Below are positions 1 through 64,000 of a stretch of DNA of 64,000 nt, piece by piece. The notes beneath the pieces were generated by a model that did not search any database, was not told the origin of the DNA, and saw only the letters and a list, made by a program, of their open reading frames with translations. Within the stretch, counting starts at the first letter, position 1. Every line of letters starts with the position of its first letter. A program made the position numbers and the translations under genes. Source of the DNA: Sipunculus nudus (lineage: Eukaryota > Annelida > Sipuncula > Golfingiida > Sipunculidae); assembly GCA_026874595.1 (NCBI GenBank), contig CM049316.1, forward strand, positions 65,639,176-65,703,175, read 5' to 3'.

Positions 1-620
1 TAATTTTAGATGTCCCTGAAATCTCCTACCATACCGAAAAATGGGTCATTAGGACTTCGTTCCTTCAAGATATTAAGGAAAAAAAAACTCTGTTTTTCAT
101 AAAAAAAAGCCATTGTTACACTTCAAGGCTGCCTAATATCAAAACCACTGATCTGTTTTTGATCGTATTTAGTATTCACATTCTTTAATACATTTTCTAT
201 GAACATACCAAAAATTAGGTCAGTATTGGGTATTATTTTGAAGTTATGGGCCAAAACATAAGGCAATTTTTAAAAAATCAGGAAATATATTTACTCACCT
301 AACATGAGAATTGCTGAATCTAGAGACTTTTTTCAGGAATATAACTTTATTTAATCAAGATTCAATTATTTACCCAAAATTAGATCTGAATTTTGCAAAT
401 TTTTCAAGTTATTAGCATAAATAAAAAATCAATACCTTAAATTTTGTCCAACTTTGGCACTGTTGATTTAATTTTCACAGCATATATACATAAGGATTTA
501 ATCTTTTAAAATCTGAAATTTCAAAGAAATTGATTGGAAAGAATAGCTTTTATTCATGTTTTCATACACCATGTGAAGTGTTGTTTACATCTAGTTCACC
601 TAGTAGTACAGCCTTCACTT
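1..620 (+). repeat. Partial copy of a ~680 bp dispersed repeat module
   Basis: The window opens inside a module that recurs at about 17369-18000 and 18049-18720. Shared landmarks are 'tagatgtcccc/ctgaa', 'cttcgttcctt', 'ctgcctaatatcaaaacc' and the phrase 'cccaactttg' near the end. Identity is partial, as expected of an old transposon-derived family. No coding potential was seen. It lies inside the DGAT1 intron. Confidence 0.65.
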
Positions 621-1317
621 GCATTATGTAACCCACCCTAGGCAGCTTGCCTTGGGTCAGCCTGGCCACTACCAGCAGGCTTCCCCTCTGCCCTGCACTC
701 CCCCCCCCCAGATGGTGCATAAACTAGATGAATGTTATTATTTTCTGTATTTGATTCATTCTTATTCTAGGCTATGCTACATTTTAGATTTTGTATTGTA
801 CCACCAGGGTTACAATGATTAAAGTGTACATTTAATTGTGTCCACAAAGTGGTGTATTGTTATGAAAGTGTGGATGTTCATCAGATAAGTAATTCCTTAC
901 TTCAGAAATGTAAAAACTTCACCAGATGTGAAATTGACTATTAATTCCAGTAATAAATTAAAACTGGGATAGTAATTAGCACAATGATATTGTTTGTCCC
1001 TCATTCAACCAACAGTGTGTATAATTTATTTGAAAAGATGTTTTATTTTATCAAATTACTTTTATTTTATTTTGGTGAATAACATTAAGCATGTACTGAA
1101 AACTCTAATGTGCAAAACTTTTTTATACCGATTCAAGGAATATTCTTGTAGATGCCATGTTGTGGCATTATTTTCTTTTAAATTCAGTTTAAACATTTAT
1201 GATTTTAAAAAAATAAAATATATGTGTATGCATAATATGACCCAATATGAGCTACACTCTGGATATATGATGATTGCAACTTTTGCAACAATTCTAATAT
1301 TAACTTATATTTTCAGG

Positions 1318-3766
1318 TTTTTTTTAGCTCAGCTGACTTTCAGTCATGCTGGGCTATAGCGATGGGTCTTTGTCCGTCGTCCTTCCGTCTGTCCGTCCGG
1401 CCGGCCGTCCGGCCGTTTGCAGGGCACAAATCGTAACCGTAGGGGCTAGGGCCATGAACCCTATGCAGTCTTAGAGGTTATAAAAAGATCTCCTTGCAAA
1501 GCTGAAATTAGGTCACTGCGACCTGTATTCTCGAAGTTATGGGGTGTGTTTGCACCCCCCATAAATAACTCTTTGAGACAAAATTTTCATCCAAAACCTT
1601 CCATCTTTCACATACAGCTCACCTACCAACAGGGGAAGAACCATAATTTTTTTTAGGTCAAAAGGTCAAAGGTCAAGGTCACAGGAGCCTCTTCTTTGAA
1701 AAGCCTGTGGATGCATTTTAAGCCAACCCTTTCATCCCAATTCTTTGATCTTTCACATATAGCTAACCTACTAAGTTGGAGAAGAATCCTATAGATTTTG
1801 AGGTAACAAGGTCAAAGGTCAGGGTCACAGGATCCACTTCTTTGAAAAGGTTGTGGACACATTTCAAGCTTGACTTTTCATTCCAAACCTTCCAGCACTG
1901 ATATCGCTTCTCTGCCAACAGGGGAAAAGACCTGTTGATTTTGAGGTCAAAGGTCAAGTTCACAGCACCCACTTCTTGCGTGGAGTCATTTTCAGGCAAA
2001 CTTTTCAATCTGTACCTTCCATCTGTCCTATATGGCTTACCTACCAATAAGGGAAGAAGCCAATTGATGTTGAGGTCAAAAAGTCAAAGGTCAAGGTCAC
2101 AATATTTAATTGTTCTAAATGCTTGTGAGCATATTTCAAGTGTAACTGTTCAACCCAAACCTTCAGTCTTTCACATATGCCACATCTATGCATCTCTCAG
2201 TTTGACTCAAACTTCATATTTATGGGTCTTTTTGCTTGAATAAATAACTTATTGATTTTGGGGTCAGCTGGTCAGCAGGTTAAAGGTTGCAGGTCAAAGT
2301 TATTCACCCATTGGTTGCCAAGTAATTACACCAGATTTAAGTAGTTAGTGGTTACCCATCATTGAGAAAGAATCCAGTTGATATATGGGCAAAAGGCCAA
2401 GGTCATAGGTCAGGGATGTTCACAATTACTTATTTTATAGACTATCTCTATTTTTCTTGTATATATAACCATCCCACTCCAGCTGGTACATCTCCCTGTG
2501 TGGCTGTAATTGTGAGTGACACTGGTGACATATGACTCCCTTTTGTATCAGCCTATTAAGTGATAAGGCTCAGTGATAGGTAACTCGTTACTTCATAACA
2601 AAAACCCTGTTGTCAGAATGCTTCAGCCAGGCATTAAGACTATGAGAGTATAGTATTAAGGTTTAGCTACTGATTTATAAGATGATGGGAACATTTTGCA
2701 GTTTATTTTATGGAATCCTAGCAATAAACTTAGTTTCCTAGATATCTGAATATTTTAATATATATCACCACATATAAAAGCAAGTGTTTGTTCTCATAAT
2801 ATGTGGATGTGTACCTTGATTTAGGATGGCTTTTTGTTTTATTTCAAGACTCTTAGTCATGCTTTCTGCATTTCTTTTCTTTCAGGTTTGGCAGTTTACC
2901 TACCCTGCTGACCCCATTGAAAAGCAGAGTGATAATAAAAAATATTGGACTTACACTTTTTACAATTGCATATCTATAAATCTGATATGAGGGCCTGGAC
3001 ATGCCTTTTGAATTATTTTGGGCATTAATTACTGGATAATTTGCCCCAAGTTTGGTCTCTTATTGGAGAATGTGGGATATCAAATGTCATACTTTCCATT
3101 AAAATCCATTATGTCTGCCAGTTAGCCACCTTAGAAATTCTTTCTTCAGTGCAGTTTCAGTAATTTTTCTTTAATGTTTGGTCCGATTTAGAGAATGTTT
3201 GTTGTCTGATTTCAGACTTGTCAGAAGTCCAATATGGCCAGCAGGCAACCATCTTTTAATTCCTTTTGATCATATTATCTCAAGAACAGTTAAAGTGAAT
3301 GCAGTTGGATGTATATTTAAATGTAATCTTGTAAAGGATTGGGTCAAATATTTCTGAATAAATATTACCATCATTTATAAAAGTGCAGTACAGTTGGCTT
3401 GTATTGAATAAAAATTCATACAGAAGCACCTGTTTCTCAATAATTCTTGCATGTATTTCCTTGATTTTTGCTATATATTTTGATCTTATATTTGCCCTTT
3501 GTGGTGTTCCTTTTGAGACTGACAGGTTTCAAGCAAACTGTTGGAATAGTTCCTGATAGCTTAACAATCATGCATTTTCCTCAGACCATCAATTCACTGT
3601 GTTTTAACCAGACATAGGTGATATATATTTCTGTTGTCATAGAAAATTTTGAACAAATTTGCAAATTGGTTCTTCAAAATTTGACTGGAAGTTGTGAATC
3701 TCAGTCCATGATGTCACAGGTCATGCTTGGCAGCTGAGCATCATGACCCATGGGTCACTTGTATTA
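1318..3766 (+). mobile_element. GTCC-headed dispersed repeat element, copy 1 (non-coding)
   Basis: The left end reads 'tttagctcagctgact', followed by 'gggctatag' and a GTCC/GGCC-rich head at 1370-1420. The right end reads 'cagctgagc', then a palindromic tail 'gacccatgggtc' ending near 3766. The same two ends bracket 17213-19937, and the tail recurs at 4729-4762. Ends are related by the short inverted motif GCTCAGCTG/CAGCTGAGC. No ORF of significance lies inside, so it is non-autonomous or only a remnant. I recognise the head and tail style as typical of bivalve dispersed repeats, but I cannot place it in a superfamily. Confidence 0.55.
1650..2100 (+). repeat. Degenerate ~135-146 bp tandem array with AGGTCAAAGGTCA in each unit
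   Basis: Four diverged units lie inside the dispersed element. Each carries a direct repeat of AGGTCA with one spacer base. Perfect AGGTCAAAGGTCA occurs at 1663-1675, 1809-1821 and 1944-1956, and a one-mismatch version at 2081-2093. The flanking text 'cttctttgaaaag', 'ttccat/ctttcacata' and 'aacaggggaa' also recurs between units. The hexamer arrangement is the DR1 arrangement bound by HNF4/RXR-type nuclear receptors in animals. Whether it is used here is unknown. Confidence 0.65.
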
Positions 3767-4762
3767 AAAATTTATAAAACCTGTAAATAAAAAAATGATT
3801 CAGATAAAAACTTCTTAATGAAAAAAGTGGATATGCTTAAAAAAAATAGGATTATATATAAACTTAAATGCATTATTCCCTTGAAAGTGAAATAAAGGTA
3901 TTAGTCCATTCTGTCCACTTGCCTGTCCATCTGTAAATTTTCATATGCATCACAGTATCTCAAAATTTTACTGGTTTTCTTCATGACAGTCTTGTCAGAG
4001 TATTAGTTTGCAATCATATATTTAGAACTTTACTATAACGAAGTAGGAGGGCCCCTTTCCTCTTAGCTTTTCATATTCTTATATAAATGAAAAACATTAC
4101 AATAGAATATTTCTACATCCACCTTCGTGCTGCCCTCACTTTTCCCTTCTCCAAACCCCATCCCAAAGTCAGCCTCAGTAAGCAAGAACAAGATGAATCA
4201 GATATATTCATACTTTAATATTTTGTATAACTATTCATCCATAGGTACCTATGTACATGCCAGAAATTATGTCAATATTGTGTAATATGTAGACATAGTG
4301 GGCATCACAATAATGTACCTTGTCAAGACTTAAAGAGTTATTGTGTCATACAGTCACAAATTCATAAATCACTTCATCAGCATAGTTAATCATAACATCA
4401 TATCTGTCAAATTGAAAGCTTGCAGACTACCATACACTTTAGATCCTTCAACAAATAGCCTTATCATCATTCTACTACTGCTTATTACTGCTGTCATTGC
4501 ATTCATATTTGCTCAAATATATCACAATTTTCAACCCCTCCTAAATAAATAAAAAATAAACCACTATATTTGACTCTATTTATCCATCAGTCAGGTAATT
4601 TCATTTATCATTTACTCACATATTACATTACATTCCTTTATAATAGCCCAACATGTCCATGATATTCATAAGCTTTATCGACTCGATATAGTATCACAGT
4701 GGAGAAACATTTATAGTACAATCACGATCAGCTGAGCGCCGTGACCCATGGGTCCCTTGTTT
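3767..4762 (+). repeat. Second dispersed-repeat tail segment
   Basis: This AT-rich stretch ends with 'cagctgagcgccgtgaccc' and the perfect palindrome GACCCATGGGTC at 4729-4762, the same terminus found at 3733-3766 and 19905-19937. It looks like the 3' part of a second, overlapping or nested copy of the family. No gene is seen; the short ORF at 4343-4552 has no recognisable domain. Confidence 0.45.
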
Positions 4763-5531
4763 CGTTATGTTTCCATACACCACTCGGCAGTGGAACGTGG
4801 TTAGAATGTGGTGCGGCCAGTAAGTAAGGTTTTGGGTATTTTTTACTCCAGTGAAGAAGCCTTCCAGGTATTTTACAATTATAAGGTGCGGCCATTAGAC
4901 GACGTGCGGCGGCAAAATGCGGATCTATGGTATAATGCTGTATTGCACCAGTTAGCTGAAGTAAGCATTGAAGGTGGGGTACAAAATTTCTGCAAAAGAC
5001 ATTAAGAGAAAGAAAGTAGCAGAAAGGGGGTAACAGGAGGTTAAATCAAACAATTTTAGCTGTAAGCGGGCCATGATGTCTTCATGGTTGGCCATTGCAT
5101 AAATTAAAGGTCATGTGACTGTGAATCATGTGACCTGTCTTGTGATGGCATAAACCAAACCGAGGATATCTAACAGGTCCGAGAAATGATCATTCACCCA
5201 ATTATTGCCAATCCCCTATCCACTGACCAGTCTTCTAAATATTGACCAAATCACCTAAATATTGCCAGTGATTGCCCATGCATAAATCTCTATGGTGCTT
5301 ATTTTTACACCAAGATGTATTTTGGAGAAGTAAACCCTCAAGGGTTGAACTTGAACCACTTCCCTTTTCTTATATAGTGGGTCATATCAGGAGGCATACA
5401 GGAAAATATGTTATACCCCATAAAAAGGAACTTCCTAGTAACCAACATGAGCAGTTAAATATGTATGAAAACATAATGAAAACCTACTTCAAAAAAAGCC
5501 GTCACTAACTAAACGATTTCTGTGTTTGCAG
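4763..5531. other. DGAT1 intron remainder, no gene recognised
   Basis: Two short open frames (4808-5005 and 5272-5508) were inspected as possible upstream DGAT1 exons. Neither encodes the His-Glu-containing segment that should precede the next exon. The stretch ends in a good 3' splice site ('ctgtgtttgcag') at 5520-5531. Confidence 0.5.
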
Positions 5532-5594
5532 TACCTTGTATCTGTTCCACTACGCATGTTCAGAATCTGGGCATTCATGGCTATGCTGTCACAG
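5532..5594 (+). CDS. DGAT1: Diacylglycerol O-acyltransferase 1, penultimate coding exon
   Basis: DGAT1 is an ER multipass enzyme of the MBOAT family that joins diacylglycerol and acyl-CoA to make triacylglycerol. This 63-base exon encodes 21 residues beginning YLVSVPLRMFRIWAF, which matches the segment directly after the catalytic His-Glu of animal DGAT1 (recognised from memory of the vertebrate protein). It is bounded by a 3' splice site 'tttgcag' at 5525-5531 and a consensus 5' splice site 'gtaaga' at 5595. Both boundaries fall between codons, so it joins in frame to the exon at 7322. The preceding exon, which should carry the catalytic histidine, was not found in 1-5531 and is presumed to lie upstream of the window. 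The intron before this exon is therefore over 5.5 kb and repeat-filled. Confidence 0.9.
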
Positions 5595-7321
5595 GTAAGA
5601 AAGGTCATGCTTTTAGAACTCCTTTTTTTAAAGGGAACAGAGCTTATTAAAATCAGTAATCTGAAATGATAAATAATTTTAAAGAATTTATAATTCATAT
5701 CTACTCAGCATCATTAAGTCATAAAATATGGAATGGGTGATTACTTTGTAATGTAAATGTAGATTTTTTTTCCATGATAGAAAACAAAATTTTGTAACTT
5801 CTTTTAACAGAGCTGTCTAAGAGTGAGGCTGCAAATTACCTAAAAGGAACCCTTGTCTCTGAGATCAGATGTATATGTTAGGCATTCATTTGAGATTTAT
5901 ATGGCATTAAATAGTTATTATATATTATTTATGAATGGAAAAGTTTGAAGCTTTAGATGAAAATTTGAAAGTGTCTGAAAAGTTGATCTAAGTTATATAT
6001 GTTATAACATATATAGGGGTAATGCTGCATTTGTTACTGCTCTGAAATATGGTAATTATGAGTTTCCTAGGCTGAGTGGAAAAAAATTTTCGAAACATTA
6101 TCCAATTTGGATGTACCACTTGGTAACTAGGATTTTGCGGAGCATGACGATTAGTCCCACTTAGTGACTTTCACCTTAATTCACTGCTTTTTGAGATGCA
6201 GGGAGCATTTAAAGACACCAATATTTGACTGCTTTACATGAGAGTTTTCAATGTCAAATAAAATTGAACAAATGTGGCATGAAACATATTTTATGGATCA
6301 GTTTCTTTTTGGTTGCTATAACCTTCTAGACATCTGGTCATCGAATCTACTGTCTGGTACCAAATGTTTTCAAGTCGTATGTACAACCTGCCATATAGTG
6401 ATTACTATATTTCCGTGTGGTAACGAACGCAGCATTTAGTGAAGAGCAGCCAATAAACATGATGTTGTGCAGTACTGTCATAAAGAGTTCATAGCAAATG
6501 ATAAATACTATGAAAAATAAACATTATTATGATTATTAACATTGGTATCCAGGCTTTGTCATTGACTTAAAGGGACACATTCAGGAGCATTATTATGCCT
6601 ATTCTTTTTACTCTTATATCAGTTCACTTTTGTTTTATACAAAAGTTTCAAGACAAAAGCATCCCAGCACAGCCTTTTAGTTACTCCCTTTTGGCTATTT
6701 AATACCTAATTATAGTTTTGCTTGTTAGTAAATACAGTCCACATGTGTCTGTTTACAATAACTTGGCCGTGTGACCGCAGGTCCTGATTTGCTCATGTGT
6801 GACAGATCCTAAACAATTTAAGTTTCAGCCAGGGTAACATGTATTATAGTTTTGGGCCAAGTCAGGGCATTACCTGATTGACAGAAGTTTAAGCCCAGGC
6901 AGTGCAGGGAGTTCCATGCGCTCTATTTATGTTGACACCTATGATCATGCAAGGTCCGCTGTTTTTAACACTTGTGTGCAGGAGTATACTGTTTCAGGGG
7001 ATTATTTTGGCAGGTACCAATTTATTTCAAAGAGAAGACAGTATTTTTCATGTTAATTCAAGATGATTTATAGGTGATTAAACCATTTTAAGCTAAGTTA
7101 AGATAAGGGTATTGAAGCAGACTTGTGAACTATAAATTGTAAATTGCACCAGGCACCAACAGTGGCACAAAACATAAACATAGCATGCATGCCTCCTGGT
7201 TTTTCTCAGAAACTTTTGTATTCAGCCAAAATGAGCGAGTAGCCTGAGATTATATACATATTATTTTAAATGATTATATGAACCTTTAATTGATTAAATA
7301 TAATGTTTGCCTTTTCTGTAG

Positions 7322-7468
7322 GTCCCCCTTGCCATATTTGTACGTCAGTTTGAAGGGAAGACAGGTAATATGATGATGTGGATCAGCTTGATCATTGGGC
7401 AGCCAGCAGCCATCTTGATGTACTACCATGACTACTACGTCACAAATGTAGCTACGTCAGCAACATAA
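7322..7468 (+). CDS. DGAT1: Diacylglycerol O-acyltransferase 1, last coding exon
   Basis: The exon follows 'gccttttctgtag' at 7309-7321 and encodes 48 residues before the TAA at 7466-7468. It begins [16 protein letters not shown] and contains [20 protein letters not shown]. That is the characteristic C-terminal membrane segment of DGAT1, where vertebrate proteins read SLIIGQPIAVLMYVHDYYV. It joins in phase 0 to the exon at 5532-5594 across a 1.7 kb intron. The C-terminal tail (TNVATSAT) is short, as in other animals. A 3' UTR with a polyadenylation signal follows. MRPS17 lies downstream in convergent orientation. The only real alternative is a processed or paralogous copy, but the intact splice sites argue for the functional gene. 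Confidence 0.92.
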
Positions 7469-7905
7469 TAACAACAGCCTGTATCTCAAGCATTTCAACA
7501 TAGAGAGTACATGACCACAGCATCAGATGTAGCATGTCAGCAATAGAATGATAATATGACAGCCAGTGTCTCAGCACAGACATTAGATGAATTTTACATC
7601 AGAACTGTAACAACATTAGCAACATTTATGTAACAGCCAGTATCAAAGCAAAGATGGATATAGCACAAATTTGCATATATTAGTTATTGCATCTTATAAT
7701 TAGTCTAAGAAAATGGATGCATAAAAATCATAGCAACAGCAAACTGGTATGTAATAGACATTTATCTTGCCTCTCTGGAAACAGGCTCAAGCTTTAATAG
7801 GTGGAATAATGCAATATTGCCATTCCATTTAGCAATCACATACTGTAAGAGAATCATTGACACCTCATAGAGGATGTAAAGAAAATGCAGTGTTTTTGAA
7901 TCATA

Positions 7906-7911
7906 AATAAA
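7906..7911 (+). terminator. Candidate DGAT1 polyadenylation signal (AATAAA)
   Basis: This canonical AATAAA lies 440 bases past the DGAT1 stop codon, in AT-rich 3' flank. It is the first AATAAA I noticed after the stop. Later AATAAA motifs exist, so a longer 3' UTR is possible. Confidence 0.4.
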
Positions 7912-8705
7912 TGATTAGCAGAGTTTTAAAGTAGGCCATTCCATATTGATGTTTCTTTGTATATAACTTACTGAGTAAATATTATGAATTATATTACCAT
8001 AGCTGGAGTACATGACCAAAATCTAAACTCTGTTCCACTGCTCCTGCACATGTATTTTCTGGGAATGCATTTTATTCAGGCATCTTAGCAAAATTAGGTA
8101 AGTGGGAAATTAATAGAATGAATTTGTGGAATATATCTGTGTGACTTTGCCAGGCATCAGGTATTCCTTTGGCTGTGTTCACAGTTGGCATAGCAGGTAT
8201 ATAGGGTGTTGTGATACTCTGTGTGAAATCATGTCAAATTCCTGGGGATGTACCTTATGTGAAAATATGGAAAAGAACCCCCTTAGGACACACATGGCAT
8301 CGGTTGGAGGCAATACTACAGGGGCATCACACAACAATGATTAAATATCACAACCAAATTTAACAAATTCTTTACTTTCCAATTCACTGTTCAAATTTTT
8401 CCAAAAATTGCAAGATTTCTCTTCGGATCTCAGCTAATGATGCTTTCTGAACAGAAAAATCATCATGGGGAAAGCAGGACAACAGGGTTTGTGGAACAGA
8501 TTATAAATACAAAGGGTACCTCTGTAAAACGCAAAATAGCCAGTATGCAGTTCAGGGAGAACTTACCAAGCTTAAGTGCTGTTTTATTTTCATTGTTCAT
8601 ATTGTTTGATGTCAGTTAATATAACTATGTTTGTTGAAAGTTATTTTTGTAAAATGTGCTTTCTAACAAGTTAATAATACCAAAGTAATGAATTTGGATA
8701 ATTGA

Positions 8706-8708
<3 letters not shown>

Positions 8709-8757
<49 letters not shown>
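8709..8757. repeat. (TA)n microsatellite
   Basis: About 24 uninterrupted AT dinucleotides, ending where the pattern breaks to 'aata'. Confidence 0.97.
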
Positions 8758-8761
<4 letters not shown>

Positions 8762-10782
8762 CAGCTTAAGAATATTTTTCATGTTTTGTATGAAAGAGTA
8801 CAGTGCATATAGTATATGTCATAACAAAGTCATATATTGTGCCATGACAATCATGCCTAATGTTGTAAATCTCCACAAGAGGTCACTCTGCAAATGAACT
8901 TTATTTTTACTTTTCATGCCCTCATTTCACCCCACCATGTTGAAAATAGACCATATGGGAAATAAATTCCAGTTTGAGTAGAGCCTGTTATTCCAAATCA
9001 ATGCAAAAATTGTTTCTATAGAAGTGAATACAATTACTTGAGTGTGGTGGCATTCAAATAACTGGGCTTGTTAATACTAGAAAAAAAAGACAGTAGCTGT
9101 ATTGTGAAGTCCAGAAGTTGATGCAGGGGGGTTTCAGCCACCACAACTTTCTATTAAGGGTTTTAGACCAATGTTTGTAATCTAGACCCCCCCCCCCCTT
9201 TCAAGAGCTTGGGACTTAACATTAGTCCTCCTGGGTTGGACACCCCCTTTTCCTAAACCCAGGATTTTTACCCTGAAATCTCCATTGTACTTACAGCAAG
9301 ATTTTGCAGAAATACCTTATATTATGACATAGGAAAGAAGATTTAGGTAGTAATTAATATCTCAGAGTTTATCTCAGATGGAATATGTTCTGGGAAAGAT
9401 AATTTTTGGAGCATCATTACTGTAATGTGTTGTCTATCTCTGAAATACTGAAGCATGCATTTGTCATTGTATTACATAGCAACTGTTTTCCTACCAGATT
9501 CGCATAGCTATACATGTATATTTATCAATGTAACCGGTGAGGATAGAGTACTTGTGGTTAACTTTGTTGTGTTTTTACAATTGTTGAAACAATGGAACAA
9601 TAAATGTCATCGTAAATGATCTATGACAGTGTTAATGTAATAAAAATACAATATGTATATTACAAAATATCAGAGTCATTGTTATGATAATATACAATAC
9701 ATAGTGTAATATTATTGTAATCATAATCCATTTCACATATAATGCAATGATGTGTACTATTGTCCTCACCATGACACCACGGATACATGACTGAATGATG
9801 AAATAAATGAAATGATAATTAAAAAAAAAAAATTGCACTGAGATGTTTACCATGTAGTTTTGTCTTACATGTGCCCTGTTGTGTCAAGGCCTTTGATCAT
9901 GTAATTTTATGTGTTGGACAAGCTATAATTTCTGAAAAATATAATTAAGTGCATGTTAATAAATTTAAATGAAAATCCAACAATTTATAATTGATTGTGT
10001 ACAATGCTAATACAGATTGTTACAGCAGATTGATAAATTATCAAGTTGATCTTTCTTTGAGAAGGACAGCTGTCAATGATCCATTTTCCCAGTTTTCCAA
10101 CTTCTTTCACAGACAATTTTGAAAAAAAAACAAAAAGGATTTGAAGCAGAAATATAGGCCTTCTATAGGAAAACTTCAAGAATTTGACAATATATTTTCA
10201 GAAGCCATTTTCATTTTCACTTTAACTGTACTACATCTTTACTTAAATATTTAGTTTTGTAGCTGTTGTATGTCCTTTGTGAAAAAAAATATACCAGGAA
10301 ATATATCCTATATGTGTGAGTTTGTTAAATAACAAGGTTAGTTCTGAGATTTTTTAAGAAACAAGAGTTGTTTCAAGAAATCAAGACCAATCATGGCATT
10401 CCATTTTGTGCAGATTTTTTGTAAGATTTGTAATTTTTGTAAATAATTAATAGGCACAAACATGAACAATTTACACAATTTTAGAACAGACAATTAGGTT
10501 ACATTTCCATGTTTTAAAGTAGGTTGCACTGATGTATTTTCTGCAATATATGTGTCAATCCTACAGGAGGGTGCTAGAGGAGACTTGCAGTAGAAAATTT
10601 TAAGGCTATTTACACTGGTGTTTGTTGTTTATGTTCAGTTTTATATGTTCTTCAGTAATGGTTTTCAATATATATTTTCACAGCAATGTCTTTCATAGCT
10701 CTTTGTATATCAAGGTCAGTTTGTGCTAAAATATTTCAGTGAATATATGACCATACTGCTAATCTACATAACTTCCAAAAAT

Positions 10783-10797
10783 AGGTCACACTGACCT
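10783..10797. promoter_or_regulatory. Perfect ERE-like palindrome AGGTCACACTGACCT
   Basis: An inverted repeat of AGGTCA with a 3-base spacer, matching the consensus oestrogen response element exactly. Flanking words ('cctaatttaag') resemble the units of the array at 15340-16030, so it is probably a lone repeat unit rather than an evolved enhancer. Function is unproven. Confidence 0.4.
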
Positions 10798-13439
10798 AAT
10801 TTAAGTTAATCATGCAGGAATCACTTGAAATGGAGTATATTTTGCATTTGCATTTTGTTCATCAGATGTTGAACGATTATGTCATGTTGCTGGCATGAAA
10901 TTGAACACTTTCAGTGTACCTAGATGTGGCACTGAAGATTTCAAGAGATAGATGGTAAATAAACTATTCATTTTGCAATTAAAGAAAACATGTTGCTGTC
11001 TTGTTAAGTACTTATGTTCGTAGACAATGAATAACAGACTATACACTGTACAGAGCATCACCAAAATAGGGGTTACAAAATTTCAGGGTAATTCAACAAA
11101 AGGGATTGACTTTTCAAATTCCTCTTAATCAGATAACAGTTGATAGAATTTGCATTTTCTAACAACATATATCAGTTGTTAGCTCAAAGAAACTGCAAAT
11201 TTAAATTTCTGGGGAAACTTATATTCCAGGGAATCTTAGCATTACATTTTTGCTGAGTTTATTAAGTATTATGCTAGCTTTTGTCTAACAGTGCTAACCC
11301 TTGTTATTGGTGATGTCCTCGCATCATTAAGTGGACACTGATGGAGGCCTCAAATTCTAGTCAGACACTTTTACATCTGTACATCTTAGGAGAATACCTA
11401 ATAGACATATATATCTAAGAAAGGAAAAAGAATCAATTTTTAAAATTGATATACATTTTACTAATCAGCATGTGCATTATGTAACATTAGGCATGTTGGG
11501 TATGTTCATATTGTTTTGAGGTGCACATAAAAGGGACCGAACTGTTTCCCTTGTTAAGCTTGCTTATTTAGAAAAGCAGTTGGAATGCCGGACTTGTCAC
11601 CAGCTACCTGAGTTTTAATCCCAGATCATCTAAATATTTTCCCCCGATCAAAATTGGTGCTGATCCTGGAAGTATGATGTGTATCTAGGCTAATATTGTA
11701 CTGGCAGGAATGATATAGTGAGAGCCTTGCAATGGGGGTAAAAAATATTCCAACTGCCAACAGCAGAATTCTGATGCAAGAATTTTATAAATATTAGTAA
11801 TAAATTTAGAAAAGGAATAAGGATAAGAAATTGTTTCAAGCACAAACACTAGATGGCTCTGATAACCATACTGATACATGAAACCTTTTATTTTAAATAT
11901 GTTGAAAGGTTATTTCAAAATAACCAATGGCTTTACTGTTACTGGTACAAGCACTGCACAAGGTGCTCAGGTACTAATAGCAAACAGAAGATTCAAAGTG
12001 CCATTTCCAAACTAATTTTCAGTTTATGAAAAGAGCACAATAACCATTCACTATTTTAAGGGAACATGGAGGTTAATTAGACAAATACCAGTGTTTTCAT
12101 ATGATAAGCATGCATGCTAGAAGTTCTATGTTTTTCTACAATATGGTTCATTTGCACAAATTAGCATATACACTAGTAATGCATGTAGGAGAATTTAATG
12201 TTTGTTATTTTTGTTTAATTGGGCAACAAGAAAGGGACCTAATAGCAACTATATGACAGCCAGTAATGCTGCTTAAAATTCTTAAGTTAAACATGCTGTG
12301 TATTAATGTGAAAAAAATCATGGCAAGTTTTAACAAATTATGTTTACATTTATAGGAGCATTTGCCAATTCACAAATGCATGCACAAGTTCTCCAACACA
12401 AGGCTTTATATCCTGTAAAATATTTCTTTAAACATTTTTTTATTATTTCATTTGGTAGTTTGGTCACAACAGTGCTTGTGTCTGTGCTTATGGATGTGAT
12501 TAAGAGTGTAACTGATTAGCTAGTAGCATAACTGTGTATTTTAATGTGCTGTAAATTACTTTATCAATTTAATGACAATATTGTGCCAGCGGCACAGTTC
12601 AGAATCTGTGGATTTAGAGACTGACAGCTTTTCAGTTATATATTAAATGTAAATAAATTTCAGTGAAAATTTACATCTTGTTTTGGCTAATCAGTAGTCT
12701 TGTGAAACTGATGATGTAAATGATGTGAAACATGTTAATGATTCTACATAAATATCATTGCAGTGTTGTTAAGTACTGACAGTTGCATCATTCAAAATGC
12801 ATGTAAACTGTGACATTATTTCTTATTTGTTTCTTGGGCCATATTTTCATGTGTAAATGCATCTAGGATGCTGGTTAGAAATTATCAATGGTATTTGTGT
12901 AAGAGATGACATGACATCTCATGTTTGCATGATACATACCATTTGTAACAATTATTTTTGTTTTAGAGACAATAAAATGTATGAGCATCCTATGTATAGT
13001 GGCTTCACTCTCATCTTTGTAAACATACCAGGGCTCAGAAACTCCCCAACTGACCGATCCATGAACTCTGTGACCTTTATCGAATATTCATTCAATGAAT
13101 AATCATAAGCATTACTTAAAGAGCAACTAATCAGGTGACCGTAAGCATTGTAAAGTGTCAATCATCTGACAAAAACAAAAATGCATAATTAGGCAGAACT
13201 CTGCTAAACAGAACACATGTAGTCTTTACCAGTACCCATGTTTGCATGATTTCAGGATATTTTCTTATACAAAGAAGACGGTATAAAAAGTTCTAGGCCA
13301 TAGGTTGCAGGAGCCATTCCTCCAACTACCGAATATAAATGTCTCATCTTGCATGTAATTTGTATGAGACCACTTAAAATATTGCAAGATGGTTCACAAT
13401 CACCAAGATATATTCAACAATGGAGAACTGCGATACCAG

Positions 13440-14070
13440 TTGATGATGTCAGTCAATGCGACATCACACGTCATCAAACTGTGTGACATTATTATGTTGT
13501 AAACAGCTCTCGCTACTCGGGGCATGGAAGACCTTCTGTGTAGGAGCATATGCATGGGGGCTCTTTATAATAATTAGGTTAAAAGGGCGGAGCATTTGGG
13601 CTGTGGTGGATAGGTCAGTTTTAGCCACTGGTACTGGTAACTGCTCCTCAAGCAGGGGTATTACAAAGCAGTCATCCCAGGTCTCCTTTGTTATAACTGC
13701 TGCTTTGTATGACAAGGTTCTCTGGGCATTACCCCCAGGGTGGGCAGGGAGCAAATAATTGTAATCAGACCAGTAATAGGATGGTATCTCATTGTGCATC
13801 CAGCTTCAAATTCTAAACATGCGACACCTGCCATTGGGGATGTAATTTATAAACTAGACAGATTTGAACAAGAGAGGGACGGGTTACCAAAAATAGATGG
13901 CCATCATACTTGTGACCAGGAAGATTTCTGTAACATTTTATACAAACAGCTTCTGCTGTTGCTGAGATGTTTGGTATTACATAAGTTAAATTTTAACATG
14001 TACCCAAACACTAAAACATTCAGTTCTGTGATTGGTAATAATTGGATTGGTATGAAGAATCCATTTTGAG
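13440..14070. other. Unassigned, less AT-rich segment with ORFs on both strands
   Basis: This interval has open frames of about 100-111 codons on both strands (+ 13456-13758, + 13740-14069, - 13464-13799), unusual against the AT-rich surroundings. None of the translations shows a domain I recognise, and no clean splice sites or terminal repeats frame the interval. It may be a decayed transposon or retrocopy. I would not call a gene here. Confidence 0.3.
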
Positions 14071-14666
14071 AGCAAACCATTCAAAGCACACACATTTAAT
14101 TTCCCTTGGTCTAAGATACCAATAGCCATGAAAGAAAAGCTAAAAATTTTTTAAAATTTTCTTACTAACAGAGTAATAAGCAGAAAATACCATTTCTCCT
14201 CACAGAGAATAAATTACCGCAGGTAGTGCAATCTGCAGACAAAAAAATCAATTTCATTTAATACTTGCTAAAGGATATCTAATTAAAAAGTCTGTAAGTG
14301 CAATGACTATGGTGGGGTGGGGGTCAGTGGAGGGTGCTTTTTCTCAAGTTTATATTTAATACCAAGATGGAAACAGATGAAACTTGCATGCAGTATGTAC
14401 AATGATTGAAAGTGAACATTTTATTAACAATACTCATTTGCAAATTTGTCTTCTTTCTATTCGATCATAATTCACTACCCCACACAAAGGTTAAAAACCA
14501 TGCCTTTTAGCTGAATGTCATATTTTGATCGGCAGATTTCATACACGCATCCTTTCTTAGCCATATATTTTGAGAAAATGTCCTTTGATCGCAAAGATAT
14601 CGTTCTTCTATGCTATTGTTCTTGGTCATCACTGTTAAACACACACACAAGTTCTTTACAATTTCA

Positions 14667-14672
14667 TTTATT
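14667..14672 (-). terminator. MRPS17 polyadenylation signal (AATAAA on - strand)
   Basis: The + strand reads 'tttatt', which is AATAAA on the - strand, starting 21 bases after the MRPS17 stop codon at 14694-14696. This gives a very short 3' UTR, which is common for ribosomal protein genes. Confidence 0.55.
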
Positions 14673-14693
14673 ATTAAAACAAAGCTCCCTGTG

Positions 14694-14969
14694 TTATACT
14701 GGCGTTCCCTTGGTATTTTGTTCTTCACTTTTATTTGTTTCAAATATTGTATTAAACTGTCTATGCTCCATGTCTGTGAAGTATGGACCTTTACATCTGC
14801 GTCCAGTGATAGGGTCCACCCACTGTCCTACTGGGAATACAGTTTCTCTGATCTCGTATTTGACTCTCCAGCGCGGTGGGTCTGATGTTGACTGGATACG
14901 CACCACATCTCCGATCGTCTGGATGTCATCAGGATCTGCAGCCCAGTAATGAGCTCGTTTGTGACAATA
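14694..14969 (-). CDS. MRPS17: Mitochondrial ribosomal protein uS17m, exon 2 (C-terminal 91 residues)
   Basis: uS17m is a small-subunit protein of the mitochondrial ribosome that binds 12S rRNA through an OB-fold. After a 3' splice site 'tttgtatttccag' on the - strand (AG at 14971-14970) the exon reads YCHKRAHYWAADPDDIQ. It continues with IGDVVRIQSTSDPPRWRVKY and VFPVGQWVDPITGRRC, ending in a polar tail and TAA at 14696-14694. The vertebrate protein has the same order: 'NKRKTYFAHD', 'VGDIVLLRALP', 'EIVFKVGKVIDPVTGKPC'. Joined in phase 0 to the exon at 24663-24782 it gives 131 residues, close to the 130 of human MRPS17. The first four residues of the longer open frame (MYFQ) are intronic. Both exons are intact, so the gene is probably functional despite its repeat-laden intron. 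Confidence 0.88.
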   Translation of the reverse strand, partial: YCHKRAHYWAADPDDIQTIGDVVRIQSTSDPPRWRVKYEIRETVFPVGQWVDPITGRRCKGPYFTDMEHRQFNTIFETNKSEEQNTKGTPV

Positions 14970-15339
14970 CTGGAAATACAAAGAAACTAATTTTCAGTAT
15001 AAATTAGTATTAGGAATTGATTAATAAATCATGCTTGATGATTGTAAAGACAAAAACAAGTGACTAATGCGTCATGACACTCAGCTGAATTTGACATGAA
15101 TACAGTTGATGCATGTATTAATTATTGATGTTATGATCTGTTAAAATATATATTAAAGAACCTTGGACAATGACTAGAATGACTTCCAGAGTGCTCAAAA
15201 TCGTCTTTTTTGTCCATCATCCCTAGGAAAAAAGGTAACAGCAAGAAGATTTTTACTAGGATTTCCCTTGGTGCTAAGTTAGAAGTTTCTAAATCAAACT
15301 GCTGATGACTTGTGTTCAACTGACTTATAGGGTTCTCAA

Positions 15340-16030
15340 ATCATGTTGTTTCACACTGCTCACAGAACATAGGTCACAATGACCATATTTTGGATGTCAA
15401 AGGAGACATAACGACCTCCATTTGTATTATAAAAGACATTCATAGAGCCAACAGTTAAGATTTGTGACCTGTCTTTCTGGGTGCTCAAAATTAGGTTTTC
15501 TGCTCATAGTTCAGAGAATATAGGTCACAGTGACCCGATTTCAAGATTCAAAGGAGACTTACCGAGGACCTCCCTGAATGTCATATTAGAAGGTTCTAAG
15601 TCCAACAGTAAAGTTAGGTGACATGCCTCACTGTCTAGGTGCTAGTAAACATATTTTTTTCCTATTACTTTCAGAATATAGGTCACCATGACCTACTTTC
15701 AGGTTTCAAAGGAGATTTGGCCAGAGCAACCTAGGATGTTGAGTTATAAGATTCTAGGCCTAACAGTTACAATTTGAATCTTGTCTGAATGTCTGGCTGT
15801 TCAATATCATGTTTCTGGCCAATCACTCAGAGAATTTAGGTCATCACAACCTAATTTCAGGTTTTAAAGAAAATTTGCCCAAAACGTCCCTGGATATTGA
15901 ATTAGAAGATTCTAGGGCTAACAGATTCAGTTTGTGCACATCTGACTTCTCTCAAAATCATATTTGCGACCAGTAGCTCACAGAATATAGGTCACCATGA
16001 CCTAATTTCAGGTTCACAATGAGATCTGAA
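15340..16030. repeat. Tandem array of five ~151-158 bp units, each with an ERE-type palindrome
   Basis: Units share 'gagaatataggtca', 'ctaatttcaggtt', 'caaaggaga' and 'ctaacagtt'. The AGGTCA inverted repeats fall at 15371-15385, 15522-15536, 15680-15694, 15838-15852 and 15989-16003, giving spacings of 151, 158, 158 and 151. The third and fifth are exact AGGTCACCATGACCT. The first two have one half-site mismatch and the fourth is degenerate. The array lies in the MRPS17 intron, about 370 bases upstream of exon 2. Confidence 0.8.
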
Positions 16031-17212
16031 ACTGTAACTTTTTAGAGGACGGGGGGAATTTTAAGGTACTTTCTTGGGGTAAAATTACTCATATTTAATA
16101 ATAGGTCAAATTTTGCTCCCTCTGCGTTCCTACTTCTTCAACCTCTTATGACATCAAGACTTTTTATCATAGCCATGTATCCATAGCCAGAAAAACAGAT
16201 ACCAGCGTTCAGACCCAGTGTTATTACAGTTGTTTAGACCGACAGCTAACTGGCCTGGTAACCCCCCATGTATTGTCCACATCCTCACAAAGAGAATGTA
16301 GCTTGATGGAGAAGGAACACAGTGGGAGCAAACTTTGACCTATTATTTAGTAAGAGTGGAGGAAAATGTAGCCAATATTTAGGGGTCGCGAAAACTTAGT
16401 TTTATTATTAATGACTAAAGTATATTTATTGTTAATTACTGCATCTAATTTAATTAATACATCAGGTATTTCCTGTTTTACTTTTTTTTGTGTGAATCTT
16501 GATTACAATCACCAGTCTATGGAAATAAGTTTTGGAGTGCTTCATGCGACAGGGGTCTGACTTTGGGTGTCACATATTTAATCTGATTCGTACAAAGGTT
16601 TACTGACCTCCAGGGATGTGTTCTTAACTTGTGTTAGGTAATGCTAAACACAAACATTGAGGCAGTCATAATGGCCATGCTTTAGGCCGCTTTACTGACC
16701 TATACCATTTGAGAATGTCAAACATAACCACAACTGTGGCTGCAAATGTTCATTCAAGCAACTGGGTTTGCTTATATGTATTTTTTAACTGGTTAAGTGC
16801 ACATAAATTGGACAGATTTAAGGCTACTGCTTATCAAATATATTCGCTTTCATCACGTTCCCAAGACAATCCATACAAAAATTATAAAGTGGAACACATG
16901 GGGCCTATTATCACTCTGTTCATTCCTTATCCCTATTTTTTAAATGTGTACTGATTGACATGTTAACTATGATCCTAGACCCATGTTGCATGAAGCAGCC
17001 TCTTCCTGTGACCAAGTGTAAGTACCCTGGTTACTCTAGAGTGCTTAAGCATGACTGGTTACTTTGGGTGGGGGTCACTTCTTCCTACGACCCCCCACCC
17101 CCCCCCTCCACACTCTTTGTAAGAAGGAAGGCCAATAAGTATGTTTTTAAATTTTTTAAGACTTAAATGTTATCTTTGATTAAGTCAAGATACTGTATAT
17201 TACGTTGAATGT
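16031..17212. other. MRPS17 intron, no feature recognised
   Basis: Ordinary AT-rich intronic sequence with a poly-C patch near 17090-17107. Two short ORFs (16709-16954, 16960-17166) lack recognisable domains. Confidence 0.4.
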
Positions 17213-19937
17213 TTTTAGCTCAGCTGACTATAAGTCATCTGAGCTATAGTCGTGGTCCATTGTCCGTCGTCCGTCCGTCTGTCCGTCCGTCCGTCCGTCC
17301 GTCCGTCCGTCCGTAGATGTGGCACGTTTTGAAACCGTAAGACCTAGGAATCCAAAATCCGGCATAATGTTAGATGTCCCCAAGATCTCCTACCAAGCCG
17401 AAAACTGGGTCTTTTCGACTTCGTTCCTTTGAGAAATTAAGGAAAAACCTGAATTTTTCATTAAAAACCTATTTTCACACTTCAGGACTGCCTAATATCA
17501 AAACCACTCATCTGTTTTTCCTCATATTTACCATAAATATTCCTCTATATAGTTCCTATGTACATTCAAGAAAATATGTCTGTATTATATAATTTAAAAA
17601 AGTTATGGACCCAAACATAATGCATTTTGTAAAAAATCAGGAAAGATATTTGATCACTTAACACAAAACATGTTAAAGCTATGGACCTTTCTTCCAGTAA
17701 TATAACTTTAATTAATCAAAATTAAATTGTATACCCAAAATTAGATGAAAATCTTTTAAATTTTTTAAAATATTAATAAAAATAAAAAATTGGTACCTTA
17801 AATTTTGCCCAACTTTGACCATGGCACGTTTTTTTCCTGTAAGTACTGTGGATTTAATTTTCACAGCATGTTTTTGTTACCTTTTCAACTGTTAACACCA
17901 AAAATTTGAAACCAGTTGATCAAAAACTGTAGATTTTATTCAAGTTTTCAAGCACCATGTAACATATTGTATACATCAAGCTAGTGTTATGCAGTTTGCA
18001 AGAGCTCAGCTCCCCAGCTTCAGCTCTTAGTTCCTTAAATTCGGCATACAGCTAGATGTCTCCAAAATCCCCTACCATGCCAACAATTTGGTCACTAGGA
18101 CTTAATACCTTCAAGATATTAATGAAAAACTTCATTTTTCCATTAAAAACCCATTGTTACACTTCAAGACTGCCTAATATCAAAACCACTGATCTGACTT
18201 TAATCATAAATAATATACATATTTTTTCCATTAAAAACCCATTGTTACACTTCAAGACTGCCTAATATCAAAACCACTGATCTGACTTTAATCATAAATA
18301 ATATACATATTTTTCTGCACATGCCAGAATGATGTCAGTATTGCGTAATTGTTTTAAGTTATGGGCCCAAACATAATGCACTTTGTAAAAAATCAAGAAA
18401 TATATTTACTCCCTTAACAAGGGGATTGCTGAAGCTAGAGATTTTTTGTCAGGGATGTAACATTATTTAATCAAGATTCAATTGAATACCCAAAATTAGT
18501 TATGAATTTTTCAAATTTTATAAGTTATTAGTATAAATGTAAAATTAGTAACTTAAATTTTGCCCAACTTTGACCATGGCACGTTTGTTTCCTGTGAGCA
18601 CTGTTGATATAATTTTCATATCATGCACACATAAGGATTTCAGCTTTTAAGTTTAGAAAGCTGAAAGAAATTGGCCAAAAATTGTAGCTTTTATTAATGT
18701 TTTTATGAGACCCTGTCAGACTTTGGCTCTCTCCAGCCCCTCTTGAGTCACCTGTATGTTGACCTTGTTGACCTTTCATCAAATTATGCATTCTTGAGGT
18801 GAGGCATACAGGGAATCCAGGCAGCTTATGGCCAGCCACAGTTGATCCAGGTGTCCAACCCAACTCATCTAGTAGTTTTAACCAACTACATACAATAAAC
18901 AATAAATTAATAAATTTTTATTGGTTTTTAATAAAAAATTAATGAAAAATAGAAAAGGAATTTGTTAGTTTATTATAACAGGATATTAACTTGCAGTTAC
19001 TGATGATATAAGAATCTTGTATCGATGGATAGAATGTCACATATTCCAAATAACACCATGCAGTCACCTATGGCATTTTTCAGTTCAATTTTAATGATAA
19101 AGAAGTAAATCATATCATTCATTACTAATCATTAGGGATCATATGATGGAAATTAATGATAGACAAAGATGCATTTGATAATATTAATCTAGATTCCTAC
19201 TGTGTCTAGTGTGTACATTGATGTGAAATTAGTCCAAAATGAATTTATTACAGTTATTTTTTAATATAAATAAAAGCCATAAAACCAGGTACTTATGATC
19301 GTTATTTAAATGTGTGAATTTTGTATATTCTGGATTCTCAACATCATTGTTTGGTGAAAACTGAATAAATACCAGACATGGTGAGAATACTTTGTAATTG
19401 TATTTAAATACGAATATGATTATGTACTCCATTATAAAATTTCTTGCATAAAGAATGGGAATTCAGGTAAAAATGAAAGTATATGAATACCAGTGCAAAT
19501 ACTTTCAAAATGTATTCATGAATGCATTCATGAATAAATTCTTTAATATTATTTTAATAATCATTTCAGTTATATTTCATTTTAAAAAATCATATGATTC
19601 TCTTATTATTTTTAATAAAAATTATATTTGGGACAATATTTGTATTTTTTTTTAATTAATAGTTAAACCCTTATATTATATATTCTGCTTATAAGTTATA
19701 TTGCCAAGTCAAAATCTGTGTGACAATAGTACTCCATTTGTTAATAAAATAAATGAAATCAATCCTCTTCCCTTTCTCCAAAAGTACTATCAAAATCATA
19801 CATAAGATAAACAACAACAACTCATATTACAGCTTATATTTATTACCACACAAAAACCAGCATGTGCCTCATTTCTAAATAATATTTTTTTATCATATAT
19901 AACAGCTGAGCGTCGTGACCCATAGGTCCCTTGTTTG
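17213..19937 (+). mobile_element. GTCC-headed dispersed repeat element, copy 2
   Basis: It starts 'tttttagctcagctgact', then 'tgagctatagtcg' and a (GTCC)n head at 17264-17315, and ends with 'cagctgagcgtcgtgacc' near 19937. Inside are two diverged copies of a ~680 bp module (from about 17369 and 18049), also seen at window positions 1-620. Each module carries 'ctgcctaatatcaaaacc' and 'tttgaccatggcacgttt'. No ORF suggests a transposase or reverse transcriptase. It sits inside the MRPS17 intron. Confidence 0.55.
18140..18314. repeat. Recent 88 bp tandem duplication
   Basis: Two head-to-tail copies (18140-18227 and 18228-18314) are identical by eye apart from one T in a terminal run. They lie within the second module of the dispersed element. 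The near-perfect identity contrasts with the diverged modules around it, so this duplication is young. Confidence 0.88.
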
Positions 19938-20002
19938 AATGCATATAACCGACTTTGAGGTTATGACGAGGTTATGATAGTATATGGATGGATGGTATGA
20001 TA

Positions 20003-20647
20003 GGATACCAGTCGATTCGTCACCACAGTCATTTCGTCACCAATTAACATGCGGTACCAAACGGTCAATTTGTCACTAATGTTTTGTATGATAAAATGTC
20101 TATCTATTACAATTAAAATTAAAATACACAATGATACCTATACTAAAAAGTTTGTTTGGTTGTTAATACTTTTAATTAACGGCTCAGGATACACCATTAG
20201 TGGATTACATGTAAATACAAACATTGCGCAGCATGGCCAACTGGCCACCATGGTATTCAGGGCTATTTACGTCACGGTTCATCGTAAACAATTCCCCCAC
20301 GGTAGCCCGTTTGAAATGTTTTTTTTTATTACATACACGTAGGTGTTTTCGTTAAATAAAATCCACGTCCACAATTGACATAGAGGAACAAGCCGCCAAA
20401 AGAACTATAATATCTGAACTGGCCTTTGCAGAGTAAAAACGCTTTTTTTGCAGTAACTATTTTCCCGGCCATATTTCACTCTTCTGTCCTTCAGTATTCT
20501 GTTCTTCTGTCATTCCCTATGCATTTGAATTGCTGATTTTAAGAATGTGCCAGATCAAGTCCATACGCCTGACGTATCCTGAGAGTTACTTCGTCACCAA
20601 TTTCCTGTGGTGACGAAATGACTGTGGTGACAAAACGACTGGTTCCC
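20003..20647. mobile_element. 645 bp hAT-like MITE with 8-bp target duplication
   Basis: Terminal inverted repeats start GGATACCAGTCG on the left and GGGAACCAGTCG on the right, read inward, and then both continue 'GTCACCACAGTCATTTCGTC'. The pairing spans about 45 bases. The flanks 'gtatgata' (19995-20002) and 'gtatgatg' (20648-20655) form an 8-bp target site duplication with one mismatch, which suggests the hAT superfamily. No transposase ORF is present. It lies in the MRPS17 intron, 27 bases from the next MITE. Confidence 0.75.
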
Positions 20648-20674
20648 GTATGATGTTTAGGATTCATATAATGG

Positions 20675-21150
20675 TAGACCTAGTTGTGGCTCTGTTGTAA
20701 ACACAGAGCCACAGGTCCCTGCCTTCATTTATCTAGCGGACAGGAGCGCATGCAAGAGACTACGATGTACCCATTTTAAGGACATTCAGCCTGTGGTTAT
20801 AAGCCCCGGCTGAATGGCTGTTGATTGTTTCTTGCTAGCCCTGTGCACTGCATGTGTTACATCATCACTGCAAACTTACTGGCGCACCCAGCTGAAATGT
20901 GAAACAATCAATGTGTTACCTTGGTAACAATGCTGCCTATGGCCAATGGTCGGTGTGTATGGAGTGGTCCAGTTATAGGAAGGACAATCACACCATGCAC
21001 CAGTGATGATGCATGTACAATGACTCTTGAAACAATCAGCACACGGGGCACTGGACACCCAACATCAGGTGTAGCCTGTTCCCATCCGCTAGATAAATGG
21101 AGGCTGGGGCCTGTGGCTCTTTGTTTACAACAGAGCCACAACTGGGTCTA
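20675..21150. mobile_element. 476 bp MITE with ~65 bp inverted repeats and 9-bp target duplication
   Basis: The left arm begins TAGACCTAGTTGTGGCTC and the right arm, read inward, begins TAGACCCAGTTGTGGCTC. Both continue through 'tgttgtaaaca' and 'gagccacagg' to 'atttatctagcgga', about 65 paired bases. Flanks 'atataatgg' (20666-20674) and 'atataacgg' (21151-21159) make a 9-bp target duplication with one mismatch. The 9-bp duplication suggests a Mutator-type or similar mobiliser. The ORFs at 20876-21151 merely read across the inverted arms and are not genes. Confidence 0.75.
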
Positions 21151-21338
21151 ATATAACGGGGAAGTAAGAGGCAGATAAAAATAAGAGGCTTTAATTAAAA
21201 TTCAGGCAGCAGGACATAAACTGTTCACAGAAATGTTGTGCATCCGAGAGGTGCGTGAATTATTCTACAGTCGTGCCAATCAATCGATCGATCCATCCAT
21301 CAACCCTTATGGTTATAACATTAACAATCACCAAATTG

Positions 21339-22434
21339 GGGAGGGTATAATTCGCTGATCAGCGCGCTGATCAGCGGTCTGCAGTATAAAACGCTGATCA
21401 GCGCGCTGATCAGCCATCTTTCAATTAAAGCATTAATTTGAGGCAAATTATCTCCCATATAGCAACATCCGCCTATTTTGTGATAAAATATGATTAAAAG
21501 ACACCTTTCCTATCGGTATTACATATTTACAAACATATGCATATATTTTTATTGTGTTCATAATTATACATGAAACGCAAGTTACCTGCCAGTGACTATT
21601 TCGCTGATCAGCGGCGCTGATCATGAACCTTTCAATCCAAGCATTTATTTTAGACAAATAAGCCCCATATAACAACCTCCGACTATTATGTGATTAAATG
21701 TGATTAAAAGATACATATTCTATAAGTGTTTTATATTCACAAACAACGAAAACACTTTTAATGTGTTACTTAATATGCATGAAACCTTTCTACCACCTAT
21801 ATCGCTGATCAGCAAACTGGGCAATCGCTCATCGGCAATGATTTACGTACTTCTTGACTATGATTCCTGTCATCTGTGATTCTCTATAATGGTTATATTG
21901 AAGGTTCTCAGTTGTTTTACTTATACCCTGTGAAACCGAGTGATTGCCAATGCATCGCCCATACCAGGCTACTTCATATACAACTTTAAAATATCAGTGC
22001 CCCACCGACCACTCGGAGATATTAGTTAACAGCGCTGCAGTAATTTGTTGTCAGGTGTTCACTGGCCAGATGACTGAAGTGAGATCAATAGGTGAGATAT
22101 ACACTTAGTATGAATGTATATAAAATTTGAATTTATCAAAAATAAAAATGTTAAATGTATATAGCCTTAATAAAAGACTGATTATCCTCTTATTTTTATT
22201 AAGAACTGTACGTATATAGCCTAAGGATTCTTTCATTCTTCATGTACAATATAATCGTTCCTTAAAAACTTTCACAAGTTTCTTTACATCCCTCTTATAT
22301 TTCCCTTTTTTGCATTTAACAAGTTGGTCGCCAGAATCTTTTTCAAAACCTTTATATAGATGATCTGATCGATTTTAACTTGATGTTGATAGATTACTCC
22401 TGTTTTAATCCCACATATATATATTATATTATAT

Positions 22435-22478
<44 letters not shown>

Positions 22479-24599
22479 TGAAGTAACGTCAAAGAATAAC
22501 TCCACAAAAAATATTATCGGTATTTATTTTTTTTTCATTTTATAACAGGACATTTCCATTATTTTGTAAAAATGTCCGCATATCTATTGCTTTAACATCG
22601 TTACTTATATATTTCTAAAAAAAATGATTGGAATAGGAATGCTTTTCATAGTTTTGGAAAACAGTATATACTATCAACATAAATATACTGAGTACTAGAA
22701 AGGTTGAAGGAGTAATTACTTTTAATTACAACACTATAATAAATCATCACCGTTTCTTTTTTAACTTTTAAGGGTAGTGAATGCCGATAAACGGTGTTAA
22801 AACAATAAGGTAACAGGATGGATGTAACATCTAAATTTTACAATGGCATTGTTATTCAAAACTTCATCGTTTTTATAGTGTGTTAGCCTGTTAGGTATTA
22901 TAAAATATTAAACTTTTAAAATATTTATTATAAAAGAAGTCTGCATGCTTTAAGTAATAAATTTGCCAATGATTTCATTTATTTTAATTCAACACAGTTC
23001 TTCTTCTTTAACACCGTTATATGTTGAAATAGGCATAATTTCAAGAAATAAATAAAATGACTTAGAAACATATTAGAAAATTATTTTATCGCTAACATTT
23101 TTATTGACCGAGGAAGATTGCTATAAATTTCCCTTCTATATTTATTGCACTATACCTTCTGTGGGTTGCAGTTTTATTTTGTTTCAGGATATAATCGGAA
23201 CACATTAAAATTAAGAATACGCAGTTTACAAGGTTAAAATATATTTTTAATAAACAATACATCGTACAAGTGAACCTTCCATATTTTTTCTAAATAAATT
23301 ATGCGGGACCGCGCAAGTCACAGTGTTGAAATTGATGATACACTTGTAGGGCATTAAATTAGCCGAAACTATAATTCAACATGAAGTACCTGCTCTGATG
23401 AAAGAAATTATATATACCAGTAGTTTACATTTTTATTGCCACAATAGACTCCATAAAATAAATATTTAGATGTTATTTTTCAGATGCTGTATACCTGCTG
23501 AAATGGGAAGTTTTTCGTAGAAAGACCCTTCCATTAAATTGTATATCCTTTGACGGTTACTTTAGGAAAACGACTCAATATGTCTTCTTCTAAATAATTA
23601 ATGATTGCCCTCTCACTTTTGTCTGATCAAAAAACACCTTGTCTTACCAGTTTCTATAAAGGCCTCCTTTTAAATCAATTTTTTTTTTTAAATCAACAAT
23701 ATTACCGATTGCAAAAAAGTCCACAGTCCACAATATTTTGCTGTTGGTTCATTAGTGGCATTTTCACTTAAATATATGTGCAAGATATTGTTAATAAATT
23801 AAATTTTTAAATTCATTCAAACTTAATTTTAATTTCAGCTATTTTTATCACCTGGCCGGTGAAAATCTACCAGCAAATTACTGCAGCGCCCCCTACCGTT
23901 AGCTAATGTCTCCTGTGGGGAACAGATTTTTGTAAATTGTATGTCATTGTGGTACGATGTTTAGTCAGTCATTCGGTTTTCACAGGAAATAATTAAGTAA
24001 AACAACTGAGAGGCTTATATGTTACCATTATAGAGAATCACAGATGACAGGTATCATAGTCATAAATACGTAAGTCATTGCCGATGAGCACTATATCAGC
24101 GTCAAGGCTCAAGCGATTGCGCAGTTTGCTGATCAGCGAAATAGGTGGTAGAAAGGTTTCATGCATAATAAGTAACATATTAAAAGTGTTTTCGTTGTTT
24201 GTGAATATGAAACACTTATAGAATATGTATTTTTAAATCATATTTAATCACACAATAGTCGGAGGTTGTTACATGGGGGCTAATTTGTCTAAAATAAATG
24301 CCTGGATTGAAAGGTTCCTAATCAGCGCCCCTGATCAGCGAAATAGTTACTGGCAGGTAACTTGCGTTTCATGTATAATTATGAACACACAAAAAATGCA
24401 TAAATTTGTAAATACGTAATACTGAAAAGAAAGGTGTCTTTTAATCATATTTAAACACAAAATAGGCGGAGGTTGCTATATTGGAGATAATTTGCCTCAA
24501 ATAAATGCTTTAATTGAAAGGTGGCTGATCAGCGCGCTGATCAGCGTTTTATACTGCAGACCGCTGATCAGCGCGCTGATCAGCGAATTATACCCTCCC
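21339..24599. mobile_element. 3.3 kb foldback-type DNA transposon with ~750 bp inverted arms
   Basis: The element starts GGGAGGGTATAATTCGC and ends with its exact reverse complement. Both sides are flanked by a perfect 9-bp target duplication ACCAAATTG (21330-21338 and 24600-24608). The arms cover about 21339-22090 and 23845-24599 and are recognisably inverted along their length. Each arm contains tandem units of about 205 bp beginning with the 12-bp palindrome CGCTGATCAGCG. That palindrome is doubled at the outermost positions (21353-21376 and about 21392-21415 on the left; 24524-24546 and 24562-24585 on the right). The 1.75 kb centre is AT-rich, holds a (TA)n run and has no credible ORF, so the copy is non-autonomous. 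Tandem units in long inverted arms plus a 9-bp duplication fit the foldback / Mutator-like pattern. It sits in the MRPS17 intron, 63 bases past the exon 1 donor. Confidence 0.88.
22415..22474. repeat. (TA)n microsatellite with TATAT interruptions
   Basis: AT run broken by a few 'attat' units, in the unpaired centre of the foldback element. Confidence 0.95.
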
Positions 24600-24662
24600 A
24601 CCAAATTGTGGGAGCCCCAAATGATCACCGACACTGTGAGCGATATTAGATGAATAACTCAC

Positions 24663-24782
24663 CATCATCTGTTTTTTGTCTAATCGCATTTTGAAGACTC
24701 TGACTTTTACGGCTTTCAGATATTCACTCTTCTGAACAACATGGCCTATGTACATGGCCACTCGGGAGTCTGGCCGTGGCAT
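24663..24782 (-). CDS. MRPS17: Mitochondrial ribosomal protein uS17m, exon 1 (N-terminal 40 residues)
   Basis: The exon opens with ATG at 24782-24780 and encodes 40 residues, including IGHVV, KAVKVRVFKMRLDKKQMM. This is the start of the S17 OB-fold, where family members read 'GKVVG ... KTAKVRV-R'. It ends at 24663, followed immediately on the - strand by a perfect GTGAGT donor. The reading frame then continues with YCHKRAHYW in the exon at 14694-14969, reproducing the uS17m order. A second in-frame Met lies at residue 10, so initiation there is possible. Vertebrate S17m has a similarly short lead. A foldback transposon lies just inside the intron, its end 63 bases from the donor. No other exon is needed to complete the protein. 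Confidence 0.85.
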
Positions 24783-25030
24783 CTTAATTATTAATTTGAC
24801 AGCAACGGTCCTCTAATCTGACAGGTCTCTTCTGCACGCAGGTCATAGGTCCTATTATCGCCCAGTGTCAGGGAGGATGCAACCTCCAAGCATGCACACA
24901 TTTTTGTCAGCGCTTGGTCCTTTTAAGATGATCTTTTCGACGTGGAAATGCATTTTGGAATTTTATTTAGACATATTATGATATACTCTGAATTAACAGA
25001 ACAAAACATCTGGCAAAACTTTCTCCGTGA
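24783..25030 (-). promoter_or_regulatory. Presumed MRPS17 5' UTR and promoter region
   Basis: The 250 bases upstream of the MRPS17 start are less AT-rich than the surrounding DNA. They carry no TATA box at a fitting distance that I could support. The region is inferred from position only. Confidence 0.3.
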
Positions 25031-25427
25031 ATACTAATAAACATTTGAAAAAAAAAAAAAAATTATTGCTTAGTTGTGATTCGTTTCACAAACGAACTCT
25101 AGATGGCAGTTTGGTCAGTCCCCCCTCGCACAGCTTAATGCAGTTTTGTTTGTCTCTGAAAACCAAGACTATCTCAGAATGCACTCAATATTTTTCTTTT
25201 TTTTTTTATCATTAAAATTTCTTAAAAATTCTTGGACGTTACGAAATTTCAATCAATTTTAAAGTTTCAGATAATATAAATTGTTATGGTTATGATTATT
25301 ATATAAAATATACAGAAACATTCATATTTTTTTTATAACACTATAAAATAGGATCTACAGCTGAAAGAATAACGTTAAAAAGCTAAACGAGATCTTAAAA
25401 TTCAACTGCGATGGAGAATCACAAGCT

Positions 25428-25429
<2 letters not shown>

Positions 25430-25512
<83 letters not shown>
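25430..25512. repeat. Compound (TA)n(TG)n microsatellite
   Basis: About 25 TA repeats followed by about 16 TG repeats. Confidence 0.97.
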
Positions 25513-25515
<3 letters not shown>

Positions 25516-25780
25516 TTTCATCAGTTCCCTCTAATAGCCCCCCCCCCCCAAAAAAAATCAGTTTTATGCTATATATCCCTCATCCTGTGTGCATATAAAT
25601 GCGCATGTGTTTGTGTGTGCGTGCGAGTGTGAAAATGATCAAGGGATTCCAGTTTATATTCCTTATACTCCTCTGTGACACTTAACTGGATAAAATATGA
25701 GCAGTTTAATATTCACATATTTCTAAACCGAAACAAATAGGACTCAACCAAACCTCGGTCACACGTACGCCAGTTGTGTG

Positions 25781-25861
<81 letters not shown>
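25781..25861. repeat. (TA)n microsatellite
   Basis: About 40 TA units with one early 'aaa' interruption. Confidence 0.97.
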
Positions 25862-25865
<4 letters not shown>

Positions 25866-26350
25866 ACAATCATTAAAGGGGCCCAATTACCTATCTGAAC
25901 TTTATAAACAAAATTTTGAAGATAATCCCTTAAAGCTTTCATAAAAAAAGGGCCAGTAAACGTGGATATCATCGCACACAGGCTGCTTGTTTTGTTTATA
26001 ATATAAGTGATCTGGCAGCATATCAGACATGCCAGAGCTTTGTAAATGGCGTTTTGCAACAAAAAACCTTTCGACCGCTAATACCTTCTCGTGTGTCAAC
26101 ATTGCTGTGTTACTAACATGTTGTTAATAAAAATCATACATCCTTCACGAAGGCCTTATTTAATTATATATAAGAACTTTTTCACAACCTCAATTACCCT
26201 TATATCATTAATATATACAAAGAGGAAGCCAGAAATCACATTTTTTTCAAAAGGTAGGTGAATAGGCATCTTTACGTTAAAAATTCACCATTTACTTATC
26301 CTCATCAGCTTCTAAGCTTAATTTATTCATGATTTATAAATAGAATTTGA

Positions 26351-26351
<1 letters not shown>

Positions 26352-26397
<46 letters not shown>
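26352..26397. repeat. (TA)n microsatellite
   Basis: About 22 TA units. Confidence 0.97.
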
Positions 26398-26403
<6 letters not shown>

Positions 26404-26559
26404 ATTATTTTCTTTATAATTGATAATATATATTCATAACACGATGACAATTCCTATATTCTAAACCAGAAAAAAAGTAAACATTTCAAAGCATTCTGTC
26501 TTTCGGAAAGCTCGGTCTTGTTAATTTCAAGTTCGATGTGCATGATGTAGTGTATCTGT

Positions 26560-27000
26560 CTTTTTTAGAACTCGTTCACTTTTATACGCCAGCGCAGCGT
26601 CCACTCTTCACCGTCCACCGTCTGTTCCGAAATAACTAAACAGCTATCATAATGAAACTTTGCAGACTGTTTTGCCATGTGAAGAATATACCAAAAAAGC
26701 TTTTGCTGACGCCAATTATGTTGACCAACTTTCCGCGGGCTGAAATGTACGCTCTTTATACAGCGCTTTAACTATAGGCATACTCCTTATTTCGTAAGCG
26801 CTGTTTGTTATGACCTCGTTTCCTGAATTGCTACACCAGAGGGAAGCACTGTATTTTTGACCAATCAGATGAGACCTTGTGCTGGACGACACGGCCCAGC
26901 AAGGAATACACGGAGCCAATCATGTTCATTTCGTTTTGAGTGACAGCTCATCGCCCCGGTAACCGTCTGAACAGGCCACAGGCTTAAAGAGAATTGCCCC
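26560..27000. repeat. Fragment of a dispersed repeat plus less AT-rich flank
   Basis: The words 'cgtccaccgtctgttccg', 'aataactaaacagctatc' and 'atgaaactttgcagactg' match, from memory, a non-coding repeat found widely in mollusc genomes. A CCAAT-type motif ('gaccaatcagatg') occurs near 26859. The - strand ORF at 26716-26919 has no recognisable domain. Confidence 0.35.
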
Positions 27001-27429
27001 AGACGTGGTTTGCTTAGGGCCTTGGGCACATAGGATGCCCGGCCGGTGAGTTGTAATTCAAAGGAAACGTAACAACAAAGGCTGCGTGCACACCTCGCTG
27101 GCTGGTTTCAGTTTTGCAGACAACAGATACATGGCTACGTTAACACAGTCATAATTTCATGACATAGGCATGACATCCTGTCCCAAGCCGACGAACCATG
27201 CTTGCTTGAGTACAAACGAGATGTAGTTGATAACACACAAGTGCTCTTGGATAAAATGCTCAGGGGTACAGGGGGCCGAGCGTGCGGGGCTAGCTGTACT
27301 TTTCACACCTTTGCCCCGGCGACAACAACGGCCCAGAACTAATTAATTAGGGTCACCAATGGGCTTAACACATGACTGCAGGCCTCGAGACTCGTAATTA
27401 CAATCCTCATTTTAGGTTTTTACATACTT

Positions 27430-27533
27430 GAAATATATTTCGGAAATACGAATAAATTTCGGTTCCCCATTTTAATTTTCGGAAAAACGAATTTTCGGAA
27501 ATTCGGCATTCGGAAATACGGCGCTCTACTGTA
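27430..27533 (-). mobile_element. Possible pogo/Tigger-type transposon terminus
   Basis: Read on the - strand the segment starts TACAGTAGAGCGCCG and runs into repeated 'TTTCCGAA' words. Pogo/Tigger-group DNA transposons typically begin CAGTAGA next to a TA target. Only one end was found, so this is a solo end or a truncated copy. Confidence 0.4.
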
Positions 27534-27599
27534 TTTTTATATTAACTTTTTTTATTTCTTAATCACCCACCATCATGCACAAAAAATTCACCTTAGTTT

Positions 27600-27690
27600 G
27601 AACCTAACCCTCTTCGGTTTCGTCTTTCTCGCCTTTCTCTCTCTTGTTTTCTTTCTCTTTTAGTCTCTTTTACTCTCTCTCCCTGACATA
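27600..27690 (+). other. Long polypyrimidine tract
   Basis: Almost pure CT sequence on the + strand, with an embedded 'tttctcttttag'. It could serve as a 3' splice site context or simply be low-complexity DNA. Confidence 0.5.
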
Positions 27691-27731
27691 AACACAAACG
27701 CGCACACAAACCCAGCCAGTTAAAATACGTA

Positions 27732-28818
27732 ATGCCGAGCCTTACCTTGTTAGCGAAAAATACGTCGGAGAAAAAAATATACTGGTCTAAGACAACAGAA
27801 AATAAACACTGCTCAAAGACGTAAGTAACATTAAAATTTATGTAGCGAATTATGTATTTTATTTTTCATTTCATAATTAATATATTAATGTTTATTTAGG
27901 TTTAGTAAGTATATTTCAGAGCCTTTCCCTCATGATCTCAGCCTGTGTCTTGTTAACAGACGACGGATGCCCTGCATGAGTCGACTGAAATCTGGCAAAA
28001 TAAAAACAAACATTGTCAGCCATCATGGACTACTCTGGATAAATGTAAGTTCAATGCCTGGCAGGTTTTGTTAAACACAATGTTATAACTAGAAAACTCT
28101 GTTTATTAAAAAGTTCATAAATATTCCTTGAGATTAATGTTTTTGTTTTTAATATTCTGAACTAAATTTAACATGTTAAAAAATTGTAAAACATTTGGTT
28201 TTAAATATGAAAGGCGATTGTAAATTTGGCTAATAACTTAATATATTAACACGAATAAAGATCAGGTAAGAATATCATATGTATTTTTTCAACAATAATT
28301 CGTAAACAAACCTTTGTTTTATTCTTGTGCTTTCTCTGTTCGGCGATGGAGCTAGTTGGTGTAGGTGGCGCCACCTGCTGATCCCCAGAAGTTTGGCAGG
28401 AGACATTGCCCAGGATGTCGTCTATCCGTACTGCGGCGTTTAGCGGACCAACGTTGGTGAACTCTGAATGAAAAGATTATGGAAAATGTATATTATATTA
28501 TATTATATAATTTATATTACATGATATACCTATATTAAATGAGAATAGCATATAATGGTAAAACTGTTTTATAACATTATATTAAATTATATTTTAGCAT
28601 ATCATCATATCAATAACATTTATATAAAAATATATCTATATATTTTATTTTATTTAGTAATATATTATATTATATTATATTATATCATTTATGTTACATA
28701 TTATATTATATAACTTTATTTTTTATTCCTCCTTTGGCAGATAGACACAGCTGTGTCGCTTGGTGTCGCCAGTGTTTGCGACTTAGCATTAATTACAGCC
28801 GGGCCTGTACTGTCCTAA
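27732..28818 (+). CDS. Candidate three-exon 83-residue ORF, function unknown (low confidence)
   Basis: ATG at 27732 opens 29 codons ending at a consensus donor 'gtaagt' (27821). The frame resumes after 'gttaacag' at 27960-28044 and ends at a second 'gtaagt'. It then continues after a strong acceptor 'attcctcctttggcag' at 28741, closing with TAA at 28816-28818. Phases match across both joins. The predicted product (starts MPSLTLLAKNTSEKK, ends SVCDLALITAGPVLS) resembles no family I know. Each exon is short enough to be open by chance, so this may be a non-coding spliced RNA or a coincidence of splice-like motifs. It overlaps the opposing candidate exon at 28312-28463. Confidence 0.25.
28312..28463 (-). 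CDS. Candidate internal exon encoding 50 residues, family not recognised
   Basis: On the - strand a 3' splice site 'ctttcattcag' precedes an open frame of exactly 50 codons after a 2-base split codon. It ends at 'AAG|GTTTGT'. The peptide includes LNAAVRIDDILGNVSC, a Pro/Thr-rich patch (APPTPTSS) and a basic end (EQRKHKNKTK). Base composition is clearly less AT-rich than the flanks, and the other two frames contain stops. IDDIL loosely recalls the Groucho-binding eh1 or Pax octapeptide motifs but lacks the key aromatic residue, so I do not assign a family. A following exon is possible: after 'ttttattttgccag' on the - strand (27991 downward) a short in-frame end (ISVDSCRASVVC, then stop) joins in phase. 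Confidence 0.3.
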
Positions 28819-30530
28819 AGTTGCAGGCCCGGTTCAAATGTTACAGGCCCAATTAATTCTTTTTGTAAAGAATCTTTAGGTGATCTTAATACAAACTAAA
28901 TTATGATGACCTCTAAGTATATTTAAGGTACATACTAAATAGAATGGCTAATATCTTTAAGAAAAATCACATTGTGATGCATGGGGTACAAACATAGAGG
29001 ATCTTATGTTAGAAAAGTTTTCCTGCATTACGATAACCTACATTGGATCGATCAAAAAAGTTTCATCAGATATGCATCAAGTCATATAACGGCATTAGCT
29101 TTTTCATGGATTTATTCATACACTGACAAAGGACAAAGAAACTGTTAACTTTTAATTTAACCAGCGCAAATCAGTAACTGATCATGACAAAATTCCAGCA
29201 TAACGAGATCTTAACTTGGTGAATTAAAAGGCTTAAGGAAAAACGTCTATAAATATTTTCTTTTCTAACGATTAGGAACAGCCCTTTTACAGTATGGAAG
29301 ATATCCCAGAGTTCTCGCCAGGTTATTTCAGCGTAACGGCTATTACGCCGCCATTAAGTGTTAATATCAAGCATGCGACCGTGTACCGGATGATGACCGA
29401 ATGTCAATTAACAGTCCAAGTTTAAACCCCCGGAGCTCTTGATTGTATTGACACATTTTTCCTCATCCTGAGAGAAGACATCAACCTGCATAAATATTAT
29501 TATCATGAGATGATCGATGCGTTTCTATGACCCATGTTTCTGGGACCGCTTGGGTCATAGTTTATGCGCGTATGAGGGCGAACTCGAGGCGGGTTTGACC
29601 TTGATACGACACAATGCAAGCACAAATATAATCACCGGAGATTGTTTAAATAACATATACACGTATTCAATATCCTCGTTCTTCGTCCCCACACAAAAAA
29701 AAATCGACGGATTTCATCAAATGGGTTGACATTTGCTCCATCTCGTCTCCGTTTGAGCGGCGCGAATCTCAAACTTGTTGTCATCACTGGTCAGGACACA
29801 GCGACGGCGACTTAAAATCACGCCAGGCTGGCTATTTACAGGTTCGGTTAATGGTTGCTTATTCAAATAAAATGGTTGCTTAGGAATACAAGGGTATAGC
29901 CCAATAGCGCTACATGAAAATTCCAATCTTCTCGCTAAGTAAATCAATTGGTCGCCATATCATCAACAACGTCGGCATTTTTAAATAGTCCTATTTTACT
30001 TATGCGAAGTACACATGGCTTCATGGTTACATCTTCTGTACGTTACCCCTGCAGTTATCAGGAAGGGTTCGGGTTCCTTGATAGTTTGAGAAAACTCCTG
30101 ATGAACATATGTCCTCTCAAAAGTGAACAGATCGTCGCCGATTGTCTGCTTTTGATATCGCATTTGTACGCGCTGTTGAGAACTGTGGCACACTGACCGT
30201 TTCCCGCCAAAAAGATCACCATTTCCACAACAAGAGATAAACGCCACAGGTTCGACAACTTGGCAGAACTTCTATGCCGTAATTGCTCTGTGCCTGGATT
30301 AACCGAATCTAATGACATAGTACCAAAACTGTTGACATATAACCACCAAAAACACCTCCAGTCAACCTACAAAACCACTTTTCTTGGTCACCTGAACTTA
30401 AGGTTCTTCCACGAAGTATGCCAGTGGACGAAAAGAAAGTCTGCAAACCAGTTAAGGTTAGAATATATCTTTCTTCAAACAGCCCATGCTAGACTCATTG
30501 TAGCACATTTTATACAACATCCAATATAGA
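28819..30530. other. No gene recognised; less AT-rich with short ORFs
   Basis: From about 29280 to 30530 the sequence is less AT-rich, and short ORFs overlap on both strands (for example + 29948-30196, + 30260-30529, - 29996-30318). None shows a domain, a repeated motif or a convincing splice frame. Confidence 0.35.
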
Positions 30531-30798
30531 ATAGATATGTCTCTGGACATTCAGAATTGTGATGTCATTCACAGGATAGTTTTCTTTGTAAATATAACGA
30601 ATGAAAAACACGCTTAGATATGGGCGCATGTTTAAATTAACTTAAATGACTTAAATGGAATGGTCGTTATGATATTCAAATTATGGCCCGTTTAATATTT
30701 TGGTCGTGCAGTATGACCATCCGGCCAACGCGATAACACGATTCACACAACAACTTTAATTTGACTCGCACTTGGCCGATTTTGGGAGATTTTACTGA

Positions 30799-30822
30799 AT
30801 ATATATATATCTATATATACTA

Positions 30823-30918
<96 letters not shown>
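30799..30918. repeat. (TA)n microsatellite
   Basis: A 120-base interrupted TA run, the longest in the window. The ORF read through it encodes only Tyr-Ile repeats. Confidence 0.97.
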
Positions 30919-30920
<2 letters not shown>

Positions 30921-32035
30921 CATTTTGATTAATTCTGAAGGTAAGGTATATTTTAATTTAGCATATGGAAAAGGATGAGAACTGGAAACCAAACCGAAAT
31001 GGCACTTTTGTAAAATGAAAGAATTGTAATAAACATGGTTCTTTGAACACAAAACGTTATGGTGTGGCGATAAATGCGAATTTATCTTAATGTAATACTT
31101 ATAAAAGGAAGTTGGTCCACTTTTTTGTCCTCGTTGTTCTCTGAAACCGCGTTGTGTATGACACTTTGCTACACCTCATGTTGAAGTTTATTGTTCCCGT
31201 AGTGATTTTGCCGATATGAGGATAAACGTTTGTAAATGTACAAATCTTTGTGAGAGAGTTTATCTCCGAAACCAGCCGAACTGCCTTCGGCAAAGACCAA
31301 AATGGCTGCAGGTCACTTAGTGATCTGGTTATTCAAACTCCAGCGCAGGATTAAGGTATATTGTGAATTGGAATGAACCCTGCTGTCAGTGTTTGGCCCG
31401 ACATTTTATACTCAGTCACTGACCCACGTGCATTTTCATTAATGGTGAAAAGCATTGGACTCTAACAGACACCTGTCACAAAACATAGGTGAAGTACACG
31501 CAATATAGACTTATATTTCTCATAGGAAGGCCGATACCGGGGACTGTCTCTGTATACGTTTATATAGGTAGGCAGGGAGAGTCCATGCTATCGACTTTTC
31601 TTTATGCAATACGCTGGCCGAGAGTGAGATTCATTTGTTATATGGAACAGCTGCTTGTGGTGACAACAATAAAATATGTAACCAGTAAAAGATGTTCGAT
31701 AGCCTGCATGCTCCCGTGTCCCATACCGGTCCGCAAATGTAAACATCATGACTAACCAGGTCTTCACGGTAGCATAATGATGTATGAATATTTTGCCACC
31801 AACACAATAAATAATATTTGTACATATATCTTATTGAGAGAGTATCCTACAAAAATTCTATAATTTGTTTTTACTGTTAGAAAAACAGATTGAGCCAACA
31901 TTACTCATCTGATTTCATACATCCCCCAAACCCAATAAAAAGACTGATTACCGGGTTTATCAGCTAGTAAAAATATAACATTGAAAACATTAATGTAGAT
32001 AAAGAGAAACAGCTATTCTATGTTTGAAATATAAA
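30919..32035. other. No gene recognised
   Basis: Short ORFs (31099-31293 -, 31489-31755 +, 31631-31825 -) lack domains or supporting splice sites. Confidence 0.4.
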
Positions 32036-32260
32036 CCTAACTTTATCATTCTATAGCTGATTTAGGTTTAACATGACAAATCCTCTGTGACCCTTGATAA
32101 ACCATGTTGATTACATTGAAAATTATGTTTTTAAATATAAATATAATTTTTGATGTAATCAACATGGTTTATCAAGGAGCACAGAGGACGTGTCATGCTT
32201 TATCTAAGCATGAATGATAAAGCATGAATGATATCTAAGCTAGAATGATAAAGCTAAGGC
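32036..32260. mobile_element. ~225 bp hairpin element (MITE-like inverted repeat)
   Basis: The arms pair over about 90 bases. The outer parts are 'ctttatcattcta'; the inner parts share 'tcctctgtg', 'ccttgataaaccatgttg' and 'attacat', around a ~20-base AT-rich loop near 32130-32145. The right arm carries short tandem copies of 'gataaagcatgaat'. No coding content. It could be a MITE or the source of a long hairpin RNA. Confidence 0.7.
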
Positions 32261-34279
32261 AAGTCCTCATGGTTATAAAATAAAGCCCCATTGTGCACGC
32301 GGGACATATCTGGCCATACATGTAATGTACATAGTAACAGGTACTGGATCTAATAAGGAAGTGAAACAACGTTAACACATGATATCTGTGTGTTGTTAAT
32401 AATAACTCACCAGTCCTACAGTAAACAAAAAGCTTTCTCTCATTATTGACAAATATTAGTCAGATACCATACTGCCCTTTCTCTCTTCATATAGAATGAA
32501 TGGAAAGAAAATATTGATTATATTTATAAATTTTTTTTTTATCTGGCGAAAGTAACAACTATTCATGGATAAAAATACTGTTGTTGATTTAACGAATGTA
32601 TCGTTATTACGCTTGAGGAAATTTTGACTGCTGTCATTGCCTCTTGACCGTTTTGTTTTTTAATACTTAGCTTTATCTCATCAGGTATGGGGAAGCCATA
32701 AACAATAATTTTATTAAATTTTAGATTCGGTTTAGATCAATCCTTTTGCTGGGTCGCTACCTTTGTTTATTTCGGATGTCAGTTCATTGCCAGTTTCTTC
32801 TCCTACCGCTTGCATATTTACTGTTTTCAATCTGATCAATTTAAATCAGGCATTATTGCATAATTTACTTGTATCTGGTCTTTCCCTTCTCGCAGAGTTA
32901 AAGTAGTCATTAAACGCTAGGGCATAGTGTATGATGTTTGCCAATCTCCGAGGGTTATGACGTATGACATGTTTTTGATTTGCTGTGACATTGTCAACAT
33001 GTTACGCATATGCGGTGGCCCTGAACGGGGATAGGCAAGTTTGTTAAACTTGGACTGGTAAAGTTTAAGGTACAGGTTTCGCATTCGCCTTTGAATTTAT
33101 AAATTCCATGTCTCTCCATGTCTGTAATTCATTCCTATAACATGTCCTGAATTCTGATTCGAGATTTACCCTCTTGGTGTAACTTGCCTGTTGGTCTGTT
33201 TAGAAGCAAGATATGTTCCTGCAATATTTAAATGAATGGGAAAAACAGCCCACTTGTGGCAAAGGCACATGTCGAAATACCAGGTAAACCCAACTTAAGT
33301 GGAAACTCAGGATTACGGAGGTTTATGGAAGAATCTTACATCACAACATCATTACTAACACTATTTCAGGAAAGTAAACAACATATATTACCAGATGTGC
33401 AGGTCTTTCTAAAAACAGCCCATTACTTCATATTGCTAATGCCGCTGTTTGAGCTCATTGCGGCGAGATATGTGCTTTGTAAGTAATATGTTTCTATGGC
33501 TCCTATTTTGTTGGAAATTGAATGACCCCCAACTAAAAAAACACTAAGCAAAAGCATTATCTTCAAATTTTACAAAGGTTTGCTGTGTCGTACGAACCGT
33601 ATAACAATAATATATCTCATATTTGTGTAAAAGGATTACATCACCTTATGAGCAAGCTAAGGAGGGTCGGTGTATCCAATGCTTAGTATGTGACATGTTG
33701 TAAATCGGCAACAGAACAAAATTCGAGGATTTGTTATACTTTATTGCCTAATTACATTGATTTATGTTGAATAACTGTACCATTATACAAAATATTTAAA
33801 TCGAATTTAGCTCTGTATAGTTCGTTTTTGTATCAATTGTGACGATGACACACATGATTAAATTATTTAAATGCTGAAACCCCTAAACCACCTTTCAAGG
33901 TTAATGGTATTAATCAAAATAAGAATAGTCAATCCTTGATGCCAAAAAAGTCGAGTTGGAGGTACTGAAAAACTTTCCATTTTCATTCTTTCAAATGTGA
34001 TATCTTACCTAAAGGTTGAATGCCATGATATTTCATTTTGTACAATTGTCACAAGATAATGTTTTTATTTTTATAGGGGGGAGGGGGTGGGGTGGGGGGG
34101 TCTGAGTCTCAGAAAAGACAGTTTCCGCTGAATAGTTTGACCTGATTTTTATATATTGGAAGACACATGATGAATCACAAGGAATGGGTGCAGAACACAT
34201 TTTATCCATAACCACAAATAGATTCAGAAGGTTACAAGTACGTGCAGATTACAAACTACATGCAATACGTCATAAGAGT

Positions 34280-34280
<1 letters not shown>
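32261..34280. other. No gene recognised
   Basis: AT-rich intergenic sequence downstream of the TLR gene. The + ORF at 33232-33486 shows no domain. A G-rich patch lies at 34076-34101. Confidence 0.4.

Positions 34281-34328
<48 letters not shown>
34281..34328. repeat. Compound (GT)n(AT)n microsatellite
   Basis: About nine GT units followed by about fifteen AT units. Confidence 0.96.
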
Positions 34329-34331
<3 letters not shown>

Positions 34332-34793
34332 AAAAAAACTATTTGAAAATGTGTTATATATATATAATTGATACTATAATTTAAAGTATGCTTTTCAACA
34401 GCAGAAATATTTCTGGTGCAAGCATGTATATTTGATTATCTTGATTAAGATTCAATACTTATATACAATTATCTTTCTCCCAGCAAGCTTTTTTTTTCGG
34501 TGAAACATATTATTGCTAAATACTTAAGAATGTCTCTTTTGAATATTGGAAAACACGAGATCCCTGATCTTAACAGACCCACTATTCTATATTTCAAAGT
34601 CTTTTTTTCTATCAGCTAGAGATGAAATAATATCAGGTATACTTTGGATAATTTGTTGCCTGTTCATAAACCTATGATTCGGTTCTCATTCTGAGCAACA
34701 TATTTAATGCTCACCGATGGCCAAGTCAACATCAAAATAATATGTTTGTACAATTTTAAACAGATTACCCTTAAATACCAGTTCATGTTCTTC

Positions 34794-37225
34794 TTAAAGA
34801 AGTCCTGACCGCAGGCGTGACCAAAATTGGGACACACTGTTGGTCAAGTCTTCCTCTGGCCAAACAAGGTAAGTGTGACGTCTCATAATGTCTAAAAGCG
34901 TTTGCGGCACATCATTAGATCGAACGTCCTCGAGCAAAATGACAATAATTTTATCAATTCCCCTTTCCATCATATGTTCCCGATTCATATGCATTTCAAA
35001 TTTACACCAAGCACTTCGAACAAAATGTCGTGACAGCACAATGATCGTTTTGCGACTCGTGGATAGAGCGCGCAAAATGTATTCTTCGATAGGCCATCCA
35101 ACTTCAAAATCCCTGTAATGAACAAAAAGGCGAAATGGGGTCTCTCCGCCTTCCATGTTAGGGATAAGATGACTGATTACCCATTGAATATTCTTCTCGC
35201 TGTAGGCCACGAAGGCATCGTATTGAAAATTTCCTTTTTCTTCGAATAATTCAGCATACAGTTCACGCCGAATTTTCAGACGGAGGCAAAAATATTTCAT
35301 GCCCCATGTGCGACAATAATCACAATATATTATAAATAATAGTGTCAAACAAACGATGACGATGGCAAGTATACTTAATATTAAGTACAACCATTCCATG
35401 TTTAAACACTGACGTTCAAGTTTAGGCAGAATGTCTTTTTGCAGCAGGGAGAAGGGTATATTTTGCCCTTGAAGATTACATGATATATCCGAAAAGTTAG
35501 CCAGGTTACGTCGGTATCGGTACAGCCATCTGAGAAAATATAACGATCTACATGAGCATTCTATCGGGTTGCCCCTCAGGTCCAGTTCAAACCTCTCATC
35601 CGCTGTCCGATTTCTCTTAATTACATTACTCAGCACGGAGAGAACTTGTCTATTTAGGTAGGTTATTATGTTCATTGAAACGTTGAGAAGGCCCAGATTA
35701 CTCAAATAAGTGACACCCTGTGAACTGAGGTCGGTTATTCTGTTGTTTGAAAGGTCAAGAGTTACCAGATTTATCAAACCAGTGATACCGGGAGGAATAT
35801 CAAGTAAATTGTTATTTTTTTAATATCAGGACCCCTAAACGAGGATGGGTTGAAGTGTTGAAAATATTTCGTGATATAGTATAGATATTGTTGTTACTCA
35901 GATCTAAATATTCTATATTATGTAAATAAGGAAATGCTCCTCCGTCCATCGACAAGAGACCCCCAAGATTGTTGTAGGAAAAGTCTATATAAACAATAGC
36001 TGCTGCCAAGTTCTTACCAAAAGCATTCTTTGAGAGATAGCGGCAATCGTTTCTAGAAAAAATCGATATGCAGCCCATTTCCTGGATTGCACAGTTCAAT
36101 GCTTCCGAAAATATACAAAAATTGATTGCGGCCTATACCTATGAATACATTTCTGATAAATCCCTGGTTCCATAAGTACAAATTAAAACTTGGCGGAACC
36201 GATGTGACACCAAATGTATCATAGGCAACTAAACGAGTAAGACTTGTAGGCCAGTAAAACAATGATTGGGTGTAAAGGTTGGCGTTTTGTAATGATAGGT
36301 TGCTGGTGTTCTTATCATGAACCGAATCAATTGCAGATAGTTTAAGAAAAGTATTAGACTGTATGCTGCATATGTTGTATAGAGATACGTGGATTGTACC
36401 TGAAGAACTAAGCATTTTCATATCTTGATGGTAATTTCTTCCTTGCTTGGTGCCGCCAACAGGCAAGGTTTGATAGCTTATGTCGAGAATTTTTAAACGT
36501 TCCAATCCAAATAAAAATGTGTATGTAAACAAATGGTTCATATAAAGGTCGAGTTCCTCTAAATTTGGTGTATATGCACCAAAAGAGCCGCGGATGTAAC
36601 AAATAAAATTTTCACGGAGGAAAAGTTTCCTGAGTGAAGGAGCTTTGATTGATTCAAGGACAGAAATCGTGATGTCTTTTTTAGAACATTCGTTCATCGG
36701 TGTTATACCAGAAAGATTCAATATATTTAGTTTCCCTTTTGGAAGAGAACGCATAAAGTATATCAAAGTGCGATATCTATTCTCCCCTAAAAAAGTCCTG
36801 GACATGTCTAGTTCCACCAAATTTATGAGGGGTGCCATGGCATCAGACATGTTTACTTGCTCTTCATCCAACCCGAGGAAATTGTCACTGAGATCTAATA
36901 ACTGTAACCGCGACAGACCCTGGAATGCTTCTGTATCCAAAACTTTGATTTTCGATTTCCGCAGCTGTAACTTAATTAAATTGAGACATTTGGCAAAAGT
37001 ATTGTTCTTTACCCTGGATATATTGTTTCCAGACAGTATAAATTCTGTGACGTTATCTTGACATAATTTCGGTATCTCGGTCATCCCTAGGTTGCTGCAG
37101 TTAACCCTCATGAATGCGCCAGTACTTGTACAACGACATGGAGCGCACCTTTTGGACTGTACTTTGGAACTAAAAACTATATATGCCAAAAGAATGACAT
37201 ATATAAGTGATAAGGTAAAGCTCAT
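34794..37225 (-). CDS. Toll-like receptor, single coding exon, frame broken by two +1 indels
   Basis: Type I membrane receptor of innate immunity: LRRs outside, TIR inside for MyD88-type adaptors. The ATG is at 37225-37223; a hydrophobic signal peptide covers residues 1-24. A cysteine-rich N-cap (CAPCRC) and LRRs follow (e.g. LQLLDLSDNFLGL, LEELDLYMNHLF). After residue ~369, near 36117-36121, the frame shifts by one base into a second block carrying IEYLDLSNNNIY. It shifts again at the seven-base run 35815-35821 into the last block. That block holds LVTLDLSNNRI, an LRR C-cap (NPIECSC...), a membrane span (last-block residues 129-151) and a TIR domain (184-325) with box 1 YDAFVAYS, box 2 RDFEVGWPIEE and box 3 FW. 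Stop is TAA at 34796-34794. Removing one base at each site would give about 809 residues, normal for a single-cysteine-cluster TLR. The breaks could be assembly errors in homopolymers or a null allele. Box 2 has Val where Pro is usual. Confidence 0.88.
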
Positions 37226-37330
37226 TTTTGGTCTCTCTTCAAGTTGTTAGGAGATAAATCCTGAGATGCAGGGTATACCTTTCCGTGACTCAAACGTCCT
37301 CCATCCCTAGATCAGCTGAAACAGTTTGCC
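37226..37330 (-). other. Predicted 5' UTR part of the TLR coding exon
   Basis: On the - strand 'tatactttatttgcag' ends at 37331, a good 3' splice site, 105 bases before the TLR ATG. The intervening bases contain no in-frame upstream Met extending the protein. Many TLR genes have an intron in the 5' UTR and an otherwise intronless coding region. Confidence 0.4.
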
Positions 37331-37973
37331 CTGCAAATAAAGTATATTCGTTATCTCCATCTTGAAGGCAATGTGTTTTGACTCATGAAAATATATTTTG
37401 AGAGACAATGTAGCTCATGTAATTACTATGCTCCTTTTACTAAGAAATGAAACGATGCAGTCATGCGGAATGACGGGAAGATCACCTTGATGAACCTCCT
37501 TAATTTAATGTTGAATTATATTAGTTATCAAATCTGCACCAGTAAGCCGCGATGTCTCGGCCTCATATGTTCCATATATGTCGTAATCATTGATGTCAAT
37601 ATCAGGGTGCAATATTTCCTGTTTTCTATCATTTCAATATATGTCATGTGATATATAAATGACATCAATGCGGCAACGGCCTAAGAATCATTTCCTTATT
37701 TATATGAAAATGGTAAGAAAAGACTATTGTTGTTCAGTAATATGGGAGTATTGTAAGTAAAATAAACAGGGATCGTTAGGAAGATGTCAGTGGTTATGAT
37801 TTTGTAGTAAATAGACCGTCTTAAAAGTGAGTTATGATCAGCAAACTTTCATGGCTATGAAGAGCATAGAGGTTGTATAAGCAAAGCGAGCAAAAAAAAA
37901 AAAAACCAATTCCTCTGGATATTAATTATATCGAAAGCAAAAGCAAATGGACAGCTGTAACAGGCATGTAACT

Positions 37974-37976
<3 letters not shown>

Positions 37977-38014
<38 letters not shown>
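37977..38014. repeat. (TA)n microsatellite
   Basis: About 18 TA units, lying in the inferred TLR 5' UTR intron. Confidence 0.96.
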
Positions 38015-38018
<4 letters not shown>

Positions 38019-38467
38019 CAAAAATACCATTTACATTACACAGTCCAGTAAAAAGAACGTGACGTTCGTTGTAATTGATTATCATTACAAGTTTCTTTTT
38101 ACAATCATTATTACTGTTACAGTTAAATAAAACGAGCCACCTTGGGTTAAAAGCCTTCAATATATCAACTGGCTGGTGACAAGAGCATTATATCTCACTA
38201 CTCTGATAATGGACAAATGAAAATCACATTAATATGTGCTAAAATAACACTGACTAAAATTACAGATATTATACTACACACTGAGTGTACCTCACAACAC
38301 TATTTGAAGTTTATCCGAGCAGAACGTAACGAAAGCAAATATTCTAAAAATCATTAAAATGCAGAAGTTTTGAAATACACGTCCTTTCCTTTCATTCATA
38401 CACCTGCTTATTATGGTTATCATAAACATATAATTTAAATATATTGTAGACATGTATTGGTCCTTAC

Positions 38468-38720
38468 CTAAAGCGTTCAGAGTGAACATCTGATACGGAT
38501 TGTGGAGATGTCTTAAACAGAAACTTCTGGCCGAAGTTCATTATCTGATAAAAAGTGATCGGCTACCAAGGCCTTCCACAGAGGTTTATTGTTATCGTTA
38601 TCTTTCGAAAAACCATGCTTCCTTCTACAAATGATAACCATATAACCGTTGACGTCAGTAATGTCTGATTGTAGGACCGTAGTCACGTTTCCCTGAAACC
38701 CATAAACGTTGTCCATTGGT
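38468..38720 (-). other. Possible upstream TLR 5' UTR exon
   Basis: On the - strand 'gctttag|gtaagga' provides a good donor with the exon ending at 38468. It could pair with the acceptor at 37331 to form a 1.1 kb 5' UTR intron. A 67-codon ORF (38513-38716) lies in it but stops before the donor and has no recognisable domain. The upstream boundary is a guess. Confidence 0.25.
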
Positions 38721-41700
38721 GATTATAATACTAATATGTGGAAATAAGTGTTTTTTTTCTCATTGAGATGACGTGACAAAAACACATTACCACGTAGACA
38801 CAGCAGTCAAGTGGCATGTAATATGTCATTCGTGTGAAATGGTCCAAAAATGAAAGTATTTTCCTTTCTTTATCTGGTTTAGTCACTAACTTTTGATCGA
38901 AGTATGGTTTCATGATAGTTTTGAATGAGTGGGTAAATAATTATTCGGTATTCATACTAAAAATATGTGGGCTGAACTAGATTTCCCTACACGGCAGCAG
39001 TCAGTTTTAAGTGAACTCCAAGCACTGTGGCTATTTATCAAGCTACAACTATAATTATTCCTGAGACGTGAAAATTTTCATTTAAATAGAGGAAGAGGTA
39101 GGGTTTGAGAAAGGTATCCATAGTGCATCAGTGTACAATGAGTAAGATAATTAAGCTAGGGCTATAAAAACTAGTTTGAGGAGGAGCCAGGGAAAGATCG
39201 GTATTTCATTATAGAAAACGGCGTCATGAAGGCTTCAGTCGCTGCTTAATCACCCATCTAAAAAATCAAAAGCGAGATTCATCGTAGGTATTTTCAAATT
39301 GTGTGATAAATTAAAGAAAATATTTTAAGAGATTAAAATTTGATAACATATTGTAGACGGACGTAACTTTATAATGATATTGGGTGGCGAGACGATTACT
39401 TTAAATCTTAAAAAAAAACACCCACATTCACATGTCTCTGGTGTTTAGACAAATCTCTTTTGTAAGATAGCTCCCCATTTTTAATTGCAATATGCCAATT
39501 GTATTTGAATATTGTTGGTCTAGAGTTGCGATCCATTTTGGGTCAGCAATCGTGTCAGAGTATGAGCAAAGCATTCTTATTGCGGGTATCTGACCTTCAG
39601 ATAAAAGTAACATGTTAATTTTATATCTTAACATTGCCTGTTCAGTGGCCATTTGAGAATGACACTTGACTAAAGGTTGTGAAAGTTGGCCAATTATGTC
39701 TAAAATTATTTCCAGGTGTTTCCTTTATTTAATGTGGATGTGTTGTCTAAGGAATTTGTGTAACATTTTAATACAACATTGCTGTATAGAAAAGCGAACC
39801 GTCGGTCTGTAATGCTGGCCAAAAAAAGCCACTATTTGACGCAATTTTAAATTAAGCATGCGAACGTAAAATAAATTGAAGAAACAGGACACAACACAAT
39901 GGAGTGTTATGCACCAACACATGGAGTAAAACATGAAAAAAAGTTGCATTGTTTTCGCATATTGTCTACATAACTGCTATGCACAGTGAACGACAGTGTA
40001 TTACCAAAAAAAAAAACACGGAGCCTGCACAATAACCATATTCATAATGGCAGAAAAGACCATTTTATGTAAATCTTATAAATATGTTACCTTTGTTATC
40101 TATTTGGGACATTTAAATGATTTGTCTGTTATATTTTATGCATGAGCACATTAAGTTATGTTGATGCAGGAAGTCATGCAGGAACATATCGCGTTTTTTT
40201 TTTAAGACGAGCATCAGTCAAATACTGCGGATTGTCTTTTAGTAACGATAATTACCGTTTTGTCCATTTTTAAGTGCAATAGTATCTCTTCCTAAAATGG
40301 AATAATCAAATGAACATGAACATTCTTTACATTATATATTCGTATATGTAACAATCTAGTCCTGTTACTATAATCATGCTTTGACCCGCAAAAACCCGCA
40401 CTTATATATCATGTAGCGTCCCACAATTTTTTTGCCAGCAAATCATTAAATGGTAAGCGTGCGTGGTCACCCAGCGCAAAGGTGTAATGTTCAGTTTTAC
40501 ATCATTATTATTATTAGTCATTTAGATCTCTATGGCATTCATATAGATCTATATGAATGCCACTATCATCCACGATGAGAGTTATTTGAGGAAGTTAACT
40601 CGTCATCGAATGATAGAATGATGCCCTAAAGCCCCTTTTAGACTGGAGATATTTAAACCTTCTACTTATGGTAGATGAAATTTACATTATCCCTTATAAT
40701 TGAAAAGGTAATACAATCCTAAATGTCAGGTTTGTAAGAATGATACTGATACTAACGGTAGTTCCATCCCTACTTAGACGCATCTGCACATCTGAAGCCA
40801 CTTCTGAGGTGCTGTCTGAAGGTCTGATTTTTCATAAAACATTAATTCCTGTGTTTCCGATTAGACTTCCTTACATTTATTGCTTAATTAAAGCACTTAC
40901 TGAAGATGCATTTTCAGGCAACGCATATGTACCTTACTGCAGCAAGTTTTATTTTATTAACAGATGTTATTTGTGTAAAATACAGTAAAATTGCTCCTTA
41001 CAAGCATTTGCTATTAGGACCTGCGGATCACGTTTGCTGGTCCTTCAGGTGGTCGCGAACGCGATATTTCATTGTATATACATAATGCAATTCCGTCGTT
41101 CTGATTTCGGCTTGTCAGATAATACTTCATATAATATTTTGTTATGTACTAATTTTTATATATTTGTGAGAAAATGAAATTGGTTAATCAATATTTGCAA
41201 GTGATAGCAATATTTGTTTTATGGTTAATAATTTTTCAATTTGTCTGGAAAGAGAACAGTTTGCAAAGCGCGTGGAATGGTTGTAGTTCATCTATTCTTC
41301 GGAAATCGTCTCCAATGAAATTATTCTATTTATCTCACCGCCACTCAATTAGTAGATCACACCTCTTTTGTGACAATGTTTTTTATTCTCGAAGTGTTTG
41401 GTTTGTTGTTCCACAATTGTAAACAGATACAGAGAAGTTAATCATTTGGACTGTCGGAAAATAGTTTTTAGAAGTTGTAAGCAAGAAGTTTCCAAGAAGA
41501 AGTTCCTTTTCTGTTATATAGGTGAAAAGATAGCGGTAAGTACCATACTATAAAACATGTAATATCAGTGGGTTTATCAATGGACTGTAAATAAAACTGA
41601 TGAAATATAGGTTATTGAGTCATGGCGATCAGTGGATGGGTTCTAATTTTGACACCGGGACCTTAAATGGACTGTAACTTTGCATCCGAGATGAAAGGAG

Positions 41701-42220
41701 AACTAAAACGTCTAAAAATAACTTAAATATCAAATGACATAAATAGCAAAGACTTGTTTATCTTCTCAGTTTTAAATCTATATCGATTTTTAAAGTAGGT
41801 CCGTTAAATGTATACAATAAAATATTTTCTAAATCGCATCTCCTATCAAAGTCTATAACTTTTAGGCGTTATCTATCGATATTTCCCCAACCAAAATTCA
41901 GCAGTTTTGCAGTATATTTGAAGCAGTTTTTCAGTAGATAGCCGGAGCAGTGTATTCAGCAGGTCTGCAGCAGGTATTCAGCACATTTACAGCATATGCT
42001 CTTTATGTGCTCCAAGACCTATGGATTATATGCAGCAAGTCTGCTCAACTCTTACCATGTATAATGCTGTATTGCGCAGCAGATTTTGAACAGCGATGGA
42101 ATCCATGGTAATATATGGTTCTAATTCGAACTTCTCACTATCAAAATAAGATCTGATACCGCTAAACAGGTTGGATAACCAGTTTAAACATATTATCGAG
42201 GACCTGGCTTACACACATAC
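38721..42220. other. No gene recognised; contains a 30-bp perfect palindrome
   Basis: AT-rich sequence with scattered short ORFs (e.g. 39428-39652 -, 40740-40988 +, 41174-41422 +) lacking domains. The only distinct structure is the palindrome at 40533-40562. Confidence 0.4.
40533..40562. repeat. Perfect 30-bp palindrome centred on AGATCT
   Basis: The sequence from TGGCATTCATATAGA to its exact reverse complement has no spacer. The chance of a perfect 30-bp palindrome in random DNA of this size is very small. It may be the relic of a tiny hairpin insertion. Confidence 0.9.
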
Positions 42221-42490
42221 ACTTTTCTAACCATTTCACAAAGCTCTCAATAGATGGCGCTGTCACACACACAAAAACAAATTTCAAGCAAAACGTTCTT
42301 TCTAGGAACTTGAAAGAAACTTCCCCAGCATAGTTTTCCCCAGCCTTTTTAATGCACTTTTCTAACCATTTCACAAAGCTCTCAATAGATGGCGCTGTCA
42401 CACACACAAAAACAAATTTCAAGCAAAACGTTATTTCTAAGAACTTGAAAGAAACTTCCCCAGCATAGATTTCCCCAGCCTTTTTAATGC
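42221..42490. repeat. 135 bp tandem duplication
   Basis: Two head-to-tail copies (42221-42355 and 42356-42490) differ by only a few bases (for example 'cgttctttctagg' versus 'cgttatttctaag'). The unit contains 'tagatggcgctgtcac'. Because 135 is divisible by three, the - strand ORF 42162-42422 shows an internally repeated peptide, but there is no sign of a real gene. Confidence 0.9.
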
Positions 42491-42649
42491 TTTAATAATG
42501 CCTTAACAGCTTTTCGTATGCGAGGACCGGCAAGTCCTCACAGGAAAAAAAACCTCGCGCGTTTGGTGAGCCGTCAATATCGTGCCCTTTAAAGTTCGGT
42601 TATACAAACACACACTCACAACACACACACAACGCACTCTCTCAAACAT

Positions 42650-42824
42650 TATGTCTGGACAGCTGAGTGGTAAAACGCTCGGCCCTCTCCGCTGGCGACC
42701 CGGGTTCGATTCCCTGTGTGGCTATGAGAGTCGGTTGCCAGTCGGTGGCCAGTCCCAAATCGGTGGTTTTCTCCGGGTCCTCCGGTTTCCTTTACCAACT
42801 ACCAATGCCCATCATCCGAGCCTG

Positions 42825-42828
<4 letters not shown>
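42650..42828 (+). mobile_element. tRNA-derived SINE with conserved core
   Basis: The head carries an A-box-like 'gctgagtggtaaaacgctcg' and a B box 'gggttcgattcc' at 42710-42721, typical of a tRNA-derived RNA polymerase III promoter. The body includes 'gtggttttctccgggtcc' and 'ctccggtttcc', a core shared by a widespread class of metazoan and mollusc SINEs. A (TA)n tail follows at 42829. A related core occurs at 61821-61853. Confidence 0.8.
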
Positions 42829-42859
<31 letters not shown>

Positions 42860-42907
42860 AAAAATATATATATATATATACAAATATATATATATATACA
42901 AAAAAAA
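42829..42907. repeat. (TA)n-rich SINE tail
   Basis: Three TA runs separated by 'caaa'-type interruptions, directly abutting the SINE 3' end. Confidence 0.9.
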
Positions 42908-43784
42908 CAACAAAGGCGAATGTGGTTCTTTATCATTACAAATTAAGTCATAGGTTGTTTCAAAAGTATTATTTTTTGTGGTTCAAGGTCTTAATGGAAC
43001 TGACAAGTTACTCAGTGCCAAACCAGATGGCGCTGAACACTAATGGTCAGATTTGCCCGACAACCAGAGAGATCGAAACCTTACGCGGTGGTTGTATACT
43101 GTGGTCGTTCTACATCTCATTGTCGGGCATTATTGATATGACTAAAAGCATATTAAAAGCATGAGACTGAAAATTATAATTCCCCAGAAATATTAATGAA
43201 ATGAAACACAGAAGGGGATTAAATCAACATCAGTTGACACTGTGACCAAAATCACCTTAACACTGAAACTTACAAAGCACTTGTTTATTTCTGGTGCCTC
43301 GATACACCTGTATACACTTACAAATAAGGTCAAGGTCTTCTGGTGACCAAATCCTAATGTGCTGGACTTCAATAATATTTGATAAAATATCAGGGATAAT
43401 GCTATATAATCTAATTGAGGTGCTGAATTACAAAATAGTTTTGTCCATTCTTTAGTTTTTTTTACGTCAAGTTTAAGCAACAGAATATTTGAAAGTTGGT
43501 ACGGAATAAGTTTTTGATTATTTCATAATTCCTAGATCCTTCACAAAACGAGTTAGTTTTACTTATTTTATATTTTTTTTTATAATTCCAACGCTTTATC
43601 AGTGTTTGAATAATACGTTTAAATGTTAGTATCTAAGCGGTTGTATATTAATAAACACAATTGCAAAAGAAAAAACACTATATGTATTTAACCATGCATG
43701 TGTTCGTCATATACGTAAACTGAATATGCAAAATACTTAAAATCAAGGTGTGTTATTCTAAAGTTAGTTTGGCAGTTACACCCT
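42908..43784. other. No gene recognised
   Basis: Two short ORFs (42922-43164 +, 43193-43480 -) have no recognisable domain. Nothing else was seen. Confidence 0.4.
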
Positions 43785-44042
43785 CAGAGGGCCATGCCCC
43801 CCCCCCCCCCCAGTATCCATTACTCCCCGTCCTCCCGAAATTTTTATTAAGTTTAATAATGACAACATTCTGTAAAACACAATCATACAAAACCTGTCAC
43901 TGGTATCACAGAGATTTTGGATTATTTTTAATATAAAGCATTGCACATGCAATAATTAACGTATTGTTTATTGATAATTCTACATTTCATTAGGTTTGGT
44001 TTAATCCAGCAAATATGATATTTTTAACTGATATTTCTAATT

Positions 44043-44102
<60 letters not shown>

Positions 44103-44176
44103 TATATAATATGCTTCAGTTGTCTTTGCCAAATATTTCGGCCTCGTCCCCTCCCTCAATCCTGGCTACGCCCCTG
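43785..44176. mobile_element. ~390 bp hAT-like MITE, copy A, carrying a (TA)n tract
   Basis: The left end is CAGAGGGCCATGCCCC. The right end, read inward, is CAGGGGCGTAGCCAGGATTG, a terminus I know as common among hAT-type elements. Internal words 'tactccccgtcctccc', 'tttattgata', 'ttcattaggttt' and 'gcaaatatgatatttttt/aa' recur in the same order at 48214-48579. The (TA)n tract at 44045-44109 occupies the same internal position in both copies. No clear target duplication was found. Confidence 0.65.
44045..44109. repeat. (TA)n microsatellite inside MITE copy A
   Basis: TA run grading into TAAA units, internal to the MITE. Confidence 0.95.
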
Positions 44177-45205
44177 CTTTCTCAATTAAATATAAATAGT
44201 ATATTTTTTTAAATTATAAGGTTTTAGAAATCACTTCCTGACCTCATCCAAATGTTGAAGAGAGTGTCACTTGTTACCAAAACAATTTTCAAGACAGGTG
44301 TTAAATGTATAGTGCAAAACCATACGCTTAATAAAAAGGGTATCGATTTATTGCGACTTGTTGTATCATTATATATCTAACCTGTCCTGCGATCTCGTAA
44401 AACACCATGCTACAGAGAATATTAGCCTGGCCAAGAGTGTACTTTGACCTCAAAACGTAAAGGTCATGCGAAGTGAAATTGACATCTCTGTGTCAGCTTT
44501 CACGACTTGACTGATTAAAACCAGCTGTGACACTGAAACGTACAAGGTCTTGTCAGATTTCACCTTTCTGCACCTGTTTGTACTCAGTAAAAGGCGACCA
44601 TAGCTTGGGCCTATCCACAGAATGTTTATTTATTTTAATAGAGGATATTAGATTCAATTGGAAATTGACCTAAATGTTTATCTTTTTATAGCCATATAAC
44701 TCTGAATGAAATGAAACCAAACTATCCACATTGAACGAACCATTTAACTTACGTGCGTATTCTTAATTTTTACAAAAGCTTATCGGTTTAGCCCCTGCAG
44801 TACAACCCGTTGTTCCTGAAAGCAAGTCTTTACAATCCCTATATCTAAAATCATTTCTATATTATATTTTAACATTTTAATTGAAAAAAATTAACAGAAA
44901 GCCATTTTAATCACCCAGTAATAGCAAGTCACTTGTTCTCGGGCTTATATTAATCTACATGACAATGTCTCAAGAGCGTTCTTTTTGACAATTTCTCGAT
45001 CATGTCATTATCTACGTTAAAACAGAAATATAAATTTTGCTTCCATAAATGAATTTTAAATTTCATCTGGAAAGACACACGATAAAAAAAAAAAAATACA
45101 CTTGAGAAGAATTCAAATTTTATTTTTAATCTAGAAAGAAATTAAAAAAAAAAACACTTGAGAAAAAAAATATGTATACCAACAGCACGAAGACAGTACA
45201 CGGTT
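44177..45205. other. No gene recognised
   Basis: AT-rich sequence with poly-A patches near 45086-45096 and 45145-45153. No ORF of note. Confidence 0.4.
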
Positions 45206-45250
45206 CAGGGGCGGATCCAGGATTTTTCAACAGGGGGGGGGGGGGGCTAG
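45206..45250 (+). mobile_element. hAT-like terminus CAGGGGCGGATCCAGG with poly-G
   Basis: The terminus is followed by 'atttttcaacag' and a run of about 14 G. A matching inward-facing end lies at 46931-46985, and a third similar end (CAGGGGCGGATTCAAG) at 47840. Flanks of the first two do not form a target duplication, so they may be separate truncated elements. Confidence 0.45.
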
Positions 45251-45290
45251 AATCAGAAACTGGTTTTAATTTGATACAGATAAAGTACAA

Positions 45291-45296
<6 letters not shown>

Positions 45297-45353
<57 letters not shown>
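45297..45353. repeat. (TA)n microsatellite
   Basis: About 27 AT units. Confidence 0.96.
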
Positions 45354-45354
<1 letters not shown>

Positions 45355-46930
45355 TATTAAGAAGTGTAAAAACATGGGCAATGTTTGGAAGAAACGTAAA
45401 TGTAGACTCAAAAGTAAAAATTTTCATATTATGATTATTGGTAATTTTATTTGAAAATATATTTCGGAAGTACTTGCAAACTCGCTCATCCGTTGTATAC
45501 TCCTGTACAATGCTTGACAGGCAGGAAATACTAAATAAATTACAAAAAGCATAACAGCTTAATAATTTGGCGCAATTTATAATAAAGAAGCAACATTTCT
45601 TGATTAAGATAACCTCCAGTATGTGTTATAAATGCAGGCTTGATGGAATATATTAATCTGTGAAAACACGCATGCATGTATATAACTTTTACAGCTGCTC
45701 TTTATTTGGGTAAAATTACACAAATACCAGTGCATACACATGAACAAAAAAATCTCATCGTGATCCTTATGTGTGAAAAGACTTTTTTTTTTTTGCAAAT
45801 TTGCATATAACTTCAAAGTATTCGCATATTTTGAGAATTTGGTTGGGGGGCGGGGGGGAGGGAAGCAGCTATATACCCAACCCCATAGCCTATATATGCG
45901 CTATCAATTATCATTTGTGATCATATCAAAGCAGTGGAAAATTAGAACCGAGCACATGCACGCAAGGACGCATCTATAAGCATTCCTCTATTATATCAAA
46001 ACCAAGTTTACCGATTCATAAAATAAATGCATTCAAAAGTAATTAGCAACATTGAATTATGTAAATATTAATGTGAGGCAAACCGATACCCCATTATAAT
46101 TAGTTAAATACTCGAACTACAGCTGATTCAAAGTTGATTTTACTCATTCGAGATTATTTTGAATAACCAGTAGCTTTAATTACTCTTCCCTGTGTGCGGC
46201 TGCTATATAAAAGAGCTTATCAGCTTACGGTAAATTTGATCTCTGGCATGTACGTCTTGATGTATTATAAAGCATTTGCTATCTAGTATATATTTATGCA
46301 CCATTGATAACGGCATTGCTGATCGATAAGAAATATTCATAAATTAATGCTGTGGGTATAATATTTAATTTTCCTGTCACATTTTGAAAAGTTGTTCTTT
46401 TCACCATATACGTCTAACAAAGTGTTCGACTACGAAAATTCAAACGGATATATACAGCCCAATCTTAGTCATTAATCATTTAAATGTTATTAATGACGAG
46501 CCAGCACGTTTTCAGATTTTAATTCTGCAATCACAAAAAAGACCATGCATATACATACACTGTTTACTGTGTTGTTTACTATGTATGTATTTCCCAAAAC
46601 AAGCCAATTGAAAAAATGTCGTTCAAGATTTCGAAGCCTTAAGAAGCTGCAACATTCTACGTGAACTGCGTAGAATTAATTTGGATAGAAATGTTAATGT
46701 CTGCATCCATTGTGGGTATTCCAATTTATTCTATTAAAATATAAATAGATATGGGCATTGCACAGACACACGCTTTTAGTTCCTTTTTTCCCCCAGTTTT
46801 TTGTTGTTGTTGAATTGGTCTTTTGTTTAATGCTATATGGTAATTATAAATAAAATAATGCAAATGACATAAGGACATAACGCATAGATAAACATATTTC
46901 TCTGATAAAGAGGCCTATAACACTGGTTTA
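45354..46930. other. No gene recognised
   Basis: ORFs at 45604-45816 (-), 45773-45979 (+) and 46384-46611 (+) show no domains. The stretch lies between two inward-facing hAT-like ends. Confidence 0.4.
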
Positions 46931-46985
46931 CGAGGGGGGGGGGGGGGCTTCAGCCCCCAAAGCTCCCCCTCTGGATCCGCCACTG
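46931..46985 (-). mobile_element. hAT-like terminus, inward-facing, with poly-G
   Basis: The + strand ends '...ctctggatccgccactg'. On the - strand this is CAGTGGCGGATCCAGAG, facing the similar end at 45206. The poly-G is on the + strand at 46933-46947, next to 'cttcagccccc'. Confidence 0.45.
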
Positions 46986-48065
46986 CAGTTGAGGGTAAAA
47001 ATGATATATAATTTAAGGGTTTAATATTAATTTTAAATGACCTTTTGATTGATTTATTTTGAAATAGGCGTTTTCCCCAGTGCTGTCTTAAGGTAATATA
47101 TCAGACGGTTCTTATATGAAAACACGAGCGAAAAAGAGTCTGTGGGACGGAAGAAAAATCTGTTTACTTTACGGCACCCTCATGGACGAACGCACGGACG
47201 GAAAACCTGGTAACTATAAAGGGCTTCCGACAGACCCACTTGGAACACCTCGACCGTATCCGTTGGCTTCTCACCTCGGATTTACATAAGGGGCCACTAT
47301 GGAAAGTATTCCGGCAAGGCGGGGTTTAGGCCAGGTCAACTGCACACCTGTTGTTCTCTTTGTTAGACATAAGTCGAAACTATATCATAACGTATGTAAA
47401 GCATACCTTATTAGAAGAAAACTTATAAATAATAAGTTAAATACTTACAGATGTACTGTGTGTGTGGTTGGAGATTGCGACAGAAAGATGCTTAATTGAT
47501 CAAAGCACACCAACAACGGCGAAAAAAAACCATCTGAATCAGGATAAATTAATTACCTCGGTTCACCGACTAACCTCAGTCAGTGTAAATAATTATTTTC
47601 ATTTCTTAGAGCTCTTTTTAACGACTTTTTCAGAAAAGGTATTTAGGAATTCTTCAAAAGGTGGCTATTCAGGCGCCGGAGACCTTTTCATTAACCATGG
47701 TCAATAAATAGAACGTTCTCCGAAAGGAAATTCGGACATAGGACTTGCTGAGGCGTGTAGCTTTCATTATCACGGCGTTCACCCCCAATGTCGTTGCTGA
47801 CCCGAGTCTGACGCATCATATCCCAGAGGGCTTCAGAAACAGGGGCGGATTCAAGAGATTTTAACGGTGCACATGATGTATAAACAACGGCCTAGAGGCA
47901 CAAATAGTACCCCGTCACATGTAGGAAAGTGTGGCATCAGAGATGGAGCGAGAAGGACGCACGGAAGGACGGACGGGCGTCCTGACAAATGCGGATCATT
48001 TTAGTAGTCCTTCCTCCTTACGGCGGAAGACTAATAACTGTAAGGTACGTGACTATGATGAACGA
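46986..48065. other. No gene recognised
   Basis: Contains a third hAT-like end at 47840 and several short runs of 'ggacgga'. ORFs 47299-47499 and 47462-47707 have no domains. Confidence 0.4.
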
Positions 48066-48213
48066 CAGTGATGTAGTCGAGATCACACCATCCAATTCCA
48101 AGTGCAAGTCCGAGTCCAGACCACTCAAGTCCAAGTCATAGGCCCGTTTTCCATGAGGTTTTAGTCCACCTTCTTCGAGTCCAAGTAATTTGATAAACGA
48201 TCCCCAGTCCGAG

Positions 48214-48455
48214 CGAGGGGTGTAGCCATGACCCTTTCCTTCCCCTCCCCCGGTCGCATACAGTACTCCCCGTCCTCCCAGTATTCACTTAGTCTAATAT
48301 CTAATGTAATGTTTATTGATATTTCTTCATTTCATCAGGTTTGATCCTGCAAATATGATATTTTTTATTAATTCATTTTGTACAACTTATTTTTTTAACT
48401 GGAATTAAAACAGTATGTTGTGTGGAATTATTATGGTATATATAAAATATATTAT

Positions 48456-48520
<65 letters not shown>

Positions 48521-48579
48521 TGATTGGCTTTGCCATATATTTTTGCCCCTCCCCTCCCTCAACCCTGGGTAAGTCCCTG
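48214..48579. mobile_element. ~366 bp hAT-like MITE, copy B, nested in the element 48066-48946
   Basis: It shares ends and internal order with copy A at 43785-44176, including 'cagtactccccgtcctccc', 'tttattgatatt', 'gcaaatatgatatttttt' and the (TA)n tract followed by 'cctcccctccctcaaccc'. It is flanked on both sides by GAGTCC-type sequence of the host element, so it inserted after that element was in place. The exact target duplication is blurred by the repeated context. Confidence 0.7.
48461..48517. repeat. (TA)n microsatellite inside MITE copy B
   Basis: About 28 TA units at the same internal position as in copy A. Confidence 0.96.
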
Positions 48580-49050
48580 CGAGTCCGAGTCTATGTCGTA
48601 CAAATATCCTTATCCTTCTAAAATTTCAGATTATCATGTACATTTTACTATAATTACACACATGCTTTTACTATAATGGTTGTTACATTTATAGCTTTCG
48701 ATGCTGAGTTTAGTACATATAGTGTTATTATTTTGTTATAGTCTGTTAGTACTTCGCAAATAGACAAAAGTCTTTATATTAGTTATATTAGTCTTTATAT
48801 GAGTTATATTTCTGTTGGACTCGAGTATGATTCGGTCTATTATGTCACGTCCTTACCTGTGAGTCCGAGTACAAATCTGGGTCCAGAACCCCCCCCCCCC
48901 CCCTCCGAGTCCTTAAAAAAGCAAAGACTCGAGTCGTACATCACTGATGTACGATGCTGTGCTGACGGAAAGAAGTGGACCCTGGCATGATATGTTTTTT
49001 TTTTAAATGGAGATATACTTATATTTTAATGCATTACAAATATAGAGAAG

Positions 49051-49053
<3 letters not shown>

Positions 49054-49099
<46 letters not shown>
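49054..49099. repeat. (TA)n microsatellite
   Basis: About 23 TA units. Confidence 0.96.
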
Positions 49100-49103
<4 letters not shown>

Positions 49104-50640
49104 AGGTCAGACCAGATGATCTTTGACCAACCTTCATAATTCCTACCTTTAGTACTTTGATGAGAATCTACCCATGGAATCTATAGTTAACTGGATCTAA
49201 TTCAGGGTAACAATGCTCCATATGGAATGCTAGAATGTTCATAAGCAAATATATAGCATCGTAAACGAACTAAATGCACATGCCCTTAGTATTTAACCAT
49301 ATCTAGACTGTTTTAGTAGTATTTTGACGACACCTCGCGACCTTAGATATTTTTCAACATTTTAACTTCAAAAAGATATCAATAGATGCCATATATGCTT
49401 AAAGGACTGTAGATAAAAAATTCAAAACAAACTTGAAGTTGGTTTCATTATATTGTACACAAAGTGCCCCCATGAGGCTAATTCACGGTCTTCCCCTAAT
49501 CCTGATTTAACTTTAAACCTTTTGCTTCAACACTCATAATGTCTTGCTTGCTCCCAATCTCTGGGCATGTTCTCCTGGTTATAGGTTTTCTATACTTGCT
49601 ACAAGATGAATATTCCTTGAATTTCATCCTAGAATTGTGTTGCGTTCCCTTATTCCCGCAGCAGCCAAAAACATCTGTTGGAAGGAAATGTGGGTCCAAA
49701 GTCGATCGTAAAATTTCTCATCCTTTCATAACCACCTTGCTTATCATGCCGGTCCTTTATCCGGAGCGTGGTTATTTTCCAGGACACTAGGTTCTCATTC
49801 AATGTCTGTAACTACCGTCAACACAGAAAACTGGCGCGGCCTTCCTTAACAGTTTGGTTTCTCATTGCCTTCGTAGAATGTAAACTGGGCCATGCAAAAC
49901 ACGGACGATTACAATTTATGAAAACTGGAGATATACTGTAATGTTAGATATTGCTTGTAAAACCATAATTTATGTTAAAATGATATAGAAGATGCTTAAT
50001 TAGAAATCGCTTATCTAAAGCCAGCTATTAATCTAGCTTTTTTAGGAAGATAGTGATATCTTGTTTACTCTGCGTACATATAAATAAACTCCAGGTAATT
50101 AATGTTTGGAAAAGTACTTGTAACGCCTCTGTGATGGATGTACAAGCTGTAAGAAACACAGCAATATTGACAAATGGAAAAAAATAACATGTAACCTGAG
50201 GCCAAAAGGTACGTCACTAGTTGCAATTAAAACGCCTTTTGTGAAACTCAGGTTCATCTGGCTTAATGCCAGATGACTTTGATATAAACAAAACGAACAG
50301 CCTGTGAGCGGTGGGATCGGCATTTTCTGGTATAATTTGTCATAAAATGTATAAAGAAGGGGTTATATTCAGTTATTAGATGTTAGATATCTGGTCAATT
50401 TATTGTGGGCATGCCTCTCCTAAATATTAATTTTCCAACGTTCGAGGAACCGTCACAGTAAGCATTCTGACAGCACGGGCTCACTTTGGTATTCCGGCCC
50501 CTTATCTTATGTCTGAAAACATTGTTTTTTTTCTGGATAAATGATTTCTTTTTGCGTGCATACATTATCACTCTTGATCGATAACACGGAAATGCAACAA
50601 ATCAATTATTTTTTTTTATAAGGATAGGACCATGGCCTGC
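49100..50640. other. No gene recognised
   Basis: ORFs at 49496-49699 (-), 49539-49790 (+) and 50099-50323 (-) lack domains or splice support. Confidence 0.4.
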
Positions 50641-50870
50641 TGGTGGCACTTTATTGAATGATGATGAAGGCATTCATACGATAATGGTGATATGGTATTA
50701 TAAAGCCTTCTGGATTTCACGTTTTATATGCAGTGGGTTAGTAAAAAATCCAGAAATCATAACCTGTCGTTAAGACAGCGAGATAACACCATTATGCCAT
50801 TGAGGCACCAGTGGGGTTTGAACCAGGGATTCATCTCCGAATTCCAACGCCTTAATCACTAGGCTACGTC
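50641..50870 (-). mobile_element. tRNA-derived SINE, - strand
   Basis: On the - strand an A box 'tagcctagtgattaagg' (50866-50850) is followed by a B box 'ggttcaaaccc' (50824-50814). The tRNA-like head then runs into an unrelated body ('atgatttctggatttttta'). Spacing between the boxes fits a tRNA head. It lacks the 'tttctccgg' core of the SINE at 42650, so it is a different family. It cannot be a real tRNA because the acceptor stem does not pair. Confidence 0.55.
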
Positions 50871-51854
50871 CTACCCTTAGGATATTATGATGAATATGGT
50901 CTATATAAATCGGCACGTCACTAAAGTATTTAGGATTATAGGAAGGGAGCGTATATGTTGAGTTTAAAATAACTGAAATAATATGATAATTTTATACAAA
51001 CATAGACATAAATTAAGCAGCCTGTGTGAAAAGTCTTTATTGCTTGCGATTATATACGTTGGATCGAAAGATTCTTGTTTGCCGCGCTAAAATATACATT
51101 TCACTGAGAAAGTTAAAATTGTTTTATCGTCGGAGCTCTTGAAGTTATAATCAGGCTAGTCAGCATCCACACATGAAAACTGGCTTCACGAGTTTTGCAT
51201 TGTTTCCTAAGCCTGTGATTCAATTGTTTATCCTTTATATATGTCTATCTAGTATCTATCTAGTATCTAGTATCATTTTCTTGTTCTGTCTTTCCCTGAC
51301 GACTTACTTTTCTGAAAACACAGAGAGTATGAGATATTGACACAAGGGCCTAATCTTTTACAATCTTATATTTCTTTAACCAGAGCTTTTCCAGAAGTGC
51401 CAAGTCCTTCAGTGCTATTATCCCTTCCTTTATTACGTTCTGCGCCACACAGTGTAATTACTTCGATGTTTTTGGTGAATGTGGGAAATGTGTGATATGG
51501 TAAGATATAGATTTTATACCTTTTTACATCTACCATAACAGTCATTTTTACCTCATTTTAATTGCCGTAATTTGTTCTGTTCCACCACCCCTATCACCTC
51601 TGGTGCATCCTAACCTTAAACTCTGTTGATTAAGTTGAATACATGTTAAAATTTTAATATTGTATTGTTACGAATGGAAGTGAATGATGTGAACGGCGTC
51701 CACCCGTGCTGGTTTAAGGCTGAATTACAAACATTATTTAAATAAAAAGGCATGACAAATGCATATTCATATTTGAAAAAAAGAATTAAAATTTAATTTT
51801 CAGTAAGCAAGAATTTTCAGAAGATATAAGAAAAAGAAAGAGATCTGCTCAAGT
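50871..51854. other. No gene recognised
   Basis: AT-rich DNA with a short 'tctagtatctatc' repeat near 51245-51275. No ORF of note. Confidence 0.4.
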
Positions 51855-52345
51855 CATGGATTGCTGGTCTTGAACATATTTGCTTCATTGGTGTACAAAA
51901 TATGAACTAACCCTTAAATAATTGTGTTCCTATTTATGATAATATGACAAGACAGGCAGTTACACATGTAATTAATTTTATATATACTGGCATGTCTGGC
52001 TATTTACCATTTACGATAAAATTACAGCAACTACATGGAAATTCTCCGAAGCGGTTTCTTCTACCTTCCGCTGAATGTGTGTAATATTAGACCTGTACTG
52101 GCCAGTACAAATTTAAGTAAATAGCGTTTATCAAATATGGCTACCATGCTACGTTGAAAAGTATTTATGATAAAATGAATGACATTTTCAACCAATTATC
52201 AATCCATCACTAACTTTCATAGACCAGTTCCAGTAAGTCCATGTTCAGGTTAATTATAATGGGGAGTTATTATGATTAACAATGGAAGTAATCATGAATA
52301 CATTGCGATGAAGGCGTATTTCCATGGAGACTGGTTTACCTTTAT
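51855..52345. repeat. Diverged direct repeat, copy 1
   Basis: Co-linear with 53309-53815 at an offset of about 1.46 kb. Matching words in order include 'tatttatnataatatgacaaga', 'gctgaatgtntgtaat', 'atatggctnccntgctacgt', 'gttaattataatgg' and 'catggagacnggttt', where n marks differences. This is an old duplication or two copies of one element. Confidence 0.7.
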
Positions 52346-53308
52346 ATGTTTATTTAGGGGAAATGTTTTAATTGCTGAAACATTTAAATTGTTATCACTG
52401 ATAGTCATTCTAAATTACACTGCGAAGACGGCCCTCTGGTGCAAATAGCTGGCGTCATCTGTCGCACTAAAATGGAACTTTTCTTATCTATTTGCTCTGG
52501 TTTCGTCCATGATCTTGCGTCTTTTTACTGTATTCGCGCAAATTGCACCACGATTTTTTTTATCTTGATGATGAATTATGGGAAGTCCGGAAATAGGTTC
52601 ATTCTCCGTGTTTTGTTTCTGAGATTTTATATCTATCATGTTGAAAGTAATTCGGTAAGCTGACTCAGAAAACAATAAATATATGAAAAAGAAATTCTAT
52701 TTTGAATCATTCAGATACACAACTGAGTAAACCTGTCGTATTAAAATACAAAATATGCAGCTGTTTGTTTGAATCTGATTGTTTCGTGGAGTGTTAATCT
52801 AATCCAAAAAAAGAGAAATGGGCTTAGATGGGGAGTTTGGTCCAGTTTAGGGACAGACATGAAAAATGAATTGGCACCAGTCCAGTTTCTTTCATATTGA
52901 GGCAGACACTAACCACCTGCTCAATATACGTCTACGTCTCATCTTTTCCTGACGGTCCATACACAAAACATTTAATTAAACCGTGGCATGAGCTTCATCT
53001 TACCATTCCATCAATTGCCCATTGTGTTAAATTATTATGCCCTTTTATTTACTAAACTATTAAGCTCTCGGCATGAGATTTCTCACAGCTTTTTCAAAGT
53101 ACAATTTCTTGTAAATGTCAAAAATATACTCCCTTAACATTGGTAATATTTGTTTAATTCTTTAAACATGATACGTTTCTATATAAGTATATACGTAGAT
53201 GCTGTTCCCAATATAGCTGATCATTATTTTTTTTCCAGAATAATTATTACTTTGGTAGGTTTACTTTAGAGATCGCAGTAAATACATATTATTATATTTA
53301 ATATATTC
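52346..53308. other. Spacer between the diverged repeats, no gene recognised
   Basis: ORFs 52439-52663 (+) and 52484-52675 (-) overlap each other on opposite strands and have no domain. Confidence 0.4.
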
Positions 53309-53815
53309 TTGGATTCCTGGTATTGACCAAATTTGCTACATTTATGTACCAAAAGATGCACTGACCCTTTATAAACGTATTGCTATTTATCACATAATGA
53401 CAAGATATGCAACTAGACGTATAATTATTTTTTACCATCCTGGTTAGTTAAGATTTATGATAAAATCAAAGCAATTATATATTATTTCTTTCACCTTGCA
53501 CTGAATGGATGTAATATCAGACTGACTGGGGAAATAATTGTGCACCAATTAAACAGAAATAAAAAATAATATATTCCATGCAAATCCTGTTTATGGTTGA
53601 TAACTAATATGGCTGCCTTGCTACGTACAAAATATCTAGGATAAAATATATATGACATTTAAATCAATAATTAAGCAATCACCTATTTTCACAGTCCAGA
53701 GTCAATAAGATCTTAGTTCATGTTAATTATAATGGAAGTCATGGAAGTGATTATATGAATACACATCGATGACAAGAAGACGTATCATCATGGAGACCGG
53801 TTTTCTTGTCACGTC
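53309..53815. repeat. Diverged direct repeat, copy 2
   Basis: Partner of 51855-52345 in the same orientation. It differs by an internal insertion near 53545-53580. Confidence 0.7.
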
Positions 53816-54749
53816 TGGTTATAGAGACGAGTTTCGTTCTGTCGGAAGTTTGGGACAGCTGACCGTACGGGTTACGACTTATAACCACAAACCTATGTCT
53901 TTGCCCCTGCAAAATAACGGATGTTGAAGATCATTTAAGATTAGTGTGAAGAAGCATGTCTTCAGATGTTATTATCGCAGTAACAAGTGTACTTATCTCC
54001 ATCATCTCCCTTTTTCTTCTGAATCTTCTTCGTTGTCTTCTTCTTCTTCTTCATCTGGTTCCAGTGCATTTGCGTGATGCCTTTCTTTGCACTGGTTATT
54101 ATAACGGCCCTTTATGCGATAGATACACATAGAGAGATTTTACCGGCTGAGACACTTTTTCAGTGTTATATTTATAACTATTAGCGAATACCCATGTGTT
54201 CATATATTTGATCGTTTTCATATTTAGTGTACTCGCTTACATAATATTGTGAAAATACAACTGGACTGTCAAATAGGCCACCTACCCTTTTATAGTACTC
54301 GTGCTGTTATAGTTACTTGTATATTTTGTTTTTATGTTTAAGATTGTAGCAGGACCTCATTGAAAAACAGCTCTTGTTGAATCAGCTATCCTGAAGAAAT
54401 ATATAGACAACAGTGGATAATACAAGACTGCCTCCAACGATCTGTTAATTCTTTGTCTGTTTTCCCAAGGCCCGGAAATCCGCTAGCAGACTCCTAAGAG
54501 AAGATGTACCAGTCTTCCAGACATGCTTTTCATGGGGCCATTATTTTTCTAAAGAAGACAATGTCATTTATATTGTTAATAATACGTAACTGTATTTGTT
54601 TGAAGCTGCACAGAAGATTTGGATGTCTCAGCCAATTTGGACAGCCTAGTACCTAACTGTGGTTTGCTTAATATTCACGAGTTTAAATATTCGCGATTTT
54701 GATTTCTTCATTGTTTCGTGAGGGTTACGATTTACATACAGTAACTTAC

Positions 54750-54799
<50 letters not shown>

Positions 54800-55298
54800 C
54801 ATATCCCTTATTGTATCAATCACCTTTATACCTTAACAACTGCAGGATGAGCTAAATAATCTTTGAATTCCGCGTAACATAACATGTGTGTTAATATAGA
54901 CGCCACAGGCTCAATATACGTGAGATGCCATTTAGGCTTTAGAATAAATGACCGTTCACCTGTGCAGATGTATCGTGTTTGGCTCTATTAAATGAATATC
55001 ACTTGAATTACAAAATATTAAAATTTTAACAAAGCCCTGTTATACAGCATAATGTTTTCAAACGTATTTATAAAAACCGGATCTTTCAGTGAAACAATGA
55101 CGGATCCAGTCGGATCCATTGGGCCCGCTAAATTTTCTGCTTTGTTGTACCCTAGAAAATTATACCTGTTTCGAACGGTGCAAATGGATATACCTGACAT
55201 AACTTTAAAAATGTGACCTTAAACACCTGGGCTGGCAGTAATTTTTCAATACAAAACAATATAAAGCCGTATCATAATTGATCTTACACTCCCTACGA
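53816..55298. other. No gene recognised
   Basis: Contains a CTT-rich patch at about 54014-54055 and a (TA)n run at 54755-54803. The - ORF at 55018-55200 has no domain. Confidence 0.4.
54755..54803. repeat. (TA)n microsatellite
   Basis: AT run with a 'gtatatatatac' end. Confidence 0.95.
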
Positions 55299-55515
55299 AG
55301 CGGTTATACACTGCAGTCATCCAAGATCTTCTTCGCTTTAACAGAGCGGGAGACTTTAAAACTTGGAGTTGGATGCACAATGCGAAACCAAGCTCTCATT
55401 GGTCTGATTACAATTTCTGTGCCCAGTGCCAGGCCTTGTGGTGAAACCCGAACCATCTTGCTTTACAAAGCAGTGGTTTTAGCGAAGGAGAGAAAGACTG
55501 CAGTGTATAACCGCT
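55299..55515. mobile_element. ~217 bp MITE-like inverted-repeat element
   Basis: Both arms, read inward, start AGCGGTTATACACTGCAGTC and continue to 'CTTCGCT', about 35-40 paired bases. The flanks show no clear target duplication. The + ORF 55278-55568 simply reads through it. Confidence 0.6.
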
Positions 55516-58500
55516 GGGTAAAAAGAGTAATTTGTCCTAAGATAAAATATTTTCTTATAAAAAACTAAGTAATAATGTGTTAAATACATCCTCTCTTTTC
55601 TACAACTTAACATAAGAACGATGGTCGTCTTTATGACCTGTCGGTAAGGTAGCCCAGACATGTCCACATTTGGTGCTTCCTGAATGTTGTTAAATGAAAC
55701 CTTTGGTTTTCTTGTTGCCCTACCCCCTCTTTTGGAGAGCAATTGTATTCAGAAAATTTTTGACTGGTTCCCGGAGACAATATGATCTCATTACTTTGAA
55801 CATCATACGATGATTACATCTGTATGCATAGACCTAAAAACGGCCTCTGATATTCCCAGGGAATATGAGCGATATGGTAGGAACTTTGAGGTCTTTGTTA
55901 TAAGATACTGTGACTTGAAGTTTGTATATAAGAGCTGACATTCTATATGACATTTTTAGTTACTTACACAGGAGAAGGCAATCTTTTGTCTGAAAAAGAC
56001 AAAGTGACAGTTTGACAAGTATATATAAACATAAAAGTGTACTGTCATAAATGGCACATCAATCTGTACACCTTAAAATTGATCTCAAACCAACAGAGGA
56101 ATCTGAATATCCAATGCTCTAGAACATAAATATCACTGCCGCTGGAGCCAAACTGTGTGGCATTTTCTTATTGTTGACTTTATATCACCAGGAATGTATT
56201 TTGTGTAATGTTACCTTCGATGATACGTATACGCAAAGTGTAAGGTATATTTATATGTAAAATTTGATGGGACTGTGATACTGCAAAAAAAACCCAGTTG
56301 TTTATTAATTTGTCTGATTATGTCATAGGTTTAAGAAGTCCGGATATTGTATACAATATGAGGGTTCCCTCGGTAACAACCACTCCCGCTTAATTAAGAG
56401 AAAAGATAGGCAACCTTCGTTGCCACAGGCGAGGTCATCCTTTTCCCTGTGACAATTATACAAGGCTTAATGGCATCTAAAAGCATCATGAACGTTTCTT
56501 ACAGAATATTATAAAGTCCAAAACGGGAAATGATTATAGATCAATAACTATAAATAAAACAATGAATATATATACGATTACAGCCATGTACACAATACAA
56601 GACCAATGCAAAATAATAAAAGAGTAAATAAATAACATAACATTACACAACATTTCAGCAACTGCCACATTTATCTATATTTTGTTTAGTCCAGTGAACC
56701 TGTTTCTTTGATACAACACGGTGATATGAAACATTGACAAATATCATCTGCACTGGAGAGGGACGGGAGAAAACGGGTGTCAAATTAAACGCCTTGAATG
56801 CCGTGTAACTGATGAAGGAGCCCACATCGCCTCGGCGAACAAAGGGTGCTACAAAAATGTTATCAATATAACTTGAATGCACTCCTGAGGCCCCGGTATG
56901 AGTCAGAGCCGCTAGTGTGACGTTGGATTGAAAGCACCCTGACGACAACTGCGAGTGGCAGACCACCTCGCCGGGGAATAGACCGACCTGTCATTTCATT
57001 CAGGGGTAACGTGGCATAAAGGCTTTTTCCCCAGAGAGAGTTAAGCCGGCACTTCTCCGATGGAAGCTCTCGGGCATTCTTCTTATTGACCCGGAGAAGC
57101 GTTTTATATCATACATAACGGCTGGGAAGGTCAGAAAATTGTCCATATGGGATTTTGTGTCCTGTTGTATACAGCAATACAAAATACAAAGTAATATGGA
57201 AAGCAAAAAAAAAAAAAAAGTATGGTTTTCAGGCACCGCACACATCAATGCTAAATCTTCGCCACAAAAAAATTATATTTTTGTTTTCAATTTTGAGGTC
57301 CAGTCGCTCTGACATTTCTTTCAAGAAGACAAAATCATACAATTTTGATAGAATTTCCTTTGTTATGTAGTGCTTTTACTTGTTTAACAAAATAAATATG
57401 TTATTTTCATGCTTTTTCTTTATCATTTATCATCTTTATCGAAACATACAAAAATTAAAAAATAAAATAACCGCCTGCCCGCATTGATATTTGAAAAAAA
57501 GTGCCTCAGAAACAAACCTTCTTTTTGGGCCTAAGTCCAAGTTATAAAGAGCGCAAGCAGTCAGTCTCCTAATTTAGGAAAAAATCTTGGATTCTCTATC
57601 GCGCCAGGGATAGGTTACCCGCTGTTTTATTTGTTTTACTTCCACCCAGTAGGTAATGCAAGCCATTAATTAGCTGGCTAATATTAAACAACATGACAAT
57701 CATTCAATGTTTTTTTCTTTCTAACATGTCTTTATCTACCTTACAACTGAAATTTTAAATTTCGATTCAACAAAGAATTTAAATATTTTTTTTTCAAGAT
57801 GAAAATACACACTAGAGGAAAACGAAAAGTAAAAATCAGATATTACATCAGTAGTTTAATATTACCCAACTAAAAAGTGCGTTAGTGTTACTGGATGATT
57901 ACAATAGCGTACATTTGGACCGTTAACTCTTTTAGTGTTATCACATATTTAAATAAATGAAAAGTTAAAAAATGTGTATACTATCAGGGAGAAGTATGTA
58001 CCAGGTTTAAAATAATGTATACCTCATAGGGCCTATGATGATCTTGAAACAACGTTTGGATTGATCTTAGATAGTGGTTTGTGCCAGTTCTGCTACGTTA
58101 TATATATGGTGCATAAATAGGTCGCTTTAAATTAAAATTTGAGTAATATACTGATACATTATCTTTATTTGAGTTAGCGAATGCATGTGCTCTGTCGAGC
58201 GTCCTTTTTAATATAGAAGTTTGTATAAAAGTTGAGCTGATATACATATTTCGGGATAAAACAAATGTTGCTTATTCTGCCGAGGGGCTTAAATGGAATT
58301 AAACATTGGTAATTAATGGCAAATTAAGGATTTACGATGATGCTTATGGTAATCTTGTGGACAGGCCACAAGAACTAGAAAACAGCAACACATTTGCTGC
58401 ACGAACGGTCCTTGCACCAAGGCCTTAGGGAATATTTATTGGCAGAGGCAAATTTGTTATCCTGGAACCTAGGAAACCAGGAAATGGCAGTCTGAAAGCA

Positions 58501-58959
58501 AGAATTATAATATGACAGACTGGACATCACATAGGAGTAAGAAGAAGAAGAGGAGATCTATATATCACGGATGCTTCATACTTAAAAGTCTGCCTTGAAC
58601 TGAATCATGTAAAAAGTATTATATCAAATGGTAGGCTACAAGTTGTATTAAATTATAACAATTAGAACGAAACCCATGAGATTTATATGTTATTCCTTGT
58701 CTCAGTTTCGACACCGAAGTCTATTAGTGAGTTCAGGTCCGTTGCTGTAAAATGACTTAAGTCATACTTTGGACTTCCTTCGAGAGGCAAAGTGAGTCAT
58801 TAAAATAAACATCTGACTCGTAACTGTTAAAATGGTAGTTAAGCCTTCTCCTTGACTTAAATGTAAACCAATGTATTACGTTAGACCCATATTAGTGTGA
58901 GTAGGTTCATCTTCTCACTTGAACTAATTGCCTCTCATCGACATTTTAATCTCTGTGAT
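55516..58959. other. No gene recognised; one unassigned 113-codon open frame
   Basis: On the - strand an open frame runs from about 56993 to the stop at 56655. It encodes a polar, Ser/Val-rich peptide with possible N-glycosylation sites (NVTL, NLTP, NVSY). I recognise no family and no convincing splice site frames it, so it is noted only. A second frame at 57000-57248 (-) overlaps a poly-A tract. The rest is AT-rich. Confidence 0.25.
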
Positions 58960-59255
58960 AACTAGAAAAGCACTCAAAAAGCGTAGACCTCCGCCTAATC
59001 AGCTCATTACCTCAATATATCATTTTAAGAAATGCAGCATTTTCCCTTAAAAACGGGTTCCAGATCCGGGTTCCTGATCCGGATCACCCAAAAATTTAAT
59101 TATCGTTCCTTGTATCATTGCCTAGCTATCCTGAAAATTTCATCAAAACCCTTAATAACTTTTTGAGTAATGTTGCTAACAGACGAACAAAGAGGATAAC
59201 AAAGAAACAGACAATCTAACGCCGGCAAAAACATAACCTCATGATGGAGGTAATA
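58960..59255 (-). repeat. Dispersed non-coding repeat common in marine invertebrates
   Basis: On the - strand it begins 'acctccatcatgaggttatg', continues 'ttagcaacattactcaaaaa' and 'gatgaaattttcagga', then several 'ggatcc/gatccgg' words. It ends 'ggcggaggtctacgc' and 'ttgagtgcttttctagtt'. From memory these phrases occur in dispersed repeats of many marine animals. I cannot assign a superfamily. Confidence 0.5.
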
Positions 59256-61807
59256 AATGACGGAAAATGGCGGGTTACTTACCCAAAATGCCTTGTTTTC
59301 ATAGTGACCCACCCAAATGAAATACGTATCGGTTGCTTCTTAGACTTGGCTGTTATATTTATATATCGATTGAGGCAAGAGGATAGATACGGTTCAGATG
59401 GCTCTTATAAAAGTCGAAATTATCATGGATGCCCGTAACGAAAATCGATATCAAAATTAAATATTGTTTTTCTTAATATTAGTCTTACTTCATTTTCAAG
59501 GCATATAAGTAAAATTGAATCATTACTTTTGTGGCTTCATCGCATGTGGAGGCTTATTGGAATATTTTTTTTTCTGGATGGACCTTTTAGGGACCTTCAT
59601 TCTCTTTTTTTTTGTCCATGTTTGCCCTAGATCTCAAATTTGAATGACTTTCAAAAACTGACATTTTTGCACAATATTAGTAAGATGTCACATATTAGCA
59701 CCTCTTATTTATTTTGACCTTGACCACTCCATAGCCGTTTCCTCATTGTCGCTCAGTTGCGGGCGTCGGGGGAAGGATCAAGTGGCGATTGCAAACATCT
59801 AATTTCTGTGGAAACTGTTTCGATGTTTTCGATTCGATAATCATTATGAATAATTCCCTCTCGATATTTATTCCCAATAATATCAGTAATCACACTTCGA
59901 ACCCGGTCGATAATTGATTTTAAGGTAAATAATCATTTGCCATACTATGTGCATTATCCCGCGCTATTAGATTTTTGTTATAATACATCAGTATCCCAGC
60001 AAATACGGACATACTATCACCAATTCACCTGTATTATACATTGTTGTGGTTCTGTGTTTGAGTAAACACAGTCAACTTGTGTCTGTTTAATATAACAAGA
60101 CTTCTTGTCTAGAGCATGCCTGAGCATGCGCGACAACTCCCAAACAATGAGAAGATAAAGTGAAAGAAGAAACACAGAAGAAACACCAGTCTGAAGCTTG
60201 AAGAAATCTTGATTTGTAAAGTTGTGTGGTACGTCCACCAGGTGGCGTGTGCGCTCTGTTATGTGAGCGCCACTATGCGCGCACGTTGCCAGCTTATTTG
60301 TACAGGAAAAAACAAACGGTTTTAAAAAGAAAAATATTGGCAGGTACTTTGATATTTTAGGCAAAATATCCTAAACTCTATGTATATTAAAAAAAATTGA
60401 CGCTCCTGGCCAAGCCTATAGTTGACAGTTGTCCCATTCTCCCGTGAAAGTATAGGCAAACATAAAAAGACGTCCGTCCGTTGATTTATCACTTTCCACC
60501 AGATGTTGCCACGCTCCGTTTTCCTTTTCCTACTGTGCTAGTTATATGGACCCATCAAGAGAAAGGTATTAATAGTCCATGGATTCCTTTTACGTCTCTA
60601 AGGGCAAACGTTTAAACTGGTTTCTAGCCTCAAGTGCTTCCATTAGAGTCTGATCAGAAAGTAGATGGGCCTGTATGTATAATTACAGACAGCTTGGCAA
60701 TTTTCTGTGTCTGTTTTATTGGCTTAATTTGAGTTTCACGGACATTCCGTTATTTATGATATGTATTAAAAAAGGAGGATATTTTCCACTTACACCAGAT
60801 AAGTGCTTATAGTAAACCTCACGGATCATTGAACCCATATACAGGAGAAGAAATCTCTTTCACAAAACTCATTAACTGAGAAGTTAGGTTTGAAGACCTG
60901 CCAGAAATGTTTTTTTTTTCATGTAGTCCTGCATGCTTGCCTCCTCCAAAACGACCTCGCGACAAATTTAATCACCCTAGGGTGGGCAGACCCGTGTGAG
61001 GTGCATACCCTTAAGCGAGGCCAAGAAATCGACATCAGTTGTCACGGAGACCTCGCATTCAGGGAGTCTAGTCTAATACAACATCTAATACAAGTCTTGT
61101 GAACTTTAGACCTCAGAAGGTGACATCCTTAAGCTTGTAACCTTGGTGTGTCTTTTTGTTATCGCACCTTTATCAATTGGCTTTTTTATCAGCGAGGGCC
61201 ACAAATAGTTGTCAAGCTACGCCCTGAAACTAAGAGACAAATCTTGCAAGTTTTGCTTGCAGGCGAGGGATTCTAAACAGCGCTAGCGGCGTTTACGCTG
61301 TTATCTCATTACAAAAGCATGGATCATACCAGGCCGTTGCTAGGCAACAGATCAACTTGACCTTTGTTGTATTGGTTACATCTTTACATGTAACTAAACG
61401 AGATCGGTGATACTTCTCTACGTTGGCATGTTGTTGATTTTCCCCTGCAGAAAATGTCAACGGATGCTTCAGGTTACATAGATCATATAGGACAAAGTCC
61501 TAGCCGGTCGTTTACCTTCTAGAAATACATAAAAAAGCGAACCAGGGATCTTACGATAAGCCTGTGCTCTTATGCATATTTAGTCAAAACAATTAAATGA
61601 AACAGTGAAACAGAAAATGCAAGTTGATAGACAAGATAAGGAATTTTAGCCATGATCTTAAAGCTGGAGAGTAATTACTAATCTTAGACCAAAGGCAAAT
61701 CATTTTCAAAGCTAACAGTAAGCAACAAAGATGCCACTTCCTACAGCTAAGTCATAAGTCGAAAATCAATGGGACTTTTTAATTTACTACACAACAACTA
61801 CTACTTG
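59256..61807. other. No gene recognised
   Basis: ORFs 59241-59438 (+), 60017-60364 (-) and 60890-61102 (+) lack domains. Only an RFX-like palindrome at 61336-61348 stands out. Confidence 0.4.
61336..61348. promoter_or_regulatory. RFX/X-box-like palindrome GTTGCTAGGCAAC
   Basis: A near-symmetric 13-mer matching the X-box pattern bound by RFX factors (GTTGC-N-GGCAAC type). No ciliary or other gene is seen nearby, so its relevance is uncertain. Confidence 0.3.
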
Positions 61808-61940
61808 CCCGTCCAAGGCCGGTGGTTTTCTCCGGGTACTCCGGTTTCCTCCACCTCTGCAGACTACCGAACGCCATCACCGGAGCCATGGAGAGTGCCT
61901 CGATTAGTTATAATAACTATTTGTACAATCCATGTAAAAT
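61808..61940 (+). mobile_element. 5'-truncated SINE fragment with conserved core
   Basis: It shares 'ggtggttttctccggg' and 'ctccggtttcc' with the SINE at 42650-42828 but lacks the tRNA-like head. A CTA-type triplet repeat follows where the other copy has a TA tail. Confidence 0.6.
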
Positions 61941-61956
61941 AAATAAGTTTATATTT

Positions 61957-62096
61957 ACTACTTATACTACTACTACTACTACTACTACTACGCTGTTGCT
62001 ACTACTACTACTTCTACTTCTATGCTGCTGCTGCTACAACTACCACTACTAGTACTTCTACTACTACTACTTCTGCTACTACTACTACTATTACTT
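61957..62096. repeat. (CTA)n/(ACT)n imperfect trinucleotide repeat
   Basis: CTA triplets interrupted by CTG/CTT variants. Together with the preceding SINE fragment it resembles a SINE tail microsatellite. Confidence 0.92.
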
Positions 62097-64000
62097 ATTA
62101 TAAGGTGGTCAGAAACCCCATATTTACCTCCGCTTCATAACAAATTTCGTAAAACGTAGGACCATTAAATTTAATAAAAATCCGTACAACCATTGGTTAA
62201 AACTTTACCAAAAAACCCAGGTCAATGTTAACCAAAATATGAAAGCAGGAGAATTAAAACTAACTGAGAAGAATCGGGAAACTTTGTTTTGATTCGTAAA
62301 AATAGGTTCCAGTACAAACAACATAGCACCGCCTTCATTTGTATGCTAGGCATTTGATCATTGTGTTGTAGAATGTGGTGATTGTAGCCAGAGCCGTTAC
62401 CAAGATATTGGGTGCAATAGTTGAATGCTGAAAGATGGAGGGCCAACAGTGGGTTTTGTCTCATAACCTGAAATTTTAGAATGAGCTTAAAATAGCTCTT
62501 TGACCTCAGGCGAACAATAGTAATGTATCAGGCTGTTAAGGTTAATACCAAAGCAAAACTGACAAAAGAGCGAAACGCAAATATTTGAAAAGTGGTTCAG
62601 GAGTCCAGTCCACGTTTCCAGCAACTAGGACTTGGTCTTTGGAGTGAAATATAAGAAAATGGTACAATAGCTCATGAGTCTCAGTAGTCAGGAATAAAAA
62701 GAGAAGATATCAGCTATCCCCCTGACATTACACGCAACTAACGGCCCTTCAGACGGAGATCTATAATGTCTGCATGATCTGTATTGAACAGTCAATGTGG
62801 AGAAAACAATGTCTATGTGTAATCGGCGTGCATCAAAATGGCCTTCTACGTCAGAATATTGCCGGCAAAGTCAACCAGATATCATGTTTAGGGGTCTTGT
62901 TTCTTTTGACGTTTTATATATAATGCTCATGAAGACTAGAAATTATTTTTTACTTGGGGCACACGCATGATGTGCGTGTGTGTCTGGTTCTAGTGGTTTT
63001 ATTAGTCTTAAGACACGTGCCTATTGAAAATTTAGCATTTTTTTTTATAAATCAACAGTACAGTTCCTTCGCTACACAGCCAGAATAACCCAGAGGGTGC
63101 CAAATATACAATATATTTTTATATATTTATTAATTTATAAATCTTTCAACAAAGTAATTGATCTCAAATTAGTTTTTGTGGTCATCATAGGCATTAGTGC
63201 CTTGCACAAAATATAAAAAAAAGTCTGAGAGAATGACCGATACCGTCTAGTGAGCAGCCCCTTGGCATCCCCAGAGGAAGGAAATCTGGAAACCGCTAGA
63301 AATCTTAATATGATTATCGATTATACATGGGCGGATTTTAAAGGGTCTTTTTCGACCAAAAATTACACGTTACAATTGAAAACAGCGCTTGATGTTGCTT
63401 TTGACACGGTTTTGGTCCTTATATTTCTGCATGCGAGATTTAGGTATAAAGTTTACTAACACTCCGGCTCTTGTTTACATATTCCAGGATAATGAGTCCC
63501 CTCCCCCTCCATTTTCTAAGCTATTGTGTCCACCCCTGTTATAGGCCCGTGATCGGAGATCTGTGTTTCTGAAAGAAAGCCAATATTGATTATCGGTTTT
63601 AAACATTCTCATAAAGAACGAACAAAAACGTGGAGTCGGGGTTCGAACTGATCTCTTTGACTGGAGCAGACCGGGGCTCGCATCAGATTCCTCACCCATA
63701 ACGAGATATAAGAGAAGTCATTTTCCAGGTATTGGCCTCCACTTATTGTAAGGAGAAGACGAAGCAAAGTCTTTGAATGTATAGCTGAAGATGTCTCTCC
63801 CAGCCAAGGACTAAGGTATCCAAGACGCCTTCTCAGGTTAGCTCCAGATCACCCGATACAAGGCCAAGACGAAAAGTCAGACGAGTCAGCAGAGCACCAG
63901 CACCCGTGCCCACTCAACGATGCGCATTTGGGTATTTTTTTTAGAAATCTCGACATAAAGAAAGTAAAAGGGATGATTCCCTTGTAGCTAATTGTAATTC
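62097..64000. other. No gene recognised
   Basis: ORFs 62228-62464 (-), 63250-63459 (+) and 63475-63699 (-) show no domains. A lone B-box-like 'gttcgaacc' on the - strand near 63635 does not fold into a tRNA. Confidence 0.4.

Follow-up and report, generated by a model that had tools for sequence, protein, structure and literature searches.

A 3,261-bp element at positions 21339..24599 of the 64,000-nucleotide stretch of Sipunculus nudus DNA analysed here (hereafter the window) is, we think it likely, a non-autonomous foldback-type DNA transposon, moved by a Mutator-like transposase that acts in trans, with palindromes as putative binding sites and with arms that recombine. The element type is already known, and the family itself is a foldback-type representative with recent movement; what is new here, as read from the alignment of its copies, is that the inner arms retain their left/right identity while the outer arms were exchanged.

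The element opens and closes with GGGAGGGTATAATTCGC, which a pattern search of the window finds exactly at 21339-21355 (+) and 24583-24599 (-), with no third site in the window when up to three mismatches are allowed; in 100 shuffles the mean was 0.07 matches, and two matches occurred in 0/100. The outermost 14 bp are the tip GGGAGGGTATAATT (left, 21339..21352, +), of which 10/14 columns are invariant over 33 arms, and its exact inverted copy (right, 24586..24599, -). On both flanks lies ACCAAATTG (21330..21338 and 24600..24608), a perfect 9-bp target-site duplication. The exact inverted ends and the perfect duplication had both been claimed in the original prediction and both hold, as does its claim that no transposase lies inside: no coding capacity is seen in the element, and the longest open stretch of its AT-rich, non-coding core (22145..23785; 27% G+C vs 35% for the window) is 63 aa, equalled or exceeded in 206/300 shuffles. 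A coding core was ruled out on these chance-length open stretches and on Pfam, which gave no match (E up to 1) in two element frames. Rfam at gathering thresholds gave 0 matches over the whole window, IMG/VR exact-pattern searches returned 0 and 0, and a tandem-repeat scan found nothing inside the element besides the palindrome modules and a run of AT. A core match of some extent is present in 18/19 other element sequences examined, the exception being the 322-bp L050.

The inverted arms align by BLAST over ~806 bp (1-806 vs 2448-3261 of the element, 82.0%), about the ~750 bp that had been predicted; the left arm (~806 bp) occupies 21339..22144 (+) and the right arm (~814 bp) 23786..24599 (-). 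They are two-tiered, with a change point at position 555 (LLR 43.8; maximum over 1000 shuffles 8.2), outside which 34/550 positions are mismatched and inside which 78/239 are. The left inner arm (21894..22144, +), with its 78/239 mismatches against the right one, is left-type in the close copies discussed below, and the right inner arm (23786..24022, -) has an approximate outer boundary, transferred by hand from the left-arm change point. The tandem ~205-bp units of the original prediction are present at 201-210 bp, but each arm holds two full units and no more: on the left unit 1 (210 bp, 21392..21601, +) and unit 2 (201 bp, 21602..21802, +), on the right unit 1 (206 bp, 24341..24546, -) and unit 2 (202 bp, 24139..24340, -). 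Same-place units of the two arms share 92.7% and 93.0% identity and adjacent units of one arm 76.5% and 75.6%; since the same unit is ~93% alike across arms and neighbours are ~76% alike, the unit duplication predates the last common state of the arms.

With up to two mismatches the palindrome CGCTGATCAGCG has 12 matches in the window, 12/12 of them within the element (0.47 expected). The nesting of palindromes, the outermost doubled, was also correctly foreseen: each 62-bp terminal module carries two doublets (left module, 21353..21414, +, with doublet 21353-21376, 15-bp spacer 21377-21391 and doublet 21392-21414; right module, 24524..24585, -, again doublet, spacer, doublet), and the module is predicted to fold into a 23-bp stem (as DNA; -34.8 kcal/mol, z -8.7). 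Judged by eye, the modules vary in number, with a single doublet at one end of L041 and L050 and additional spacer-palindrome modules in L042. All three of these copies retain perfect 9-bp duplications; an altered module number in an inserted copy could equally be a later internal loss, which would look the same.

Measured over 33 arms at positions 1-475, in copies that had been selected for resembling positions 1-209, the tip and palindrome columns have a mean variability of 0.018 vs 0.055 for the rest, with 10/474 circular shifts as extreme. Least variable are the outer doublet (0.004; 21/24 columns invariant over the 33 arms), the spacer (0.012), the tip (0.013) and the second doublet (0.020); the unit bodies have means of 0.052 and 0.062. 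Palindrome C is low as well (0.013 over its 12 bp), and palindrome D, at 0.059, varies like the unit bodies, which makes it less likely that every palindrome has the same role. The 15-bp spacer is no more variable than the palindromes, which indicates that conservation extends to the module as a whole. By analogy with Galileo, whose arm repeats bind a transposase domain in a binding assay according to the sections of PMC3688188 used here, the palindromes of this element are candidate transposase sites.

Other copies were sought in the window's own assembly (1.43 Gb; one genome, one assembly). A 24-bp tip pattern with up to two mismatches has 266 matches genome-wide (130 forward, 136 reverse), the same pattern reversed as a control has 0 and 0, and the exact tip with a pyrimidine before it occurs at 75 places. 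From the listed matches at least 136 exact ends have a known position; 80 of these 136 form 40 facing pairs less than 15 kb apart, 478 to 12031 bp long, with 14 of the 40 at 3.1-3.3 kb and 8 at 3.5-3.75 kb. We read 20 regions of ~10 kb, from the 35 non-window places given by the 40 best arms; they were selected for their resemblance to the outermost 209 bp of the window copy's left arm and are therefore best matches, not a random sample. Both ends were in hand in 17 of the 20 regions, which with the window copy gives 18 complete copies.

The 9-bp target duplication is perfect in 16 of these 18, and L035 and L046 match at 8/9; among mispaired flanks, taken as a control, 0/306 reach 8 or more of 9. 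When the same assembly was searched for the outcome that would have told against the original prediction (no further copies, or copies with other boundaries and without 9-bp duplications), what it yielded was copies that share boundaries and target duplications and that have long, internally repetitive arms, so the foldback interpretation is supported. A local duplication can yield long inverted repeats, but that the structure is no transposon at all and reflects an inverted duplication (by chance or segmental) or a misassembly is extremely improbable in the face of 266 tip matches and of 9-bp duplications of unrelated sequence in 18/18 complete copies, two with one mismatch.

Several of these copies are nearly identical. 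Leaving gaps out, L031 and L032 share 99.9% identity on different contigs with different duplications, L036 and L038 share 99.8% at different places, again with different duplications, and the window copy is 97.6-98.1% identical to L031, L032, L034, L035 and L037. Near-identical copies at different sites with different duplications point to recent movement. The longest open stretch in each of the 20 element sequences, of which L043, L045 and L048 are not whole, is 54-125 aa; as the copies are non-autonomous yet lately mobilised, a working transposase was presumably present in the lineage not long ago. Dating copies by arm-vs-arm divergence was dropped, because left/right differences are inherited within a lineage.

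Some features of individual copies and their sites are recorded here in their own right. The left tip of L038 is without GGGA beside a perfect 9-bp duplication, from either a cut at the second GGG or a later loss by slippage. Around the insertion sites of the 18 copies G+C is 43.1% within 30 bp vs 36.3% farther off, a value reached by 4/2000 random sets. In L033 (G000:C2:70857059-70867000; 677-1909 and ~7564-8808) a LINE (reverse transcriptase E 2.9e-36) interrupts an element copy, and ~1.23 kb of the element is repeated in direct orientation on its two sides (98.2%, 11 mismatches/1245 columns); LINE target duplications are usually far shorter than this. At the 5' edge of this LINE stands DVETNPGP, which we take to be a 2A-like motif. 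L042 (G000:C10:65119604-65129500) carries a second, nested element of ~2.7 kb at ~3252-5967, in a right-arm palindrome; its inverted repeats are ~480 bp long (95.5%), its tips read GGTCTCCCGAAACACCC, and an exact target duplication was looked for and not found.

The original prediction had further linked the element to Mutator-like elements (MULEs), and we infer that the foldback-type element described here is probably mobilised by a MULE. Its 9-bp duplication, found in 18/18 copies (two with one mismatch), falls within the 8-11 bp given for MULEs in the portion of PMC6446971 consulted, and it has a GGG tip; conserved G/C bases are reported for most arthropod MULE tips in the corresponding portion of PMC13359780. 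An autonomous MULE partner was looked for in the genome and not found, so it is the length of the duplication, together with the GGG tip, that carries the Mutator link. In that search, made with PF10551 on the genome, 150/252 candidates were scored, giving at least 131 places. None of the 131 scored places lies less than 85 kb from any of the 136 exact ends, or from any of 147 ends when arms are added; as there are 266 pattern matches and 147 located ends, many ends fall outside this distance test. Within the copies themselves no coding capacity was seen in 20 sequences; the longest three of the 40 facing pairs (9.3, 9.5 and 12 kb) and the eight pairs of 3.5-3.75 kb lie outside this set.

Three candidates for an autonomous copy or partner were tried and rejected. 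The 6.4-kb tip pair C8:54569251-54575612 has the usual core and unmatched sequence inside its left arm, and the part of it in L051 contains no open stretch >103 aa; the 5966-bp L042 owes its extra length to the nested element; and the MULE places with a 607-aa frame include none within 85 kb of located ends. As a separate observation, 34 MULE-domain rows share 47.6 bits and the 607-aa open frame, and 9 more rows share the frame length; these 607-aa rows are possibly a recently active MULE family.

Mobilisation by a transposase from a different superfamily, such as a P/Galileo-like or Merlin-like one, the foldback form having evolved independently, seems to us unlikely. The P element itself makes 8-bp duplications, and Merlin duplication length does not rule out a Merlin-like transposase. 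In a freer search L035 and L046 (2/18) can also be read with an 8-bp duplication displaced from an end by one base, and chance neighbours lengthen the duplication of a few other copies to 10-11 bp; directly at the ends, however, an exact 7- or 8-bp duplication is found in 0/18 copies and an exact 9-bp one in 16/18, and the MULE domains counted above are abundant in the genome. Foldback-like arms did arise outside Mutator, since the P-superfamily Galileo has long, internally repetitive arms (by the available parts of PMC3573991 and PMC3688188), and no MULE partner with these tips was seen near the located ends, but Galileo duplications are 7 bp long (PMC3573991).

For the history of the arms, copies were oriented by their cores and arms were compared in 17 copies, at 71 left/right marker sites defined from five close copies (window, L031, L034, L035, L037). 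In the inner-arm tree (28 rows) left and right are parted by one change (support 92/87), a split that is, on the sequences compared, an old polarity. The unit-1 tree (33 rows), whose support is modest, with 4/25 inner branches starred and the bootstrap not settled, requires seven changes of side, a number that still marks clustering by side (shuffled mean 11.3, with 3/500 as low).

The clearest exchange is seen in L039 and L041. In unit 1 their core-left arm is right-type at 12/13 sites and their core-right arm left-type at 12/13 sites, and their inner right arm is right-type at 20/21 sites present; the switch of type falls between positions 286 and 350, and the unit-1 tree places the right-type arm on the core-left side among right arms (98/93). 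Because unit 1 is mostly left-type on both sides in older lineages, the left type is probably ancestral, and the more informative half of the swap is the right-type core-left arm. Unit 2 and the inner segment are missing from that arm, so that of the two junctions which a swap should leave only one is readable. The swap is one shared event, and from the distribution of marker types it is best explained by a crossover between inverted arms, which would have flipped the core. The duplications of L039 and L041 differ (CGTAACATA and CCAACTCGC, both perfect 9-bp), and as both carry the flip, each at its own site, the element has transposed again after flipping.

In L046 the outer arms are alike at 99.1% in unit 1 and 98.3% in unit 2, vs 89-95% against the window arms, and its two unit-1 arms group together (98/95). 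In L047 the arms are 97.7% alike in unit 1 and 69% in unit 2. These similarities in L046 and L047 suggest that outer arm parts have been made alike, piecewise. In L040 it is the inner arms that are 93.0% alike, with unit 1 at 86.2%, and its right inner arm sits with left ones on a well-supported branch (100/99). The window copy's step at 555 agrees with exchange that affects the outer part and seldom reaches the inner one, and from these patterns together we infer recombination between arms.

The same end products would, however, be given by template switching in gap repair after excision, or by exchange between copies, in place of crossover and conversion within one element, and we allow this a sizeable minority share of the probability. 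Interrupted repair would leave an arm incomplete, as one arm of L039 and L041 is, and ectopic recombination and conversion among copies are what the authors on Galileo invoke in the part of PMC3573991 that we cite. Against this, both outer arms of L039 and L041 are exchanged relative to one core, which a single inversion explains in one step, and the unit-1 arms of L046 group with each other. We put forward, tentatively and at a little short of an even chance, the fuller proposal that the arms are standing recombination sites: that an outer crossover flips the core, that conversion makes the outer arms alike again but leaves each inner arm on its own side, and that flipped isomers stay mobile and found sublineages. 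Arm exchange, beyond mutation, would then shape the family, and matched palindromic ends would be kept in step.

In the mechanism that we propose, a Mutator-like transposase made elsewhere in the genome would bind the tip and the palindromes as a dimer, cut beside the GGG tip and insert the element with a 9-bp stagger. Each end would gain transposase sites from the 62-bp doublet module and from the additional palindromes spaced ~200 bp apart. Because they are long inverted repeats, the arms could also recombine: a crossover would flip the core against the outer arms, conversion or gap repair would make the outer arms alike, and the recombined forms would stay mobile.

Known systems resemble this element in part, as far as the portions of their published accounts cited here describe them. 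Muta1, an active type 2 foldback MULE of Aedes aegypti, is by description alike in its subterminal tandem repeats (12 bp), inverted ends, 8- or 9-bp duplications and many derivatives with variable interiors, but it has 145-bp arms and encodes a transposase (PMC5225508), whereas this element has ~806-bp arms, 12-bp perfect palindromes in doublets, then ~205-bp units, and no coding copy found. Tetris of Drosophila virilis (PMC4079207) is described as a non-coding foldback element with ~220-bp tandem units, long arms and 8-10-bp duplications; its autonomous partner is unknown and it was placed in Mutator on duplication length. Its arms reach 1,735 bp, with a variable unit number, and it seeded satellite arrays, in contrast to the two units per arm found here. 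Tm1 of root-knot nematodes (PMC3169594) is likewise described with composite arms, a variable tandem motif, mostly 9-bp duplications and several kinds of interior, and differs in its asymmetric 7-bp end motifs, in its repeats of ~14 bp and in that a copy with a Phantom-type transposase is known. Galileo, for which arm recombination has also been proposed (PMC3573991, PMC3688188), belongs to the P superfamily with its 7-bp duplications, and its chimeric copies are reported without matching duplications, unlike L039 and L041.

Within the MULE literature, the MULE-related Rehavkus has 9-bp duplications, a PHD finger in the transposase and a minisatellite before the 3' arm (PMC6446971); of these, the 9-bp duplication is present here, and the tandem scan gave only the palindrome modules and AT run already mentioned. 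A molluscan group is on record with 48- and 296-bp arms (PMC6446971). Among plant MULEs, those with tandem arms amplified successfully, and the authors credit this to better transposase recognition or interaction with the transposase (PMC3310237). In the available portion of PMC8268682, one of the papers that name both foldback transposons and molluscs, the single mention of foldback elements is a reference to Tetris. As far as literature text goes, the family may be undescribed, as the original prediction suggested: four strings of its tip and palindrome sequence have no match there.

The family addresses the general question of why DNA transposons grow long, internally repeated arms. One genome offers ~266 recognisable ends, recent copies that are nearly identical, inner arms whose sites tell left from right, and outer arms that have been exchanged; in it the shares of crossover, conversion and end-site selection could be counted. 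The missing autonomous partner is, among the located ends, a concrete search problem.

Elsewhere in the window, three overlapping open stretches at 34794-37246 (-) encode leucine-rich repeats and a TIR domain (Pfam TIR E 1e-16), which in layout resemble a Toll-like receptor, as far as the translated sequence goes. Two further tandem repeats, each of two copies, lie at 18135-18314 (88 bp, 100% matches) and at 42220-42490 (135 bp, 97%).
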